A stretch of DNA of 64,000 nucleotides from Pseudomonas sp. 7SR1 (lineage in GTDB: Bacteria; Pseudomonadota; Gammaproteobacteria; Pseudomonadales; Pseudomonadaceae): positions 3,611,001 to 3,675,000 of the forward strand of contig NZ_LT707064.1 of the NCBI RefSeq assembly GCF_900156465.1. Reading direction: 5' to 3'. The notes beneath the pieces are model-generated. The model had not been told where the DNA came from. It saw only the letters and a list, made by a program, of their open reading frames with translations, and did no database searches. The position numbers and the translations under genes were made by a program. Below are positions 1 through 64,000 of this stretch, in pieces (the stretch's first letter is position 1; every line of letters begins with the position of its first letter).

Positions 1-69
1 GCGGGGGACTCCATGTAAATGTATATCGCCTGCATAATGCAGACTGCTGACAGAATCAGGCAGGTTCGT

Positions 70-1188
70 TTAGATGTCCTTGCTTTGAGCATACCTTACC
101 CCTGCTTTTATCCAGATTTGGTCCACTTCGTCATCGCCGTAAGGCGATTCTGCCCACCACTTTCCAAACTATTCCTCTGACGTCCCTGCTATGGATTGAG
201 CCGCTCCTGCCGCTCTTAGTAGGATCTGTTCTGAAATTCCTGCTACTGTGCCGGTAGCGCCATAATTGAAATTTCCAAATTCCTCATATTCCCTGCCGCG
301 CTGTTCGGCCTGGACTCTTTTCTCCAGGCTGGCCTTGTCCAGTTGATATCGATTGATAATGGCATTTATTTCCTGGTTGTATCGGTTGGTCCAAACGGCT
401 ATATGTTGTTTCTCTTAGCTCCTGTGGTTGCGATGGTTGAGGCGAGTTGCTTGGATTTTTCCGAAAGAATTTTTATTTTTGCGGCAAACATCCTGGCCGT
501 GTACGTAGCGGTGATGGAGGTAAGCCATCTGTTGTAGGTTGTTAGTGAAGGCTCTCTGCTTGTGTGAAAAATATTTACAAAGTCAACGGCGTTTTGTTTG
601 AAGTCTTTATCGAAAGGGCTTCTTCCATAAAAAGTCTTCGCTGTCGCAGTGATTTTTTGCAGTTCGCTGTTCTTGATCTTAAGAAGTTCATCGACGATAG
701 ATTTTTCATGTTTGTATTGCTTTAGTGCACTTGGTTACCAGGGGCTGGTTTTTTGGCAATTTCCTCGTCAAGCTCGGACCTGAAAAACGGAGCGTGTGAA
801 TTATAGGTTTTTTCTATTCTGTTTAGTTGAGTGGCAATGGTAGCGAAGATGATTGTCGATTGATCGGGATGCTTGATGTTTTTCTTGCTGAAGAGCGTGT
901 TTATTTCAGGTTGTTCAACAACTATTCCGCTCCAAGGGAGCGGTTTGGCGGTGTACCCAGGGGGATTTTCGGCGAACTGAGCAGTGGCGACGGTTGTGGT
1001 GGCTCGGGCGTAACAACTATGGGTGGCAGATTTATTGTTTTAGGTGGTCTGTTTGATTTTTCAAAATGCCTCCCTGGCAATGAGTTTGTAGAGCGTTCGC
1101 TAATAACTACGCTAAACGTCCGCCTTCCGAGCGGCAACCTGAAAGGTGCGTCGGAAAGTTCTGGGGAGTTTGTCGTATCGCCCTGCAT
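70..1188 (-). pseudogene. Decayed bacteriocin / polymorphic toxin with type-44 toxin C-terminus
   Basis: Reading the minus strand in successive frames gives one continuous protein-like sequence broken three times. From 1188 to about 1015-924 it encodes a proline-rich N-terminus (SNRPPKTINLPPIVVTPEPP), as in Pseudomonas colicin-like toxins. The frame then shifts for about 960-724, again for about 719-400, and again for 400-70, with an in-frame TAG near 168. The last part, FGNFNYGATGTVAGISEQIL then SPYGDDEVDQIWIKAGVRY, matches my memory of the polymorphic toxin type 44 domain. All three shifts look like single-base losses. No immunity gene is visible; it would lie left of the window. The region is AT-rich compared with its neighbours. 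Family assignment is from memory of the motif, not a search. Confidence 0.65.
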
Positions 1189-1333
1189 TTCTTTATTTTG
1201 CTTCCCTCGTTCCTACGACTGTTGTCGGTAGAGGACTCGTCCGCGAGGGCTTGTTGATTGTACGGCTAGAGCCTTGCGTCATTGTCGGGTAGGGTGCCAA
1301 GGCACTCACTCGATACGGAACAAGGATGAAACC

Positions 1334-2572
1334 ATGACGATTACCTCGCTTCGCTCCCGTCTGGCCGTCAGTCTCGGCTTGAGCCTGGCCCTCGGTGCCT
1401 TCGCCCCCGTTGCCTTCGCGCAGCCTCATCAACCGGTATTGACTCAAGCTGAACAGTACAAGGGCGAGGCCCTGAAATTGCTCGAACGGTTGGTGAACAT
1501 CGATTCCGGTTCCGGCTATGTACCGGGGTTGACTCAGGTCGGTGAGATCGCCATCGATGAGCTGAAGAAGCTCGGCTTCAGCTTCGAAAAGGTGCCGAAT
1601 TCGGATGGCACTCAGCATGTCCTGGCAACCCTCAAGGGCACCGGCAAGGCGAAGATCCTGCTGATGGCTCACATGGACACGGTGTTCAAGGAAGGCTCGG
1701 CCGCCGAGCGGCCTTTTCACATCAAGGACGGGCGCGCCTATGGGCCGGGGGTGATGGATGACAAGGGCGGCATCGTCGCCGGGATTTATGCGCTGAAAGT
1801 GCTGAAGAATCTCGACTTCAAGAACTACGCGCAGATCACTTTCCTGCTTGATGCCAGCGAAGAGACCGGCTCGGACGCCGCCACCGACCTGATCAAGAAA
1901 ACCGCCAAGGCCCACGACGTGACGCTGAACCTTGAACCGGGGCGCCCGGCCGATGGCCTGGTGGTATGGCGCAAGGGCAGTGCCACGGCGCTGGTGGAGG
2001 TCAAGGGCAAGGCCTCCCATGCCGGTGTCGCGCCGGAACTGGGTCGCAATGCGGCGATGGAAGCGGCACACCAGATCCTGCAACTGGGCAAGCTCGGCGA
2101 TGCGGAGAAGAAAACCACCATCAACTTCACGGTGCTCAACGCGGGTGACCGGACCAACGTGATTCCCGACCAGGCCAGCGCCAAGGCCGATGTGCGGGCG
2201 GCGGTGCCGGAAGAGTTCGACCGCATCGAAAAGGACCTGGCCCGTGTGTCGAAAGACAAGCTGATCCCCGACACCGAGGTCACCACCAGCCTCAAGCGTG
2301 GCTTGCCACCCATGCCGCAGACGGCCGAGTCGGATCGCCTGATGGCCATGGCCCAGGGCATCTATGGCGAGCTGGGGCGCAAACTGACCGAAGAAGGCAG
2401 CGGCGGGGCGGCGGATGCCAGCCTGTCCGCCGGCGTCGGTACGCCGACGCTGGATGGTTTCGGCATCGTCGGCGGCAACATTCATACGCCGCAAGAGTAC
2501 GCGGAAGTTGAGAGCGTGGTACCGCGGATTTACCTGTTGTCGCGGATGATCATGGAGTTGGCTGATCGATAG
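1334..2572 (+). CDS. Secreted M20 metallopeptidase, glutamate carboxypeptidase (CPG2) type
   Basis: Predicted zinc exopeptidase of the M20A family, close to carboxypeptidase G2, which removes C-terminal glutamate from folates and peptides. With the ATG at 1334 (AAGGAT 6 nt upstream) the protein is 412 aa, near the 415 aa of CPG2, and starts with a signal peptide ending near AFAQ30. Zinc ligands are in place: H113 (AHMDT), D142 (GVMDDKGG), E176/E177 (DASEETGS), E201 (NLEPG) and a C-terminal His in GGNIHTPQEY. The open frame extends upstream to 1274 but lacks a ribosome site and would bury the signal peptide. It stands alone, followed by REP repeats. The substrate is inferred from the family. 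Confidence 0.88.
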   Translation: MTITSLRSRLAVSLGLSLALGAFAPVAFAQPHQPVLTQAEQYKGEALKLLERLVNIDSGSGYVPGLTQVGEIAIDELKKLGFSFEKVPNSDGTQHVLATLKGTGKAKILLMAHMDTVFKEGSAAERPFHIKDGRAYGPGVMDDKGGIVAGIYALKVLKNLDFKNYAQITFLLDASEETGSDAATDLIKKTAKAHDVTLNLEPGRPADGLVVWRKGSATALVEVKGKASHAGVAPELGRNAAMEAAHQILQLGKLGDAEKKTTINFTVLNAGDRTNVIPDQASAKADVRAAVPEEFDRIEKDLARVSKDKLIPDTEVTTSLKRGLPPMPQTAESDRLMAMAQGIYGELGRKLTEEGSGGAADASLSAGVGTPTLDGFGIVGGNIHTPQEYAEVESVVPRIYLLSRMIMELADR

Positions 2573-2606
2573 CCGTCAGCCTGCACAACCTGCCTGCGAC
2601 AACCCC

Positions 2607-2776
2607 CTGTGGCGAGGGGATTTATCCCCGTTGGGCTGCGCAGCAGCCCCACACCGGACGCCACGGAGAACAGATGAACCGCGTCGGCTGGTTGACGACT
2701 GCTGCGCAGCCGAGCGGGGATAAATCCCCTCGCCACAAAGCTGGTTTCCAGCGATGATAAATCCCTCGCCACAAGA
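2607..2776. repeat. REP cluster (GTGGCGAGGGGATTTATCCCC family)
   Basis: A REP copy at 2607-2650 faces an inverted copy at about 2699-2739, with a third partial copy at 2751-2775. Each holds the palindrome core GGGGATTTATCCCC next to CTGCGCAGCAG. The inverted pair with about 50 bp between is the REPIN layout, a non-autonomous unit mobilised by RAYT transposases in Pseudomonas. It fills the whole gap between the convergent flanking genes and may act as a transcription barrier. Confidence 0.85.
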
Positions 2777-2797
2777 GTGGCGTCTGTCTTGATATCG

Positions 2798-4132
2798 CTA
2801 GTAGACCCAAACCTCCACTCGTCGATTCCTGATCCTTCCTTCATCTTCGTTGTTGGCCGCCACCGGCATCAGCGCGCCGAAGCCGCGGACTTCCCGCAGT
2901 GTCACGCCGTACTTGACCAGTTCACGCCGCACCGCCATGGCCCGCAACCTGGACAGCAGGTCTGCCCGCGCCGGGTCGTCCTTGGCGTCGCCGAAACCCA
3001 CCAGCGTCACTCGGCGCTCGGTCTTGCCGTGCCTCTGGATATAGTCGAGCACCCGGCCCAGGTCCTGATGAGCCTTGCTGTCCAGGCTGGCGCTGCCTTC
3101 CTCGAAGCGGAAATTCACGCTCAGGCGCTGGGCGTGGCGGCTCAGGGCCTGGTAGCCCTCGGGCATCAGTGCATTGGGGGTAACGGCCATGGCCTGGACT
3201 GTCTGGGCAATGAACCCGTTGGCCGCGACGATGGCCTGGCCCTGGTCGCTCTGGGCGAACTCCACCAGCGCCTCGGCCCAGGGGTTGTTCGGCGATGCAG
3301 GCAGATAGAAGAACAGGCGCCGGGACAAAGGATAGTCTTCGGTGGCAATCAGGCTGTTGAGTGGCAGCATGGGCTGGGAGTCGCCATCGACGATCGCCAC
3401 TGCCTTGGCCTGGCGGACATAGGGCAGGCCGATGAACCCGATTCCTTGCGGATCCTGGCTGACGGCGTCAGAGAGCTGTTCGCTGGATTCGTAACGTCGG
3501 GCTGTAGGATCCAGCCGTTTACCTTGCCGGCTCAGGACCAGTTCCTTGAAGGTATCGTAGGTGCCGGACTGTTCGTCCCTGGCATACAGATGTATGGCGC
3601 CGCCAACGCCGCCCAAGGCTTCCCAGGTTTTTGCCTCGCCGCTGAATATTCGGGCGAGCTGCAAGGTATCAAGCTGACGCAACGGGTTTTGGGGATGAAG
3701 AATGATCGCCAGGCCATCGATGGCGATGACTTGCTCGGCGCCGGGACTTTTCAAGTCGCCGAGGGACTTCAGTTCCTGCAGCTCGCTGTCCTTGATCGGT
3801 CGGGAAGAGGCCGCCAGATCGGCGCTGGCCTGCTTCAGGGCGGCGAAGCCGGTGCTGGATCCGTGGGCCGCAATGTCGATTTCCACGCGCCGGCCTGCGG
3901 CGGTCTGGCCGACGATTCGTTGTTCGTTTTCACGTCCGGTGATTTCGCTGCTGACTTCGAGCAGTCCGCGCTCGATCATCAGGCCCCTGACCAGGGCCGG
4001 TCCCAGCGCCGCGCCAATGGTATTCGAACCCTGGATGCGCAGCGCCGGCCCGTGCTCGGGGATTGGCAATGCGCTGGCGCAGGCCGCAAGGGGCAGCCAG
4101 AGGCCCACGAGAAAACCAATCCACAGCCGCAT
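2798..4132 (-). CDS. PstS-like substrate-binding protein fused to an OmpA peptidoglycan-binding domain
   Basis: 444-aa exported protein. Residues 1-20 form a signal peptide. Residues about 30-290 resemble a phosphate-type periplasmic binding domain (IQGSNTIG, SSRPIKDSEL, ARDEQSGTYDTF, SQDPQGIGFIG). Residues about 325-444 are an OmpA-like domain with FRFEEGSASLDSKAHQDL at its start and the NRRVEVWVY ending typical of peptidoglycan binders. No permease or ATPase gene is adjacent, so it is unlikely to serve a classic Pst transporter; tethering a phosphate or anion sensor to the cell wall is an inference. It is the only gene on its strand here, with REP elements on both sides. Confidence 0.8.
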   Translation of the reverse strand: MRLWIGFLVGLWLPLAACASALPIPEHGPALRIQGSNTIGAALGPALVRGLMIERGLLEVSSEITGRENEQRIVGQTAAGRRVEIDIAAHGSSTGFAALKQASADLAASSRPIKDSELQELKSLGDLKSPGAEQVIAIDGLAIILHPQNPLRQLDTLQLARIFSGEAKTWEALGGVGGAIHLYARDEQSGTYDTFKELVLSRQGKRLDPTARRYESSEQLSDAVSQDPQGIGFIGLPYVRQAKAVAIVDGDSQPMLPLNSLIATEDYPLSRRLFFYLPASPNNPWAEALVEFAQSDQGQAIVAANGFIAQTVQAMAVTPNALMPEGYQALSRHAQRLSVNFRFEEGSASLDSKAHQDLGRVLDYIQRHGKTERRVTLVGFGDAKDDPARADLLSRLRAMAVRRELVKYGVTLREVRGFGALMPVAANNEDEGRIRNRRVEVWVY

Positions 4133-4230
4133 GCCGGTACCTTCGGAACCTGGGAAGTGATGGAAGATTAAGTCAATCAGGTTGCTGAAATATGACGGGC
4201 GTGCGACGCGGCGCGAATGACAGAGGCGAT

Positions 4231-4262
4231 CCAGTGGGAGCGAGCAGGTTCGCTCCCACTGG
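4231..4262. repeat. Single palindromic REP / terminator-like hairpin
   Basis: CCAGTGGGAGCGAGC and GCTCCCACTGG form a nearly perfect stem between the xthA stop and the start of the PstS-OmpA gene. It belongs to the second REP family of the window (GTGGGAGCGAGC). It lies just downstream of xthA and could end its transcript, although no T-run follows. Confidence 0.7.
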
Positions 4263-4279
4263 ACGGGGTGCGGCCGGTG

Positions 4280-5092
4280 TCAGCTCAATTCCAGCCAGAT
4301 CGGCGCGTGGTCCGAAGGTTTCTCCATGCCCCGCAGTTCATAATCCACACCGGCATCCTTGACTCGCGGCAACAGGCCGTGGGAGGCGAGGATCAGGTCG
4401 ATGCGCAGGCCGCGCTTGGGCTCGTCCTCGAAGCCGCGGCTGCGGTAGTCGAACCAGCTGAAGCGGTCGGCGACGTCCGGGTTCAAATGGCGAAAACTGT
4501 CCACCAGGCCCCAGTTCTTCAAGCGGGCCATCCATTCGCGTTCTTCCGGCAGGAAGCTGCATTTGCCGGTCTTCAACCAGCGTTTCATGTTGTCCGGGCC
4601 GATGCCGATGTCGCAGTCTTCCGGGGAAATGTTCACGTCGCCCATGACCACCAGCGGCTGTTCGTTGCTGAAGCGGCTTTCCAGCAATTGCTGCAGGTCG
4701 CTGTAGAAACGCTCCTTGGCCGGGAATTTGGTCGGGTGATCGCGGCTTTCACCTTGTGGGAAGTAACCGTTCATGATGGTCACCGGCACGCCGTTGGCAT
4801 CGGCGAAGGTGCCCCAGATAAAGCGCCGCTGGGCGTCTTCATCGTCGCCTTCGAAGCCTTTGTACAGGCTCAATGGCGCCTGGCGGGAGAGCAGGGCGAC
4901 ACCGTAGTGGCCTTTTTGCCCGTGGTAGTGAACGTGGTAGCCCAGCGCTTGCACTTCGGCCACTGGAAACTGCTCGTCGTGGACCTTGGTTTCCTGCAGG
5001 CCGATCACGTCCGGCTGGTGCTTCTCGATCAGCGCCGCCAGCTGATGGGGGCGGGCGCGTAGCCCATTGATGTTGAAGGAGACGATCTTCAT
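4280..5092 (-). CDS. xthA: Exodeoxyribonuclease III
   Basis: AP endonuclease and 3'-5' exonuclease of base-excision repair. From the ATG at 5092 the product is 270 aa, like E. coli XthA (268 aa), and starts [14 protein letters not shown]. Catalytic motifs of the exonuclease-endonuclease-phosphatase fold are visible: FNINGLR, LQETK (metal-binding Glu), [21 protein letters not shown] and the C-terminal SDHAPIW. The frame is open further upstream to 5185, but that extension does not match the family. It is divergent from the following GNAT gene. Confidence 0.95.
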
Positions 5093-5290
5093 GGTCGGCT
5101 GTCCTGGCAAAACTGCGATGCTAGCTGACATGTCGGAACGGGGATAGTGGCCTGTGAGGCGAGCCACCGCGTGGCAGTGGGACAAATGCGCTGCTAATGT
5201 CCTTGGCGTGTAGGAACGATCGTAACCTTATCGGGTTCGTACTCAATAAGAGCAGGGCCTCACCGAGCCCCGCCCAGGAGATCCAACGCC

Positions 5291-5935
5291 ATGCCTGAGA
5301 CCGCCACCGCAGATGTCCATATGCTCGACAGCGGCTACTCCCGCGAAGCACGTTCCCTGCTGTACCAGGCCTACCGCCATGAGCCGACCTTCAGCTACCT
5401 GTTCGAATCCGAGCGCCCCGGTTATGAGCAGCGGGTACGGGCGACGGTGCGGGAACTGGTCAAGCAGCATTTTCTCCAGGAACTGCCGGCCATCGGCCTG
5501 CTGGTCAACGACAGGCTGGTGGGCATTGCCCTGATCGCCCCGCCGCAGCGGCGCCTGGGCATCACCGAAAGCTGGGCCTGGCGCTTGCGCATGGTCCTGA
5601 GCACCGGGTTCCGCTGCACCCGGCGCTATCTGGACTATCATGCGGCGGTGCTGGCGTGCCTGCCCTCGGATGCCGTCCATGTACTGCCGTTGCTGGGCGT
5701 TCACCCACAGTTCCAGGGCAAGCATCTGGGCGAGCAGTTGCTGGAGGCCGTGCACAATTGGTGCGCGGTGGACCCGAATTCCCAGGGAGTGGTGCTGGAT
5801 ACAGGCAACCCGCGTTACCTGGAGTTCTATAAACGTCAGGGCTACGAGGAAATTGGCGAAATTGCTGTAGGACCGATCCGCGAGCATGTGTTTTTCCACG
5901 CCAGTCCTCAGGTCGTGCAAAGCGCCACGGGTTGA
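5291..5935 (+). CDS. GNAT-family N-acetyltransferase
   Basis: 214-aa cytoplasmic protein. The acetyl-CoA binding motif A is seen as VHPQFQGKHLGEQLLEAV around residues 140-155, followed by the typical motif B FYKRQGYEEIGE. The start at 5291 has GGAG about 10 nt upstream. The substrate cannot be told from sequence. It lies head to head with xthA; no operon partner is seen. Confidence 0.85.
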   Translation: MPETATADVHMLDSGYSREARSLLYQAYRHEPTFSYLFESERPGYEQRVRATVRELVKQHFLQELPAIGLLVNDRLVGIALIAPPQRRLGITESWAWRLRMVLSTGFRCTRRYLDYHAAVLACLPSDAVHVLPLLGVHPQFQGKHLGEQLLEAVHNWCAVDPNSQGVVLDTGNPRYLEFYKRQGYEEIGEIAVGPIREHVFFHASPQVVQSATG

Positions 5936-6000
5936 GTCGGCGAACTTTTGAGACATGTCCGGCTCTATCAGGCTCCCAACCCCGTGATAGCATCCGCGCC

Positions 6001-7728
6001 ATGAAACTCCCAGGAAGAATGACCAGCGGCGCGCTCCTGCTGTCCCTCAGCTGCGCGGCGCTGGCACAAAGTGAATTGGATGTACGGATCAAACCCTCCA
6101 ATGACGCGCTCAAGGCCAACGTAGAAGGTTATATCGGTGGGTTGGGCGATCGTGACGAGGAGGCATTGCTGCGCTTCAGTCGCGGTGCCGAGGAACAGGC
6201 CCGCAAGGCCGCCCAGGCGCTGGGTTACTACCAGCCGCAAATCGACAGTGAGGTCAAGGGCGGCGAGCGCCCGCGCCTGATCCTGACCATCGACCCCGGC
6301 GAGCCGGTGCACCTGCGCAATGTCACGGTGCGCATCAATGGGCCAGCGGCTTCCCTCAAGGCTTTCCGTGTACCGGACAACGATGCCCTCAAGCCCGGCG
6401 CGGTGCTCGATCATGGGCGCTATGAAGACGCCAAGCGCATGATTCAGAACCAGGCGTCGCGCTATGGTTTCTTCAGCGGGCATTTCGCCAGCCAGCGATT
6501 GCTGGTGGACCCCCAGGCCGGCGTCGCCGATATCGAGTTGATCTACGACAGCGGTCCGCGCTATGCCCTGGGGCCGGTGAGTTTCGAAGGCGACACACCG
6601 TTCGACGAAGACCTGTTGCGACGCATGGTACCGTTCAAGGCGGGCACGCCCTACGACTCAGAGTTGATCGCCGAGTTGAACCAGGCATTGCAATCGAGCG
6701 GCTATTTCGAGGGGGTTCGTGTGGACGCGGCTCCCGCCGCAGCCACCGACAATGTGATCCCGGTGGCGGTCCGCCTCGACACCCGCAAGCCACGCACCAT
6801 GGGCCTCGGCCTGGGGTTCTCCACCGATGTCGGGCCACGGGCCAAGGCTAACTGGACGCGCCATTGGGTCAACCCCCAGGGCCACAGTTACGGCTGGGAG
6901 GCGGAAGTGTCGGCGCCCCGGCAGAACGTCGGCCTGTGGTATGACGTGCCGCTGGATCCGCCGTTGACCGACAAGCTGCGCTACGCCGGGGGGTACCAGT
7001 ACGAAGAGCTGGCCGGCACCGACAGCCTCAGCAAGCTGCTGACCGTGGGACCTGAGTGGCACAGCAAGTTGCCCAGCGGCTGGCAGCGGGTGGTGTCGCT
7101 CAAATGGCAGCGCGAGGAATATCGCCTCGGCGACGATGCGGGCCTGAGTACCTTGCTGATGCCCGGCGTCAGTTATTCCTACCTGCGCAGCGACAACCGC
7201 ATCGACCCGCGCAACGGCTACAGCTTGCAGTTCGACACCAAGGTCGCCAAGGAAGGGTTGGGATCGGACAACAACCTGTTATACGGCACCGCGATGGTCA
7301 AGGGCCTGACCACCGTGTTCGACAAGCATCGCCTGCTGGCCCGGGCCCAGATCGGCGGCAGCGCCACCAATGGCTACAAATCCATACCGCCGTCCTTGCG
7401 CTTTTTTGCCGGCGGCGACCAGAGCGTGCGTGGCTACGACTACCAGAGCCTGTCGCCGGAAAACTCCGAGGGCGATCGCATCGGTGGCCGCTACATGGTG
7501 GCCGGCAGCCTCGAGTATCAATATTCCATCGCCGAAAAATGGCGGGTGGCGACGTTCGTCGACCAAGGCAATTCCTTCAACAGCCTTGAGCTGCCGAGCC
7601 TCAAGACCGGGGTCGGGGTCGGCGTGCGCTGGGTATCGCCGGTAGGCCCGATCCGCCTCGACCTGGCCCATGCCATGGACGACGATGGTGGCATTCGATT
7701 GCATTTTTCCATGGGGCCCGAGCTGTGA
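6001..7728 (+). CDS. tamA: Autotransporter assembly complex outer-membrane protein TamA
   Basis: Omp85-family outer-membrane component of the translocation and assembly module, which works with TamB in lipid transport or outer-membrane protein insertion. The ATG at 6001 gives 575 aa (E. coli TamA 577) with a signal peptide ending near ALAQ. The N-terminal half holds three POTRA-like repeats (about residues 25-265), and the rest is a beta-barrel with the Omp85 motif FFAGGDQSVRGYDYQSL and the C-terminal GPIRLDLAHAM strand. The frame runs open from 5932, but only the start at 6001 yields a proper signal peptide. It overlaps tamB. Confidence 0.93.
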   Translation: MKLPGRMTSGALLLSLSCAALAQSELDVRIKPSNDALKANVEGYIGGLGDRDEEALLRFSRGAEEQARKAAQALGYYQPQIDSEVKGGERPRLILTIDPGEPVHLRNVTVRINGPAASLKAFRVPDNDALKPGAVLDHGRYEDAKRMIQNQASRYGFFSGHFASQRLLVDPQAGVADIELIYDSGPRYALGPVSFEGDTPFDEDLLRRMVPFKAGTPYDSELIAELNQALQSSGYFEGVRVDAAPAAATDNVIPVAVRLDTRKPRTMGLGLGFSTDVGPRAKANWTRHWVNPQGHSYGWEAEVSAPRQNVGLWYDVPLDPPLTDKLRYAGGYQYEELAGTDSLSKLLTVGPEWHSKLPSGWQRVVSLKWQREEYRLGDDAGLSTLLMPGVSYSYLRSDNRIDPRNGYSLQFDTKVAKEGLGSDNNLLYGTAMVKGLTTVFDKHRLLARAQIGGSATNGYKSIPPSLRFFAGGDQSVRGYDYQSLSPENSEGDRIGGRYMVAGSLEYQYSIAEKWRVATFVDQGNSFNSLELPSLKTGVGVGVRWVSPVGPIRLDLAHAMDDDGGIRLHFSMGPEL

Positions 7729-10700
7729 ATCGTGGTTTGAAAATAACGCTGCTGGCGCTCGCTGCGTTGCTGGCGGTGTTGACGCTGGCGCTGGGTGTCA
7801 TCCTCGGTACGCAATCGGGTAGCCGCTGGGCGCTGGCGCGGGTGCCGGGGCTGGCGACGGAAAATTTCCAGGGGCGCCTGGGCGGCCAATGGAGCGCCGA
7901 TCATGTGTCGTGGCAACAGGACGGCAGCCGGCTCGAAGTCGATGGAGTGCTGTTGGCCTGGTCGCCCCTGTGCCTGATGCGCATGACCCTGTGTATCGAA
8001 CGACTCAAGGCCGACAGGATCAGCCTGCAATTGCCGGCCTCCACCGATGCGCCAGAAAGCGGCCCGATCACCTTGCCCGACCTGGGCCTGCCGGTGGCCA
8101 TCGAGCTGGGCGATGTGCAGGTCGGCAGCCTGCTGTTCAACGGCAGCGAACAGCTCAAGGGGTTGCAACTGACCGCCCATTGGACCGCCCAGGGTATGCG
8201 GATCGAGTCGCTGCGGTTGCAGCGCGACGAACTGAGCCTGCAACTGTCCGGCCTGCTGCAACCGGGGGGCGACTGGCCCCTTCAGGCCCAGGGCCGATTG
8301 ATCCTGCCGGCGCCGGGCACTACGCCCTGGGCGCTGGATTTGCACGTCGACGGCGACCTGCTCAAGACCCTGCGACTCAACGCCGACAGCAGTGGCTACC
8401 TGCAAGGCCGACTGACTGGCGAGCTACAACCGCTGGCGGACAATCTGCCGGCCAAGGTGCGCATGACCGCCGACGGTTTCAGGGCCAGCGCCGATCTGCC
8501 GGACACGCTGTTGCTCAACCAGGTGGAGCTGACCGGCGAGGGAGATCTGGAGCATGGTTATCAATTGCTGGGCAGCGCCAAGTTGCCTGCCGAGCAGGGG
8601 CCCGTGGCGCTGCGGCTGCAAGGCAAGGTGGACGCCGACGGCGCGCAGATCGCCGGCCTGGACCTGAACGCCAGCGACCAGCAGCACCTGAAGCTGACCG
8701 GACAGGTGGATTGGCGCGAAGGCCTGAGCGCCGAAGCGAAGATCGCCTGGCTGGATTTCCCCTGGCATCGCCTCTACCCGTTGGTCGAAGAGCCGCAGGT
8801 GGCATTGCGCAGCTTCAATGGCGAAATCTCCTACACAGATGGCCAATACCTGGGCAACTTCCAGGCTGCGCTGGACGGACCCGCCGGGGCTTTCAGCCTG
8901 GACAGCCCGTTCAGCGGCAACCTGACACAAATCCACTTGCCGCAGCTCAAGCTCGTCGCGGGGCAGGGCAAGGCCGAAGGGCACCTGAACCTGCAATTCG
9001 CCGACGGCATCGCCTGGGATACCGCACTGCAATTGTCGGCCATCGACCCGGCTTACTGGCTTGCCGAGCTGCCCGGCACCCTGGCCGGGTCGTTGCACAG
9101 TCAAGGGGCGATGAAAAACGACAGCCTCGACCTCGACGCGAAGCTCGACCTCAAGGGCAGATTGCGTGGCCAGCCTGCGTTGCTCCAGGCCACGGCCCGC
9201 GGTGCCGGCGAGCATTGGGATCTCGGTGCACTGGACATGCGACTGGGGGATAACCGCATCAACGGCAGCGCCAGTCTGCAACAGCAGCTCACCGGGCGGA
9301 TCGACGTCAAGCTTTCCCGCCTGGCCCAGCTCTGGCCGCAGCTGCGCGGCCAGGTCACGGGCCGAGTCGATGTCAACGGGACGCTCAAGGCGCCCCAAGG
9401 CAAGCTTGGCCTGCAGGGCACACAGCTGGCGTTTGAGGGCAATCACCTGCAAAGCCTGAACCTGGATGCGACCCTCGACAACGCGCAACGGGGCAAGATC
9501 GACCTCAAGGCCAGCGGCATCCGGGCAGGAGAGACTTCGCTGGGCGTCCTGACGGTGAGTGGGCAGGGGGATGTCAGACAGCAGAAACTGAACCTGGATT
9601 TGCAAGGCCCTCAGCTGGACACGACCCTGGCATTCGATGGCGCGCTCGACCAGGGCAACTGGCGCGGGCGCCTGGCCAGCGGCGTTGTCCAGGCCGGCGG
9701 CCAGGGCTGGCGCCTGCAGGCGCCGGCGAAGCTGGAACGCCTGGCCAACGGCACGCTCAATGTCGGCGCCCATTGCTGGCGTTCCGGGCAGGCCAGCCTG
9801 TGCGGCGAAGACCAGCGCCTGATGCCGGAGCCCAAGCTGCGTTATCACCTCAAGCAGTTCCCCATCGAAAGCCTGGCCCAGTGGATGCCCAAGGATTTCG
9901 CCTGGCAGGGCCGGCTCAATGCCGACCTGCAACTGGACCTGCCGGCCAGCGGCCCGAACGGTCGCATCCAGGTGGATGCCAGCGCAGGCACCCTGCGTAT
10001 TCGCGACAAGGCCCGCGATACGGCGCCATGGCTGGACTTCCCCTATCAGACCTTGACCCTCGACAGTCGCCTGACGCCCAAGCGCATCGACACCCAGCTG
10101 AATTTCGTCGGTACAAGGCTGGGTGAGCTGATGCTCCAGGCCCAGATCAATCCCTTGCCCGCCAGCAAGCCCCTCAGCGGCTCGTTCCGCCTGACCGGCC
10201 TGGACCTGTCGGTCGCCCGGCCGTTCGTGCCGATGGTGGAAACCCTCACCGGGCACCTGAACGGCAGCGGCACGTTGGCAGGTAGCCTGTTGGCGCCCCA
10301 GGTCAACGGCAGCCTCGTGCTCAGCGACGGCCAGGTATCGGGCCCGGAGTTGCCGGTCAGCCTCGAAGCCTTGCAGATGCGGGCCATGATCGCAGGCGAT
10401 ACGGTGCGCCTGGACGGCGACTGGAAGAGCGGCAAGAACGGTCGGGGCAGCCTGGTGGGAAGCCTCGGCTGGGGCGAGGCCCTGAGCATGAACCTGGCCC
10501 TCAAGGGCTCGCAGTTGCCGGTGACCGTCGAGCCTTATGCACAACTGGACGTGGCTCCGGACCTGGACATCACCCTGCAGGGGGAGCGCCTGTCCATCGC
10601 CGGCAAGGTCCTGGTGCCCAAGGGCGACATCACCATCCGCGAATTGCCACCTTCCACCGTCAAGGTGTCGGATGACACGGTGATCGTCGGCCACCAGACC

Positions 10701-11411
10701 GAAGAGGGCAAGGTGCCCATCGCCATGGCGATGGACATCGATGTCATCGTCGGTCAGGAAAAACTGGCGTTCTCCGGGTTTGGGTTGACCGCCAACGTGC
10801 AGGGCCAGGTCCACATCGGCGACAACATGGATACCCGTGGCGAGCTCTGGCTCAACGATGGCCGCTACCGGGCCTATGGGCAGCGGCTGACGGTGCGTCG
10901 GGCGCGGTTGCTGTTCGCCGGGCCCATCGACCAGCCTTACCTGGACATCGAAGCAATCCGCCAGACCGATGACGTGATCGCCGGTATCCGCCTGAGCGGC
11001 AGCGCCGAGCAGCCGACCACGCAAATCTTTTCCGAGCCGGCCATGAGCCAGGAGCAGGCACTGTCCTACCTGGTGCTGGGGCGACCGCTCAGCACCACCG
11101 GCGAGGACAACAACATGCTCGCCCAGGCGGCATTGGGCCTGGGCCTGATGGGCAGTTCGGGGGTGACCACCAGCCTGGCCAATAACCTGGGCATCGACGA
11201 CTTCCAGCTCGACACCCAGGGCAGCGGCAATACCACCAGCGTGGTGGCCAGCGGCAACCTGTCGGAAAAACTCAGCCTGCGCTACGGCGTCGGTGTGTTC
11301 GAGCCGGCCAACACCATCGCCCTGCGCTACAAGCTCAGCAAGAAGGTCTACCTCGAAGCCGCCAGCGGCGTCGCCAGTTCCCTGGACATCTTCTACAAGC
11401 GCGATTTCTAG
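7725..11411 (+). CDS. tamB: Translocation and assembly module protein TamB
   Basis: 1228-aa AsmA-like protein that bridges the periplasm from the inner membrane to TamA. It starts with GTG at 7725, sharing GTGA with the tamA stop, so the two are translationally coupled. One N-terminal membrane anchor lies at residues about 5-26. The long middle is repetitive, rich in Leu, Gly and Asp as expected for a beta-taco groove. The C-terminal DUF490 region includes DTRGELWLNDGRYRAYGQ and ends in an aromatic residue (KRDF). Length fits the family (E. coli 1259 aa). Confidence 0.93.
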   Translation: MNRGLKITLLALAALLAVLTLALGVILGTQSGSRWALARVPGLATENFQGRLGGQWSADHVSWQQDGSRLEVDGVLLAWSPLCLMRMTLCIERLKADRISLQLPASTDAPESGPITLPDLGLPVAIELGDVQVGSLLFNGSEQLKGLQLTAHWTAQGMRIESLRLQRDELSLQLSGLLQPGGDWPLQAQGRLILPAPGTTPWALDLHVDGDLLKTLRLNADSSGYLQGRLTGELQPLADNLPAKVRMTADGFRASADLPDTLLLNQVELTGEGDLEHGYQLLGSAKLPAEQGPVALRLQGKVDADGAQIAGLDLNASDQQHLKLTGQVDWREGLSAEAKIAWLDFPWHRLYPLVEEPQVALRSFNGEISYTDGQYLGNFQAALDGPAGAFSLDSPFSGNLTQIHLPQLKLVAGQGKAEGHLNLQFADGIAWDTALQLSAIDPAYWLAELPGTLAGSLHSQGAMKNDSLDLDAKLDLKGRLRGQPALLQATARGAGEHWDLGALDMRLGDNRINGSASLQQQLTGRIDVKLSRLAQLWPQLRGQVTGRVDVNGTLKAPQGKLGLQGTQLAFEGNHLQSLNLDATLDNAQRGKIDLKASGIRAGETSLGVLTVSGQGDVRQQKLNLDLQGPQLDTTLAFDGALDQGNWRGRLASGVVQAGGQGWRLQAPAKLERLANGTLNVGAHCWRSGQASLCGEDQRLMPEPKLRYHLKQFPIESLAQWMPKDFAWQGRLNADLQLDLPASGPNGRIQVDASAGTLRIRDKARDTAPWLDFPYQTLTLDSRLTPKRIDTQLNFVGTRLGELMLQAQINPLPASKPLSGSFRLTGLDLSVARPFVPMVETLTGHLNGSGTLAGSLLAPQVNGSLVLSDGQVSGPELPVSLEALQMRAMIAGDTVRLDGDWKSGKNGRGSLVGSLGWGEALSMNLALKGSQLPVTVEPYAQLDVAPDLDITLQGERLSIAGKVLVPKGDITIRELPPSTVKVSDDTVIVGHQTEEGKVPIAMAMDIDVIVGQEKLAFSGFGLTANVQGQVHIGDNMDTRGELWLNDGRYRAYGQRLTVRRARLLFAGPIDQPYLDIEAIRQTDDVIAGIRLSGSAEQPTTQIFSEPAMSQEQALSYLVLGRPLSTTGEDNNMLAQAALGLGLMGSSGVTTSLANNLGIDDFQLDTQGSGNTTSVVASGNLSEKLSLRYGVGVFEPANTIALRYKLSKKVYLEAASGVASSLDIFYKRDF

Positions 11412-11440
11412 CCTTTCTCCCAAACCCGTGTAGAGCCAAT

Positions 11441-11474
11441 CCCTGTGGGAGCGAGCAAGCTCGCCCCCACAGGG
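11441..11474. repeat. Single palindromic REP downstream of tamB
   Basis: CCCTGTGGGAGCGAGC pairs with GCTCGCCCCCACAGGG to form a hairpin of the GTGGGAGCGAGC REP family. It separates the tamAB transcript from the marR promoter and may help to end transcription. Confidence 0.7.
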
Positions 11475-11519
11475 ATGTCTGCGTTTCGTCTGCTAGTTAT
11501 TAGCTAGCTATCTATTTGT

Positions 11520-11574
11520 TTGACATTTGCTGCCTAAGCAGTAATATCTCGACATACATTCACTGCCTAGGCAG
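11520..11574 (+). promoter_or_regulatory. marR-efflux promoter with two MarR operator palindromes
   Basis: A -35 TTGACA (11520-11525) and -10 TAATAT (11542-11547) are 16 bp apart. The palindrome CTGCCTAAGCAG (11530-11541) fills the spacer, and a perfect copy CTGCCTAGGCAG (11563-11574) lies just downstream. The two are exactly 33 bp apart, three helical turns, so two repressor dimers would sit on the same face. Autoregulation by the adjacent MarR protein is inferred from this position. Confidence 0.75.
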
Positions 11575-11588
11575 CAAACGGTGCCCAG

Positions 11589-12062
11589 ATGAAGCATTTC
11601 ACTCCAGATGAATTCCACAATTGCCACCTCGGCATGCTGCTCGGACGTGCCGCGCTGCTCAAGGATCGGATCATCGACACCCACATGGAACCCGTCGGCA
11701 TCACCGCCGCACAGTTCAAGGTGCTGATCATCATGGCCCAGCATGGCATCGACACGCCGGCCGAGCTGTGCCGATACCTGTCCCTGGACAGCGGCTCGAT
11801 GACACGCATGCTCGATCGCCTGGAACAGAAGGGGTTCCTGGTTCGCCATCGTTCGGCGCAGGACCGCCGCCAGGTGCAGCTGGTCCTGACCGACGCGGGC
11901 CAGGCCCTCGCCGATCGCTTGCCGTACATCGGCGCCGACGCCATGAACCAGCTGGCCGGTGCCATCAGCCGCGAGGAGCTGCAAACCCTCGAACAGATCC
12001 TCAAGAAAATTCTGCTCGCCGCCGGTGATCCCATCACGGTGCTGCGATTGGGGGACAAATGA
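11589..12062 (+). CDS. MarR-family transcriptional regulator of the efflux operon
   Basis: 157-aa winged-helix repressor. The recognition region (AELCRYLSLDSGSMTRMLDRL) and wing (RSAQDRRQVQLVLTDAG) match the MarR fold, with flanking dimerisation helices. It is the first gene of a likely operon with an outer-membrane efflux lipoprotein, a HlyD-family adaptor and a DHA2 transporter, and overlaps the next gene at ATGA. It probably represses its own promoter through the two CTGCC palindromes upstream and is released by a small molecule exported by the pump. The ligand is unknown. Confidence 0.9.
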   Translation: MKHFTPDEFHNCHLGMLLGRAALLKDRIIDTHMEPVGITAAQFKVLIIMAQHGIDTPAELCRYLSLDSGSMTRMLDRLEQKGFLVRHRSAQDRRQVQLVLTDAGQALADRLPYIGADAMNQLAGAISREELQTLEQILKKILLAAGDPITVLRLGDK

Positions 12063-13528
12063 AGCGTAGAACCTTGCGTACCCGTTTGAGCCTGGTGCTG
12101 CTGGCCATGAGCCTGGCCGGTTGCGCCAGTTACAGCGGCCTTGAAACCCAAGGCGTCAGCCTTGAAGCCCAGAGCCTGAAGGCAGGGCAATCCTTGAATG
12201 GCGTCACGCTGTCGCCGGCCTCATGGCCCAAGCGCGACTGGTGGAGCAGCCTCGGCGATCCGCAGCTCGATGGCCTGATCCGTGAAGCCTTGCGCGACAG
12301 TCCGGACATGCAGGTCGCCAGTGCCCGCGTCCATCAGGCCAGCGCCGCGGCGTATGCCGCCAATGCGGCGCGCATGCCCACCCTCGATGCCAGTGGCAGC
12401 GTCAGCCGTTCTCGGCTGGCCCGGGACCAGGACCCGGCGGGGCAGGGCGGGGCGTACAGCACGCTGCGTTCGCTGAGCGTCGACTTCAATTACAACTTCG
12501 ACCTCTGGGGCGGCCAGCGTGCCGCCTGGGAAGCTGCTCTGGGCCAGGCCCGCGCGGCCGAGATCGACCGCCAGGCCGCACAGTTGACCCTGGCCGCCGA
12601 CGTGGCCCGGGCCTATAGCGACCTGGGTCAGGCCCACATCATTTATGACCTGGCTGACGAAGACCTCAAGCGCACCCGACAGATGCTTGACCTGAGCAAG
12701 CGCCGCCTCAGCGCCGGGATTGACAGCGAGTACCAGTTCCAGCAGACCGAAAGCCTGGAAGCCAGTGCCGATGCCTCTCGCATCGACGCGGAAAAACGCC
12801 TGCAAAGTGCCCGGATCGCCCTGGCGGTGCTGTTGGGCAAGGGCCCGGACCGTGGCAATGAAATCGCTCGGCCCAACGTGCTGAAAGCCAGCGCGGTCGC
12901 CTTGCCATCGAACCTGCCGGCTGAGCTGCTGGGCCGTCGTCCGGACCTGGTGGCGGCGCGCTGGCGGGTCGAGGCGGCGGGCAAGAACATCGAGGCCGGC
13001 AAGACCAACTTCTATCCCAACCTCAACCTGAGCGCGGCGGCGGGAGTGCAGTCGCTGTTGGGTGATGCGATGTTCGGCTCGCCCAGCCGCTTCTTCAACG
13101 TTGCGCCCACCGTATCGCTGCCGATTTTCGACGGCGGGCGGCTGCGGGCGGACCTGGATGCCCGCGACGCCGATTACGACCTGGCGGTGGCGCAATACAA
13201 CCAGAGCCTGGTCAGGGCCCTTGGGGATGTCAGCGACACCATCAACCAACTGCGCGACATCGCACGGCAGATCGGTGCCCAACAGCATGCGACCGATATC
13301 GCGCAGAGCTCCTACGACACCGTGGTCCAGCGTTACGGCTCCGGTATCGGGAATTACCTGGACGTGCTGAGCGTCGAGCAGCAACTGCTCCAGGCCCAGC
13401 GCCAACTGGCGACCCTCAATGCCGAGCAGATCGATTTGTCGATCCAACTGATGCAGGCCCTGGGCGGTGGTTTCGAGACCGACACACTGGCCTCGGCCAC
13501 GCCGGTCTCCACCACGCCGAATAACTGA
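12059..13528 (+). CDS. Outer-membrane efflux lipoprotein (NodT/OprM type)
   Basis: 489-aa TolC-like channel of a tripartite pump. A lipoprotein signal ends in LAGC (Cys22). Two duplicated outer-membrane efflux repeats follow, with long heptad-rich helices; conserved blocks are DWWSSLGDPQLDGLI near the N-terminus, LLGRRPDLVAARW near the middle and YGSGIGNYLDVL near the C-terminus. It starts on the ATGA overlap with marR, so translation is coupled, and is followed 15 nt later by the adaptor gene. Confidence 0.92.
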   Translation: MKRRTLRTRLSLVLLAMSLAGCASYSGLETQGVSLEAQSLKAGQSLNGVTLSPASWPKRDWWSSLGDPQLDGLIREALRDSPDMQVASARVHQASAAAYAANAARMPTLDASGSVSRSRLARDQDPAGQGGAYSTLRSLSVDFNYNFDLWGGQRAAWEAALGQARAAEIDRQAAQLTLAADVARAYSDLGQAHIIYDLADEDLKRTRQMLDLSKRRLSAGIDSEYQFQQTESLEASADASRIDAEKRLQSARIALAVLLGKGPDRGNEIARPNVLKASAVALPSNLPAELLGRRPDLVAARWRVEAAGKNIEAGKTNFYPNLNLSAAAGVQSLLGDAMFGSPSRFFNVAPTVSLPIFDGGRLRADLDARDADYDLAVAQYNQSLVRALGDVSDTINQLRDIARQIGAQQHATDIAQSSYDTVVQRYGSGIGNYLDVLSVEQQLLQAQRQLATLNAEQIDLSIQLMQALGGGFETDTLASATPVSTTPNN

Positions 13529-13543
13529 TTCGAGGTATATGTC

Positions 13544-14740
13544 ATGGCGACTGCCGAAACGACCCAATCCGAAAATGTCCAGGACAACAATCCTCGCAAG
13601 CGCAAGGTGATGTTGCTGGCCCTGGCGCTGGTGGTGATCCTGGGCGGCCTGGGTGTCTGGGCCTGGCACGAATTGTACGGGCGCTGGAACGAAAGCACCG
13701 ACGATGCTTATGTGAACGGCAACGTGGTGGAAATCACACCGCAGGTCAGCGGCACCGTAGTGAGCATTGGCGCCGATGATGGCGACCTGGTTCGCGAGGG
13801 CCAGGTGCTGGTGCAATTCGACCCGAACGACGCCGAAGTGGGGCTGCAAAGTGCCCAGGCCAACCTGGCGCGTACAGTGCGCCAGGTGCGGGGGCTGTAC
13901 AGCAACGTCGACGGCATGCGAGCGCAGGTCAATGCGCAGGAAGCCGAAGTGCAGAAGGCCCAGGAAAACTACAACCGCCGCAAGAACCTGGCGGCGGGCG
14001 GCGCGATCTCCCAGGAAGAGCTGTCCCATGCCCGGGACGACCTGACCTCGGCCCAGAACGCCCTCGCCAATGCCCGGCAACAACTCAAGACCACCAGCGC
14101 CCTGGTGGACGATACGGTGGTGTCGTCCCATCCCGACGTGCAGTCCGCCGCTGCGCAACTGCGCCAGGCTTACCTGGCCAATGCCCGCAGCACCCTGATC
14201 GCGCCGGTCACAGGTTACGTCGCCAAGCGCACCGTGCAACTGGGGCAGCGGGTGCAGCCGGGCACCGCACTGATGGCGGTGATTCCCCTGGACCAGTTGT
14301 GGATCGACGCCAACTTCAAGGAAACCCAGTTGCGTGACATGCGCATCGGCCAGCCGGTGGAGATCGAAACCGACCTCTATGGCAGCGATGTGAAGTACAG
14401 CGGCACGGTCGACAGCCTCGGTGCGGGAACCGGCAGCGCGTTCGCCCTGCTGCCGGCACAGAACGCCACCGGCAACTGGATCAAGATCGTCCAGCGGGTG
14501 CCGGTGCGGATCCATGTCAACGCCGAGGAACTGGCCAGGCATCCGTTGCGGGTCGGCCTGTCCACCGAAGTCAACGTCAACCTGAGGGACCAGAGCGGCC
14601 CTGTGCTGGCCCAGCAGCCCCCGCAGAAGGCCACGTTCAGCACCCAGGTCTACGAACGGCAACTGGCTGACGCCGACGCGATGATCACCCGCCTGATCCA
14701 TGACAACAGTGCGGCTGCCAGCAAGACGGTGCAACGCTGA
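13544..14740 (+). CDS. EmrA-like membrane-fusion (HlyD family) efflux adaptor
   Basis: 398-aa periplasmic adaptor. One membrane segment lies at residues about 22-41 (VMLLALALVVILGGLGVWAW), followed by a lipoyl-like half motif (TPQVSGTVVSIGADDGDLV), a long coiled-coil hairpin (about 85-190) and the second half motif (APVTGYVAKRTVQLGQRVQ). It links the inner-membrane DHA2 transporter to the outer-membrane channel encoded before it. The ATG at 13544 has GAGG upstream. A REPIN separates it from the transporter gene. Confidence 0.92.
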   Translation: MATAETTQSENVQDNNPRKRKVMLLALALVVILGGLGVWAWHELYGRWNESTDDAYVNGNVVEITPQVSGTVVSIGADDGDLVREGQVLVQFDPNDAEVGLQSAQANLARTVRQVRGLYSNVDGMRAQVNAQEAEVQKAQENYNRRKNLAAGGAISQEELSHARDDLTSAQNALANARQQLKTTSALVDDTVVSSHPDVQSAAAQLRQAYLANARSTLIAPVTGYVAKRTVQLGQRVQPGTALMAVIPLDQLWIDANFKETQLRDMRIGQPVEIETDLYGSDVKYSGTVDSLGAGTGSAFALLPAQNATGNWIKIVQRVPVRIHVNAEELARHPLRVGLSTEVNVNLRDQSGPVLAQQPPQKATFSTQVYERQLADADAMITRLIHDNSAAASKTVQR

Positions 14741-14745
14741 CGAAT

Positions 14746-14877
14746 CTGTGGCGAGGGATTTATCCCCTATGGGCTGCGAAGCAGTCCCATCTGATTGAAG
14801 CGTTGACCCTGACACTCCGAGCCGCAGGTTCAGGGGCGGCTTCGCAGCCCAGCGGGGATAAATCCCCTCGCCACAGA
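14746..14877. repeat. REPIN inside the efflux operon
   Basis: An inverted pair of the GTGGCGAGGG-TTTATCCCC REP family: left arm about 14746-14790, right arm about 14835-14877, with CTGCGAAGCAG and GCTTCGCAGCC next to the cores. It sits in the 224-bp gap between the adaptor and transporter genes, so any read-through transcript can fold it into a long hairpin. Confidence 0.85.
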
Positions 14878-14964
14878 GGTTGACCATGTTCCTGGGTCCA
14901 AACAGGGCTGAGTCCGGCCCACTTTGCCCGCGATTTCGCCACCTTCGCTTCATAGGATTTCGTA

Positions 14965-16494
14965 ATGAGCAATAACGCGTCCTTCACGCCGCCCAGCCTG
15001 TTGCTCAGCACCATCGGGCTGTCGCTGGCGACGTTCATGCAGGTGCTCGATACCACCATCGCCAACGTCGCCCTGCCGACGATATCCGGCAACCTGGGGG
15101 TAAGCTCCGAGCAGGGCACCTGGGTCATCACTTCGTTCGCCGTGAGCAATGCCATCGCCTTGCCGTTGACCGGCTGGCTCAGTCGTCGGTTTGGCGAGGT
15201 CAAGCTGTTCTTGTGGGCGACGATGCTGTTCGTGCTCGCTTCATTCTTGTGTGGCGTTTCCACTTCGATGCCGGAGCTGATCGGCTTCCGTGTGCTTCAA
15301 GGGCTGGTGGCAGGGCCGTTGTACCCGATGACCCAGACCTTGCTGATCGCGGTGTATCCGCCCGCCAGGCGGGGGATGGCCCTGGCATTGCTGGCGATGG
15401 TCACCGTGGTGGCGCCGATTGCCGGGCCGATCCTGGGGGGCTGGATCACCGACAGCTACAGCTGGCCGTGGATCTTCTTCATCAACGTGCCCATCGGGAT
15501 TTTCGCGGTGATGGTGGTGCGCCAGCAGCTCAAGGCGCGACCGGTGGTCACCAGTCGCCAACCGATGGATTACGTCGGGTTGATCACGTTGGTCATCGGT
15601 GTCGGCGCGCTCCAGGTGATTCTCGACAAGGGCAACGACCTGGACTGGTTCGAATCGAATTTCATCATCATCGGCGCCCTGGTCTCGGTGATCGCCCTGG
15701 CGGTGTTCGTGATCTGGGAAATGACTGACCGGCATCCGGTGGTCAATCTGCGGTTGTTCGCCTATCGCAACTTTCGCATCGGCACCATCGTGCTGGTGGG
15801 CGGTTATGCCGGTTTCTTCGGCATCAACCTGATCCTGCCGCAATGGCTGCAGACGCAGATGGGCTATACCGCCACCTGGGCCGGGCTGGCCGTGGCGCCC
15901 ATTGGTATCCTGCCGGTGCTGATGTCGCCCTTCGTCGGCAAATACGCTCACAAGTTCGACCTGCGCCTGTTGGCCGGGCTGGCGTTCCTGGCCATCGGCC
16001 TGAGCTGCTTCATGCGCGCCGGGTTCACCAATGAGGTGGATTTCCAGCACATCGCCCTGGTGCAGTTGTTCATGGGCATCGGCGTGGCGCTGTTCTTCAT
16101 GCCGACGCTGAGCATCCTGATGTCCGACCTGCCGCCCCAGCAGATCGCCGACGGCGCGGGCCTGGCGACATTCCTGCGGACCCTGGGCGGCAGCTTCGCC
16201 GCGTCCCTGACCACCTGGATCTGGATCCGTCGGGCCGACCAGCACCATGCCTACCTGAGCGAAAGTATCAGCACGTTCGACCCCGCCACCCGCGAGGCAC
16301 TCAACCAGCTCGGCGGCGCCAGCACACCGGCCTATGCCCAGCTCGACCAGATTCTCAACAGCCAGGCGTACATGCTCTCCACCGTGGATTACTTCACGCT
16401 GCTGGGCTGGGCATTCATGGGGTTGATCATGCTGGTATGGCTGGCCAGGCCGCCGTTCGCGGCGAAGGCGGGGCCGGCGTCGGCGGGGCATTGA
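14965..16494 (+). CDS. EmrB/QacA-type DHA2 multidrug efflux transporter (MFS)
   Basis: 509-aa inner-membrane antiporter with about 14 hydrophobic segments. DHA2 signatures are present: LDTTIANVALPTISGNL in the first segment, WVITSFAVSNAIALPLTGWL in the second, then motif A-like SRRFGEVKLF, and the motif C-like stretch APIAGPILGGWI. It would export hydrophobic compounds through the adaptor and channel encoded upstream. A ribosome-binding site (AGGA) precedes the ATG at 14965. The transported compound is not predictable. Confidence 0.92.
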   Translation: MSNNASFTPPSLLLSTIGLSLATFMQVLDTTIANVALPTISGNLGVSSEQGTWVITSFAVSNAIALPLTGWLSRRFGEVKLFLWATMLFVLASFLCGVSTSMPELIGFRVLQGLVAGPLYPMTQTLLIAVYPPARRGMALALLAMVTVVAPIAGPILGGWITDSYSWPWIFFINVPIGIFAVMVVRQQLKARPVVTSRQPMDYVGLITLVIGVGALQVILDKGNDLDWFESNFIIIGALVSVIALAVFVIWEMTDRHPVVNLRLFAYRNFRIGTIVLVGGYAGFFGINLILPQWLQTQMGYTATWAGLAVAPIGILPVLMSPFVGKYAHKFDLRLLAGLAFLAIGLSCFMRAGFTNEVDFQHIALVQLFMGIGVALFFMPTLSILMSDLPPQQIADGAGLATFLRTLGGSFAASLTTWIWIRRADQHHAYLSESISTFDPATREALNQLGGASTPAYAQLDQILNSQAYMLSTVDYFTLLGWAFMGLIMLVWLARPPFAAKAGPASAGH

Positions 16495-16515
16495 TCCAAC
16501 GATTCAATAATCCAG

Positions 16516-16608
16516 TGTGGGAGCGAGCTTGCTCGCGATGGCGGCATGACAGTCAACTTTTATGCTGACTGAAAACACCGCTATCGCGAGCAAGCCCGCC
16601 CCCACAGG
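16516..16608. repeat. REPIN of the GTGGGAGCGAGC family
   Basis: TGTGGGAGCGAGCTTGCTCG at 16516 is matched by an inverted copy ending CGAGCAAGCCCGCCCCCACA at about 16606, with about 45 bp between. It lies between the convergent transporter gene and lpxH and occupies most of the gap. Confidence 0.85.
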
Positions 16609-16613
16609 GGAAT

Positions 16614-17381
16614 TCAGGTTTGGCTGGGAGGTGTCTCGGGTGCGGATAGCAGCGGCGGTGGGGCGAACCCAAACGAGGCCAGCGCGAAACCCTGTTCATC
16701 CACCTGCAATGCCCAGCCTTGCTTGTCCCAGTCCCCTAGCACGATGCGCCGGGCGGCCTGTTCGCCCAGTTGCAGCTTGTGGATGGCGGGGCGGTGGGTA
16801 TGGCCGTGGACCAGGGTTTTCACGCCGTATTGCTGCATGACCCGCGGGACTTCCTCGGGCGTGACGTCGATGATGTCGTTGGCTTTCATCCGGGTCTGCG
16901 TGCGGCTTTCGCTGCGCAGCTTGCGCGCCAGTTTCCGGCGGCTGCCCAGGGGCAGGTGGCGCAGGATGAACAGCGTGAGCGGATTGCGCAGCCAGCGTCG
17001 CAACTTCATATAGCCTTCGTCGCGGGTGCAGAGACTGTCGCCGTGCATCAGCAGCACCGGCTCGCCGTTGAGCTGCACGACAGTCGGGTCCTTGATCAGG
17101 GTGCAGCCGGCCGCTTTGCAGAAGGCCTGTCCCAGCATGAAGTCGCGATTGCCGTGCATCAGGAAAATGGCCGTGCCGCTGTCGCTCAAGGTGCGCAGGG
17201 CCTGGCAGATGGAGCGCTGGAAGGGTGTCATGGCATCGTCGCCGATCCAGGCTTCGAAGAAGTCCCCCAGAATGTAAAGCGCTTGCGCCGAACGGGCGCG
17301 TGTGGCGAGTAAATCCAGAAACGCCCGGGTAATGTCCGGGCGCTCCTCTTCCAGATGCAGATCTGAAATCAGCAGTATCAC
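16614..17381 (-). CDS. lpxH: UDP-2,3-diacylglucosamine diphosphatase
   Basis: Lipid A biosynthesis enzyme that hydrolyses UDP-2,3-diacylglucosamine to lipid X at the inner face of the inner membrane. The 255-aa calcineurin-like phosphoesterase shows every metal motif: [36 protein letters not shown] and VHGHTHRP. It begins with GTG at 17381, overlapping the ppiB stop at GTGA, so the pair is coupled. The ppiB-lpxH order is conserved in pseudomonads as far as I know. Confidence 0.94.
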
Positions 17382-17881
17382 TCAATGATCTCGGCTTTCT
17401 CGATGATCACGTCGTCTGCCGGGACGTCCTGGTGGCCGGCCTTGGACGTGGTGGAGACGCCTTTGATGCTGTCGACCACATCGGTGCCCTCGATCACTTC
17501 ACCGAACACGGCGTAGCCCCAGCCCTGGACGGTCTTGGCGCTGTGGTTCAGGAAGCTGTTGTCGGCCACGTTGATGAAGAACTGCGCGGAGGCCGAATGC
17601 GGCTCCATGGTACGGGCCATGGCGACGCTGTACTTCTTGTTCGGCAGACCGTTGTCGGCTTCGTTCTGGATGCTTGGGCGCTTGTCTTTCTTTTCTTTCA
17701 TGCCCGGTTCGAAACCGCCGCCCTGGATCATGAAGTTGCCGATGACGCGGTGGAAAATGGTGTTGGTGTAGTGACCGGCCTTCACATACTCGAGGAAGTT
17801 GGCGACGGTCACGGGGGCTTTTTCGGCGTTCAGTTGCAGAACGATGTCGCCGTGGTTGGTGGTCAGTTTGACTTTGCTCAT
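17378..17881 (-). CDS. ppiB: Peptidyl-prolyl cis-trans isomerase B (cyclophilin)
   Basis: 167-aa cytoplasmic cyclophilin. Active-site blocks are clear: [34 protein letters not shown] and [16 protein letters not shown]. No signal peptide is present, which fits PpiB rather than periplasmic PpiA. It is the first gene of a two-gene unit with lpxH. The start ATG at 17881 is preceded by GAGTAG. Confidence 0.94.
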
Positions 17882-18132
17882 GATGACTACTCTTTCATGG
17901 AATTCGTGGGTTCTTGGGCGCGAACGCCGGCAACCGATCTGGCTTCAATCGGCCAGGCTGGGCAGTTTAGCGTGCCAGGCACGAATTTCGAGGCTGTTTT
18001 TCGTCTGGCAGCCGAATAAATTCAATCGTTTGCCGGGCCTGGCGCTGTCAGCGGCTTGACAGCATCGGCTATGATACGGGTTTTGATTTATCAGGCCGCA
18101 CCCGGCCGCGCACTTGTCTGTTCAAGGATCCT

Positions 18133-19830
<1,698 letters not shown>

Positions 19831-19851
19831 TCAAGTCTTAAGGGAAACCCT

Positions 19852-21234
19852 GTGCTTACGATCTACAACACGCTCACCAAGAGCAAAGAAGTCTTCAAGC
19901 CGCTGGATGGCAACAAGGTCCGCATGTATGTCTGCGGCATGACCGTGTACGACTACTGCCACCTGGGCCACGGTCGCAGCATGGTTGCCTTCGACCTGGT
20001 GACCCGCTGGTTGCGTTTCAGCGGCTATGACCTGACTTACGTGCGCAACATCACCGACATCGACGACAAGATCATCAACCGCGCCAACGAGAGCGGCGAG
20101 TCGTTCGAGGCGCTGACCGAACGCATGATCGCGGCGATGCACGAGGACGAGGCACGTCTCAACATCCTCAAGCCGGACATGGAGCCGCGGGCCACCGACC
20201 ATATTCCCGGCATGCACGCGATGATCCAGACGCTGATCGACAAGGGCTACGCCTACGCACCGGGCAATGGCGACGTGTACTACCGCGTCGGCAAGTTCAT
20301 GGGCTATGGCAAGCTGTCGCGCAAGAAGATCGAAGACCTGCGCATCGGCGCGCGTATCGAAGTGGGCGAGTCGAAGCAGGACCCGTTGGACTTCGTGCTG
20401 TGGAAAGCCGCCAAGCCGGGCGAGCCGAGCTGGGATTCGCCGTGGGGCAAGGGGCGTCCAGGCTGGCACATCGAGTGCTCGGTGATGTCCACCTGCTGCC
20501 TGGGCGAGACCTTCGACATCCATGGCGGCGGCAGCGACCTGGAGTTCCCGCACCACGAGAACGAAATCGCCCAGAGCGAAGCGGCCACCGGCAAGACCTA
20601 CGCCAATGCGTGGATGCATTGCGGCATGATCCGGATCAACGGCGAGAAGATGTCCAAGTCCTTGAACAACTTCTTCACCATCCGCGACGTGCTCGACAAA
20701 TACCATCCCGAGGTGGTGCGTTATCTGCTGGTGTCGAGCCACTACCGCAGCGCCATCAACTATTCGGAAGACAACCTCAAGGACGCCAAGGGCGCCCTGG
20801 AGCGGTTCTACCATGCGTTGAAGGGCTTGCCCGCCGTGCCGGCCGCCGGTGGCGAAGCGTTCGTGGCGCGATTCACCGAGGTCATGAACGATGACTTCGG
20901 CACGCCGGAAGCCTGCGCGGTGCTGTTCGAGATGGTGCGTGAGATCAACCGCCTGCGTGAGAGCGACATCAACGCCGCGGCAGGTTTGGCCGCGCGCCTG
21001 AAGGAGCTGGCCAGCGTACTGGGGGTGTTGCAGCTCGAGGCTGACGACTTCCTCCAGGCCGGTGCCGAAGGTCGCGTGGACGCCGCCGAGGTCGAAGCGC
21101 TGATCCAGGCGCGGCTGACGGCGCGGGCCAACAAGGACTGGGCCGAATCAGACCGTATCCGTGACCAGCTCACCGCCATGGGCGTGGTGCTGGAGGACGG
21201 CAAGGGCGGCACGACCTGGCGCCTGGCGGACTAA
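19852..21234 (+). CDS. cysS: Cysteinyl-tRNA synthetase
   Basis: 460-aa class I synthetase starting with GTG at 19852 (AAGGGAAA upstream), 21 nt after glnS, so probably cotranscribed. Features seen: [20 protein letters not shown] (zinc Cys plus the HIGH equivalent HLGH), WHIECS with its zinc Cys, [14 protein letters not shown], and [10 protein letters not shown]. Length matches the family (E. coli 461 aa). Confidence 0.96.
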
Positions 21235-21259
21235 GATCTTCTAAAGCTCGCCGTACCCC

Positions 21260-21348
21260 TGTGGGAGCGAGCTTGCTCGCGATAGCGGAATGTCAGGCAA
21301 CATTGTTGTCGATTGATACACCGCCATCGCGAGCAAGCTCGCCCCCAC
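21260..21348. repeat. REPIN of the GTGGGAGCGAGC family
   Basis: TGTGGGAGCGAGCTTGCTCG at 21260 is mirrored by CGAGCAAGCTCGCCCCCAC ending about 21348, with about 45 bp between. The T-run TTTTTTT at 21349-21355 directly follows, so the right arm may also serve as the cysS terminator. Confidence 0.85.
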
Positions 21349-21431
21349 TTTTTTTGTGTCCGGCCTGGCAATCATTTTCTTATGAGCTAGTACTGTCAGG
21401 TCGATTCGACGTTCCCTGACAGGATTTTTCC

Positions 21432-21887
21432 ATGTGGGCTCATTGGTCTCTGGCGGCAATTCATCTTCTGGCCTTCGCCCTCGGGCTCTGGGCAGTGCTC
21501 ACGCGCGGTACGGCCCTGCGGCGCCTGGCCGGTGGCGTGGATGCGGTACGCAATGTGCTGGTGGCCGATAGCGTGTGGGGAGTGTCGGCACTGGTCCTGC
21601 TGGTGACCGGTGGGATGCGTGCTTTCGGCGGATTCGAAAAAGGCTCGGACTATTACCTGCACCAGCCTCTTTTCCATCTGAAGATGACCCTGCTTCTGCT
21701 GATCCTGCTGCTTGAACTCGTTCCCATGATCACATTGATCAAATGGCGGATGGCCCTGGGCAAGGGGGGGGGCATCGATGCATCCAGGGCAGGCCGACTG
21801 GCCCGGATCAGTCATGCCGAAGCGTTGCTGATGATGCTGATGGTGGTCGCTGCCACAGGCATGGCCCGTGGCGTGAGCTTGAGCTGA
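21432..21887 (+). CDS. DUF2214-family inner-membrane protein
   Basis: 151-aa protein with four hydrophobic helices (about residues 5-22, 45-65, 80-105, 130-146). The overall pattern (VADSVWGVSALVLLVTG, HLKMTLLLLILLLE) fits DUF2214 membrane proteins, whose function is unknown. It starts with ATG at 21432 after GACAGGA. It stands alone between a REPIN and the convergent rsmE gene. The 196 bp that follow to rsmE show no gene. Confidence 0.75.
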   Translation: MWAHWSLAAIHLLAFALGLWAVLTRGTALRRLAGGVDAVRNVLVADSVWGVSALVLLVTGGMRAFGGFEKGSDYYLHQPLFHLKMTLLLLILLLELVPMITLIKWRMALGKGGGIDASRAGRLARISHAEALLMMLMVVAATGMARGVSLS

Positions 21888-22083
21888 CCGGCACTGATAC
21901 CCGCTTCGTCGCCATTAAAACGAAATGTCCGACAGCCACGCCAGGGTCATGGCACTAATATCGGTTTCGAGGGTGTGGCGGAAAATCAGAAGCCGGATGG
22001 AGCAGGGATGGCGTGGGTGCGCCTGAATCTTTAGCCAGCCATTGCGGCGATGCAAACGGGCTGGCTGCGGACTGCTGCAGGGC

Positions 22084-22278
22084 TCAGGGAGTTTGCGGCT
22101 TGTCGGGGGCGGTAAGGCCGGCCTGAATGCGCTGATAAATCTCTTCGCGATGCACCGCAACGTTTTTCGGGGCATTGATGCCGATCCGGACCTGCTGGCC
22201 GCTAACGCCCAGAATGGTGATCGTGATGTCGTCACCAATGTTTATGCTTTCACCGACTTTGCGGGTGAGTATCAGCAT
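22084..22278 (-). CDS. rsmE: CsrA-family RNA-binding regulator RsmE
   Basis: 64-aa post-transcriptional regulator that binds GGA motifs in mRNA leaders and is titrated by RsmX/Y/Z small RNAs under GacA control. The sequence starts [20 protein letters not shown] and contains [16 protein letters not shown], with the RNA-contacting Arg of VAVHREE. The ending TAPDKPQTP and the [16 protein letters not shown] core match the P. fluorescens RsmE paralogue as I remember it rather than RsmA. The true start is 22278 (AAGGAGAA 4 nt upstream); the frame is open further but without a site. Confidence 0.9.
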
Positions 22279-22525
22279 GGTGTTCTCCTTGATTGCTTTA
22301 TAGGGCACCTGATTCAGACAGTGCAGATGTCGGTACTGCTTATAGATTAGTGCTAAGCGTCACAATGTGGGTGCCTCTTTGTGACGCGCAGACGTAGCAT
22401 TAATTCCCAGGGTGCGACTATACAGAGACGTCGTGCAGGATTCTCGTGTTTTGAGCATTGTTTGCGGGGTTCTTGGTGGGCGCGGGTGCTAAAATCGCCT
22501 CCTCATGTCTTCCAGAGGAAATGTT

Positions 22526-22891
22526 GTGCGCACATTGGCTTGGGTAATCGCGGTATTGATGCTGGCAGGATGTGGCGAGGGACGTGAGGTGGAAGCACCG
22601 AAACCGAAGCCATCCGTGGCTTCCACTCCGGCAGCCGCTGCCGCGCCGCAGTGGGGTGTCGAGGTTCGGGGCGAAACACCTCAAGCGGTCAGTGACCTGA
22701 CCGGATGGCTCATCGAACACAGCTTCATGTCGACCGTGGTCAAGGAGGACGGCAAGGACCGGGTCCTGGTAGGACCGTTCAACTCCCGGCCCGAAGCCGA
22801 AGCCGGGCAGGAGAAAATCAACGCCGCCCTGGTTCGGGCGAAAAAGCGCAACATCGAGACATTGGTGGTGGATTTTCCGGTCACCCGATAA
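22526..22891 (+). CDS. SPOR-domain lipoprotein
   Basis: 121-aa predicted lipoprotein. The GTG at 22526 is preferred because AGAGGA lies 6 nt upstream and it gives a clean lipoprotein signal (IAVLMLAGC); the ATG at 22505 has no ribosome site. After a Pro/Ala linker the C-terminal 70 residues look like a SPOR peptidoglycan-binding fold (WGVEVRGETPQAVSDLTGWL, RVLVGPFNSRPEAEAGQEKI). This suggests binding to denuded septal glycan, by family. It ends at a bidirectional terminator. Confidence 0.75.
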   Translation: MRTLAWVIAVLMLAGCGEGREVEAPKPKPSVASTPAAAAAPQWGVEVRGETPQAVSDLTGWLIEHSFMSTVVKEDGKDRVLVGPFNSRPEAEAGQEKINAALVRAKKRNIETLVVDFPVTR

Positions 22892-22904
22892 CCGGACGCA
22901 TACC

Positions 22905-22939
22905 AAAAGGCCCCGGACGCTGGACGTCCGGGGCCTTTT
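22905..22939. terminator. Bidirectional intrinsic terminator
   Basis: AAAAGGCCCCGGACG pairs with CGTCCGGGGCCTTTT around a 5-nt loop. It lies between the convergent SPOR lipoprotein gene and endA and can serve both. Confidence 0.9.
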
Positions 22940-22947
22940 CATTCTCA

Positions 22948-23646
22948 TCAGCCGCAGGCTTTCAGATCCACCGGGCCGACAAACTCGTTCCCGCGACCCA
23001 TGACACACGCCACGCTCTGGTTTCGTTGGCGCTCCCAGCTTTCCACCGGGTAGGTCTTGTCCCAGGCTTCGTACAGGCGTCGGTCCTGTTTCGAAAGACG
23101 CAAGCCGTACTGTTTGCTCATGTAGAAATAGGTCCGGGCGATCATGCCGCGAATGGACGGACGAGGCATGACCTTCTTGGCCTTGAAGTCCACCTGGGTC
23201 AGGCAGGAACCATACTGGCCTTTCTGCACCGGCAACCAGCCGAAGCTGAAATTGCTGCGATCACCATTCACTTCCCCGATGCTTGGCACCAGATTGTGAA
23301 GGTCGGCTTCGGCCCGCTGGTAGACCGGGTCGTAGCGCGTGCAATTCTTGCGGCCGCCTTGCTGCCAGCACTGACGCTGATGACCGATTTGCCACGCCGG
23401 GACGATATGTTCCCACTCGATGCGGGCGGCACGGCTGGCGTTCTTGCGCGGTACGTAGCCGCAAGCCGCCAGGTTCACGCGATTGCCGGTGTACTTGCAA
23501 CCGCAATAGAACTCGGTGGATTGAGGTGCGTAGAGTTTCCAGGCGATTTTCTTGGCTTCGTTGAAAGTCCGGGGCGCCGCGGCCTGGGCGCCCGTGGCGA
23601 TGAATACGAGCAATAACGCAAAACAGCGAACGATCATCAGGTTCAA
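22948..23646 (-). CDS. endA: Endonuclease I family secreted nuclease
   Basis: 232-aa non-specific nuclease with an N-terminal signal peptide (cut near AQAA). The beta-beta-alpha metal region is seen as RIEWEHIVPAWQIG (catalytic His) with DLHNLVPSIGEVNGDRSNF, and eight cysteines suit a periplasmic or secreted enzyme. Its start overlaps the stop of the preceding DUF1654 gene at ATGA, so both would be made from the LexA-box promoter. An internal ATG at 23637 is an alternative start. Confidence 0.88.
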   Translation of the reverse strand: MNLMIVRCFALLLVFIATGAQAAAPRTFNEAKKIAWKLYAPQSTEFYCGCKYTGNRVNLAACGYVPRKNASRAARIEWEHIVPAWQIGHQRQCWQQGGRKNCTRYDPVYQRAEADLHNLVPSIGEVNGDRSNFSFGWLPVQKGQYGSCLTQVDFKAKKVMPRPSIRGMIARTYFYMSKQYGLRLSKQDRRLYEAWDKTYPVESWERQRNQSVACVMGRGNEFVGPVDLKACG

Positions 23647-23891
23647 TCTTCCTTCGGCACTACCCAGAAAACCTGTACGCCACCGTCATCGCGATAGGCG
23701 AGGGTGACGTTGTCGTTCTCATCGATCTCTTCCAGCAGGCGTTCCCATTCCTCCACTGGCTCGTCGGGAAGCCGGAAGATCAGCGCGGCCTTGGCTTTCT
23801 GGGCGATGGGAGAGTTGATGATTTTCGAGACCCGCAGGCCGATTCGTGTATAGGCGTCCAAGGGGGTCGCTGCAGTGGAGGGCGTGGCCAC
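23643..23891 (-). CDS. DUF1654-family protein, SOS-box controlled
   Basis: 82-aa protein read from GTG at 23891, which has AAGGAT upstream; the longer open frame starts within the promoter region and is unlikely. The core RIGLRVSKIINSPIAQKAKA followed by PVEEWERLLEEI and the acidic NDNVTLAYRDDGGVQVFW is shared with the prophage protein at 57033-57401 (LGLRVSAMINSPIAQLGRRV, DWERIMELL). The function is unknown. It shares a transcript with endA, and a consensus LexA box lies 20 bp upstream of the start. Confidence 0.8.
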   Translation of the reverse strand: MATPSTAATPLDAYTRIGLRVSKIINSPIAQKAKAALIFRLPDEPVEEWERLLEEIDENDNVTLAYRDDGGVQVFWVVPKED

Positions 23892-23910
23892 AGGATTATC
23901 CTTATTTAGG

Positions 23911-23926
23911 CTGTACGTGCATACAG
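23911..23926 (-). promoter_or_regulatory. LexA (SOS) box
   Basis: CTGTACGTGCATACAG fits CTG-N10-CAG with the preferred TA-rich flanks (CTGTA...TACAG). It lies just upstream of the DUF1654-endA start. A near-identical box stands before the prophage DUF1654 gene. Confidence 0.85.
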
Positions 23927-24064
23927 TATTTAACCGTAGGCATTTACGCAACTGCTTAAAATTCAAGAAAATCGTCTGACAGCGCTTTTTTGGTTTTGAT
24001 GTAGGAAGTGGGATCTTTTTTTGCCAGTCAGGCAACCAGGCGAGATACTCGATGACCTCGAGCG

Positions 24065-24115
24065 TTGACAAATGACCGAAGCGTTACCATAGTTCACTTC
24101 ACGCAAACGTTTGCG
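24065..24115 (+). promoter_or_regulatory. rbs operon promoter with RbsR operator
   Basis: -35 TTGACA (24065-24070), a 17-bp spacer and -10 CATAGT (24088-24093). The perfect palindrome CGCAAACGTTTGCG (24102-24115) lies across the expected start site. It is the classic LacI/GalR-family operator form and matches the RbsR gene in the operon. Binding there would block transcription until ribose is present. Confidence 0.85.
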
Positions 24116-24168
24116 CGGCATCCGCACGATGCTTTTGCCCACAATAATCATAAGATCGGAGTGAACCC

Positions 24169-25125
24169 ATGAAGCTGCCATTCGCTGGACGCCTTCTCGC
24201 CGTCGCCATGCTCGCGACCGCATCCGCCACGCTGCCTTTCTCCTCGGCATTCGCCCAGACCACTGAAAAACCCAAGGTTGCCCTGGTCATGAAATCCCTG
24301 GCCAATGAATTCTTCCTGACCATGGAAGACGGCGCCAAGGCCTATCAGAAGGAACACTCCGCCGATTTCGACCTGATCTCCAACGGGATCAAGGATGAAA
24401 CCGACACCGCCAACCAGATTCGTATCGTCGAGCAGATGATCGTGTCCAAGGTCGATGCCCTCATCATCGCGCCCGCCGACTCCAAGGCGATGGTGCCGGT
24501 AATCAAGAAAGCCGTCGACGCCGGCATCACGGTGGTCAACATCGACAACCAGCTCGACCCGGACGTGGTCAAGAGCAAGAACATCACCGTGCCGTTCGTA
24601 GGTCCCGACAACCGCAAGGGCGCGCGCCTGGTGGGCGAGTACCTGGCCAAGCAACTCAAGGCCGGCGACGAGGTGGGGATCATCGAGGGCGTGTCCACCA
24701 CCACCAATGCCCAGGCACGTACCGCAGGCTTCAAGGATGCAATGGAGGCGGCGCAGATCAAGGTCGTGTCCCTGCAGTCCGGTGACTGGGAAATCAACAA
24801 GGGCAACCAGGTCGCGGCGTCGATGCTCAGCGAATACCCGAACATCAAGGCGCTGCTGGCCGGTAACGACAGCATGGCGGTCGGCGCAGTGTCGGCGGTG
24901 CGTGCAGCGGGCAAGGCGGGCAAGGTGCAGGTGGTCGGCTACGACAACATCAATGCCATCAAGCCCATGCTCAAGGACGGTCGTGTCCTGGCCACGGCTG
25001 ATCAATTCGCAGCCCGGCAAGCGGTATTCGGTATCGAGACCGCGCTGAAAATCCTCAAGAAAGAAAAAGTCGAAAGCGGCGCCAACGGCGTTATCGAAAC
25101 TCCAGTCGAGCTGGTTACCAAGTAG
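24169..25125 (+). CDS. rbsB: Ribose ABC transporter substrate-binding protein
   Basis: 318-aa periplasmic binding protein with a signal peptide ending near AFAQ. The periplasmic-binding fold is seen as KPKVALVMKSLANEFFLTME, VDALIIAPADSKAMVPVIKK, GIIEGVSTTTNAQART and KALLAGNDSMAVGAVSA. It is the first gene of the operon and delivers ribose to RbsAC. A ribosome site (CGGAG) precedes the ATG at 24169. Confidence 0.93.
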   Translation: MKLPFAGRLLAVAMLATASATLPFSSAFAQTTEKPKVALVMKSLANEFFLTMEDGAKAYQKEHSADFDLISNGIKDETDTANQIRIVEQMIVSKVDALIIAPADSKAMVPVIKKAVDAGITVVNIDNQLDPDVVKSKNITVPFVGPDNRKGARLVGEYLAKQLKAGDEVGIIEGVSTTTNAQARTAGFKDAMEAAQIKVVSLQSGDWEINKGNQVAASMLSEYPNIKALLAGNDSMAVGAVSAVRAAGKAGKVQVVGYDNINAIKPMLKDGRVLATADQFAARQAVFGIETALKILKKEKVESGANGVIETPVELVTK

Positions 25126-25183
25126 CTGTCCTGGCGACATAACGGCGCTCGCTCATCCGGGCGGGCGCATGGAGAGTCTTTTT

Positions 25184-26737
25184 ATGTCCGTTTGCGATCC
25201 GAACGCTGTCCTGACCGTCAGCGGTATCGGCAAGACCTATGCCCAACCGGTGTTGACCGACATCGACCTGGCGTTGATGCGCGGCGAGGTGCTGGCGCTG
25301 ACCGGCGAGAATGGTGCCGGTAAAAGCACCCTGTCCAAGATCATCGGCGGGCTGGTGACGCCCACTACCGGGCAGATGCAGTTCCAGGGGCAGGCCTATC
25401 GTCCCGGCAGTCGTAGCCAGGCTGAGGAACTGGGCGTGCGCATGGTCATGCAGGAACTCAACCTGCTGCCCACCCTTTCGGTGGCGGAAAACCTGTTTCT
25501 CGACAATCTGCCCAATAGTGGCGGCTGGATCAGCCGCAAGCAGTTGCGCAAGGCAGCGATCAAGGCGATGGCCCAGGTCGGGCTCGATGCGATTGACCCC
25601 GATACCCTCGTGGGCGAGCTGGGTATCGGCCACCAGCAGATGGTCGAGATCGCGCGCAACCTGATCGGCGATTGCCACGTGCTGATTCTCGACGAACCGA
25701 CCGCGATGCTGACGGCCCGGGAAGTCGAGATGCTTTTCGAACAGATCACCCGCCTGCAGGCCCGGGGCGTGTCGATCATCTACATTTCCCATCGTCTCGA
25801 AGAACTGGCGCGGGTGGCCCAGCGCATCGCAGTGCTGCGCGACGGAAACCTGGTCTGCGTCGAACCGATGGCCAACTACAACAGCGAGCAACTGGTGACG
25901 CTGATGGTGGGCCGCGAGTTGGGCGAGCACATCGACCTGGGGCCGCGCAAGATCGGCGCGCCAGCCTTGACGGTGACTGGCCTGACCCGCTCCGACAAGG
26001 TTCGCGACGTTTCCTTCGAAGTGCGCAGCGGCGAGATATTCGGCATCTCCGGACTGATCGGGGCAGGGCGCACCGAGTTGATGCGCTTGATCTTCGGTGC
26101 CGATGCGGCCGACAGCGGTACCGTGGCACTGGGTTCACCGGCCCGGGTCGTCGATATCCGGTCCCCGGCCGATGCGGTGGCCCATGGCATCGCATTGATC
26201 ACCGAAGATCGCAAGGGCGAAGGGCTGCTGCTGACCCAGTCGATCGCCGCCAACATCGCCCTGGGCAACATGCCGGAAATCTCCAGCGCCGGCATCGTCA
26301 ATGGCGGCGAGGAACTCTCCTTGGCTCGGCGGCAGATCGACGCCATGCGCATCCGCAGTTCCAGCCCGACACAGTTGGTGTCCGAACTCTCGGGTGGCAA
26401 TCAACAGAAAGTCGTGATCGGCCGCTGGCTGGAGCGCGACTGCTCGGTGCTGCTGTTCGACGAGCCGACCCGGGGCATCGACGTCGGCGCCAAATTCGAT
26501 ATCTACGCCTTGCTCGGCGAACTGACCCGCCAGGGCAAGGCGCTGGTGGTGGTTTCCAGCGACCTGCGCGAGCTGATGCTGATCTGTGACCGGATCGGTG
26601 TGTTGTCCGCCGGGCGCCTGATCGACACCTTCGAGCGCGACAGCTGGACCCAGGATGACTTGCTTGCCGCCGCATTCGCCGGCTATCAGAAACGTGATGC
26701 GTTGCTCAACGAAGCAGCGCCTAGGGAAATTTCATGA
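25184..26737 (+). CDS. rbsA: Ribose ABC transporter ATP-binding protein
   Basis: 517-aa double-ATPase. The first domain has Walker A GENGAGKSTL and Walker B VLILDEPTAML; the second has the degenerate P-loop GLIGAGRTEL, signature LSGGNQQKV and VLLFDEPTRGID. The ATG at 25184 is chosen because GGAGAG lies 8-9 nt upstream; an in-frame ATG at 25169 overlaps that site. It overlaps rbsC at ATGA. Confidence 0.94.
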   Translation: MSVCDPNAVLTVSGIGKTYAQPVLTDIDLALMRGEVLALTGENGAGKSTLSKIIGGLVTPTTGQMQFQGQAYRPGSRSQAEELGVRMVMQELNLLPTLSVAENLFLDNLPNSGGWISRKQLRKAAIKAMAQVGLDAIDPDTLVGELGIGHQQMVEIARNLIGDCHVLILDEPTAMLTAREVEMLFEQITRLQARGVSIIYISHRLEELARVAQRIAVLRDGNLVCVEPMANYNSEQLVTLMVGRELGEHIDLGPRKIGAPALTVTGLTRSDKVRDVSFEVRSGEIFGISGLIGAGRTELMRLIFGADAADSGTVALGSPARVVDIRSPADAVAHGIALITEDRKGEGLLLTQSIAANIALGNMPEISSAGIVNGGEELSLARRQIDAMRIRSSSPTQLVSELSGGNQQKVVIGRWLERDCSVLLFDEPTRGIDVGAKFDIYALLGELTRQGKALVVVSSDLRELMLICDRIGVLSAGRLIDTFERDSWTQDDLLAAAFAGYQKRDALLNEAAPREIS

Positions 26738-27711
26738 AAACCGCATCTGCCGTCGGTAAACCGAGTGGTAACTTCTATGGCCTCGGCACCTACCTGGGGC
26801 TGGCCGGCGCTCTGTTGGCCATGGTTGCGCTGTTCTCGGTCCTGAGCAGCCATTTCCTGTCCTACGACACCTTCAGCACGCTGGCCAACCAGATCCCGGA
26901 CCTCATGGTGCTGGCGGTGGGCATGACGTTCATCCTGATCATCGGCGGCATCGACCTGTCGGTAGGGTCGGTGCTGGCGCTGGCGGCATCCACAGTGAGC
27001 GTGGCGGTGCTGGGCTGGGGCTGGAGCGTCTGGCCTTCGGCGCTGCTGGGCATGGCCGTGGCTGCGCTGGCGGGGACCGTCACCGGTTCGATCACCGTGG
27101 CGTGGCGGATTCCCTCGTTCATCGTGTCCCTGGGTGTGCTGGAGATGGCCCGCGGCCTGGCGTACCAGATGACCGGCTCCCGGACCGCCTATATCGGCGA
27201 CTCCTTCGCCTGGCTGTCCAATCCCATCGCATTCGGTATCTCGCCGTCATTCATCATTGCCCTGCTGGTGATTTTCATCGCCCAGGCGGTGTTGACCCGT
27301 ACCGTGTTCGGCCGCTACCTGATCGGCATCGGCACCAATGAAGAGGCGGTGCGCCTGGCCGGTATCAACCCAAAGCCGTACAAGATCCTGGTATTCAGCC
27401 TGATGGGGCTGTTGGCCGGTGTCGCGGCGCTGTTCCAGATTTCGCGCCTGGAAGCGGCGGACCCGAACGCCGGTTCGGGCCTCGAATTGCAGGTCATCGC
27501 CGCAGTGGTGATCGGCGGCACCAGCCTGATGGGCGGGCGTGGTTCGGTTATCAGCACGTTCTTCGGCGTACTGATCATTTCCGTGTTGGCGGCGGGCCTG
27601 GCGCAGATCGGTGCCACCGAACCCACCAAGCGCATCATTACCGGTGCGGTGATCGTGATCGCGGTGGTGCTCGACACCTATCGCAGCCAACGCGCCAATC
27701 GGCGGGCCTGA
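26734..27711 (+). CDS. rbsC: Ribose ABC transporter permease
   Basis: 325-aa inner-membrane permease of the BPD_transp_2 family with about 8-10 hydrophobic helices. Family blocks seen: IIGGIDLSVGSVLALAA, NEEAVRLAGINPKPYKILVF (cytoplasmic loop that contacts RbsA) and GGTSLMGGRGSVISTFFG. It starts within the rbsA stop codon. Confidence 0.94.
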   Translation: MKTASAVGKPSGNFYGLGTYLGLAGALLAMVALFSVLSSHFLSYDTFSTLANQIPDLMVLAVGMTFILIIGGIDLSVGSVLALAASTVSVAVLGWGWSVWPSALLGMAVAALAGTVTGSITVAWRIPSFIVSLGVLEMARGLAYQMTGSRTAYIGDSFAWLSNPIAFGISPSFIIALLVIFIAQAVLTRTVFGRYLIGIGTNEEAVRLAGINPKPYKILVFSLMGLLAGVAALFQISRLEAADPNAGSGLELQVIAAVVIGGTSLMGGRGSVISTFFGVLIISVLAAGLAQIGATEPTKRIITGAVIVIAVVLDTYRSQRANRRA

Positions 27712-27714
27712 GCC

Positions 27715-28734
27715 ATGGCGACGATCAAGGATGTAGCGGCGCTCGCGGGGATTTCCTATACCACGGTGTCCCATGTGGTGAACAAGACGCGACCGGTCAG
27801 CAAGGAAGTACGGCTCAAGGTCGAGGAGGCCATCGCGCGCCTCGACTACGTGCCCAGTGCGGTAGCCCGTTCGCTCAAGGCCAAGACCACGGCCACCATC
27901 GGCCTGCTGGTGCCCAACAGCCTGAACCCATACTTCGCTGAACTGGCCCGGGGCATCGAGGATTATTGCGAGCGAAACGGTTACTGCGTGATCCTGTGCA
28001 ATTCCGACGACAACCCGGACAAACAGCGCAGTTACCTGCGAGTGCTTCTGGAGAAACGCATCGATGGCCTGATCGTCGCTTCCGCTGGCGGCGATGTCGG
28101 CCTGGCCGAGGGACTGGCCAGCGTGCGTACGCCCATGGTCATCGTCGACCGTGGCCTGGACGGCCTCGAGGCGGACCTGGTGCGCATCGACCACGAGTAT
28201 GGCGCTTACCTGGCCACCCGGCACTTGCTGGAGTTGGGCCACCGTGACATCGCCTTCATCGGTGGCCCGGCGGACACCAGCGTGGCTCAGATGCGCCAGG
28301 CCGGATACTGCCGGGCCCTGGAGGAGGCGGGGATCGAGCTGGCGACCGGGCGCATGCTCGATAGCGATTTCACCAGCACCGGCGGCTATCGCGCGGCGGC
28401 CAGCCTGCTCGAACACCAGCCGCCCAGTGCGATCTTCGCGGCCAACGACATGATCGGCATCGGTGTGCTGCGGGCCGCCGCCGAACGCAATGTGCGGGTG
28501 CCCAGCGAACTGTCGGTCATCGGGTTCGATGACATCCAGATGAGCCGGTATGTCTATCCGGCATTGACCACGGTAGGGCAGTCGATCCTGCAGTTGGGCG
28601 AGATGGCGGCCGAGGTGCTGCTGCGGCGTATCGCTACGCCCGCGCTCGCCACCGAGCAACGGATCGTCACGCCCAGCATTGTCTTGCGAGAGTCGACCGC
28701 GCCGTTGTCCGGTGCGTTCGCCCAATACCGCTGA
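27715..28734 (+). CDS. rbsR: LacI-family ribose operon repressor RbsR
   Basis: 339-aa repressor. The N-terminal helix-turn-helix and hinge (TIKDVAALAGISYTTVSHVV, ARLDYVPSAVARSLK) are followed by a sugar-binding core related to RbsB. It is encoded inside the operon it should regulate and probably binds CGCAAACGTTTGCG upstream of rbsB, with ribose or a phosphate ester as inducer. It follows rbsC by 3 nt. Confidence 0.93.
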   Translation: MATIKDVAALAGISYTTVSHVVNKTRPVSKEVRLKVEEAIARLDYVPSAVARSLKAKTTATIGLLVPNSLNPYFAELARGIEDYCERNGYCVILCNSDDNPDKQRSYLRVLLEKRIDGLIVASAGGDVGLAEGLASVRTPMVIVDRGLDGLEADLVRIDHEYGAYLATRHLLELGHRDIAFIGGPADTSVAQMRQAGYCRALEEAGIELATGRMLDSDFTSTGGYRAAASLLEHQPPSAIFAANDMIGIGVLRAAAERNVRVPSELSVIGFDDIQMSRYVYPALTTVGQSILQLGEMAAEVLLRRIATPALATEQRIVTPSIVLRESTAPLSGAFAQYR

Positions 28735-28757
28735 ACCGAATTGATGAGTGATGATGT

Positions 28758-29672
28758 ATGCCAGCAAAAGTAGTGGTGATAGGCAGCCTGAACATGGACC
28801 TGGTGACCCGGGCGCCGCGTCTGCCCCGGGGAGGGGAGACGCTGATCGGTGAATCGTTTTCCACCATTGCAGGCGGCAAGGGTGCGAACCAGGCCGTGGC
28901 CGCAGCGCGCCTGGGGGCGCAGGTCGCCATGGTCGGTTGCGTGGGCGGCGACGCCTATGGCCAGCAGTTGCGCGGCGCGTTGGTGAACGAAGGCATCGAT
29001 TGCCAGGCGGTCAGCGTCGTGGAAGGTTCCAGTGGCGTGGCGCTGATCGTGGTCGATGACAACAGCCAGAATGCGATCGTGATCGTCGCCGGAGCCAACG
29101 GTGCGCTCACTCCAGCGGTCCTGGGCGGTTTCGACGAGGTGCTGCAAAGCGCCGACGTCATCGTCTGCCAGCTGGAAGTCCCGGATGCCACCGTCGCCCA
29201 TGCGCTCAAGCGCGGCCGTGAGCTGGGCAAGATCGTCATCCTCAACCCGGCACCGGCCTCCCACGCATTGCCGGCCGACTGGTACGCCTGTGTCGACTAC
29301 CTGATTCCCAACGAAAGCGAAGCCGCCATGCTGAGCGGTTTGGCGGTGGACTCCCTGGAAACCGCCGAAGCCGCCGCGGCGCAATTGATCGGTGCCGGCG
29401 CGGGCAAGGTGATCGTGACGCTGGGCGGCCAAGGGTTGATGTTCGCCAACGGTTCGAGTTTCGAGCACTTCCCGGCGCCGCGGGTCAAGGCCGTGGACAC
29501 CACGGCGGCGGGGGATACCTTTGTCGGCGGGTTCGCTGCCGCCCTGGCCAATGGGAAAAGCGAGGTGGAGGCCATTCGTCTCGGTCAGGTGGCCGCCGCG
29601 CTGTCGGTCACTCGCATCGGGGCACAGCCCTCCATTCCCACGTTGCAGGAAGTACAGGCTTTCGAATCATGA
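28758..29672 (+). CDS. rbsK: Ribokinase
   Basis: 304-aa PfkB-family kinase that makes ribose 5-phosphate. It shows the N-terminal [16 protein letters not shown] signature and the C-terminal [17 protein letters not shown] with the catalytic Asp and anion hole, plus [10 protein letters not shown]. It overlaps rbsD at ATGA. Confidence 0.95.
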
Positions 29673-30073
29673 AAAAGACTCCGTTATTGAATGTGGCCCT
29701 CTCTCGGTTGATCGCTTCCCTCGGTCATGGCGACAAAGTGGTCATTGGTGATGCCGGCCTGCCCGTACCGCCGCAGGTCGAGTTGATCGACCTGGCCCTG
29801 ACACCTGGAATTCCCGATTTCATCAGCACGCTGAAGGTGGTGCTCAGCGAAATGCAGGTGCAAAGCCATGTGCTGGCCGAGGAGATCTACGATAAGCAGC
29901 CGTCGGCCCTGGCGGCGCTCGAGACGCTTCATGCCCAGAATGCGCTGGGGACGCGGGAATTGGTCAGCCATGAGCAATTCAAAGCCCTTAGCCGACAAGC
30001 TCGGGCGATCATTCGCACAGGAGAATGCTCTCCGTACTGCAACATCGTGCTGATCGCCGGAGTAACGTTCTAA
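29669..30073 (+). CDS. rbsD: D-ribose pyranase
   Basis: 134-aa protein that converts beta-pyranose to beta-furanose ribose for RbsK. Family blocks: [20 protein letters not shown] with the catalytic His, GDAGLPVP, and the C-terminal [19 protein letters not shown]. It is translationally coupled to rbsK. Confidence 0.95.
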
Positions 30074-30111
30074 CTGCCGAGTTCTGTCAAACCCTGCACA
30101 AGGAGTGCGCC

Positions 30112-31140
30112 ATGCACCGCTATGCTCAGAAAATGCGCCAACTGTTTCGGAGTCTGCTGCTGTTGTCACTGATCACTGCTACAAGCGCCCAGGCGGCGGA
30201 AAAGATCGATCTGATCATCGACACCGATCCCGGTGCCGACGATGTGGTTGCCCTGCTGTTCGCCCTGGCCTCTCCCGAAGAGCTGCATATCCGTGCCCTG
30301 ACCACCGTTGCGGGCAACGTGCGCCTGGACAAGACCTCCCGCAATGCTCGCCTGGCCCGGGAGTGGGCTGGCCGCGAAGACGTTCCGGTCTATGCCGGCG
30401 CGCCCAAGCCGATGATGCGTACCCCCATCTATGCGGAAAACATCCACGGCAAGGAAGGCCTGTCGGGAGTCACCGTGCATGAGCCCAGGAAAGGGCTGGC
30501 CAAGGGCAATGCGGTCAACTACCTGATCGATACCCTCAAGGCGGCCAAGCCCCACAGCATCACCATCGCCATGCTCGGGCCGCAGACCAACCTGGCCCTG
30601 GCGTTGATCCAGGAGCCAGACATCGTTCAGGGCATCAAGGAAGTCGTGATCATGGGGGGTGCCCATTTCAACGGCGGCAACATCACGCCGGTGGCTGAAT
30701 TCAACCTGTTCGCCGACCCGCAGGCGGCCGAAGTGGTAGCCAAAAGCGGGGTGAAACTGACCTACCTGCCACTGGACGTTACCCACAAGATCCTCACCAG
30801 CGAAGCGCGCCTGAAACAGATCGCCGCAGTGAACAACAATGCCAGCAAACTCGTAGGCGATATTCTCAATGAGTACGTCAAGGGCGACATGGAGCACTAC
30901 GGCATGAGCGGTGGCCCGGTGCATGACGCCACGGTGATTGCCTACCTGCTCAAGCCTGGGCTGTTTACCGGCCGTGCGGTCCATGTGGTGGTGGACAGTC
31001 GCGAAGGCCCGACATTCGGGCAGACCATCGTCGACTGGTACGACGGCCTGAAGGCACCCAAGAACGCATTCTGGGTGGAAAACGGCGATGCCCAGGGTTT
31101 CTTTGACCTGTTGACCGAGCGTCTGGCGCGCCTCAAGTAA
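30112..31140 (+). CDS. Exported inosine/uridine-preferring nucleoside hydrolase
   Basis: 342-aa hydrolase. From the ATG at 30112 (AAGGAG 6 nt upstream) it starts with a signal peptide ending near SAQA, so the enzyme acts in the periplasm. The calcium-binding motif LIIDTDPGADDVVALLFAL and MLGPQTNLALAL, VIMGGAHFNGGNITPVAEFN and the C-terminal HDATVIAYLL His-Asp are conserved. It lies 38 nt after rbsD and would release ribose from external nucleosides for the transporter encoded by the same operon. Confidence 0.9.
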   Translation: MHRYAQKMRQLFRSLLLLSLITATSAQAAEKIDLIIDTDPGADDVVALLFALASPEELHIRALTTVAGNVRLDKTSRNARLAREWAGREDVPVYAGAPKPMMRTPIYAENIHGKEGLSGVTVHEPRKGLAKGNAVNYLIDTLKAAKPHSITIAMLGPQTNLALALIQEPDIVQGIKEVVIMGGAHFNGGNITPVAEFNLFADPQAAEVVAKSGVKLTYLPLDVTHKILTSEARLKQIAAVNNNASKLVGDILNEYVKGDMEHYGMSGGPVHDATVIAYLLKPGLFTGRAVHVVVDSREGPTFGQTIVDWYDGLKAPKNAFWVENGDAQGFFDLLTERLARLK

Positions 31141-31188
31141 AGCGTCCTGGCCTACCCGCAGGCTTGTCCCGCGGGAAAGGCCTGCGTC

Positions 31189-31440
31189 TCAGTCCGTGGC
31201 CAGGCTGGCGTCGATGAGAGTCGGGTAGCGTTCGAATGCCTGTTGGATGAAATTTCGCGCGACCTCCGTCCCCAGTTCCCTCACCAGCAGCTCGATGCCG
31301 ATAATCGCCAGCTCCTCGGGACTGCCCGGGCTGTAGGAACTATGGCCCTCCAACCATTTGGCGTTGATGGTGGCTTCGATGCTGACGATGCTCATGATGG
31401 CGGCCCGTGACGTGGGAGGTGTGTAGGCTGAGTTAACCAT
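31189..31440 (-). CDS. Conserved small hypothetical protein
   Basis: 83-aa acidic cytoplasmic protein with no recognised domain: a basic N-terminus, a middle WLEGHSSYSPGSPEELAI and a helical C-terminus. An internal ATG at 31395 would give 68 aa; neither start has a strong ribosome site. It is convergent with the nucleoside hydrolase gene and divergent from the next small gene. Confidence 0.5.
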   Translation of the reverse strand: MVNSAYTPPTSRAAIMSIVSIEATINAKWLEGHSSYSPGSPEELAIIGIELLVRELGTEVARNFIQQAFERYPTLIDASLATD

Positions 31441-31525
31441 TTTTGCCCCAGCTTTTGCACTGCGACTTAGGCATCAGGATGGGGCTGTGCGACACTTTTT
31501 TTTTGATTGCTCAAGGACCTTTTCC

Positions 31526-31831
31526 GTGCAGATCGATTTGAACGCACCTGACGGGCTGACCCTCGAGGCGGTTCGTCGGTTGCTGGCGTCGGCCAGCGAC
31601 GACGAGCACACCCAGTTGCGCGTGACCAAGGCCGGGATTGCCTATCTGTCCTCGGGCGTGGTGGGTGGCACCGACATCGACGGCTTGCTGTTTCGGCTCG
31701 AGACGTGGGCGAAAGGCTCGGGATACGTCGGGCGGGTCGCGGCCAGTGATGAGGTCTGGGTCATGCAAATCTACAATGCCCTGAAGGAAAACTGGCCGAG
31801 TCCGCCCTTCGACTATATCGATGTCTACTGA
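31526..31831 (+). CDS. Small hypothetical protein
   Basis: 101 aa from the GTG at 31526, chosen because AAGGA lies 8 nt upstream; the ATG at 31487 lacks a site. Blocks such as DDEHTQLRVTKAGIAYLSSG and YNALKENWPSPPFDYIDVY are compact and look like a folded cytoplasmic protein, but I do not recognise the family. Confidence 0.65.
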   Translation: MQIDLNAPDGLTLEAVRRLLASASDDEHTQLRVTKAGIAYLSSGVVGGTDIDGLLFRLETWAKGSGYVGRVAASDEVWVMQIYNALKENWPSPPFDYIDVY

Positions 31832-31987
31832 CGCTATTCATATTCAGTCACGATTCATCCCTGAACAGCGGCCCCGGCTCAGGCAAACTGCCGTTCTCCG
31901 ATGAAGGCATGCTGATGGCTCCGGTGTGAAACCAAGTTTCGTTTGGGTTGTCGCACGCTCTCTCTAACATCAAGAAAAGGAGGCTTC

Positions 31988-32302
31988 ATGCCTTGGAAGC
32001 TCGCGTCATTGAGCACTGTACTGGCTGCCGTCGTGTTGAGCGGTTGCAGCAGCACCGCTGAAACCACCGCTGACCCTGTGGCAGGTGAGGCGGGGAGTGG
32101 GCGCTGCGAAGCGAAGGCTGCCGAGTTCGCCATCGGTAAACAGGCTTCGCCGCAGTTGCTGGAGCAGGCCCGCAGCCGTTCCGGCGCGCAGGTAGCCCGG
32201 ATTCTCAAGCCCAACGACATGATCACGCTCGAGTACCGCTCCGATCGGCTGAATCTCAATACCGATGCCAAGCTGGTAGTCAATCGGGTGAACTGCGGCT
32301 GA
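31988..32302 (+). CDS. Lipoprotein of the peptidase-inhibitor I78 family
   Basis: 104-aa lipoprotein. AAGGAGG precedes the ATG at 31988, and the signal ends in VVLSGC (Cys20). The mature part has the I78 pattern: one Cys near the start (GRCEAKAAEF), LLEQARSRSGAQVARIL, TLEYRSDRLNLNTD and the terminal VNRVNCG with a second Cys for a disulfide. Family members inhibit serine proteases; the target here is unknown. It ends at a strong terminator. Confidence 0.8.
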   Translation: MPWKLASLSTVLAAVVLSGCSSTAETTADPVAGEAGSGRCEAKAAEFAIGKQASPQLLEQARSRSGAQVARILKPNDMITLEYRSDRLNLNTDAKLVVNRVNCG

Positions 32303-32324
32303 GCCACAGGTTTCGACCGCCCAT

Positions 32325-32355
32325 AAAAAACCCCGTCACATGGACGGGGTTTTTT
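32325..32355. terminator. Bidirectional intrinsic terminator
   Basis: AAAAAACCCCGTC and GACGGGGTTTTTT form a tight stem around ACATG between the convergent I78 lipoprotein gene and the cold-shock gene. Confidence 0.92.
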
Positions 32356-32369
32356 AGCGCGCCGAGAAA

Positions 32370-32582
32370 TTACTCTGGGCGAACCTGTGCAGCTTGCATA
32401 CCCTTTTGGCCTTTCTCAGCCACGAAGGAAACGGTCTGGCCTTCTTTCAGGCTTTTGAAACCGTCAGCTTCGATAGCTTTGAAGTGTACGAACAGGTCGT
32501 CACCGCCACCTTGAGGAGTGATGAAGCCGAAGCCTTTTTCATCGTTGAACCATTTAACGGTGCCGGTTTGGCGATTAGACAT
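32370..32582 (-). CDS. cspA: Cold-shock domain protein (CspA family)
   Basis: 70-aa OB-fold RNA chaperone. RNP1 KGFGFI and RNP2 DLFVHF are intact and the start [11 protein letters not shown] is canonical. The ATG at 32582 (TTGGAG upstream) is the family start; the longer frame adds an unrelated leader. A long AT-rich non-coding stretch upstream (32583-32870) may contain the typical extended cold-shock 5' leader. Symbol given at family level. Confidence 0.93.
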
Positions 32583-32874
32583 GGTGTATCTCCAAGAAAC
32601 ATATATTTTCAGTAGTGCTGTGCTGCTCAGGCCAACTGGGCACACCGGAGTATCATAGTCGAAATGTTCGATTTGGGAGCCCCCCGGACGTGCGGTTTGC
32701 CAATCAGTCGTGTTTTCCCTATCCCCTTGATTGGCTGGAGGCCCCGGTTTTAAAGGCTTTCAGTGGAATGTAAAGAGGATAAAAAAAGCTGTAAAAACAG
32801 CGAAAAAAGTACGGAAAAGCGATTTTTCGACGGGTTTTATCGCTCCCCATTCGCTGAAATAACCCAGCATTCAA

Positions 32875-33177
32875 TTATTTTTTGGTGTTGCTGCCGGCCT
32901 TGCAGGAAGCGATCTGGCCCAGTGCCTTTTGCTGCAGGTCTTTGCTGGCCTTGTTGTCCATCAGCGCCTGGATATCCTTGGCCGGGTAGGATTTGATTGC
33001 ATCGGCGCCACAGGCGCAGTGGGATTTCGCGGCGGCGGCTCCGATCTGTGGCGCGGCGGCTTCAATGCACTGGGCCATGTATTTTTCACGTTCGCCCTTG
33101 GGCCATTCGGCGTGGGCGGCCAGCGGGAGCAGCAGGGCGAGGGGGGCGACTACTGTCAATAGGGTATTCAGACGCAT
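32875..33177 (-). CDS. Small secreted hypothetical protein
   Basis: 100 aa with a clear signal peptide (cut after AAHA). The mature part has three or four cysteines (QCIEAAAP, HCACGADAI, ASCKAG) and many Ala and Lys residues. I do not recognise the family. The start ATG at 33177 has AGGAGCATCC upstream. Confidence 0.7.
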   Translation of the reverse strand: MRLNTLLTVVAPLALLLPLAAHAEWPKGEREKYMAQCIEAAAPQIGAAAAKSHCACGADAIKSYPAKDIQALMDNKASKDLQQKALGQIASCKAGSNTKK

Positions 33178-33560
33178 GCTGGGATGCTCCTTTTACGGTC
33201 AATGTCTTGTTATCTGAGGCGTCATGGGCGTTTCAGTTCAGCACTCTGGCATAAAATCCGGCACGAGGCTGCGAATAACCCTCGCATCAATCGGACGCGG
33301 CGATGACCGTTCATCTGTGCTAGCATGCCGGGCTCGGGTATTTTCAGGCGCCGGACTCCGACAGGTCTCGGTGGCGACAAATGTTCGAAACAACCCTGAT
33401 TTGAATCCCAGTCACTCTGGTTTGGTTTCCCGGTTGGCCGAAAGGCTCCTGCCGCTGTAAGGCAGGCGTTCATCATTGAATGGCCTGGACTGGATCTTGT
33501 ACTGGCTCATCCCAACCCACGTGACCTTTGGTAGGGGTCACCACTAGGAGAGGAGGCGCC
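33178..33560. other. Non-coding region upstream of thrS
   Basis: 383 bp without a supported gene. It holds a candidate -10 region (GTGCTAGCAT near 33317) and a hairpin CCTGCC-N7-GGCAGG at about 33449-33467. It is probably a long thrS leader. I see no thrS operator resembling tRNA-Thr. Confidence 0.4.
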
Positions 33561-35483
33561 ATGCCAACTATTACTCTTCCCGACGGCAGTCAACGCTCAT
33601 TCGATCATCCGGTCTCCGTTGCCGAGGTCGCCGCATCCATCGGCGCAGGCCTGGCGAAGGCCACCCTGGCCGGCAAGGTCAACGGCAAGCTCGTCGACGC
33701 CAGCGATGTCATCGACAGCGACGCCACGCTGCAAATCATCACGCCCAAGGACGAAGAGGGGCTGGAGATCATTCGCCACTCTTGCGCGCACCTGGTCGGT
33801 CACGCCGTCAAGCAGCTATACCCGACCGCGAAAATGGTTATCGGGCCGGTCATCGACGAAGGCTTCTATTACGACATCGCCTTCGAGCGTCCTTTCACGC
33901 CGGACGACATGGCGGCCATCGAACAGCGCATGCAACAGCTGATCGACAAGGATTACGACGTCATCAAGAAAGTCACCCCGCGTGCCGAAGTCATCGAAGT
34001 CTTCAAGTCCCGTGGCGAGGACTACAAGCTGCGTCTGGTGGAAGATATGCCGGACGAGCAGGCCATGGGCCTGTACTACCACGAAGAATATGTCGACATG
34101 TGCCGTGGTCCGCACGTGCCCAACACCCGTTTCCTGAAATCCTTCAAACTGACCAAGCTGTCCGGCGCCTACTGGCGTGGCGACGCGAAGAACGAGCAGT
34201 TGCAACGCGTCTATGGCACCGCCTGGGCCGACAAGAAGCAACTGGCGGCCTACATCCAGCGCATCGAGGAAGCCGAGAAGCGCGATCACCGCAAGATCGG
34301 CAAGCGCCTGGGCCTGTTCCACACCCAGGAAGAGTCGCCGGGCATGGTGTTCTGGCACCCGAACGGTTGGACGATGTACCAGGTGCTCGAGCAGTACATG
34401 CGTCAGGTCCAGCGTGAAAACGGCTACCTGGAAATCAAGACGCCGCAAGTAGTGGACCGCAGCCTGTGGGAGAAATCCGGGCACTGGGCCAACTACGCCG
34501 ACAACATGTTCACCACCCAGTCGGAAAACCGCGACTACGCCATCAAGCCAATGAACTGCCCATGCCATGTGCAGGTGTTCAACCAGGGCTTGAAGAGCTA
34601 CCGCGAACTGCCGATGCGTCTGGCCGAGTTCGGTGCCTGCCACCGGAACGAGCCGTCGGGTGCGCTGCACGGCATCATGCGGGTGCGTGCGTTCACCCAG
34701 GACGACGCGCACATTTTCTGCACCGAAGAGCAGATGCAGGCCGAATCCGCCGCCTTCATCAAGCTGACCATGGATGTCTACCGTGATTTCGGCTTCACCG
34801 AAGTCGAGATGAAGCTGTCCACTCGTCCGGAAAAGCGTGTCGGTTCCGATGAGCTGTGGGATCGCGCCGAAGCGGCACTGGCGGCTGCCCTCGACAGCGC
34901 GGGCCTGGCGTACGAAGTGCAGCCGGGCGAAGGGGCGTTCTACGGTCCGAAGATCGAATTCTCGCTTAAAGATTGTCTCGGTCGGGTCTGGCAGTGTGGT
35001 ACCTTGCAGCTCGATTTCAACCTGCCGATCCGTCTGGGCGCCGAATACGTGTCCGAAGACAACAGCCGCAAGCACCCGGTCATGCTTCATCGCGCGATCC
35101 TGGGTTCCTTCGAGCGCTTCGTCGGGATTCTGATCGAACACTACGAGGGTGCGTTCCCCGCGTGGCTGGCGCCGACCCAGGCAGTGATCATGAATATCAC
35201 TGATAAACAGGCAGATTTTGCCGCCGAGGTCGAAAAAACTCTCAACCAAAGCGGATTTCGTGCCAAGTCTGACTTGAGAAATGAAAAGATCGGCTTTAAA
35301 ATCCGCGAGCATACCTTGCTCAAGGTTCCCTTTCTTCTGGTTATTGGAGATCGGGAAGTCGAGATGCAGACTGTCGCTGTGCGTACTCGCGAAGGTGCTG
35401 ACCTGGGCTCTATGCCCGTCGCCGAATTCGCCGAGTTCCTCGCGCAAGCGGTTTCCCGGCGTGGTCGCCCAGATTCGGAGTAA
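33561..35483 (+). CDS. thrS: Threonyl-tRNA synthetase
   Basis: 640-aa class II synthetase. The TGS domain occupies the first 60 residues, then the editing domain with [17 protein letters not shown] and the Cys/His site CRGPHVPNT, then the catalytic core ([31 protein letters not shown]) and the anticodon-binding C-terminus. AGGAGG precedes the ATG at 33561. Its stop overlaps the ATT start region of infC. Confidence 0.96.
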
Positions 35484-36034
35484 TTATTATTAAGCGTGAA
35501 ATGAGACAAGATAAACGAGCTGCACCGAAAGCCCCGATCAACGAGAATATCTCGGCACGCGAGGTTCGGTTAATTGGCGCTGACGGCGAGCAGATTGGCA
35601 TCGTCTCGATTGATGAAGCGCTTCGTATTGCTGAAGAAGCCAAGCTTGATCTGGTAGAAATTTCCGCCGATGCAGTCCCACCGGTTTGCCGGGTCATGGA
35701 CTACGGCAAGTCGATCTTCGAGAAGAAGAAGCAGATTGCCGCGGCGAAGAAGAACCAGAAGCAGATTCAGGTAAAAGAAATCAAGTTTCGTCCAGGGACG
35801 GAGGAAGGGGATTACCAGGTAAAACTGCGCAACCTGGTACGTTTCCTGAGTGACGGGGACAGGGCCAAGGTATCGTTGCGATTCCGCGGCCGTGAGATGG
35901 CCCACCAGGAGCTGGGGATGGAACTCCTCAAGCGGGTCGAACAAGACCTGCTCGAGTACGGTTCGGTCGAACAGCATCCTAAGATGGAAGGACGCCAGCT
36001 GATCATGGTCATCGCCCCGAAAAAGAAGAAGTAA
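35483..36034 (+). CDS. infC: Translation initiation factor IF-3 (ATT start)
   Basis: 183 aa if read from the ATT at 35483, the usual length in pseudomonads. Three ATT codons in a row (35483, 35486, 35489) precede AAGCGTGAA and the first ATG at 35501. GGAG at 35477-35480 is best spaced for the second or third ATT. A rare AUU start is the known device by which IF-3 limits its own translation. Family motifs: [25 protein letters not shown] and [18 protein letters not shown]. It overlaps or touches the thrS stop, so translation is probably coupled. Confidence 0.92.
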
Positions 36035-36094
36035 TCACCAGGGCACGGCAGGCCTTGCGATTATGTTTATCAACTGAATGCGGAGTATCCGAAC

Positions 36095-36289
36095 ATGCCA
36101 AAGATGAAAACCAAAAGTGGTGCTGCCAAGCGGTTTCTGAAAACTGCTAACGGCATCAAGCACAAGCACGCTTTCAAGAGCCACATCCTGACCAAAATGT
36201 CGACCAAGCGTAAGCGTCAACTGCGCGGTAGCAGCTTGCTGCATCCGTCTGACGTGGCAAAAGTCGAGCGCATGCTGCGCCTTCGTTAA
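36095..36289 (+). CDS. rpmI: 50S ribosomal protein L35
   Basis: 64-aa very basic protein starting [14 protein letters not shown] with the family block [20 protein letters not shown]. It is the second gene of the infC-rpmI-rplT operon; CGGAGTA precedes the ATG. Confidence 0.97.
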
Positions 36290-36319
36290 TTTTTGGATCA
36301 AGAATAGAGGAAGTAACTC

Positions 36320-36676
36320 ATGGCTCGTGTAAAGCGTGGCGTCATTGCCCGTAAGCGTCACAAGAAAATTATGAAACTTGCTAAAGGCTACTACGGTGCG
36401 CGTTCCCGCGTATTCCGTGTTGCCAAGCAAGCCGTAATCAAGGCAGGCCAATACGCCTACCGTGACCGTCGTCAGAAAAAACGTCAGTTCCGCGCTCTGT
36501 GGATCGCTCGTATCAACGCTGGTGCGCGTATCAACGGTCTGTCCTACAGCCGCCTGATCGCTGGCCTGAAAAAAGCGTCGATCGAAATCGACCGCAAGGT
36601 TCTGGCTGATCTGGCAGTGAACGAAAAAGCGGCGTTTGCTGCGATTGTCGAGAAAGCTAAAGCCATCCTGGCTTAA
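36320..36676 (+). CDS. rplT: 50S ribosomal protein L20
   Basis: 118 aa, the family length: [20 protein letters not shown] at the start, [15 protein letters not shown] in the middle. In other bacteria L20 represses its own operon by binding leader RNA. It is followed by a terminator/attenuator hairpin before pheS. Confidence 0.97.
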
Positions 36677-36731
36677 GTACCCCCGACAGTCACCGAGGCC
36701 CACCTCTGTGGGCCCAGGTGTCAAACGTCTT

Positions 36732-37802
<1,071 letters not shown>

Positions 37803-37806
37803 GGCT

Positions 37807-37937
37807 TGTACGAAAAGTCGCCGAGCGGCGATCAGGCAAGGCGAAAACAGGCGAGGAGGATGAGTTTACTGGTTGTAAATGAGCATCCGAGCCTGTTTTA
37901 AACGCAGCATGGTCGTCGCGCAGACACTTTACGTACA
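37807..37937. mobile_element. 131-bp palindromic MITE-like element between pheS and pheT
   Basis: The ends are inverted copies: TGTACGAAAAGTC at 37807 and GACACTTTACGTACA ending 37937. Most of the element is one imperfect palindrome, with inner arms AAAACAGGCGAGGAGGATGA and CATCCGAGCCTGTTTT around a GTTGTAA centre. It encodes nothing and will be transcribed as a long hairpin within pheST mRNA. Terminal repeats and a lack of coding capacity suggest a miniature transposable element; no transposase is nearby and I cannot make out a target duplication. Confidence 0.65.
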
Positions 37938-37976
37938 TCGCCTAGGTCGCGGTAACGAATCTATTAGGAGAACAGG

Positions 37977-40355
37977 ATGAAATTCAGTGAACAATGGCTG
38001 CGTGGCTGGGTTAGCCCGCAGGTAAGCCGGGACGAGCTGGTCGCTCGTCTGTCGATGGCCGGCCTTGAGGTCGATAGCGTGACGCCGGCCGCCGGCGAAT
38101 TCAGCGGTGTGGTGGTGGGTGAGGTGTTGAGCACCGAACAGCACCCGGACGCCGACAAATTGCGGGTTTGCCAGGTCAGCAATGGCGTGGAGACCTTCCA
38201 GGTGGTCTGCGGCGCGCCAAACGTGCGTCCAGGTCTGAAGATTCCGTTTGCGATGATCGGTGCCGAGCTGCCGGGCGACTTCAAGATCAAGAAGGCCAAG
38301 CTGCGTGGCGTCGAGTCCAACGGTATGTTGTGCTCTCAGGCCGAGCTGCAGATCGGCGAAGGGAATGATGGCCTGATGGAGCTGCCGGCCGATGCGCCGG
38401 TGGGCCAGGACATCCGCGAATACCTGGACCTGGACGATGCCAGCATCGAGGTCGACCTGACTCCGAACCGTGGTGACTGCCTGTCCCTGGCCGGCCTGGC
38501 CCGCGAGGTCGGTGCCCTGTATGACGCCCCGGTGACCCGTCCCGTGGTCGCCTCGGTCCCGGCCGTGCACGATGAAGTGCGTTCGGTCGAAGTACTGGCG
38601 CCAGCGGCCTGCCCACGTTACCTGGGTCGAGTGATCCGTAACGTCGACCTGTCGAAGCCGACGCCACTCTGGATGGTGGAGCGTCTGCGTCGCGCCGACG
38701 TGCGCAGCATCGATGCCGCGGTCGATATCACCAACTACGTGATGCTGGAGTTGGGGCAGCCACTGCACGCCTTCGATCTTGCCGAAATCAACGGCGGCAT
38801 TCGCGTGCGCATGGCCGAAGAGGGTGAGAAGCTGGTCCTGCTGGACGGTCAGGAAGTCACCCTGCGTAGCGATACCCTGGTGATCGCCGATCATACCCGC
38901 GCGTTGGCGATTGCCGGCGTGATGGGCGGCGAACACAGCGGCGTTGGCGAATCGACTCGCGATGTGTTCCTTGAAAGTGCCTTCTTCGACCAGATCGCCG
39001 TGGCGGGCAAGGCCCGTTCGTACGGCCTGCATACCGATGCGTCGCACCGCTACGAGCGTGGCGTGGACTGGCAACTGGCCCGTGAAGCCATGGAGCGCGC
39101 CACTGGCCTGCTGCTGGATATCACGGGTGGCGAAGCCGGCCCGATCATCGAAACCGTCAGCGAACAGCATCTGCCTCGGATTGCGCCGGTCACCCTGCGC
39201 GCCCAGCGCATCTCCCAGATGCTCGGCATGGACATGGATTCGGCCGAAGTCGAGCGCCTGCTGGGAGCCCTGGGCCTGAACATCAGCGCCGACGGGGCAG
39301 GGCAATGGCGCGTCGAGGTGCCAAGTCATCGCTTCGATATCAGTCTGGAAGTCGACCTGATCGAAGAGCTGGCCCGCCTGTACGGCTACAACCGCCTGCC
39401 GGTTCGTTACCCCCAGGCTCGCCTGGCTCCCCAAGCCAAGGCCGAGGCCCGTAGCGACCTGCCGGAGCTGCGTCGCCTGCTGGTGGCGCGCGGTTATCAG
39501 GAAGCGATCACCTACAGCTTCATCGATCCGCGCCAGTTCGAACTGTTCAACCCGGGCGTCGAGCCGCTGCTGTTGGCCAATCCGATCTCCAACGACATGG
39601 CGGCCATGCGCTCGTCCCTGTGGCCTGGCCTGGTCAAGGTGCTTCAGCATAACCTGAACCGCCAGCAGGATCGCGTGCGTCTGTTCGAAAGCGGCCTGCG
39701 CTTCGTCGGTCAGCTGGAAGGCTTGAAGCAGGAGCCGATGCTGGCCGGCGTCGTTTGTGGCAGTCGCCTGCCGGAAGGTTGGGCCCAAGGTCGCGATGGC
39801 GTGGACTTCTTCGACGTCAAGGCTGACGTTGAGGCCGTGCTGGGCTTCGCTGGCGCCCTCGACGCCTTTACTTTCGTACCTGGCAAGCATCCGGCGCTGC
39901 ACCCTGGACAGACCGCGCGCATCGAGCGGGAAGGGCGCGAAGTCGGTCATATCGGTGCCATTCACCCGGAACTGTCGAAAGCGTTGGGGCTGGATCGCCC
40001 TGTCTTTGTCTTCGAACTGGTCCTGAGCGAAGTGGCCCTGGGTAAAATGCCTGAATTCCAGGAGTTATCGCGCTTTCCTGAAGTGCGTCGTGACCTTGCC
40101 TTGCTGGCTGATCGCGAGGTTGCCGCCAGTGCCGTACTGGACGTAATCCGTGAAAATGCAGGTGAATGGCTGACGGACCTCAGGCTATTTGACGTGTATC
40201 AGGGTAAAGGCATTGATCCGCATAGAAAAAGCCTTGCAGTCGGCTTGACCTGGCAGCATCCATCGCGCACTCTTAACGACGATGAGGTGAATACCGCAAC
40301 GCAGAACATCCTCACCTCGCTCGAACAAAGGTTGAACGCCACGTTAAGGAAGTGA
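37977..40355 (+). CDS. pheT: Phenylalanyl-tRNA synthetase beta subunit
   Basis: 792-aa subunit with the N-terminal tRNA-binding OB fold (EQHPDADKLRVCQVSNG), B3/B4 editing region (MLELGQPLHAFDL, MGGEHSGVGEST), B5 and a C-terminal ferredoxin-like anticodon-binding domain (RFPEVRRDLALL). AGGAGAACAGG precedes the ATG. It is followed 3 nt later by ihfA, as in other gammaproteobacteria. Confidence 0.97.
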   Translation: MKFSEQWLRGWVSPQVSRDELVARLSMAGLEVDSVTPAAGEFSGVVVGEVLSTEQHPDADKLRVCQVSNGVETFQVVCGAPNVRPGLKIPFAMIGAELPGDFKIKKAKLRGVESNGMLCSQAELQIGEGNDGLMELPADAPVGQDIREYLDLDDASIEVDLTPNRGDCLSLAGLAREVGALYDAPVTRPVVASVPAVHDEVRSVEVLAPAACPRYLGRVIRNVDLSKPTPLWMVERLRRADVRSIDAAVDITNYVMLELGQPLHAFDLAEINGGIRVRMAEEGEKLVLLDGQEVTLRSDTLVIADHTRALAIAGVMGGEHSGVGESTRDVFLESAFFDQIAVAGKARSYGLHTDASHRYERGVDWQLAREAMERATGLLLDITGGEAGPIIETVSEQHLPRIAPVTLRAQRISQMLGMDMDSAEVERLLGALGLNISADGAGQWRVEVPSHRFDISLEVDLIEELARLYGYNRLPVRYPQARLAPQAKAEARSDLPELRRLLVARGYQEAITYSFIDPRQFELFNPGVEPLLLANPISNDMAAMRSSLWPGLVKVLQHNLNRQQDRVRLFESGLRFVGQLEGLKQEPMLAGVVCGSRLPEGWAQGRDGVDFFDVKADVEAVLGFAGALDAFTFVPGKHPALHPGQTARIEREGREVGHIGAIHPELSKALGLDRPVFVFELVLSEVALGKMPEFQELSRFPEVRRDLALLADREVAASAVLDVIRENAGEWLTDLRLFDVYQGKGIDPHRKSLAVGLTWQHPSRTLNDDEVNTATQNILTSLEQRLNATLRK

Positions 40356-40358
40356 CGT

Positions 40359-40661
40359 ATGGGGGCTCTGACGAAAGCTGAGATGGCGGAACGTCTGTAT
40401 GAGGAGCTGGGCTTGAACAAACGGGAGGCCAAAGAACTGGTCGAACTGTTTTTCGAGGAAATCCGGCACGCTCTCGAAGACAACGAGCAGGTCAAATTGT
40501 CCGGTTTCGGCAATTTCGACCTTCGGGACAAACGCCAGCGGCCTGGCCGCAATCCGAAAACGGGTGAAGAAATCCCGATCACCGCTCGCCGTGTGGTCAC
40601 CTTTCGTCCAGGGCAGAAGTTGAAGGCCCGAGTTGAGGCTTATGCTGGAACCAAGTCATAA
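40359..40661 (+). CDS. ihfA: Integration host factor alpha subunit
   Basis: 100-aa DNA-bending protein. The DNA-binding arm [20 protein letters not shown] and the N-terminal [20 protein letters not shown] are characteristic. It directly follows pheT and overlaps the MerR gene by 20 bp. IHF is also the usual partner of phage integrases such as the one encoded just beyond the tRNA gene. Confidence 0.97.
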
Positions 40662-40998
40662 CGACGAGCTACCCGTCATCCCGGGCAAACGCTACTTCAC
40701 CATCGGTGAAGTCAGCGAGCTGTGTGCGGTAAAACCGCACGTGCTGCGCTATTGGGAGCAGGAGTTTCCTCAACTCAACCCGGTCAAGCGCCGCGGAAAT
40801 CGCCGGTATTATCAGCGCCAGGATGTGCTGATGATCCGGCAGATCCGCGCGCTGCTGTATGACCAGGGTTTCACCATCGGCGGCGCACGCCTGCGTCTCT
40901 CCGGTGATGAGGCCAAAGACGATACAACCCAGTACAAACAGATGATCCGCCAGATGATCGCTGAGCTCGAAGATGTGCTTGTGGTGCTCAAGAAATAA
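40642..40998 (+). CDS. MerR-family transcriptional regulator
   Basis: 118 aa. The N-terminal winged helix shows [20 protein letters not shown] then [20 protein letters not shown], followed by a short coiled coil. No metal-binding cysteine set follows, and the protein stops soon after the dimerisation helix, as in the conserved MerR gene found beside ihfA. It starts inside the ihfA coding end; the next feature is tRNA-Pro. Confidence 0.92.
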
Positions 40999-41087
40999 AA
41001 TTCTGCTTTAAATACTTCCAGTTTTCAAAAGCTTGCGTTATATTCCTGAGCGTTCCGCTGAGAAGCGAAACAAGATTCACGCCTAGT

Positions 41088-41164
41088 CGGGGCGTAGCGC
41101 AGTCCGGTAGCGCACTAGCATGGGGTGCTAGGGGTCGAGTGTTCGAATCACTCCGTCCCGACCA
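41088..41164 (+). tRNA. tRNA-Pro (GGG)
   Basis: 77 nt including the encoded CCA. Acceptor CGGGGCG pairs with CGTCCCG, anticodon stem CTAGC with GCTAG around ATGGGGT (anticodon GGG), and T stem GAGTG with CACTC around TTCGAAT. The prophage integrase gene begins to its right, so the 3' half is the likely attachment site. Confidence 0.97.
41132..41164 (+). other. Probable attL core at the 3' end of tRNA-Pro
   Basis: The integrase gene lies immediately beyond the tRNA 3' end and reads toward it, the standard layout of an attL within a tRNA gene. The exact core cannot be fixed because attR lies outside the window; the anticodon-to-CCA segment is the expected identity block. Confidence 0.45.
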
Positions 41165-41180
41165 TATTTTTCAATGACTT

Positions 41181-41208
41181 AGCCCAACTCTAGCCAGTTG
41201 GGCTTTTT
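41181..41208 (+). terminator. Intrinsic terminator after tRNA-Pro
   Basis: AGCCCAACT pairs with AGTTGGGCT around CTAGCC and is followed by TTTTT. It ends the tRNA transcript and separates it from the convergent integrase gene. Confidence 0.88.
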
Positions 41209-41233
41209 CATTGGTGGGGAGTTTTTCGGGACT

Positions 41234-42412
41234 TCATCCTGTTTTCCTCTTCAAGATTGTCAGCACCGGTCCCCTCGAGTCGGTTGCTGATACCATATTC
41301 GCAGCTTCGATCAGATGCCCGAGCTCGGCGCCCGAGTAGTGACTGGTGATGCTGCCGTTCTTGTGTCCCAGCAAAGCCTTCCGGTCTTCCTGTGTGACAC
41401 CTGCCGCCCGAAGGCGACGGCCAAACGTGTGTTTCAAGTCGTGCACCCTGATGGATGCATACCCAGGGTGAGCGGGGCGAAGGTTTTCCTCCTGCCAGAG
41501 TTTCGCCGCTCTCACCCGTGCTTTCTTCCAGGCCGAGTCGTTCATGCGGTGCATCGCGGTACCGTTGTAGGGGAAAACCCACTCCTTGCTCAGGCCGCGC
41601 TGCTTATCAATGATCGACTTCGCCACGTTGTTGAGCACAACCAACCGCTCGTCGCCATTCTTCACACCTGACCGCTCGTTTCTCCCGCCGAAGTCGGACG
41701 GTATCAGGAACACGCTGGTGCCAAGCTCCGGCACCGGTATTTCCCAGTCCCACCTCAACTTGCAAACCTCCTGCTCGCGGCAACCGGTGTTCACCTTGAA
41801 CAGGGCCATCGTTTGCAGGTGTGCCGGCAACTCCCCGAAAAGGATCGACTGCTCTTCCCATGTCATGGGGTAGGGCTCGCGAACCTTTTTCTTCAGGTCC
41901 AACCTGGTCAGCATCGGAACCGAGTCCAGCCAGGGCCTGCGCTCCTCATCCCTCCATTTCCTCACGCAAAGCGAAAGAACCCGTATAACCCGTTCGATTG
42001 ATATGTTGATCGTCCTGGGCGCTGCCGGCTTCAGTTGCTTGCCACACGGCAGGACCATCCCCTTCAAGCGATCCCTCACGAACGGCTCAAGCGCCTGGTC
42101 ATCGATGTGCGTCAATGGCAGATCCTTGAGGTAGGGGTGCAATTGCTTCAGGTGATGCGCGGTCAACTTGATCGACGGCTGGTCCTTGTTGTCGATCAGG
42201 AACTTCGTTGCCGCCTCATCCCAGGTGCGCATCCGGCGCACGCCATATACCTTTTGCTGCCGAAGCTGCTCCAGGCGGTGAATCAGGTACTGCTCGGCTT
42301 CTTGCCGGTCACTAGTGCCAGTGCTTTCTCGAAGTCGCTCACCTCGGAAAACTTTGTCGATTTGCCAGATTCCACCTTTCTGATAGAGGCCGGAGATCGC
42401 TTTTCTCGCCAT
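41234..42412 (-). CDS. int: Prophage tyrosine integrase
   Basis: 392-aa site-specific recombinase. Catalytic residues are visible: Arg in FKVNTGCREQEVCKLRW, Lys in the beta turn region, HDLKHTFGRRLRAAG (His box with Lys in place of the common Arg), LLGHKNGSITSHYSGAE with His and the nucleophile Tyr. The N-terminus has an arm-binding part (GLYQKGGIWQIDKVFRG) and a SAM-like core-binding domain. AGGAGGT precedes the ATG at 42412. Its first 130 bp overlap the upstream excisionase-like gene in another frame. Confidence 0.95.
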   Translation of the reverse strand: MARKAISGLYQKGGIWQIDKVFRGERLRESTGTSDRQEAEQYLIHRLEQLRQQKVYGVRRMRTWDEAATKFLIDNKDQPSIKLTAHHLKQLHPYLKDLPLTHIDDQALEPFVRDRLKGMVLPCGKQLKPAAPRTINISIERVIRVLSLCVRKWRDEERRPWLDSVPMLTRLDLKKKVREPYPMTWEEQSILFGELPAHLQTMALFKVNTGCREQEVCKLRWDWEIPVPELGTSVFLIPSDFGGRNERSGVKNGDERLVVLNNVAKSIIDKQRGLSKEWVFPYNGTAMHRMNDSAWKKARVRAAKLWQEENLRPAHPGYASIRVHDLKHTFGRRLRAAGVTQEDRKALLGHKNGSITSHYSGAELGHLIEAANMVSATDSRGPVLTILKRKTG

Positions 42413-42696
42413 GGTTTACCTCCTGTTGGTTCGCCACGGCGCTCGCTGCGGGGGCGATTGTTGTCCTGATTCGCTGCCTTTTCAATCGACTTGCGCTCGA
42501 CGTAGGCGTCGGCCCACTCGTCAAGCTCGATCCGGTCGAAGGCCACGCCCTGTTTCCCGATCGGGAACTCACGCACGTTTGGCCGGACCGTTTTGTTGAA
42601 TTCGTCCCGGCACATGCCGAGATAGCCGGGGGCATCCATGAACCGGATGAACCGCGGTGGGATGCTCGTTGCCTTTGCTGCTGTGGCATTCGCCAT
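42283..42696 (-). CDS. Putative excisionase / AlpA-like DNA-binding protein
   Basis: 137 aa from the ATG at 42696 (GGAG 9 nt upstream). The N-terminal half reads as a winged-helix excisionase type (FIRFMDAPGYLGMCRDEFNK, FPIGKQGVAFDRIELDEWAD). The C-terminal 43 residues are basic and encoded by DNA that also encodes the start of the integrase. Position directly before int supports a role in excision; this is inference. Confidence 0.6.
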   Translation of the reverse strand: MANATAAKATSIPPRFIRFMDAPGYLGMCRDEFNKTVRPNVREFPIGKQGVAFDRIELDEWADAYVERKSIEKAANQDNNRPRSERRGEPTGGKPWREKRSPASIRKVESGKSTKFSEVSDFEKALALVTGKKPSST

Positions 42697-42733
42697 GGGT
42701 ATGCTCCATGCCGCGCGTGGCGGCAGAAGGTGG

Positions 42734-43057
42734 TTAAAGATTCCGGAGTTCTTTTCGCTGCTCGGGGGATTGAGCGGGGTAGCCGAAGTGAAAGCGCCGC
42801 TTGCCCGTGTAGCCACACTCGCTGCATCCGGACGATGGGCCGCAACCGCAACCACCTTCACATCCGCAACTGCACCCGCTACAGGACAGGGTCACAACGC
42901 CTTGCTCCTCGACTTCGCCTTCCTCGGTGATCCAGTACTTGCGTCGGCGATCAAGCCGGAATCCTGCAAGCTCTTCCGCTTGCTCGTATGTCGCGGGCTC
43001 TATGCGAAAGCCATGTTCCGCACCTGGGTCTGCGACAGACCGCATAACTTTTGGCAT
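42734..43057 (-). CDS. Cysteine-rich phage protein
   Basis: 107 aa from the ATG at 43057 (GAGGAA upstream). The middle has ten cysteines within about 30 residues (LSCSGCSCGCEGG, GCGCGPSSGCSECGYTGKRR), next to a conserved-looking VADPGAEHGFRIEPATYEQA start. The density suggests bound metal clusters or zinc knuckles. I do not know the family. Confidence 0.65.
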   Translation of the reverse strand: MPKVMRSVADPGAEHGFRIEPATYEQAEELAGFRLDRRRKYWITEEGEVEEQGVVTLSCSGCSCGCEGGCGCGPSSGCSECGYTGKRRFHFGYPAQSPEQRKELRNL

Positions 43058-43105
43058 ACGAATTCCTCGCCCGCCGTTCACCGGCAGGCTGTAGGGGGAT
43101 TGGGG

Positions 43106-43423
43106 TTATGGGAGGGCTTTGGCGATTTCTGCGGCGGCGCGTACGATTGCTCGGCGGGTACCAACGTCATCCATAGCTTCGATAATCATCACGCCATGTA
43201 GCGAGTGTTCGGCAGCGACTGAGTCGTGATCTTCAATGAACACGATGCAGACGCCGGTCTTTATCGCCAGTCGCAGCGCATCGCCGTCATCATCCAACGG
43301 CCTCCAAAGGCGATAGCTGCCTCGATCACCGATCCGAAGGCAATTTCGCGCTGACTCGAAACAGAGAACAGGGCCAATGCCCGCCGCCTTTGCGGCCAAT
43401 TCAAGAAGTTGCTGGTCAGTCAT
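43106..43423 (-). CDS. Hypothetical phage protein
   Basis: 105 aa, compact alpha/beta composition (VLCFESARNCLRIGDRGSYR, IVRAAAEIAKALP). Family not recognised. Its ATG overlaps the stop of an 18-codon upstream frame at ATGA, so it is part of the tightly packed leftward operon. Confidence 0.65.
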   Translation of the reverse strand: MTDQQLLELAAKAAGIGPVLCFESARNCLRIGDRGSYRLWRPLDDDGDALRLAIKTGVCIVFIEDHDSVAAEHSLHGVMIIEAMDDVGTRRAIVRAAAEIAKALP

Positions 43424-43476
43424 GGCCTTGGCCCTCGATACACCAGCCAGGCCATGTAGAGCAGAGGGAGGATCAT
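43420..43476 (-). CDS. 18-aa coupled hydrophobic micro-ORF
   Basis: MILPLLYMAWLVYRGPRP, starting with ATG 8 nt after AAGGAG and overlapping both neighbours (the upstream stop at its ATGA, the downstream start at its stop). The hydrophobic core followed by an Arg/Pro tail suggests a membrane micropeptide or a coupling leader. Confidence 0.4.
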   Translation of the reverse strand: MILPLLYMAWLVYRGPRP

Positions 43477-43757
43477 GGCTTTGACTCCTTCATCGCTGCC
43501 GCTGCAATCGCTTCGATCTGATCGCAGTAGCCATAGATGTCCTGGATGTTGTTTTGGCCGTTCACGCAGTCGCGGACGGTGGGGCGGATGTTGCCTTCGA
43601 CTTGGGCGGTGATGGACTGGAGGGCTTGGATCAGCCGCTCGTTCTCGGCAATCAGGGCGCCCAGCGACCCGTAGCAATCGGCAAGCAGGTTGTTGGCGTC
43701 GTTCAGATTGGAAGCCCCGCGCTGGCACTTCTTCATGAGTTCGGTGTAGTCGGTCAT
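43473..43757 (-). CDS. Hypothetical phage protein, coiled coil
   Basis: 94 aa from the ATG at 43757 (MTDYTELMKKCQRGASNLND). It is helical with heptads in LGALIAENERLIQALQSI. Family not recognised. Its start overlaps the upstream stop at ATGA and its last codons contain the ribosome site of the next micro-ORF. Confidence 0.65.
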   Translation of the reverse strand: MTDYTELMKKCQRGASNLNDANNLLADCYGSLGALIAENERLIQALQSITAQVEGNIRPTVRDCVNGQNNIQDIYGYCDQIEAIAAAAMKESKP

Positions 43758-44035
43758 GGCGCCACCTTCACGCCGGCGGCTTCGATGGCTTCTCGGGCTT
43801 CGTCGTGCATATCGTTCCAGCCACCCTCGTAGCAGGCGTATGGCTTGGCATCGACGCGGGACGGCAGCTCCACCACCAGGGCGGCGCGGGAGGCCTGCCA
43901 GGCTTCCCATGCAAGCTGACAATCTGTGTCTAGATATTCGTCTGGCTGATGTTGGTCGCGCTCAAAGCTGCGCTCACAGAGCTGGTAATGATCGGCAGCA
44001 AATTTTTCAAAATATTCACGCATCTTTTCGCTCAT
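43754..44035 (-). CDS. Hypothetical phage protein
   Basis: 93 aa from the ATG at 44035. The middle CQLAWEAWQASRAALVVELP followed by a short Trp/Tyr-rich segment and EAIEAAGVKVAP resembles small proteins common in Pseudomonas and enterobacterial phages that carry AWEAWQASR and EAIEAAG blocks. Function unknown. Confidence 0.7.
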   Translation of the reverse strand: MSEKMREYFEKFAADHYQLCERSFERDQHQPDEYLDTDCQLAWEAWQASRAALVVELPSRVDAKPYACYEGGWNDMHDEAREAIEAAGVKVAP

Positions 44036-44109
44036 GACATCGCCCTTGCAGCAAAGAGGATTATCGGTACCCACAGGATTGCGCTGAGGGCCAGGGCTTT
44101 GGGGATCAT
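44032..44109 (-). CDS. 25-aa coupled membrane micro-ORF
   Basis: Single predicted membrane helix (ALALSAILWVPIILFAARA) framed by MIPK and MS. Its ATG overlaps the stop of the ASCH-like gene and its stop overlaps the next ATG, with AGAGGG 7 nt upstream. Double coupling and a clean helix argue that it is translated. Confidence 0.5.
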   Translation of the reverse strand: MIPKALALSAILWVPIILFAARAMS

Positions 44110-44837
44110 GGCGTAACCCTCTTGAACTCGACGACCCAGACCCAGGGGTTGGCGTCCCAAGCATCAGGGCCATTCACTTTGTTCCAGAGGTTGCCGAAGG
44201 CGTGCCGCGCTGAGCCCAGGCATTGCTCATGGCTGGTCGTCTTGTCCCACATCCAGCCTTCGCGCTGCTGATGGCCGGCGACCGCCGGGCAATCGCCGAC
44301 GTCTTTCCATCCGTGCCCACCGTGAAAGCACTGTTTGCCGTAGTCGGTGAAGAAGCAGCCCTCGGCCTGCGCCTGCTCATCGCTGATGTCCTTCAGGCGC
44401 TCGACGCGCACGTCGATGATCTCCAGCAGTATGCGGCTGGCCCAGCGCGGCATGTGGATGCTGGGCCTGGATTGGCGAGGATAATCCCAGTGGGCCCAGG
44501 TTCCGTTGTATTCCGGGTCCTCGCAGCCCGAGTAAAGCACCGGCGCATGGTCAGCTACGTAACGAGAAAGAATCGCGCATTCGGCTGTGTCCTCGTCCGC
44601 CTCCGTGGTTTCCCGCACCCACAGTCGGTCGCCGGGCCGTCCGTAGGGGCACTCTGGATTTCTCTTCGTTACATCAGGGTGGCGGATGAACGGCTGGCCC
44701 AGGCCATAGCTGCCGATGTCGGCTTTCGAACGGGGCTGAATCTTTACCGCTCGCCGCGTGACCGTCTTCCGGCCCTCCAGAATGGCGCGCACCATCGGCG
44801 CCGAGAACAGGATCGGCCGTTCCTTTATTTGAGTCAT
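44106..44837 (-). CDS. ASCH-like phage protein
   Basis: 243 aa. The start ERPILFSAPMVRAILEGRKT followed by VTRR, then GRPGDRLWVRET and a later RILLEIIDVRVERLKDISDE, match phage proteins with an ASCH-type RNA-binding fold, where this layout is conserved. The biochemical role is not established; host mRNA or tRNA interaction is only inferred from the fold. Confidence 0.75.
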   Translation of the reverse strand: MTQIKERPILFSAPMVRAILEGRKTVTRRAVKIQPRSKADIGSYGLGQPFIRHPDVTKRNPECPYGRPGDRLWVRETTEADEDTAECAILSRYVADHAPVLYSGCEDPEYNGTWAHWDYPRQSRPSIHMPRWASRILLEIIDVRVERLKDISDEQAQAEGCFFTDYGKQCFHGGHGWKDVGDCPAVAGHQQREGWMWDKTTSHEQCLGSARHAFGNLWNKVNGPDAWDANPWVWVVEFKRVTP

Positions 44838-44915
44838 GAGTCGTCCTTGCCGCTATAGCGGCTGACTTTGAAGGGGAGGGGTTACAGGTTTTGCGGGGGG
44901 AGTACGGATGTACTC

Positions 44916-45167
44916 CTATCGAGATTTGACCCAGCGCCGAACATACAGCTCGCAGCCGCTCGTCAAGCACACGCCGTTAGCCATGCCGAGATGCGTTTTC
45001 GGCGTGCCGCAACCGCAGTGGCATTTCTTTTTCCGGCCGGGGCGCTTCGGGCGCACCTCCCTGTATCGGATCTGTTCGGGTAGGCCGCCGATCTGGCCCC
45101 AGGCAGCAGTGCCGCCACGCATTGCAGCAGAGCGGGCCGAAGGGGATAGGCCGTTGAGGTCAATCAT
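44916..45167 (-). CDS. Small phage zinc-knuckle protein
   Basis: 83 aa from the ATG at 45167, overlapping the upstream gene by 8 bp. The C-terminal half has KKKCHCGCGTPKTHL and GVCLTSGCELYVRRW, a Cys/His set able to bind zinc. Family not recognised. Confidence 0.6.
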   Translation of the reverse strand: MIDLNGLSPSARSAAMRGGTAAWGQIGGLPEQIRYREVRPKRPGRKKKCHCGCGTPKTHLGMANGVCLTSGCELYVRRWVKSR

Positions 45168-46233
45168 GGCCTTTCTTCTCCAGGCTCTGCACCGCCGGGT
45201 GCGCGGCGTTCCACTGCTCGAAGGCTTCCTGGGTGGTGGCCGCCGTGATCTTCTCGTCGCAGGTGTAGCAGTGCGCCACGCCGCCAGCGGCACCGATGTC
45301 GCGGTGGCCTTGCTTGCAGGGGTTCATTTGCCAGTCGTCATCCTTCGCGGCTGGTGCGGATTGGTGGGCGAGGTAAACCCGCGCCTCACGCATGAGGTTG
45401 GACGAAAAGCCGGATGTCTGAGAGCCAGCATTCGCTAGTTTCAGCACCAACTCCCGCACCTTAGTCAGTTCGGCTTGCAGCATAGCCAGCTCCCCTTCAT
45501 GCTTGGCTGTCTGGCCGTCCTTGTACTGTGAGGCGATGTCCTGGCGACGCAGCTTGTCGTTGGCGGTGCTCAGGCACTCCAGCGCCTTGGTCAGCACGGC
45601 TTGCAGGTCAGTCAGTTCATCGGCTTGATGCCGGATCACATCAGCTGCGCACATTGCCGCATAGCCAAGTTCATTGCTTGCTGAAATGGCTTCATCGTAG
45701 GCGGAGCCTATTTGCGACAACCGCTCCACCTCAGCCTCTGCTGCACAACGTTTATCCATGTAAGCCGCATACTCGTCACCAAGCTTTATCTCAGCATCTT
45801 TGGTCATGAATTCAAGTTGAAGACTCTCAACCTCGGCCTGTAGCCGGGATCGATCAGCAAGCAGCTGATCATTTTTCTTGTCCATCTCATGTAGTTCCGC
45901 CTGTAGCCGGGTGACGTGGGCGCGGTCTACCAGTTCAACTACCTTGAAAGCTGGTTCCCATCCATCCAAGACCTTGGACAGCAAAGGGCGGTCAAGGCGT
46001 ACGTTTCCTGTCGGCGTGGTCCGTGTCACCTGATACCCCAGCACTTCCACCTCCCCGCCAGCAGGCGGCACAGGGTCAGCCAGGGCGGCGCGCAGCTCCA
46101 AGAGCAAGACCGCTTCGTTGTTCCGTGGCATCGTTTCGCCCGGGTAGGACGGGTCGAAATTAGCGCGAAGGTCAAGATGCGATTCGATTTTGTCTGTCAG
46201 CTCCCGCGACAGGGTTACGGTTTTATTCGTCAT
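45160..46233 (-). CDS. Coiled-coil phage protein with Lar-like zinc ribbon
   Basis: 357 aa. The centre (about residues 100-270) is heptad-rich coiled coil (HVTRLQAELHEMDKKNDQLL, EGELAMLQAELTKVRELVLK). The C-terminus has NPCKQGHRDIG, AHCYTCDEKI and EAFEQWNAAH, the spacing of Lar-type restriction-alleviation zinc ribbons (C-x-C ... C-x2-C ... WN). A role in countering host restriction is inferred only from that motif. Confidence 0.6.
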   Translation of the reverse strand: MTNKTVTLSRELTDKIESHLDLRANFDPSYPGETMPRNNEAVLLLELRAALADPVPPAGGEVEVLGYQVTRTTPTGNVRLDRPLLSKVLDGWEPAFKVVELVDRAHVTRLQAELHEMDKKNDQLLADRSRLQAEVESLQLEFMTKDAEIKLGDEYAAYMDKRCAAEAEVERLSQIGSAYDEAISASNELGYAAMCAADVIRHQADELTDLQAVLTKALECLSTANDKLRRQDIASQYKDGQTAKHEGELAMLQAELTKVRELVLKLANAGSQTSGFSSNLMREARVYLAHQSAPAAKDDDWQMNPCKQGHRDIGAAGGVAHCYTCDEKITAATTQEAFEQWNAAHPAVQSLEKKGHD

Positions 46234-46235
46234 GG

Positions 46236-46418
46236 TCAGCCCTCAATCATCGAGTGTGCCAGGCCGATAAGTCGGCTGTTTTCGGCGCGAATTTTGTCGA
46301 CCTCTCTACGGATCGAATCGCGCTCTTTCTCGGCCTTGTTCGCACGGTGCCAATAGTGCGCGGCCAGCTGGCGGCATTCTGCGTCGGTCTTTTCCTTGAG
46401 AAACGCGGTCTTACTCAT
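46236..46418 (-). CDS. Small helical phage protein
   Basis: 60 aa from the ATG at 46418 (MSKTAFLKEKTDAECRQLAA), charged and helical throughout. It overlaps the upstream gene by 8 bp. Family not recognised. Confidence 0.6.
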   Translation of the reverse strand: MSKTAFLKEKTDAECRQLAAHYWHRANKAEKERDSIRREVDKIRAENSRLIGLAHSMIEG

Positions 46419-46845
46419 GGCTTGCTGCCTCGGCGGTGGGGTTGAGGGCGGCACGAATATCCTTCGCGAGCCGTTTAGTAGGATTGACCGCCGAGAGTGC
46501 CTGGCCGAGCAGCTTGCGAAGGTGTTGGCTATCCGCTGACAGTTCCGCAATGCGGGTTTTAAATTGGGCCCGGTCTGCGTCGTAGTTGTAATCGCCCTGA
46601 GAAACCATCAGATCAAGTCGCTTAACCTCAGCCGCCAGCTCCTCAACCCGCCGCTCTGCCGCCTGGCACGCCTGCTGCTCTGCATGGCGACGCTGTTCCA
46701 GGTCGTGGAGCGCTTCGTCGCGCTGGTTGAGCAGTTCCTGGAGGGCTCCGTTCTCTGCCTGGACGCGGTCGAAGTCTGCGGCGTAGACGTACTCACCAGC
46801 GGCGCCTTTGAAGGTGTATCGCTGCGTTTTCTTTTCTGCGGGCAT
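46411..46845 (-). CDS. Coiled-coil phage protein
   Basis: 144 aa from the ATG at 46845. After a short N-terminal part (YTFKGAAGEYVYAADFDRVQ) it is coiled coil to about residue 120 and ends in ALNPTAEAASHE. Similar in style to the larger coiled-coil protein downstream. Function unknown. Confidence 0.6.
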   Translation of the reverse strand: MPAEKKTQRYTFKGAAGEYVYAADFDRVQAENGALQELLNQRDEALHDLEQRRHAEQQACQAAERRVEELAAEVKRLDLMVSQGDYNYDADRAQFKTRIAELSADSQHLRKLLGQALSAVNPTKRLAKDIRAALNPTAEAASHE

Positions 46846-47096
46846 GGCTATGTCCTTTGCCGGGGCAGGCCCGGGCGGTGGAGTGGGAATTGGAAAAAGC
46901 CCAAGAGGAAAGGGAGTAAGTCGAACCCGCACAGTAGGAGGAGGCAGCGCAGTGCTGCCACCACACTGGACCTACTTGAGGCGTGTTGCCATGAGAAGAA
47001 TTTTTGAAGACCTGATGTGCCAGATCCTTGTGGACCTGATTTTTAGGCTGATCAGCTGGATATGTGATTGGCTGCTGGTTATGCCATCGGCGTGAG

Positions 47097-49166
47097 CTAT
47101 GCTGCGGCTGCCTGCCGCTCAGCCACGCGCCATGGGTCGTTTGCCCGGGCCAGAGCTGCCATCGGCGGTGGACTGACGCTGTTGCCGCACATGTGGACCT
47201 GCTGGGTCTTGGTGAAGGGCTTGCCCTCGGCTCCGTGGCTGATGATGTAGTCGGCCGGGAAGCCCTGGGCCTTGTACAGCTCGGACGGCTTCAGCATTCG
47301 CAGGCAGATGTCGACGATCACATACGGCGTGCCCTTAACCATCACGGTGACCATGGCCAGACGGTCCTTGGTAGTGATCGTCGGCGCCGGGGCATCGCAG
47401 GCGCTGATGTTCTCGGTGCCGTAGTAGCTGATCAGAAACGCCGCGACTCGCAGGGCACCGGCTTCGTGCTCAGGCGAGAGTGTCAGCGACACCAGAGAGC
47501 TTTTCCCGCCACCGCCGGCAGTGATGGTGGGGGCGGGCCCCTCCAGGCCCTGGCCCACGCTGGCGCCGAATGCACGCTCCATGAATGCGCTCACCAACCC
47601 GTGGTGCTGGCCGCCGGCGCTGACGGTGTGCAGCGGATCGTTGACGTCCCGTACATCGCAGTTGCCACGCAGGTGCACCAGGTTGGCCGATACAAGTTGC
47701 TGCTGGCTGCCGGTATTGGTCACCGTCGTCATCGGTTCGTCGATGCTCTTGGCATCGGTGGTGTTGAAGCCTCCGTTCATCTGAGCCATGAACACCGTGG
47801 ATATGCCCATTGCGTGAGCGGCCCCGGCCGGGCGCTGATAGTTGCCGCCGCTGGTGATGGTTGGCAGTGGTTCGTCGACCGCTTTGCCGGCGTCATTGAA
47901 GCGGAACTTCACCAGGTGCGCCGCTGCAATTGAGTGCCCGCCGCTGGCGGTGACGGTGCCCAATGGGTCAGCAGAGGATTTGCAGCCATCGCCCCAGCGC
48001 TGAACGCCTCCAGGCTTCCCTTCGCCATGCGCGGCGGTAACCATCACCGGGCTGATCAGCGTCAACTCACCGCGGTTCGCGCATGTCACCGTGGGTAGCG
48101 GCTCCATCGGGTCGTTCACCCGCACGCTGCCCTGATGAGTAGCTGGGGCGACCACCGGGCTTGCCATGGCAAATGATCCGCCGCGGGGCCAACTGGTGAT
48201 GGTACGCAGCGGCTCATCAGCAGACTGGACGGCTTCACCTGACCAGTTGGCGATCGGCACAATGAAAGGTGATGGATTGTCGATGACGAATTTCTTCATG
48301 CCCTTGGCGACCCGGCGAAGCGTGGCCGGGGCCAAGTCCTTCTTGCGGCCGAAGATGCTTTTGCCCAGGTCGCTGAAGTCGATGCAGTCGGCGGCGGTCT
48401 TCCATTTCTGTTGGCCTTTAACTGGGTTTTTCGCGTGGGTCGGCTCCGGCCACACGATCGGCTGGCCGTCGCACCGGGCGATCATGAACAGTCGTTCCCG
48501 GCTGGTTGGTGCGCCGAAGTCACAGGCCTTGATGACTCGCCATTCCACCGCATAGCCCATACCTTCGAGCAGTTGTACGAAGCGGCGCCAGGTTCTGCCG
48601 CGGTGCTTCGGGTCTGGCACCAGGAACTGCTGGCCCACAGGCACCACTTCGCCCGGTGCCGCCACCTCGCCGCCGAGCTTCACGACTCGACCTGTAGCCT
48701 TGTCCCGCTTGGCGATCAGGCGCCCCCATTGGAGGATCTGCTTCACGTTCTCCAGGCTGATAACCCGGGGCCGTTTCATGCCTGCCCACTTCAGGCCAAT
48801 CCACGAAAGGTTGCGGATCTCGCGCTTGCGCGGCTGACCACCAGCGGCCTGGCTATGGTGGGTACAATCCGGCGACATATGGAACCAGCCAACGGGCCGG
48901 CCGCCGCACTCGGTATCGGGATCACCCTCGAACACATCGGTAGTGAAGTGCCGGGCGGCGGGGTGGTTGACGGTGTGCATGCTGATAGCAGCGGGGCTGT
49001 GGTTCTTCGCCACGGCCACCGCCCGGCCCAAACCCATCTCCAGGCCGGTACCGGCACCGCCGCCACCGCAGAAAAAATCGACCACGATCTCGTCATCCTG
49101 AGGGTTGAAGCCGAGTCCGTATTGGGTTTTGAAATCGAAGGGGTGCTTCTTCTTGTGTGCGGACAT
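47097..49166 (-). CDS. Phage C5-cytosine DNA methyltransferase with tandem repeats
   Basis: 689 aa. SAM-binding motif I is VVDFFCGGGGAGTGLEMG (residues 28-45). The catalytic motif IV is SPDCTHHS (Cys101) in place of the usual PCQ, and motif VI is LENV (138-141). The C-terminal motif is HMCGNSVSPPPMAA (658-671). Between residues about 310 and 610 lie eight copies of a unit with core DEPLPTIT then GG and LVSANLV. They sit where target-recognition domains lie in phage multi-specific enzymes. No restriction endonuclease is nearby, so the enzyme probably shields phage DNA. Confidence 0.9.
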   Translation of the reverse strand: MSAHKKKHPFDFKTQYGLGFNPQDDEIVVDFFCGGGGAGTGLEMGLGRAVAVAKNHSPAAISMHTVNHPAARHFTTDVFEGDPDTECGGRPVGWFHMSPDCTHHSQAAGGQPRKREIRNLSWIGLKWAGMKRPRVISLENVKQILQWGRLIAKRDKATGRVVKLGGEVAAPGEVVPVGQQFLVPDPKHRGRTWRRFVQLLEGMGYAVEWRVIKACDFGAPTSRERLFMIARCDGQPIVWPEPTHAKNPVKGQQKWKTAADCIDFSDLGKSIFGRKKDLAPATLRRVAKGMKKFVIDNPSPFIVPIANWSGEAVQSADEPLRTITSWPRGGSFAMASPVVAPATHQGSVRVNDPMEPLPTVTCANRGELTLISPVMVTAAHGEGKPGGVQRWGDGCKSSADPLGTVTASGGHSIAAAHLVKFRFNDAGKAVDEPLPTITSGGNYQRPAGAAHAMGISTVFMAQMNGGFNTTDAKSIDEPMTTVTNTGSQQQLVSANLVHLRGNCDVRDVNDPLHTVSAGGQHHGLVSAFMERAFGASVGQGLEGPAPTITAGGGGKSSLVSLTLSPEHEAGALRVAAFLISYYGTENISACDAPAPTITTKDRLAMVTVMVKGTPYVIVDICLRMLKPSELYKAQGFPADYIISHGAEGKPFTKTQQVHMCGNSVSPPPMAALARANDPWRVAERQAAAA

Positions 49167-49252
49167 AGAAGATCCTCGCCGGTTGGCGTGATTCGAGTTT
49201 GTGGGCTATTGGTTGATGGCCCGGCATGGGGCCGGGTTAGTGGAGAATTGTT

Positions 49253-49546
49253 ATGCGTGAGTTCGACGATGACGACGGCTACACCGACTTCCTTATCGAG
49301 CTGCTGGATGGCGGTTATATCGACGGGGATGCCGCGGGGATAACCCGCCAAGTAATCGACAAGGGCGATGAGTCGCTTTCTGAAAAACAGTTATTTGTAT
49401 TCAAGCGTGATGTGTTATCGCTTGATCCCGGGGCATGTGTTCGGGGCTGCGACATTCCGTGGAGCGAAAAATACGAAGCGATGCATAACGGCGGCCTTTG
49501 CGGTTGGTGCGCGAAGATGAAGGAGAGCGCTGACAGGGACGACTGA
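49253..49546 (+). CDS. Small zinc-finger-like phage protein on the opposite strand
   Basis: 97 aa, acidic N-terminus (REFDDDDGYTDFLIELLDGG) and a C-terminal CVRGC-CGWC pair that could bind zinc. GGAG precedes the ATG at 49253. It lies between two minus-strand methyltransferase genes, so it needs its own promoter, which I cannot identify. Family not recognised. Confidence 0.6.
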   Translation: MREFDDDDGYTDFLIELLDGGYIDGDAAGITRQVIDKGDESLSEKQLFVFKRDVLSLDPGACVRGCDIPWSEKYEAMHNGGLCGWCAKMKESADRDD

Positions 49547-49557
49547 GTCTTACCAAG

Positions 49558-50649
49558 TCAGGCTGCTGGCGCGGAGTCGTGAAACACGTCCATCTGAGCT
49601 GCACCGTCCAGCCAGGCCGCCGCGATCCGGCGTTCGGCCATGGACGCATATTCCGGGTTCAGCTCGCATAGGATCGACCTCCGCCCCTCCTGCATAGCGA
49701 CCACCGCAGTGGTACCGGCACCGCCGAACGGGTCAAGCACTACACCGCCGCGCGGTGCCCCGGCCAGAATGCATGGGCGAATCAGCTCAGGCGGGAAGGT
49801 CGCGAAGTGGGCGCCCTTGAATCCCTGTGTCGGCACGGTCCAAACGCTGCGCTTGTTGCGTGTATCCAGAGGATATTCGCTCTCTTGACGGTCGGGCCGA
49901 TGAGTGCCGGCAGTTTGCCCGGGTATCGCCTGCTCCCGCTTTGAATCCTCCCGCTTGAAGCTGTCTCGCTTGCTTCGTACCGCGTTCATTGGACCATTTG
50001 CCTTTCCAGGCACGCGATCGCTACCCAGCTGTTGCTCGAGATCCTGAGCCAGTCGCGTGATCGAGCTAAGGGCTACCGGCTCCCTGATCGCGTCCTGGTC
50101 GTAGTAATAGCGAGGAGATTTGCTCAACAGGAACAGGTACTCGTGTGACTTGGTGCAGCGGTCCCTGGTCGACTCGGGCATTGGGTTCGGCTTGTGCCAG
50201 ATAATGTCCTGACGCAGATACCAGCCATCGTCCTGGAGAGCGAAGGCCAGACGCCACGGGATGCCCATCAGATCCTTCTGTTTAAGGCCAGTCGGCGGAG
50301 ACCGCCGCTTACCGCGTAACACAGCCCCCCGCGTGGACTGGGAAACCATGTCGTGCTTGCCTGCCGATCCGCCTGGAGCATACCCGCCGGCGATAGAGGC
50401 GTACGTGTCGCCCATGTTGACCCAGGCCGTACCGTCATCGCGCAGCACCCGGCGCACCTCCCGGAAAACCATCACCAGGCGAGCTACAAATTCGGCCGGC
50501 GTCTCCTCCAGGCCGATCTGTTCGGCCATGCCGTAATCCCGCAACCCGAAGTAGGGCGGGCTGGTTACGCAGCACTGCACTGACTGGTCCGGCAACGTCC
50601 GCATCATGTCGATGCAGTCGCCGACCAGTATCTGGTGGGAAGGGGTCAT
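49558..50649 (-). CDS. Phage amino-methyltransferase (N4C or N6A), DNA-specific
   Basis: 363 aa. The catalytic motif TSPPYFGLRDYG (residues about 29-40) comes before the SAM-binding motif VLDPFGGAGTTAVVA (about 312-326), the beta-class order. WHKPNPMPESTRDRCTKSHE is the conserved stretch after the catalytic site. SPPY favours N4-cytosine but does not prove it. With the C5 enzyme it gives the prophage two modification activities and no visible nuclease. Confidence 0.88.
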   Translation of the reverse strand: MTPSHQILVGDCIDMMRTLPDQSVQCCVTSPPYFGLRDYGMAEQIGLEETPAEFVARLVMVFREVRRVLRDDGTAWVNMGDTYASIAGGYAPGGSAGKHDMVSQSTRGAVLRGKRRSPPTGLKQKDLMGIPWRLAFALQDDGWYLRQDIIWHKPNPMPESTRDRCTKSHEYLFLLSKSPRYYYDQDAIREPVALSSITRLAQDLEQQLGSDRVPGKANGPMNAVRSKRDSFKREDSKREQAIPGQTAGTHRPDRQESEYPLDTRNKRSVWTVPTQGFKGAHFATFPPELIRPCILAGAPRGGVVLDPFGGAGTTAVVAMQEGRRSILCELNPEYASMAERRIAAAWLDGAAQMDVFHDSAPAA

Positions 50650-50754
50650 GTTTGATTTCCAGTCAGGCGCCGCCCTCCGTGACCGGTGGTGGCAATTTGG
50701 TTTGGGTTGGGGTATTACGGGTGATCGGCATGGTGCCGGATCAGGGAGATGACT

Positions 50755-51336
50755 ATGTTTGATCTGAAGACAGCACTTACAGAACTTTCGCGTTACAAAT
50801 CTTACATCTCCGACATCATGAGAGAAGTTCAGCTATACGAACAACTGTACTGTTTTTTGGGTTCGGCGGAGATTCTGAATAAAAATATTACTTCGGTATT
50901 TAGCATCATTCAGAAGTCCATGTTCATTAGTATACTGACTCGCGTGTCTGCAGTTTTCGATTCGAAGGCGATGGGCTCTAACGAAAACTTGTCTCTCGAT
51001 TTTTTAGAACACAAGTACCGTGCGTATGCTAGTGACGCGTTGCTTTTAGAATTCAGCGAGCTCAAGAATCGTTACGAGGCGCTGAATATTAAGGCATTCA
51101 GAAACAAGCTGATCGCACACAATGATTTAGCCACAGTTCTTGGGGCTGCGTCCGTATCTCACACAATCAAAGATGGCGATATTATGAATCTACTCCAAGA
51201 TGCTCATAAGTTCTGTGTTCATCTTTGCGAAGGCCTTCCTGGTGGAATCGATGCCGTCTTGCGCGTAGAGCCTTGGCAGTTGAGGGCGGGTGATGATGGG
51301 TTCGAGTTGCTTCGTCGCTTAGAGGCTGGAAAGTGA
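50755..51336 (+). CDS. HEPN-type (AbiU2-like) protein, candidate defence gene
   Basis: 193 aa from the ATG at 50755, with GGGAG 6 nt upstream; an ATG at 50749 is too close to that site. All-helical, AT-rich compared with its neighbours, and on the opposite strand to the operon around it. The RNase-like HEPN motif R-x5-H is seen in AFRNKLIAHNDLATV (about residues 121-135). The N-terminus (VQLYEQLYCFLGSAEILNKN) and SMFISILTRVSAVFD fit the AbiU2 type of HEPN. Abortive-infection function is inferred. Confidence 0.65.
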   Translation: MFDLKTALTELSRYKSYISDIMREVQLYEQLYCFLGSAEILNKNITSVFSIIQKSMFISILTRVSAVFDSKAMGSNENLSLDFLEHKYRAYASDALLLEFSELKNRYEALNIKAFRNKLIAHNDLATVLGAASVSHTIKDGDIMNLLQDAHKFCVHLCEGLPGGIDAVLRVEPWQLRAGDDGFELLRRLEAGK

Positions 51337-51342
51337 TATAGG

Positions 51343-51651
51343 TCAGGCTTCAACTCCGGTCCGTGCGAATCGTTGGAGCTGCCGCGACTGTTTTTCAGTA
51401 ATAACGATTTCAGGTCGCGACATGTTGGCGAAACGGGCGGAGTCTTCGATCGGCGCCTCGGCCAGGTTGATCAGGAAAGTCGACACCGTTTCCTGCCATT
51501 CCTCGAAGCCGTGGCGTTCGCCCAGAACCAGTAGAGCGTCATCGAGCGCTTTCGAAACAATCAGCGTGCGCTTCTCGGCGCCGATCCGCTTGAGCAACGC
51601 CTTCTCCTTGGCGCGTTTGTCCTTCTGTAATTCCGCGTTGCTCTTGGCCAT
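51343..51651 (-). CDS. Small phage protein, possible ribbon-helix-helix
   Basis: 102 aa. A basic N-terminus is followed by RTLIVSKALDDALLVLGERH, which reads as a strand then two helices like MetJ/Arc proteins, then a Gln-rich end (TEKQSRQLQRFARTG). It is convergent with the HEPN gene, 6 bp apart. Function unknown. Confidence 0.6.
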   Translation of the reverse strand: MAKSNAELQKDKRAKEKALLKRIGAEKRTLIVSKALDDALLVLGERHGFEEWQETVSTFLINLAEAPIEDSARFANMSRPEIVITEKQSRQLQRFARTGVEA

Positions 51652-51720
51652 GGCCTACCTCTTCAATTCCGCTGGCCGGCAGTGCCAGCCAGGTCTGTCG
51701 TTTGCGTTGTTGGACCCGTG

Positions 51721-52314
51721 CTATGCGACGCATGAAGTACATCCGCGACGCGCTTTCGGGTAGTCGATTCCGTGCTCTTCCAGGATGCGTTCTAGGGTTT
51801 TGTTGGCGATCCCCAGCTTCCCGCATACCTGGCGACGGGCGATGCCCAGTTCGAGGAAAGCCCTGATCCGCTCGGCGAATTTCGCGTCCCGGGCTTCCAT
51901 GTGCTCTTGCCGGTGCGCATCGTTAGCGCCACCCCGGGCGGGCCGCTTGAACTTCAGGCCGTATTCCTGGGCGATGTTGTAGAGTTTGCGTCGGCTGATG
52001 CCCAGCTTCTCGACGACTTCGGACTGAGTGTGCGTCGCTGCCATGGATCGGATTGTTTCGACCTGCCTCATTCTTTCCATGTGCCGGGTGTCCGCCACTG
52101 AGACGGGAGCGGGCTCCGGTTTTGGTTTTCGACGCACAAACGGCTTTGGCGCCGGTGGCATCTGATTGCTGTAGGTGATCGGTCTGGGCTTGTACCCGAA
52201 GGGCTCGGCTACTTCGATCCGTCCGCCCGCGGCCAGGAACTGGGCGACCTGATCGGAAAGGGCGTCCGCCTGAGGCCGGTTGTGCTCGACCAGGCTTAGG
52301 TGGTTGCTGATCAT
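51721..52314 (-). CDS. Phage helix-turn-helix protein
   Basis: 197 aa from the ATG at 52314. After a Pro-rich linker there are two homologous helix-turn-helix blocks: SEVVEKLGISRRKLYNIAQE and RRQVCGKLGIANKTLERILE. Similar double-HTH proteins occur in early regions of Pseudomonas phages. The target is unknown. It lies 7 bp downstream of the Gp157 gene. Confidence 0.7.
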   Translation of the reverse strand: MISNHLSLVEHNRPQADALSDQVAQFLAAGGRIEVAEPFGYKPRPITYSNQMPPAPKPFVRRKPKPEPAPVSVADTRHMERMRQVETIRSMAATHTQSEVVEKLGISRRKLYNIAQEYGLKFKRPARGGANDAHRQEHMEARDAKFAERIRAFLELGIARRQVCGKLGIANKTLERILEEHGIDYPKARRGCTSCVA

Positions 52315-52321
52315 GGTGACC

Positions 52322-52885
52322 TCACTTGATGCGAATGGAACTGTCGCCGCGCTCGAGGTGCGCCCAAGTCGGCTCCGGCAGAAGTTCATGCTCAGCGTCT
52401 TCGCCGGCGGCAATGCGCTTGCGGACTGCCTCGTTGTGCTCGCGGATCTCCTTGAGCTTGGCGGCAATGGCTTTTTTGTCGGGCGAGATGCTCGATTTCA
52501 CAGACGTCAGTTCGTCTGGCACCGCATCTTCGTTGTCAACGATCACACGCTCGCTACCCATCGCCAGAGTGATGGTGAACAGCGGCCGTTTGATCGACTT
52601 GATGTTGGCGGCTTCCATGTTGCGGCGCAGGTAGTCGCTGATCTGCGACACGCTGTTGGACTTGATCCGCTTGAGCTCGGTCAGACGCTCGATTTCGTTG
52701 TCGATCGCTGCCACGTCGCTTTCGATGTTTCGACGCAGCATGACGATGTTGTCGGCCTTCTCGTTGAAGTCGCCGGCGATCTCGTCCATGGCGTGCTGTA
52801 TGGCCTCTTTTAGGCCCTCATCATCGGTGTCGGCCATGGCCTGCAGTTCTGCCAGTTTTCCGGTGAGCGCGTAGAGCTGAGTCAT
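52322..52885 (-). CDS. Siphovirus Gp157-family protein
   Basis: 187 aa: N-terminal helical region (LYALTGKLAELQAMADTDDE) then a coiled coil (MLRRNIESDVAAIDNEIERL) and a C-terminal beta part (RPLFTITLAMGSERVIVDNE). This arrangement is that of Sipho_Gp157, a family found beside phage recombination genes and linked in streptococcal phages to phage resistance. It overlaps the upstream recombination gene at ATGA. Confidence 0.82.
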   Translation of the reverse strand: MTQLYALTGKLAELQAMADTDDEGLKEAIQHAMDEIAGDFNEKADNIVMLRRNIESDVAAIDNEIERLTELKRIKSNSVSQISDYLRRNMEAANIKSIKRPLFTITLAMGSERVIVDNEDAVPDELTSVKSSISPDKKAIAAKLKEIREHNEAVRKRIAAGEDAEHELLPEPTWAHLERGDSSIRIK

Positions 52886-53616
52886 GCTGTTGCTTCCTGG
52901 GTGAATTTAGGGGAGAGGTCGCGCAGCTCTTTGGCGATGCGCTTGATGGCGTTCTCGTCGTTGCGGGCGGTCAGTCGGCGCACGGCGTGGTCGTGCAGCT
53001 TCTTGAGCTCCTGCAGCGACTGGGCGCCTTGCATGGTTTCGACGACTGACTTGATGTAGTCCAGGCGCTCCTGTTTCTGCCGCTCCTCCTCGGCAACCCT
53101 GTCTTCAGCTTTGGAAATGGCGACCTCGTCGCGTACGGCATCGACGTAGGCGGCATCGTCGAACAGCCCCATATGGATGTCTGCCGAGAACCCGAGCGGT
53201 TGCAGACACTTGCCGATGGCGTCTGTAAGCGACTTTTTCGAAACCTCCCAGTCGGTGAGGATTTTCCCTTGCTGGAGGTAAATGAACGGTGTGTGTCCGT
53301 ACTGCTCGACGGTGCATTTCTGCCCATCCTTGCCCAGGTACCACAGCTGAATTTTCAGAGTGTGCAACTTAGCGTTTATGCGTGGAGCATCCGGCCATTC
53401 CTTGGTTGGCGCCTGAAGCGGAGCTCCTTCATCAAAGCGTTCTTCAAGTACCGCCCAGCCCCAACCTTCACCGCACGGCCCGAACAGTTCGGTCGCCTTG
53501 CGCATCAGGTAGGTTGGTTTGATGGCGGTCCCTTTGAATCCGCCCATGCCAGTGAAGTTTTTCGTTGCGCTTGGATCGGTTACGTCGACCTGGTCCCAAA
53601 TCCGGGTATTGGACAT
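52882..53616 (-). CDS. Putative phage ssDNA-annealing (Rad52-like) recombination protein
   Basis: 244 aa from the ATG at 53616. FTGMGGFKGTAIKPTYLMRK, ELFGPCGEGWGWAVLEERFD and SKKSLTDAIGKCLQPLGFSA resemble phage proteins with a Rad52-type annealing fold. Position before Gp157 and in the leftward early operon supports a recombination role, like the red genes of lambda. The C-terminus is charged and helical. Rad52-like rather than ERF or RecT is a judgement from motifs. Confidence 0.6.
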   Translation of the reverse strand: MSNTRIWDQVDVTDPSATKNFTGMGGFKGTAIKPTYLMRKATELFGPCGEGWGWAVLEERFDEGAPLQAPTKEWPDAPRINAKLHTLKIQLWYLGKDGQKCTVEQYGHTPFIYLQQGKILTDWEVSKKSLTDAIGKCLQPLGFSADIHMGLFDDAAYVDAVRDEVAISKAEDRVAEEERQKQERLDYIKSVVETMQGAQSLQELKKLHDHAVRRLTARNDENAIKRIAKELRDLSPKFTQEATA

Positions 53617-53658
53617 GGCTGTTCTCCGCGCCACCGGAGAGGGGCGCTGTGAAGTAGG

Positions 53659-53979
53659 TTATTGGGTGGCTTTGGCGATGGTCGCTTCGAAGCGGGTTGC
53701 AAGTCCTGCGTTCACCTCGGCTTTTTCCAGACTCTCCGCGGTGCCCTTTACCCGGTGCAGAGCCTCGTAACGGCGCAGTGTTCCGGCCGCAACAATCAGA
53801 TCAGCAAGAAGATCCGGGGAGGCGGCAATAAGCTTGGCGTCCGCCGCCTCATAAACGAAGTCCACGACCTGCTCCTGGTCTTCGTTGAAGTCGATTGCCC
53901 AACCGCGCTGCCCCGGCCATCCTTGACCAGCAGTCTTGCGAGCGATCCAAGGCCCGGGCGTGTGCTTTTGTTCAGTCAT
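53659..53979 (-). CDS. Small phage protein of the HTPGPW type
   Basis: 106 aa from the ATG at 53979. It starts MTEQKHTPGPWIARKT and contains ADAKLIAASPDLLADLI, the hallmark pair of a small family widespread in tailed phages. Function unknown. Confidence 0.8.
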   Translation of the reverse strand: MTEQKHTPGPWIARKTAGQGWPGQRGWAIDFNEDQEQVVDFVYEAADAKLIAASPDLLADLIVAAGTLRRYEALHRVKGTAESLEKAEVNAGLATRFEATIAKATQ

Positions 53980-54022
53980 AACGATTCCCTGCCGCGACGC
54001 GCGCAGCGCTTGAAGGGTTGGT

Positions 54023-54136
54023 TTATTGAGTGATGTGACCAGCGTAGGCGCTCGCAAGCATCCAGGCGGTGCACAACAGAAGGACAATGGCTGAGCCGCG
54101 CCAGGCGTAAATCCTGCGCAGTTGCTGGCGGGTCAT
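54023..54136 (-). CDS. 37-aa coupled membrane micro-ORF
   Basis: Basic N-terminus (MTRQQLRRIYAWRG) followed by one membrane helix (SAIVLLLCTAWMLASAYAG). Its ATG overlaps the stop of the 67-aa gene at ATGA, with GAGGTG 5 nt upstream. A positive-inside topology is likely. It is the third micro-ORF of this kind in the operon. Confidence 0.6.
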   Translation of the reverse strand: MTRQQLRRIYAWRGSAIVLLLCTAWMLASAYAGHITQ

Positions 54137-54336
54137 GCCTTCACCTCGTAAGCAACAGTCCATTCACCGCAAAGGCAGGCCCGGCCACACCAGGCATGGA
54201 CGTTGGGAATGCCGGCGTCATGAGCCAGCGACAGGGCGCCCAGCCACTTTTCGTGGGTGAAGGCCAGGATCATGCGGTCGGCTGGCAGCTCTTCGATCTG
54301 CTCGTCGATCAGGGATTTAACCGGTGCAGTGCTCAT
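54133..54336 (-). CDS. Small hypothetical phage protein
   Basis: 67 aa with NVHAWCGRACLCGEWTVAYE near the C-terminus, a Cys cluster that may bind metal. It shares one base with the stop of the preceding gene (TAATG). Function unknown. Confidence 0.6.
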   Translation of the reverse strand: MSTAPVKSLIDEQIEELPADRMILAFTHEKWLGALSLAHDAGIPNVHAWCGRACLCGEWTVAYEVKA

Positions 54337-54524
54337 TACGACTCCTTGCGCCTGGCTACGATCTTGTTGAGGCGCTGGCAGTAGTGGTTGAACTCGTCGA
54401 TGCTGATCAACTCGCCAGTCATCATGTTGTTGATCATGTTTTGAACGACGGCTTGGGCGCCTGGCTCGCTGTCGGGGTGCTCCAGGCTTTCCAACGCTTG
54501 GTCGATGAGGATGTGAGGACTCAC
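54336..54524 (-). CDS. Small hypothetical phage protein
   Basis: 62-aa helical acidic protein (MSPHILIDQALESLEHPDSE) with a basic tail (NKIVARRKES). Coupled to both neighbours by start/stop overlaps. Function unknown. Confidence 0.55.
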   Translation of the reverse strand: MSPHILIDQALESLEHPDSEPGAQAVVQNMINNMMTGELISIDEFNHYCQRLNKIVARRKES

Positions 54525-54946
54525 AGCACGTCGTCCTCGGCCTGGGCGATCAGGGCGTCGTCGGCCAAGGGCTCAAGCAGGGCCTGTGCGATTTCGCCTC
54601 GCTTTCCGAATGGGTGGTCGCTTGGCCCCAGAATCTCTGCGACGGCGTTCTGGTCTGGCCGGCTGTCTATGGTCATCAGCAGCCAGCCGAGCGCCGGGGT
54701 GACCACATCGCCGTCGGCAAGCCTGCCATTCGCATACTCATCGATTGCTAGGGCCAGCTCAGCGACCGTGACGCCTTGCGGCTTGCGCATGCGGCGCTGG
54801 AACATTACGTCGGTCTTGAACCGGACCAACTGCTCCACCGCGTTGTACAGCCACTCAGCCCGTGCTACCTCTTCCCGCGTCTCACTGACCGGAGGAGGCA
54901 ACTTCGCGTCGTGCATGGCCTGACAGATATTCAGTGCTGCGTTCAT
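54521..54946 (-). CDS. Hypothetical phage protein
   Basis: 141 aa from the ATG at 54946, with TTGGAGG 6 nt upstream. Helical (EEVARAEWLYNAVEQLVRFK) with an acidic C-terminus. Family not recognised. It overlaps the next gene at ATGA. Confidence 0.6.
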   Translation of the reverse strand: MNAALNICQAMHDAKLPPPVSETREEVARAEWLYNAVEQLVRFKTDVMFQRRMRKPQGVTVAELALAIDEYANGRLADGDVVTPALGWLLMTIDSRPDQNAVAEILGPSDHPFGKRGEIAQALLEPLADDALIAQAEDDVL

Positions 54947-54964
54947 GGTTGCCTCCAAGTGGCG

Positions 54965-55150
54965 TTATCGGTGGGCGCGCTTGATTTCAGCGTCCCGGTC
55001 GATGCTGCTCAGGCGGGCCCAGCGGTCGTGCTGATGGTTGTGATCGTCCAGCGCCGCCTGATTGCCGTTGCAACACTGCTCGCAATATCCTTCGTGCAGC
55101 GTTTCTGTAGGGTCGCCGCACTGTGGGCAATGGAACTGTTCATCGCACAT
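54965..55150 (-). CDS. Zinc-ribbon phage protein
   Basis: 61 aa. Two Cys pairs, CPQCGDPTETLHEGYCEQCC, give a short zinc ribbon; the rest is His- and Asp-rich with a basic end (RDAEIKRAHR). Related in style to phage DksA/TraR-like ribbons but shorter. Function unknown. Confidence 0.65.
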   Translation of the reverse strand: MCDEQFHCPQCGDPTETLHEGYCEQCCNGNQAALDDHNHQHDRWARLSSIDRDAEIKRAHR

Positions 55151-55171
55151 GGCGACCTCCAGTGTTTGGGG

Positions 55172-55459
55172 TTAGGCGGCGTCGGCTTTCGGCTCGTCCT
55201 TGTCGTACTTCTCGCCGCAGAACATGCAGTAGCTGCCGAGCATCGACATGTCCTGCTTCTTGCGCTGGAACCCGTCGCCTTTCTTCTTGGGCACTTCGTA
55301 CTCGATGTGCAGGTTCAGCTTGTTCTTCATGCTCACGGTGCCGCCCAGGAGCCAGGCGAACCCTTGCAGCTCGACGGAGAAGTCGCGGGAGCCTTCTGGC
55401 AACTTGGCGCGAATCTTTTCCTTGGCTGCCGCTTCAACTTCGGTAGCGCAATTGCACAT
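55172..55459 (-). CDS. Hypothetical phage protein
   Basis: 95 aa from the ATG at 55459 (MCNCATEVEAAAKEKIRAKL; GAGGAAACC upstream). The second half has a beta-rich block (GGTVSMKNKLNLHIEYEVPK) and a CMFCGEKYD half zinc site near the end; with the N-terminal CNC it could complete one site. Family not recognised. Confidence 0.65.
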   Translation of the reverse strand: MCNCATEVEAAAKEKIRAKLPEGSRDFSVELQGFAWLLGGTVSMKNKLNLHIEYEVPKKKGDGFQRKKQDMSMLGSYCMFCGEKYDKDEPKADAA

Positions 55460-55997
55460 GCTGGTTTCCTCAGTGGTTGATCCAACAAAACTCGCAATGC
55501 ACTCGTCCGCTCCGCTGGTTGCCGTTAGGCGCGGAGGGGAGTGCATTCGGGTGTTGTCGGGGAAGGGGATGCCGGTTACGTCTCCGGCGCGGGCTCTCAC
55601 CGCCGTATTACCTCGTCGTCTGGATCACGCACCAGATCATCGAAGTGTCCAGGCTTATCCGCAGGGGCGGCACCCAACCACCCGGGTCAACTGGCCGGTG
55701 CTGTAACCATGCAATGGAAACCGTAACGCTCCAGATGCTTCCGTTATAAACCCACGGTTTGCTTGGGTGATGCAGGTGGGCGGTTATAGGCCGCAGTTTC
55801 GTCCGCATCGGAAGTCACACATAGCCGGGGTCATGCCTTACTCGTGCGGCGGATCACTCTGTGAGCTGATCGCCCCCTTTCTCCCAGGTGCCGGCTAGCG
55901 CTTTCGCGGTGCCGTGTGACTTCCGATACGGCCTGGGCATGCCTTCCGGCGCCAGGGGATCGGGCAGTTAACGACAGGCTGTCGTGGCGCTGGTTGT
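55460..55997. other. Non-coding gap in the leftward operon with a 16-bp inverted repeat
   Basis: 538 bp without a supported gene on either strand. GCATCGGAAGTCACAC (55805-55820) and GTGTGACTTCCGATAC (55913-55928) are inverted copies with one mismatch, about 92 bp apart. The open frames here lack ribosome sites and typical composition. It may hold a promoter or a regulatory RNA. Confidence 0.5.
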
Positions 55998-56207
55998 TCA
56001 GTAGTGCAAAGTGCCCCGGCCAAAAGGCTTGAAGCAGCATGCGCAGACGGCGATACTTGTCTCCTGCTCAATTTCGATACTACGAGCGGCTCGCCGAGCT
56101 GCATCGCCGGAAACACCAGCACGTTCCGCCTCCTCAGCAACTTTCAACCACTGTGCAATTGCCGGGTGTGGCGCTGCCTTTCCGGCCAGGTCAATTTCGA
56201 TTTGCAT
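55998..56207 (-). CDS. Small hypothetical phage protein
   Basis: 69 aa from the ATG at 56207 (MQIEIDLAGKAAPHPAIAQW). Helical middle (VAEEAERAGVSGDAARRAA) and a C-terminal AVCACCFKPFGRGTLHY with a Cys cluster. Function unknown. Confidence 0.55.
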   Translation of the reverse strand: MQIEIDLAGKAAPHPAIAQWLKVAEEAERAGVSGDAARRAARSIEIEQETSIAVCACCFKPFGRGTLHY

Positions 56208-56315
56208 CGTCCTACCCTCGGTTGTTTTCCCAATGCCCACCACTCTGGATGGGCATCAGTGAAAAGGTCCGGCTATGAAGTTTTATGAGTCAGTCAGCTC
56301 ATAACCGGCTCATAG

Positions 56316-56540
56316 CTACTTCAAGGCTTCCGCGATTCGTTCTTGCAGCCGAGGCTCATAGCAGTCGAGAGCAACGCCGAAGGCCTTGGACATCTGCTCT
56401 ACACGGCGTATGTCACGATCTCCACCAGTGCCGGACTGAAGATCCTTGGTGAAGTGCATGTCGCCAAACTTGAGGATGATCGCGTCGTAGTTGCGCAGTG
56501 CGCTCTGCATGCTCTTGATCTGGATTCCAGTGATTTCCAT
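56316..56540 (-). CDS. First gene of the leftward early operon, hypothetical
   Basis: 74 aa from the ATG at 56540, with GGAGG upstream. MEITGIQIKSMQSALRNYDA then VEQMSKAFGVALDCYEPRLQ. It follows a leader of about 320 nt that starts at the operator-controlled promoter near 56863 and carries a boxA. In lambda this place belongs to the antiterminator N; the protein has no Arg-rich N-like motif, so that role is not supported. Confidence 0.6.
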   Translation of the reverse strand: MEITGIQIKSMQSALRNYDAIILKFGDMHFTKDLQSGTGGDRDIRRVEQMSKAFGVALDCYEPRLQERIAEALK

Positions 56541-56800
56541 CGTCTTGCCTCCTCTGATTTCCAATGCCGCCTCATAGAAGCGGCATCAGTAAATCTGTGG
56601 GTGTTGCTTCTCCACCACGCGCATCGCCGGAGTCCTCTCGCTGCCCGCTGCCGCATCTGGCGTCACATCGGGTGGCTTGCGTGGTTTCGCGTACTCACAT
56701 GTGGGAGCACGGCCAGTCCCAGAGCTGGCATGGCATCGACTATTTGTTGCTCGCACTTACCGGATGAAACCCGGGGTAGTCGATGGCGAGGATCCTGAGC

Positions 56801-56812
56801 TGTTAAAGAGCG
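56801..56812 (-). promoter_or_regulatory. boxA antitermination element in the leftward leader
   Basis: CGCTCTTTAACA on the minus strand is identical to the consensus boxA of rrn leaders and very close to lambda boxA. It lies about 50 nt downstream of the predicted start of the leftward transcript. A clear boxB hairpin next to it is not evident. Confidence 0.65.
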
Positions 56813-56862
56813 GCGGGTCTGTTTAGGCCCTGGCGCCTCGGTGTTCTGTGGCGCTGAGGTGA

Positions 56863-56906
56863 AATTTAGCCTCAAGCTAAAGTGACGTCAATAGCGTTGA
56901 GCTAAA
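56863..56906 (-). promoter_or_regulatory. Leftward early promoter (pL) with operators OL1 and OL2
   Basis: On the minus strand -35 TTGACG (56891-56886), a 17-bp spacer and -10 TAAATT (56868-56863). OL1, TTTAGCCTCAAGCTAAA at 56865-56881, covers the spacer and -10. OL2, AATAGCGTTGAGCTAAA at 56890-56906, covers the upstream edge of -35. Centres are 25 bp apart. The same operator consensus occurs beside the repressor gene. Confidence 0.75.
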
Positions 56907-56972
56907 TTATTTTCGCCGGGCGATAAACAGCTTGCTGAAGCGCCTTGCCAGTGGCCGCGGCTTTTCGCTTCG

Positions 56973-56989
56973 TTTAGCACTGAGCTATG
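56973..56989 (+). promoter_or_regulatory. Repressor operator overlapping the DUF1654 promoter
   Basis: TTTAGCACTGAGCTATG matches TTTAGC-N5-GCTAAA at 10 of 12 half-site bases and overlaps a good -10 hexamer TATGAT (56986-56991) that reads toward the DUF1654 gene; the matching -35 is weak. Confidence 0.6.
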
Positions 56990-57001
56990 ATCTCGATAAG
57001 G

Positions 57002-57017
57002 CTGTACGCATATACAG
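57002..57017 (+). promoter_or_regulatory. LexA (SOS) box before the prophage DUF1654 gene
   Basis: CTGTACGCATATACAG fits CTG-N10-CAG and differs from the chromosomal DUF1654 box at only a few central bases. It lies 15 bp upstream of the start codon, within the predicted transcript start region. Confidence 0.85.
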
Positions 57018-57032
57018 TATTGGAGATAACAA

Positions 57033-57401
57033 ATGGCAGCAGTACTAGAAGACAACTTAATGACCGCGTCCCCCGAATTGACCGGACTGGAGCGCCTGGG
57101 CCTGCGCGTATCAGCGATGATCAACTCACCGATAGCGCAGTTGGGGAGGAGGGTGCTGATTCACCGCCTGGACTCCGACAGCGATCAGGATTGGGAGCGG
57201 ATCATGGAGTTGCTTTCGGAAACCGACGGCCTGGACATGACGTTCTGTGATGACGGGTCGGTGATCCTGCAGTGGGGGGCTGCTACGGATGACGATCGGG
57301 TGATTGAGAGGGAGGTGGACCTGGATCTTGTCCGACACGAGAGGGGGTGCCTTTTTAGCTGTGATGGGCCTTTAGCTGACCCACCACCTGAGCCAATCTA
57401 A
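57033..57401 (+). CDS. Prophage DUF1654-family protein
   Basis: 122 aa. The core LERLGLRVSAMINSPIAQLG and DWERIMELLSETDGLDMTFC is shared with the chromosomal protein at 23643-23891; a C-terminal extension (VDLDLVRHERGCLFSC) is extra. TTGGAG precedes the ATG. It is the only rightward gene between OL and the repressor, preceded by both a repressor operator and a LexA box, so it should respond to DNA damage and be silent in a quiet lysogen. It converges with the GHKL gene, overlapping by 4 bp. Confidence 0.82.
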   Translation: MAAVLEDNLMTASPELTGLERLGLRVSAMINSPIAQLGRRVLIHRLDSDSDQDWERIMELLSETDGLDMTFCDDGSVILQWGAATDDDRVIEREVDLDLVRHERGCLFSCDGPLADPPPEPI

Positions 57402-59413
57402 GCTTCCGTCGGTTCGGCTACAGTGCTACGAGTGGTGAGGCCTGCCAATAGCTCATCTTTAGTGACTGATGAAAGGTCAGCTCGCTGAGTTTTCAGATTT
57501 TCTAATAAGTAATCATTAGTAAGTTCAAATTCATCAAAAATTCTGGGCCAGGTTTTGATATAGGTCTTGATCTTGGAAGTAGAGGTTACCAAGCCTGGCT
57601 CACCATGAACCTTAGAGGTATCTAGGCGATTTTGGATTCCAAACGCTTCACTTGAAATGCTACGGCCAATGAGAAGTAACTCGAACCGAGTTAAATCACT
57701 GTTAAAAGCAGGGTATCTACTCAAAATTGAAGCATACGTGTCCAGTTGTTGTAGGTGTTTGTCATTCAAGGCCACGCCGGGGCGCTTGATTTCTACTATG
57801 ACGCAACGGAAATATTTTCTGCCGCTTGGGTCGATCTGAGGCTGTCTTCGGACAAGCAGCAAGTCTACCTGCTTTTTCGCTCCTTCAATTTCTACCCCCT
57901 CAGCGAGGTCGCCCACATCTACCCTCTCAATCTCTTTAATGGTTGCGCGAAGATTTCGAGTGGTTTCCGTAAAGCTCGCCTCTTCAGCCCCTAGGATTTC
58001 GTACGAGGCTCCAAATAACCATGTGTTACTTTCGATTACGGCCTGAAGGTCAGGGGTCTCGCGAACTGTGGCATAATGAGTGTTCATGATTTCCTTAATC
58101 TGGGAAATCGCCAACTCTCGATTTTGCAGGATTTCAATGGTGTTTATGATGTTGTCGAGCTTTGTTTTTTTGAGCTGGTCGGCAAGTTTTGTCATGGCGG
58201 CGGCATCTAAATTTAGAATGCTTTCTAAGATTTCAAATATGCCGCTATTTTCGTTCGAAACGGAAAGTCTGTCTAATAATCTTATGATTAGTCGGCGCTG
58301 TTTTTTATTATTTCCTACTAGTAAGCTTGGTTCGCGAATTAATACGGCCTTAACGATGTCTTTTACATGTGACAAGCGCCATTTTGATTCTTGAGGATCC
58401 AGATTGGGATATTCTGGGAAGTCGCCGTCCTCTTCAAACTGGGATACGTGCTTTTCAGCTTGTTTGATAAGGAATTCAGCATACATGCGCTTCGCAAATA
58501 CGCCAATTTCACTCTCTAGGTCCTTGAACTGACTGCTTACAAGGAATGCCCCAATTGGTTCGTGAATAGATTCGCTATCGTCGCTGTATCGGTCGAATAG
58601 CGCGGACCTCACATAGATTGATGAGTAATACCCTCGTTTACGATTGAGGCTACTGTGGAATTTATAAAGAATTTTACTATTGGTGTTGATTAGGTGAATA
58701 AATGACTTTTCAGAGCCAGGTTTCTCTTTCCAGTGAAGGAGCTTCACCTCAAATAAATCGCCCTTAGAATTCACCTTGACTTCATATAAGTCATGGTCTT
58801 GCGGTATTACAATGGCGCCATTCACGCGCAAAGACTTATGTGGCATCAAAGCAAGTTGTGCGCCAAAAATCCGCCTAAATTCAGAAATAATAAAATCTTG
58901 ATTGGGGAAATTGTTTTTGAAGTCAGAAAGGACGACGCATGTGCCGGAATCGATCCCGTCGAGAAAGGAGTGTTGGTCAGCAGTTGGAATAGTGCGGCCT
59001 TCTATATCGCTAAGATTGCTGCTTGAAACTCTAATAATGGCGTTGTCGCCCTCGTACCTTGTAAACCATGTTGCTGTATTGCAAATTTTATGAAATGCAA
59101 GTCGGCCGCGCCCATGGGAGCCATGCGTGTCATAAGAGTCTTTTTTTAATGAGTCGTTAAAGCGTCGAAAGTTATCTTGTGGTGATTTAAAATTAATACC
59201 TTTGCCGTTGTCTAGGATGGTTAACAGCTCGGTTCCGTCTATGTCATTGCTTTCAATTGAAATATTGACAAATGAAGCGCCTGCGTCGAACCCATTCCAT
59301 ACGAGCTCGGCTAATGCTTGTACTGGTTCTACTGTTTTGAAGTGCTTTAAAATACCGCTGTGTGTAATCGTGTTGGAGCCAGAGAAGTCCTGGGAAATAA
59401 AGTTGGCTGACAA
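57398..59413 (-). CDS. GHKL ATPase fused to a Shedu-like PD-(D/E)XK nuclease, candidate exclusion/defence protein
   Basis: Numbering here is from the ATG at 59458 (686 aa). N-terminal Hsp90/MutL-type ATPase: N box ELVWNGFDAGA (Glu51, Asn55, Asp58), Asp box ILDNGKGI (83-87) and glycine box GSHGRGRLAF (113-122). The C-terminal nuclease fold has KQVDLLLV (Asp532), VIVEIKRPG (Glu556, Lys558) and HLQQLDTY (Gln571, Tyr575), the DUF4263/Shedu arrangement, preceded by ESNTWLFGASYEIL. The middle is helical. A TTG at 59413 with GGGAGA 6 nt upstream is chosen; the ATG overlaps the repressor end by 17 bp without a site. AT-rich compared with flanking genes, it occupies the lambda rexAB position. Defence function is inferred. 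Confidence 0.75.
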   Translation of the reverse strand: MSANFISQDFSGSNTITHSGILKHFKTVEPVQALAELVWNGFDAGASFVNISIESNDIDGTELLTILDNGKGINFKSPQDNFRRFNDSLKKDSYDTHGSHGRGRLAFHKICNTATWFTRYEGDNAIIRVSSSNLSDIEGRTIPTADQHSFLDGIDSGTCVVLSDFKNNFPNQDFIISEFRRIFGAQLALMPHKSLRVNGAIVIPQDHDLYEVKVNSKGDLFEVKLLHWKEKPGSEKSFIHLINTNSKILYKFHSSLNRKRGYYSSIYVRSALFDRYSDDSESIHEPIGAFLVSSQFKDLESEIGVFAKRMYAEFLIKQAEKHVSQFEEDGDFPEYPNLDPQESKWRLSHVKDIVKAVLIREPSLLVGNNKKQRRLIIRLLDRLSVSNENSGIFEILESILNLDAAAMTKLADQLKKTKLDNIINTIEILQNRELAISQIKEIMNTHYATVRETPDLQAVIESNTWLFGASYEILGAEEASFTETTRNLRATIKEIERVDVGDLAEGVEIEGAKKQVDLLLVRRQPQIDPSGRKYFRCVIVEIKRPGVALNDKHLQQLDTYASILSRYPAFNSDLTRFELLLIGRSISSEAFGIQNRLDTSKVHGEPGLVTSTSKIKTYIKTWPRIFDEFELTNDYLLENLKTQRADLSSVTKDELLAGLTTRSTVAEPTEA

Positions 59414-59441
59414 AGAAGATCTCCCTATAAAATTTGTCGAG

Positions 59442-60245
59442 TTAAACCTTTCTAGCATTCCACACGAGCAGTACTTTGGCGTGTATTGCTACGTCATCGA
59501 AGCGGGCGGGCTGCCTGTCATAGATCTTGTTATCTGAAATTAACCAGACATGGTCCTCGTCTTTCCGCTGCAGGCGTTTGATCAGTAGATCACCATGCCA
59601 GGTGAGCACGTACACCCCCTCACCCTGGTAGTCGTTTACGCCTCGGTCAACGATCACCGGATCTTTGTCGTTGATCGTCCCCTCCATGCTCTGACCCCAT
59701 CCAGTAATCATCGCCAGGGCCTGGGCAGTGGTATAGGTCACGCCTTTCTCTCTCAGAACTTCTTCGCGAATCACAACATTGCGGATGACTTCGCTGTACT
59801 CGGCGGGCACCTGGCCGTGGCCCATGGCAGCTCTTACGTCGTACTGAGGGATAGAAATATCGCCATCAGCTGGGACGGCGATTTGATTGCTGGAAGAGGT
59901 GGCAGGCTGAACTTCCTCGGCTGCAGCCAACAACCGCTGCCGCGTCTCCTCTGGGATTCCCTTGCCGCTCTTCGCCAGCATCTGCTTGACCAGGTCGGCT
60001 GCTGACGCCGGACCGGGGTCGACCTCTTTCGCATCGTCCGGCAGTGAGTCGAACCAGCCACGCGGCAGGCCCTCTAGCACTTCAATGCGCCGAGCAACGT
60101 CATCGCCCAAGTTCTTGGCCGTCTTGTCGGAAAGAATCTGGCTCAAATGCGCAGCCGACATTTCCCAGCGCTCGGCACAGGCCCCTTTTCTCTGGCTGCC
60201 AATCAGCTTTACCAGGTTGTGCTTGCGAATCTCATAGATATCCAT
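59442..60245 (-). CDS. LexA-like prophage repressor (CI type, S24 peptidase)
   Basis: 267 aa from the ATG at 60245. The N-terminal helix-turn-helix is seen in KGACAERWEMSAAHLSQILS. The C-terminal S24 domain has RAAMGHGQV (cleavage region), ITGWGQSMEGTINDKDP with the catalytic Ser, and DLLIKRLQRK with the catalytic Lys. RecA-assisted self-cleavage would induce the prophage. Three TTTAGC-N5-GCTAAA operators lie just upstream, facing the Cro-like gene, and others lie at pL. Its 3' end leads straight into the GHKL-nuclease gene. Confidence 0.92.
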   Translation of the reverse strand: MDIYEIRKHNLVKLIGSQRKGACAERWEMSAAHLSQILSDKTAKNLGDDVARRIEVLEGLPRGWFDSLPDDAKEVDPGPASAADLVKQMLAKSGKGIPEETRQRLLAAAEEVQPATSSSNQIAVPADGDISIPQYDVRAAMGHGQVPAEYSEVIRNVVIREEVLREKGVTYTTAQALAMITGWGQSMEGTINDKDPVIVDRGVNDYQGEGVYVLTWHGDLLIKRLQRKDEDHVWLISDNKIYDRQPARFDDVAIHAKVLLVWNARKV

Positions 60246-60264
60246 GCGGCGAAGAATGCCAGTG

Positions 60265-60332
60265 TTTAGCTGCCTGCTAAATGTGCGCAAAGCTAAATTT
60301 TCCTTGCTTGAACATTAGCCATAAGCTAAATT
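60265..60332 (+). promoter_or_regulatory. OR operators and rightward promoter (pR)
   Basis: Three sites between repressor and cro: TTTAGCTGCCTGCTAAA (60265-60281, perfect), ATGTGCGCAAAGCTAAA (60281-60297, one good half) and ATTAGCCATAAGCTAAA (60314-60330). A -10 TAAATT (60327-60332) with a weak -35 TTGCTT (60304-60309), 17 bp apart, overlaps the last site, mirroring pL. The repressor promoter (pRM) could not be assigned. Confidence 0.75.
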
Positions 60333-60358
60333 TCGCCATAAGTGTAAGGAGAACCCTC

Positions 60359-60595
60359 ATGAATGATCACCTCCGTGATTGGTTGGGCAGGGCCACGAAT
60401 GAGCGTCGGCAGCAGGTCGCAGCCGACGCCAAGACCACTGTGGGCCATCTGTGGCAGCTCGCAGGTGGTCACCGGAAGGCCTCTACCGAGCTTGCCGAGC
60501 GACTTCAGGACGCCAGTGCCGGTGAGATCACTATCGCCGGTCTGCGTCCCGACCTCATCTCATTCGCCCGCAAGGCGCTGAAAGGCGCCGCGTAA
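60359..60595 (+). CDS. Cro-like regulator
   Basis: 78 aa from the ATG at 60359 (AAGGAGA 7 nt upstream). A helix-turn-helix is visible in RQQVAADAKTTVGHLWQLAG with a YdaS/Cro-like start (HLRDWLGRATNERR). It faces the repressor across OR, the place of cro, and should favour the lytic programme by binding the same operators. Confidence 0.82.
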   Translation: MNDHLRDWLGRATNERRQQVAADAKTTVGHLWQLAGGHRKASTELAERLQDASAGEITIAGLRPDLISFARKALKGAA

Positions 60596-60624
60596 CCACC
60601 TTCAACAGCCAGGAGCATCGAAGC

Positions 60625-60825
60625 ATGTACATGGACCCCAATCAAAAGCGTGCCATTCCGGTGAAGGTTCGATTTGAACCGGTGCTTGATCGGATTCTGC
60701 GTAGAGCCGCCACGAAGACCCGCATGCAGCACGCGACGTACCTGTACGAAATCATCGAATGGGCCGTAGCCAACGGCGTGATCGAGGAACTGATGCAGGA
60801 CAAACAAGAAGATATCGCGGGCTGA
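60625..60825 (+). CDS. Arc-like ribbon-helix-helix protein
   Basis: 66 aa; RAIPVKVRFEPVLDRILRRA reads as a strand followed by helices, like Arc/Mnt regulators, and an acidic tail ends it. An AGGAG site lies 10 nt upstream. It is probably a second early regulator; partner and target are unknown. Confidence 0.65.
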   Translation: MYMDPNQKRAIPVKVRFEPVLDRILRRAATKTRMQHATYLYEIIEWAVANGVIEELMQDKQEDIAG

Positions 60826-60844
60826 AGCCCCTTTGGAGGGCCGA

Positions 60845-61057
60845 ATGACCGTAGAGCTTGAAAGGCTGCCTCCGCAGACGCGAAAGCGAGTGGAGGAACT
60901 GATGCGCGTGAACGGCTGGTGCTTCAGCCGTGCCATCAACGAAATGACAGAAACCGCCATTGCCTGTGGCGCGCTTTCCGAGGTTGGAAGGAGGAAGGCC
61001 CATGTCCTTCAGCTGGTGCCCCCAATGAGGGCCTCTGGCAGGGACTCTTCGGGGTAA
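60845..61057 (+). CDS. Small Arc-like DNA-binding protein
   Basis: 70 aa from the ATG at 60845 (GGAGGG upstream). LERLPPQTRKRVEELMRVNG then FSRAINEMTETAIACGAL resembles ribbon-helix-helix proteins and the preceding gene. A stem-loop spans its stop codon. Confidence 0.6.
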   Translation: MTVELERLPPQTRKRVEELMRVNGWCFSRAINEMTETAIACGALSEVGRRKAHVLQLVPPMRASGRDSSG

Positions 61058-61123
61058 CCCAGAGGGCCTCTGCCAAATTCGAGACGAAAAAAAGCCGGGA
61101 TTGCGGCCCGGCTCTCTTAAACA
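61027..61123. promoter_or_regulatory. Structured intergenic block: repeats, minus-strand terminator and boxA-like motif
   Basis: GAGGGCCTCTG occurs twice (61027-61037, 61062-61072), and GGGCCTCTGG can pair with CCCAGAGGGCC (61058-61068). Next, AGCCGGG-N6/7-CCCGGCT (61093-61113) is followed on the minus strand by a T-run, forming a leftward terminator. Directly after it on the plus strand lies CTCTTAAACA (61114-61123), one base off the boxA core. Confidence 0.5.
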
Positions 61124-61139
61124 CGTTGTGGAGCAAATC

Positions 61140-62000
61140 ATGCACCAAACAAACCAAACGATCAATACCCCGGCCAATGTCGCGACACGTTTCGCCGGAT
61201 CTAAAAACGTGTCGCGGATAAAACCCGTTACGCCATTTGATTTCCATGGCTTCCCCGTTCGCGTAATCGACGAGGGAAACGGCGAGCCATGGTTCATTGC
61301 CAAAGACATCGCTGAAGCCCTGGGTTATGCCAACACTTCGAAGGCGATCAACGTCCACTGCAAAGCGGTGAACACCTGCCATACCGAAATGGGAGGTCAG
61401 GTACGAGCGGTCCAGATCATTCCGGAGCGCGACCTTTATCGACTGGTGATGAAATCGAAGCTGCCAGCCGCCGAGCAGTTTGAGGAATGGGTGGTTGCCC
61501 AGGTCCTGCCGAGCATCCGTAAGACAGGTGGATTTTCTGTTCAGCCAACCAACAACGCCAAGATCGTGGGCGAACTGGCGATCCTTGAGTGCTTCGACCG
61601 CCTGTTGAAGCCGGCACCGTCGAGCAAAATGATGATGCTCGCCAAGATCGCCGCCAATAACGGTCTCGATGCCAAGTTTCTCCCTGGCTACGCCGTCGAT
61701 GGTGCGCCCGATGCCGCCGGCGGATCCTCCATGCCCACCAAATCGGCCACGGCCTTGCTGAAGGACAACGGTATTCGCTGCTCGCCGTCGGGCTTCAATC
61801 GCTCCCTGGCTGCTCGTGGCTTTCTCCAGCAGCTCAAACGCAAGAATTCCAAGGGCGAAATGGTCGACTTCTGGTCCGTGACTGAAAAGGGCCTCCAGTA
61901 CGGCAAGAACCTCACCAGCCCTCAATGCCCATGCGAGACGCAGCCTCACTGGTACGTCGATCGCTTCCTTGAATTGGTCGCTTTGGTCGGGAAGTCTTGA
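61140..62000 (+). CDS. BRO-type phage antirepressor
   Basis: 286 aa from the ATG at 61140 (GGAG 7 nt upstream). The N-terminal BRO domain is clear: FDFHGFPVRVIDEGNGEPWF, DIAEALGYANTSKAINVHCK, IIPERDLYRLVMKSKLPAAE, then FEEWVVAQVLPSIRKTGGFS. The C-terminal half is a winged-helix-like domain (MPTKSATALLKDNGIRCSPS, FWSVTEKGLQYGKN). Such proteins in temperate phages act against repressors or alter host regulation. Confidence 0.85.
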   Translation: MHQTNQTINTPANVATRFAGSKNVSRIKPVTPFDFHGFPVRVIDEGNGEPWFIAKDIAEALGYANTSKAINVHCKAVNTCHTEMGGQVRAVQIIPERDLYRLVMKSKLPAAEQFEEWVVAQVLPSIRKTGGFSVQPTNNAKIVGELAILECFDRLLKPAPSSKMMMLAKIAANNGLDAKFLPGYAVDGAPDAAGGSSMPTKSATALLKDNGIRCSPSGFNRSLAARGFLQQLKRKNSKGEMVDFWSVTEKGLQYGKNLTSPQCPCETQPHWYVDRFLELVALVGKS

Positions 62001-62001
62001 A

Positions 62002-62928
62002 ATGAGCATGGGCCTCATGGTCGCCGCGATGAAAATTCGCGTCGGCAATCCATTGCGCAAGCTGGTGCTGATCAAACTGGCAGACAACGCCAGCGACATG
62101 GGCGAATGCTGGCCGTCCTATCAGCACATCGCCGACCAGTGCGAAATCAGCAAGCGTTCCGTCATGAACCACATCAATGCCCTGGAGCAGGCTGGCCTGC
62201 TGCGCAAGGAAATCCGCAAGGGCGGCCCCAAGGGTAACTCCTCCAACGTTTACTTCCTGACACTGGATGGTGGTGCACCTCCTGCACCAGGAGTAGCGCA
62301 GAAGATTCACCAGGGTAGTGCAGCAGGTTCACCCCCTAGTGAATCTCCTGCACCAGGGGGTAGTGCAGCAGCTGCACCCAGAACCAGTCACTCTTCTGAA
62401 TCAGTCAATGAACCGGTCATTGAACCAGTTGCAACCCCGGCTCACGCCGAGGTCGCGCCGGCTCAATCTCGCAACCTGGTGCTGGTGGTTGATCGCATTG
62501 AGGCGCCCCGGGTCGAGATCCCTGCAGATATGCCTGGCCCCAAGGACCAGACCTGCAAAACCTTCAAGGTCTGGGCGAACTACGCCATGGCCTACCGCAA
62601 GCGCTACAGCACCTGGCCGGTTTGGAACGCGAAGGTCGGTGGGCAACTGGGCCAACTGGTGGACCGCCTCGGCGCCGATGTGGCTCACCACGTCGCTGCG
62701 CACTTCCTGAAAACCAGCGATGCCGCCGTGCTGCGCAAGTGCCACAGCCTCAACGAACTCCTGGCAAACGCAGAGAGCTACCACACCCAGTGGGTGACCG
62801 GGCAGCGCGTCAACGGAACAACTGCCCGCCAGATGGAGCGCACCGAGGCGAACGTCTCCGCGGCGGAGCAGGCCGCCAAATTGGTTCTGGCAAAACGCCA
62901 AGCAGGTGACCGCAATGAATACCTTTGA
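62002..62928 (+). CDS. Phage replication initiator (lambda O-like)
   Basis: 308 aa from the ATG at 62002. The N-terminal winged helix (NPLRKLVLIKLADNASDMGE, SYQHIADQCEISKRSVMNHI, NALEQAGLLRKEIRKGG) is that of helix-turn-helix replication proteins. A Pro/Ala/Ser-rich linker (about residues 90-140) is encoded by iteron-like DNA repeats. The C-terminal part (TFKVWANYAMAYRKRYSTWP) would bind the helicase loader or partner proteins. The layout with an origin inside the gene is that of lambda O. Confidence 0.8.
   Translation: MSMGLMVAAMKIRVGNPLRKLVLIKLADNASDMGECWPSYQHIADQCEISKRSVMNHINALEQAGLLRKEIRKGGPKGNSSNVYFLTLDGGAPPAPGVAQKIHQGSAAGSPPSESPAPGGSAAAAPRTSHSSESVNEPVIEPVATPAHAEVAPAQSRNLVLVVDRIEAPRVEIPADMPGPKDQTCKTFKVWANYAMAYRKRYSTWPVWNAKVGGQLGQLVDRLGADVAHHVAAHFLKTSDAAVLRKCHSLNELLANAESYHTQWVTGQRVNGTTARQMERTEANVSAAEQAAKLVLAKRQAGDRNEYL
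62282..62368 (+). other. Candidate phage replication origin (iterons)
   Basis: Three near-copies of CACCAGG-GTAGTGCAG lie at 62282-62301, 62306-62323 and 62348-62368, the outer two preceded by CTG. A small palindrome TTCACCCCCTAGTGAA sits between the second and third. All are inside the O-like gene, as the lambda origin is. Confidence 0.5.
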
Positions 62929-63712
62929 AATGAACGACCAGCAGGTCGCCGGGCTGGCTTCGGCCATCTGCGCGACTGCCGAAGCCATGGGGCAGGAAAT
63001 GAACCCGGGCACGGCGGCGATGATGGCTGAGGACCTTTGCGTTTACCCGGTGCCTGTCGTCAAGGCTGCGCTGAAGGCCTGCCGCTTCGAGGTGAAGGGC
63101 AAGCTGTCCATGGCTGACATCCTCCAGCGCGTTCAGTCATCCGATGGCCGCCCAGGAAAGGACGAGGCCTGGGCCATCGCTATGACCACGAACGACGAGT
63201 TCGAAACCGTGGTGCTGACCGACGAAATCCAGCTCGCCCTGGCCGCCGCGAAGCCCGTACTCGATGCCGGGGACAAGATCGGAGCACGGATGGCGTTCAT
63301 CAGCGCCTACGAGCGCTTCGTGGGCCAGGCCCGGGAAGACGCCAAGCCGGTCAACTGGCACGTTTCCGTGGGGTTCGACGCCAACCGGCGCATCCAAGCT
63401 GTCACCAAGGCCATGGAGCTGAAGCGAATCCCTCACGAGCATGGGCAGAAGTACCTGGCTGACCTCAGTGTGACACCGGTCACCGAGGATGGCCGCGCCA
63501 TCGTTGGGCTGCTTACCGGCACGGTAACTCGCCCAGCTCCAGGACTCCGGGAAAAGCTCGAAGGTGTGAAGAGCTCGATGATGGAAATGCGTCAGGCCAG
63601 CGAGAAGAAAAAAACGGAGATGCGGATTGAAGCGGCCACCGAGTTGGCTGATCGCCGGGCGCTGCTGATTCGGCAGGCCCAGAAATTGGAAGTGGAGAGG
63701 GCGCCGCAATGA
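62915..63712 (+). CDS. Phage replication-region protein, possible helicase-loading partner
   Basis: 265 aa from the ATG at 62915 (AGGTG 6 nt upstream); an in-frame GTG at 62906 is possible. The N-terminal half (GLASAICATAEAMGQEMNPG, KAALKACRFEVKGKLSMADI, RPGKDEAWAIAMTTNDEFET) is conserved-looking and helical; the end is a charged coiled coil. It overlaps the O-like gene, the place of lambda P, but I see no ATPase motif. Function by position only. Confidence 0.6.
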   Translation: MNTFEMNDQQVAGLASAICATAEAMGQEMNPGTAAMMAEDLCVYPVPVVKAALKACRFEVKGKLSMADILQRVQSSDGRPGKDEAWAIAMTTNDEFETVVLTDEIQLALAAAKPVLDAGDKIGARMAFISAYERFVGQAREDAKPVNWHVSVGFDANRRIQAVTKAMELKRIPHEHGQKYLADLSVTPVTEDGRAIVGLLTGTVTRPAPGLREKLEGVKSSMMEMRQASEKKKTEMRIEAATELADRRALLIRQAQKLEVERAPQ

Positions 63713-63945
63713 CCATGGATAAACAAAAGCTTCAAAAACTGCTGTGGGCCGAGGCCGCCTCATTCCGCGCTGACTGCGCCGACTGGCAGCGCAACACCGA
63801 GGCCCTGCATGAGTTCCTGGGCGAGAAGACGCTCGAGGAAGTGGCGCTGGAGCTGCTGGAAGAGAACGAAGCCTTGCGCAAAGAGCGCGACAAGCTGGCC
63901 GAGGACAAGCAAGGGCTGCTTGAAGACTTTGCGGGGTGCCTATGA
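63709..63945 (+). CDS. Small coiled-coil phage protein
   Basis: 78 aa; a Trp-containing N-terminus then heptads (LEEVALELLEENEALRKERD). It overlaps the preceding gene at ATGA; a second ATG at 63715 is an alternative start. Function unknown. Confidence 0.6.
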   Translation: MTMDKQKLQKLLWAEAASFRADCADWQRNTEALHEFLGEKTLEEVALELLEENEALRKERDKLAEDKQGLLEDFAGCL

Positions 63946-64000
63946 CCGACAAGATCAGCGTCAACTGCCAGGCCAAGCTCTCCGAAGCCATCACCAGCCT
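63942..64000 (+). CDS. Partial phage CDS running off the window
   Basis: Starts with ATG at 63942 overlapping the previous stop at ATGA; the visible part reads MTDKISVNCQAKLSEAITSL. Too short to identify. Confidence 0.6.
   Translation, partial: MTDKISVNCQAKLSEAITS

Follow-up and report, generated by a model that had tools for sequence, protein, structure and literature searches.

How could a prophage carry an enzyme that cuts DNA, and probably senses it, and yet leave its own replicating genome intact when induced? The question is raised by a gene in a 64,000-nucleotide stretch of Pseudomonas sp. 7SR1 DNA (hereafter, the window), which an initial annotation described as an AT-rich fusion of a GHKL ATPase to a Shedu nuclease in the rex position of a prophage. 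The protein type being known, the interest lies in its location and in the self-protection question.

Domain architecture of the GHKL-Shedu protein

The gene occupies an uninterrupted 686-aa frame on the minus strand (57398-59458), with an upstream ATG present in frame up to 59458. Its start is probably better placed at TTG 59413 (57398..59413, 671 aa), because this codon is preceded by AGGGAG at a spacing of 7 nt and because the equivalent TTG is the earliest in-frame start in L128-L131, the nearest viral relatives after an identical copy (L133), in which the gene lies 27-28 nt behind the repressor ORF. Within the 6.09-Mb genome the gene is single-copy (matches at E up to 1e-3). Its AT-richness is evident from a GC content of 0.435, versus 0.59 for the remaining prophage within the window. 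Recent capture is not favored as the sole cause, since 17 repressor-linked loci of the clade described below, counting the window gene and the broken L142, all show gene GC of 0.41-0.45 versus 0.51-0.59 in adjacent DNA.

The N-terminal half retains an intact GHKL ATPase of the MORC/Hsp90-like kind first proposed. Its domain core spans 58859..59323 on the minus strand (residues 46-200 of the 686-aa frame). Pfam HATPase_c_3 (PF13589) matches residues 46-161 (E 2.5e-17), residues 22-332 match Hsp90, TRAP1 and MORC2 by fold, and an S5-like (transducer) domain follows the GHKL domain. The motif residues D58, D83, G85, G87, G113, G116 and G118 are invariant in 89 of 89 alignment rows, and E51 and N55 are kept in 88 (the query is included twice, and 80 of the 88 rows used for the tree are distinct).

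The Shedu-type nuclease region (57464..58096, minus strand, residues 455-665) carries E476, D532, E556-x-K558, Q571 and Y575, all invariant in the 89 rows. The proposed DUF4263-like identity is upheld at the family level, where profile-profile comparison (hhalign) supports a Shedu nuclease (E 2.3e-7), and by VIA fold alignment of a C-terminal structure model of moderate quality (mean pLDDT 72.6), in which the best 4 of 50 listed entries are Shedu and the best rows include Shedu, BspD6I and FokI folds. The nuclease fold is common to the query and the Shedu structures 8ti8, 8ti9, 8ps4 and 8ps5 (SduA of B. cereus and E. coli). Single-sequence HMMs miss the nuclease: the query has no DUF4263 match in Pfam at E up to 0.1, nor in PADLOC at E up to 1. 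Plain Foldseek with the C-terminal model likewise returns nothing below 1e-3; MspJI heads its 50 listed matches, none of which is a Shedu. Because the DUF4263 models miss the query, the Shedu link needs family-level evidence. Among 32 relatives, the PADLOC SduA model PDLC00401 matches 13 at E up to 1 (best 6.6e-5), the PADLOC type II restriction enzyme model PDLC03419 matches 8 with a better best E (2.4e-7), Pfam HSDR_N_2 matches 19 (best 0.0015), and Pfam SduA_C (PF14082) matches only one (E 0.047). At the level of sequence and structure model, the assignment of the gene holds: its GHKL ATPase is intact and is fused to a PD-(D/E)xK nuclease of the Shedu type.

Relationship to known systems

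The initial annotation knew of no characterized example of this fusion, a view that must be rejected: the architecture was predicted in 2008 as paraMORC3 (Iyer et al., PMC2292703) and was shown to be anti-phage in 2025 as VcSduA (PMC12137116). ParaMORC3 comprises a GHKL domain, an S5 domain and a restriction-endonuclease-fold domain with E-D-ExK, and some members with the nuclease domain, a subset, are standalone (PMC2292703). The query has the same architecture, with intact ATP-binding motifs in its GHKL N-terminus, the S5-like domain after it and a C-terminal restriction-endonuclease fold with E-D-ExK. The paraMORC3 account is a prediction, and in PMC2292703 the word ‘prophage’ is absent and ‘phage’ occurs once.

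VcSduA, of the V. cholerae island VSP-II, is a type I-D Shedu, a class distinguished by an enzymatic N-terminal domain (Gu et al. 2025, as told in PMC12137116), which the query also possesses in its GHKL domain. Both proteins join a GHKL ATPase N-terminus to a PD-(D/E)xK DUF4263 C-terminus in one gene, and VcSduA needs both activities, the E27A and K557A mutants losing protection (PMC12137116). VcSduA is encoded on a genomic island, whereas the query lies behind a prophage repressor. The E-to-K spacing is 530 in VcSduA, taken from published residue numbers rather than a sequence alignment, versus 507 in the query; it falls outside the range of 501-519 seen in all alignment rows but one (620), and no V. 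cholerae name appears in the best 120 of 860 matches of a distant-relative search. Classical Shedu SduA (B. cereus, E. coli) has the nuclease fold in common with the query and differs in its N-terminal regulatory part, where the query has the GHKL ATPase. With the present locus, an anti-phage enzyme type that was validated only recently is now seen in temperate phages as well.

A rex-like position in a lambda-like prophage

The initial annotation was right to place the gene in a prophage, which proves to be lambda-like, 54.6 kb long and located at tRNA-Pro. The left attachment repeat (41117..41211, plus strand) overlaps tRNA-Pro(GGG) (41088-41164), and its partner lies beyond the window at 95597-95691 in window coordinates (96 columns, 93.75% identity, 54.6 kb apart). 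An integrase gene (41234..42412, minus strand; phrog_1, E 4.5e-41) adjoins the tRNA. Seven of eight further scanned prophage ORFs, all to the right, encode terminase, portal, head, tail and tail-fiber proteins; the eighth (45160-46233) gave no match. A viral contig of 54,763 bases carries the identical GHKL-Shedu gene (L133).

Directly upstream on the same strand is an S24-type (CI-like) repressor gene (59442..60245, minus strand), whose start is probably ATG 60245 within the ORF 59442-60290 (PF00717, E 5.5e-21; phrog_4 transcriptional repressor, E 4e-30). A Cro-like regulator is encoded divergently (60359..60595, plus strand; likely ATG 60359 in a frame open from 60281), with matches to phrog_35 (transcriptional repressor, E 2.8e-7) and phrog_10248 (unknown function, E 8.7e-15); both starts were read by eye. 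Operator-like TTTAGC-N5-GCTAAA sites flank the region in two unstranded clusters, on the left at 56865..56989 (sites 56865, 56890 and 56973) and on the right at 60265..60330 (sites 60265 and 60314, plus a half-site near 60288), so the repressor, GHKL-Shedu and DUF1654 genes lie between them. At up to two mismatches the window holds seven such sites (the other two at 56911 and 32353) versus 1.18 expected, a number reached in 0 of 100 shuffles. A candidate PL, known from a consensus match only, overlaps the left operators (56863..56891, minus strand), one of six promoter-like sites in the region versus 4.4 expected.

In lambda, cI and rexAB are likewise placed between the operator clusters. The GHKL-Shedu gene shares with rexAB its position behind the repressor, on the same strand and within the operator clusters; it differs in encoding an ATPase-nuclease, with no RexA or RexB family among its Pfam matches (E up to 0.1). 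The initial picture of a gene between OL and OR is accurate in this respect, but is incomplete in that a DUF1654 gene also lies there, between the GHKL-Shedu gene and the left operators. Because only 28 nt separate the repressor stop from TTG 59413, co-expression with the repressor is likely. A promoter scan found no site in this gap; it says little about co-transcription, since the repressor promoter was missed as well and 0.6 sites were expected by chance.

A repressor-linked clade of GHKL-Shedu proteins

Species-representative genomes yielded 72 loci with relatives of the gene and viral contigs a further 25; some of these are incomplete or split. Repressors were sought with a home-made profile whose seed was the repressor of this prophage. 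By this measure, 22 of the 25 viral loci have a clear repressor-like ORF on the same strand no more than 1.7 kb upstream (11 within 100 nt); in the other three, the contig starts at the gene (L146), the match is weak (L150) or there is none (L147). Clear upstream repressors occur at 3 of the 72 genome loci (L056-L058, Pseudomonas), with weaker matches at L074, L089 and L101. In several linked loci 154-1,610 nt separate repressor and gene, sometimes with an extra ORF. Of 398 genomes from the genus, 23 give a hit at E up to 1e-3 but only 10 give one under 1e-50, which in one case is in two pieces.

A tree of rows of at least 600 aa (88 rows, 80 distinct) places 24 repressor-linked rows and L146 in one clade (SH-aLRT 100), with L152 a separate case outside it. 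Among the 25 rows are 20 distinct sequences, whose identity to the query ranges from 45 to 100%, and all 24 rows with known upstream DNA sit behind a phage repressor. The linkage label requires three changes on the tree versus 22 in shuffles, with L146 and the weak matches (L074, L089, L101 and L150) scored as unlinked and near-copies aiding the score. One GHKL-Shedu branch appears to have lived behind a phage repressor for long, which makes the self-protection question testable. The repressor-linked clade is new here: no GHKL-Shedu clade tied to phage repressors was found in the open-licence literature, while the architecture itself and prophage defense in a cI operon are both already known. 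As a separate observation, L089 (repressor match E 1e-27, gap 1351) may be an additional linked case.

The DUF1654 gene and its LexA-like box

The DUF1654 gene (57033..57401, plus strand; PF07867, E 4e-23) converges on the GHKL-Shedu gene, their 3′ ends overlapping by 4 nt. An exact CTGT-N8-ACAG box, CTGTACGCATATACAG, lies 15 nt before its start (57002..57017, plus strand). The same box precedes DUF1654 in 37 of 37 related viral loci (25 exact, 12 with one mismatch) and in three of three named phages. Elsewhere in the 37 loci, control counts gave four exact sites in 438,736 nt and, at up to one mismatch, 116 sites, or 0.05 per stretch examined. As the loci are related, this recurrence represents conservation rather than 37 events. 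We take the box to be a LexA site; its conservation before the gene suggests that DUF1654 is probably SOS-induced, at a time when the repressor is also expected to be cleaved. In the open-licence literature, PMC13028781 was the only paper found to mention DUF1654.

A partial parallel is offered by Tha/Ith of the temperate phage 80alpha, where a defense gene belongs to the cI operon and also has an opposite-strand neighbor (PMC11087260). As described there, Tha is a HEPN RNase paired with a dedicated antisense inhibitor; DUF1654, by contrast, adjoins many different cargoes.

The repressor-DUF1654 interval as a probable cargo site

A protein scan that reached only close DUF1654 relatives yielded the 37 viral loci, all with a facing-strand repressor-like ORF 141 to 4,683 nt off. 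The content of the interval varies across all 37, and GHKL-Shedu occupies it in two, this phage and L171 (on the contig of L131). The intervals of 36 loci hold 99 candidate ORFs of at least 80 aa, of which 66, from 30 loci, were scanned; the scan excluded the two GHKL genes, near-copies (L175, L181), several ORFs on the plus strand and most of those that were short or overlapped others. Among the matches (E up to 1e-3) are one RexA (E 2.8e-58), the PADLOC PtuA-like, Beta/cll, AriA-like and PDC models, and the SRAP, SNase and HipA-like families. In phage AUS531phi the slot holds a DUF6731 protein, in phi297 a ParA-like ATPase, and in Ostro, which is without an annotated DUF1654, two proteins, one of them unknown and the other matching PIN below threshold. 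In PotUPM1, the DUF1654-like gene and the cI gene (164 aa, no Pfam match at E up to 0.01) are 1 nt apart. Because its content differs between related phages, the interval looks like an exchangeable cargo site, and it is a place in Pseudomonas phages to seek new defense genes.

Transcription from DUF1654 into the cargo might have acted as a general antisense switch, an idea weakened by hairpins at many slot edges. Twenty-one edges were folded of 23 chosen from the 37 loci (two were too long); 10 have z under -2 versus 100 mononucleotide shuffles, and several more carry a GC-rich stem. The L171 edge has a stem (z -1.7), and the window's own DUF1654/GHKL edge, where the genes overlap, has no hairpin (33 nt, z 0.0). 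A more speculative scheme, to which we give a low probability, would make the repressor-linked clade a phage-dedicated GHKL-Shedu branch that is active or inactive according to the lysis-lysogeny switch. The protein would be produced alongside the repressor, and SOS induction would turn it off with the help of the LexA-box-controlled DUF1654, a cargo-independent off-component for whichever defense gene occupies the slot.

Proposed function and alternatives

The gene probably encodes a prophage-borne type I-D (GHKL-regulated) Shedu nuclease that would be made in the lysogen and protect it. The 28-nt gap suggests that the maintenance promoter probably drives the gene together with the repressor. 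Beyond the fold and the active-site residues, which are observed here, the mode of action is modeled on MORC/MutL and VcSduA: the GHKL-plus-transducer half would probably dimerize on ATP and act as a clamp, sense a feature of invading DNA and then license the C-terminal PD-(D/E)xK domain to cut. The lysogen would thereby be protected against unrelated phages beyond the repressor's reach, as RexAB does for lambda, and on induction the loss of repressor would halt new GHKL-Shedu synthesis.

A less likely reading, still deserving some weight, is abortive infection, in which the activated nuclease cuts host and phage DNA alike and kills the infected lysogen in a rex-like manner. The location equals that of rexAB in lambda, and the RexA found in the slot of another phage points the same way. 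VcSduA, however, protected cultures at all tested MOIs, which its authors read as direct targeting (PMC12137116); the query shows no sequence feature that would separate the two modes.

It is improbable that the enzyme instead serves the phage, with the phage genome itself as its target during replication, recombination or repression. Such a role would fit a clade found only behind phage repressors wherever the upstream DNA is known, but related phages do without the gene: it is missing from this interval in 35 of the 37 related viral loci, and in PotUPM1 the two flanking genes stand 1 nt apart. Moreover, at most of the 72 genome loci no repressor-like ORF precedes the relative.

Slightly less probable again is a restriction enzyme of the HgiDII/BbrUII type needing a partner methylase, for although the NCBIfam BbrUII/HgiDII model matches residues 49-186 (E 1.7e-9, 36.8 bits versus a cut-off of 550, the ATPase part only) and PADLOC type II enzyme models match 8 and 5 of the 32 relatives, no methylase was found among ten scanned window ORFs, the gene included (Pfam on nine; PHROGs), and a subset of nuclease-bearing paraMORC3 is described as standalone (PMC2292703).

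Conserved LexA-like box upstream of DUF1654

The DUF1654 gene (57033-57401, forward strand) is preceded by a LexA-like box (CTGT-N8-ACAG) at 57002-57017. All 37 related viral loci recovered with the DUF1654 protein keep this box; the match is exact in 25 of them, and a single position deviates in the other 12. The box also stands before the DUF1654 gene in 3/3 named phages. The conservation of this sequence element in front of the gene suggests that DUF1654 is SOS-induced in temperate phages of Pseudomonas. Elsewhere in the window, the sole other exact CTGT-N8-ACAG site (23911-23926) lies outside the prophage.

Candidate cargo between the repressor and DUF1654

The interval between the repressor and DUF1654 genes contains candidate cargo ORFs of at least 80 aa in 36 of the 37 viral loci, and a scan of 66 interval ORFs returned one RexA match together with PADLOC candidate matches. 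Here, the cargo is the GHKL-Shedu gene, encoding a GHKL ATPase joined to a Shedu-type nuclease (probable extent 57398-59413, reverse strand). Relative to L171, the viral locus with the same cargo, the DUF1654 frame is longer in the window, resulting in a 4-nt overlap with the GHKL-Shedu gene; the stem found between the two genes in L171 seems eroded here (57340-57420). Five GHKL-Shedu relatives (L142, L077, L112, L113 and L115, from genomes or viral contigs) are broken across two frames, reflecting either decay or sequence errors.

Other prophage genes

Two leftward genes match a Gam-like end-protection family (52322-52885; phrog_253, E 1.6e-42; Pfam Sipho_Gp157) and an exonuclease family (52882-53634; phrog_7838, E 3.1e-82). 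As a guess, Gam-like end protection could bear on the phage's escape from its own nuclease. A BRO-N anti-repressor-like protein (61101-62000; PF02498, E 1.7e-22; phrog_130, E 6.3e-50) is encoded adjacent to the replication gene.
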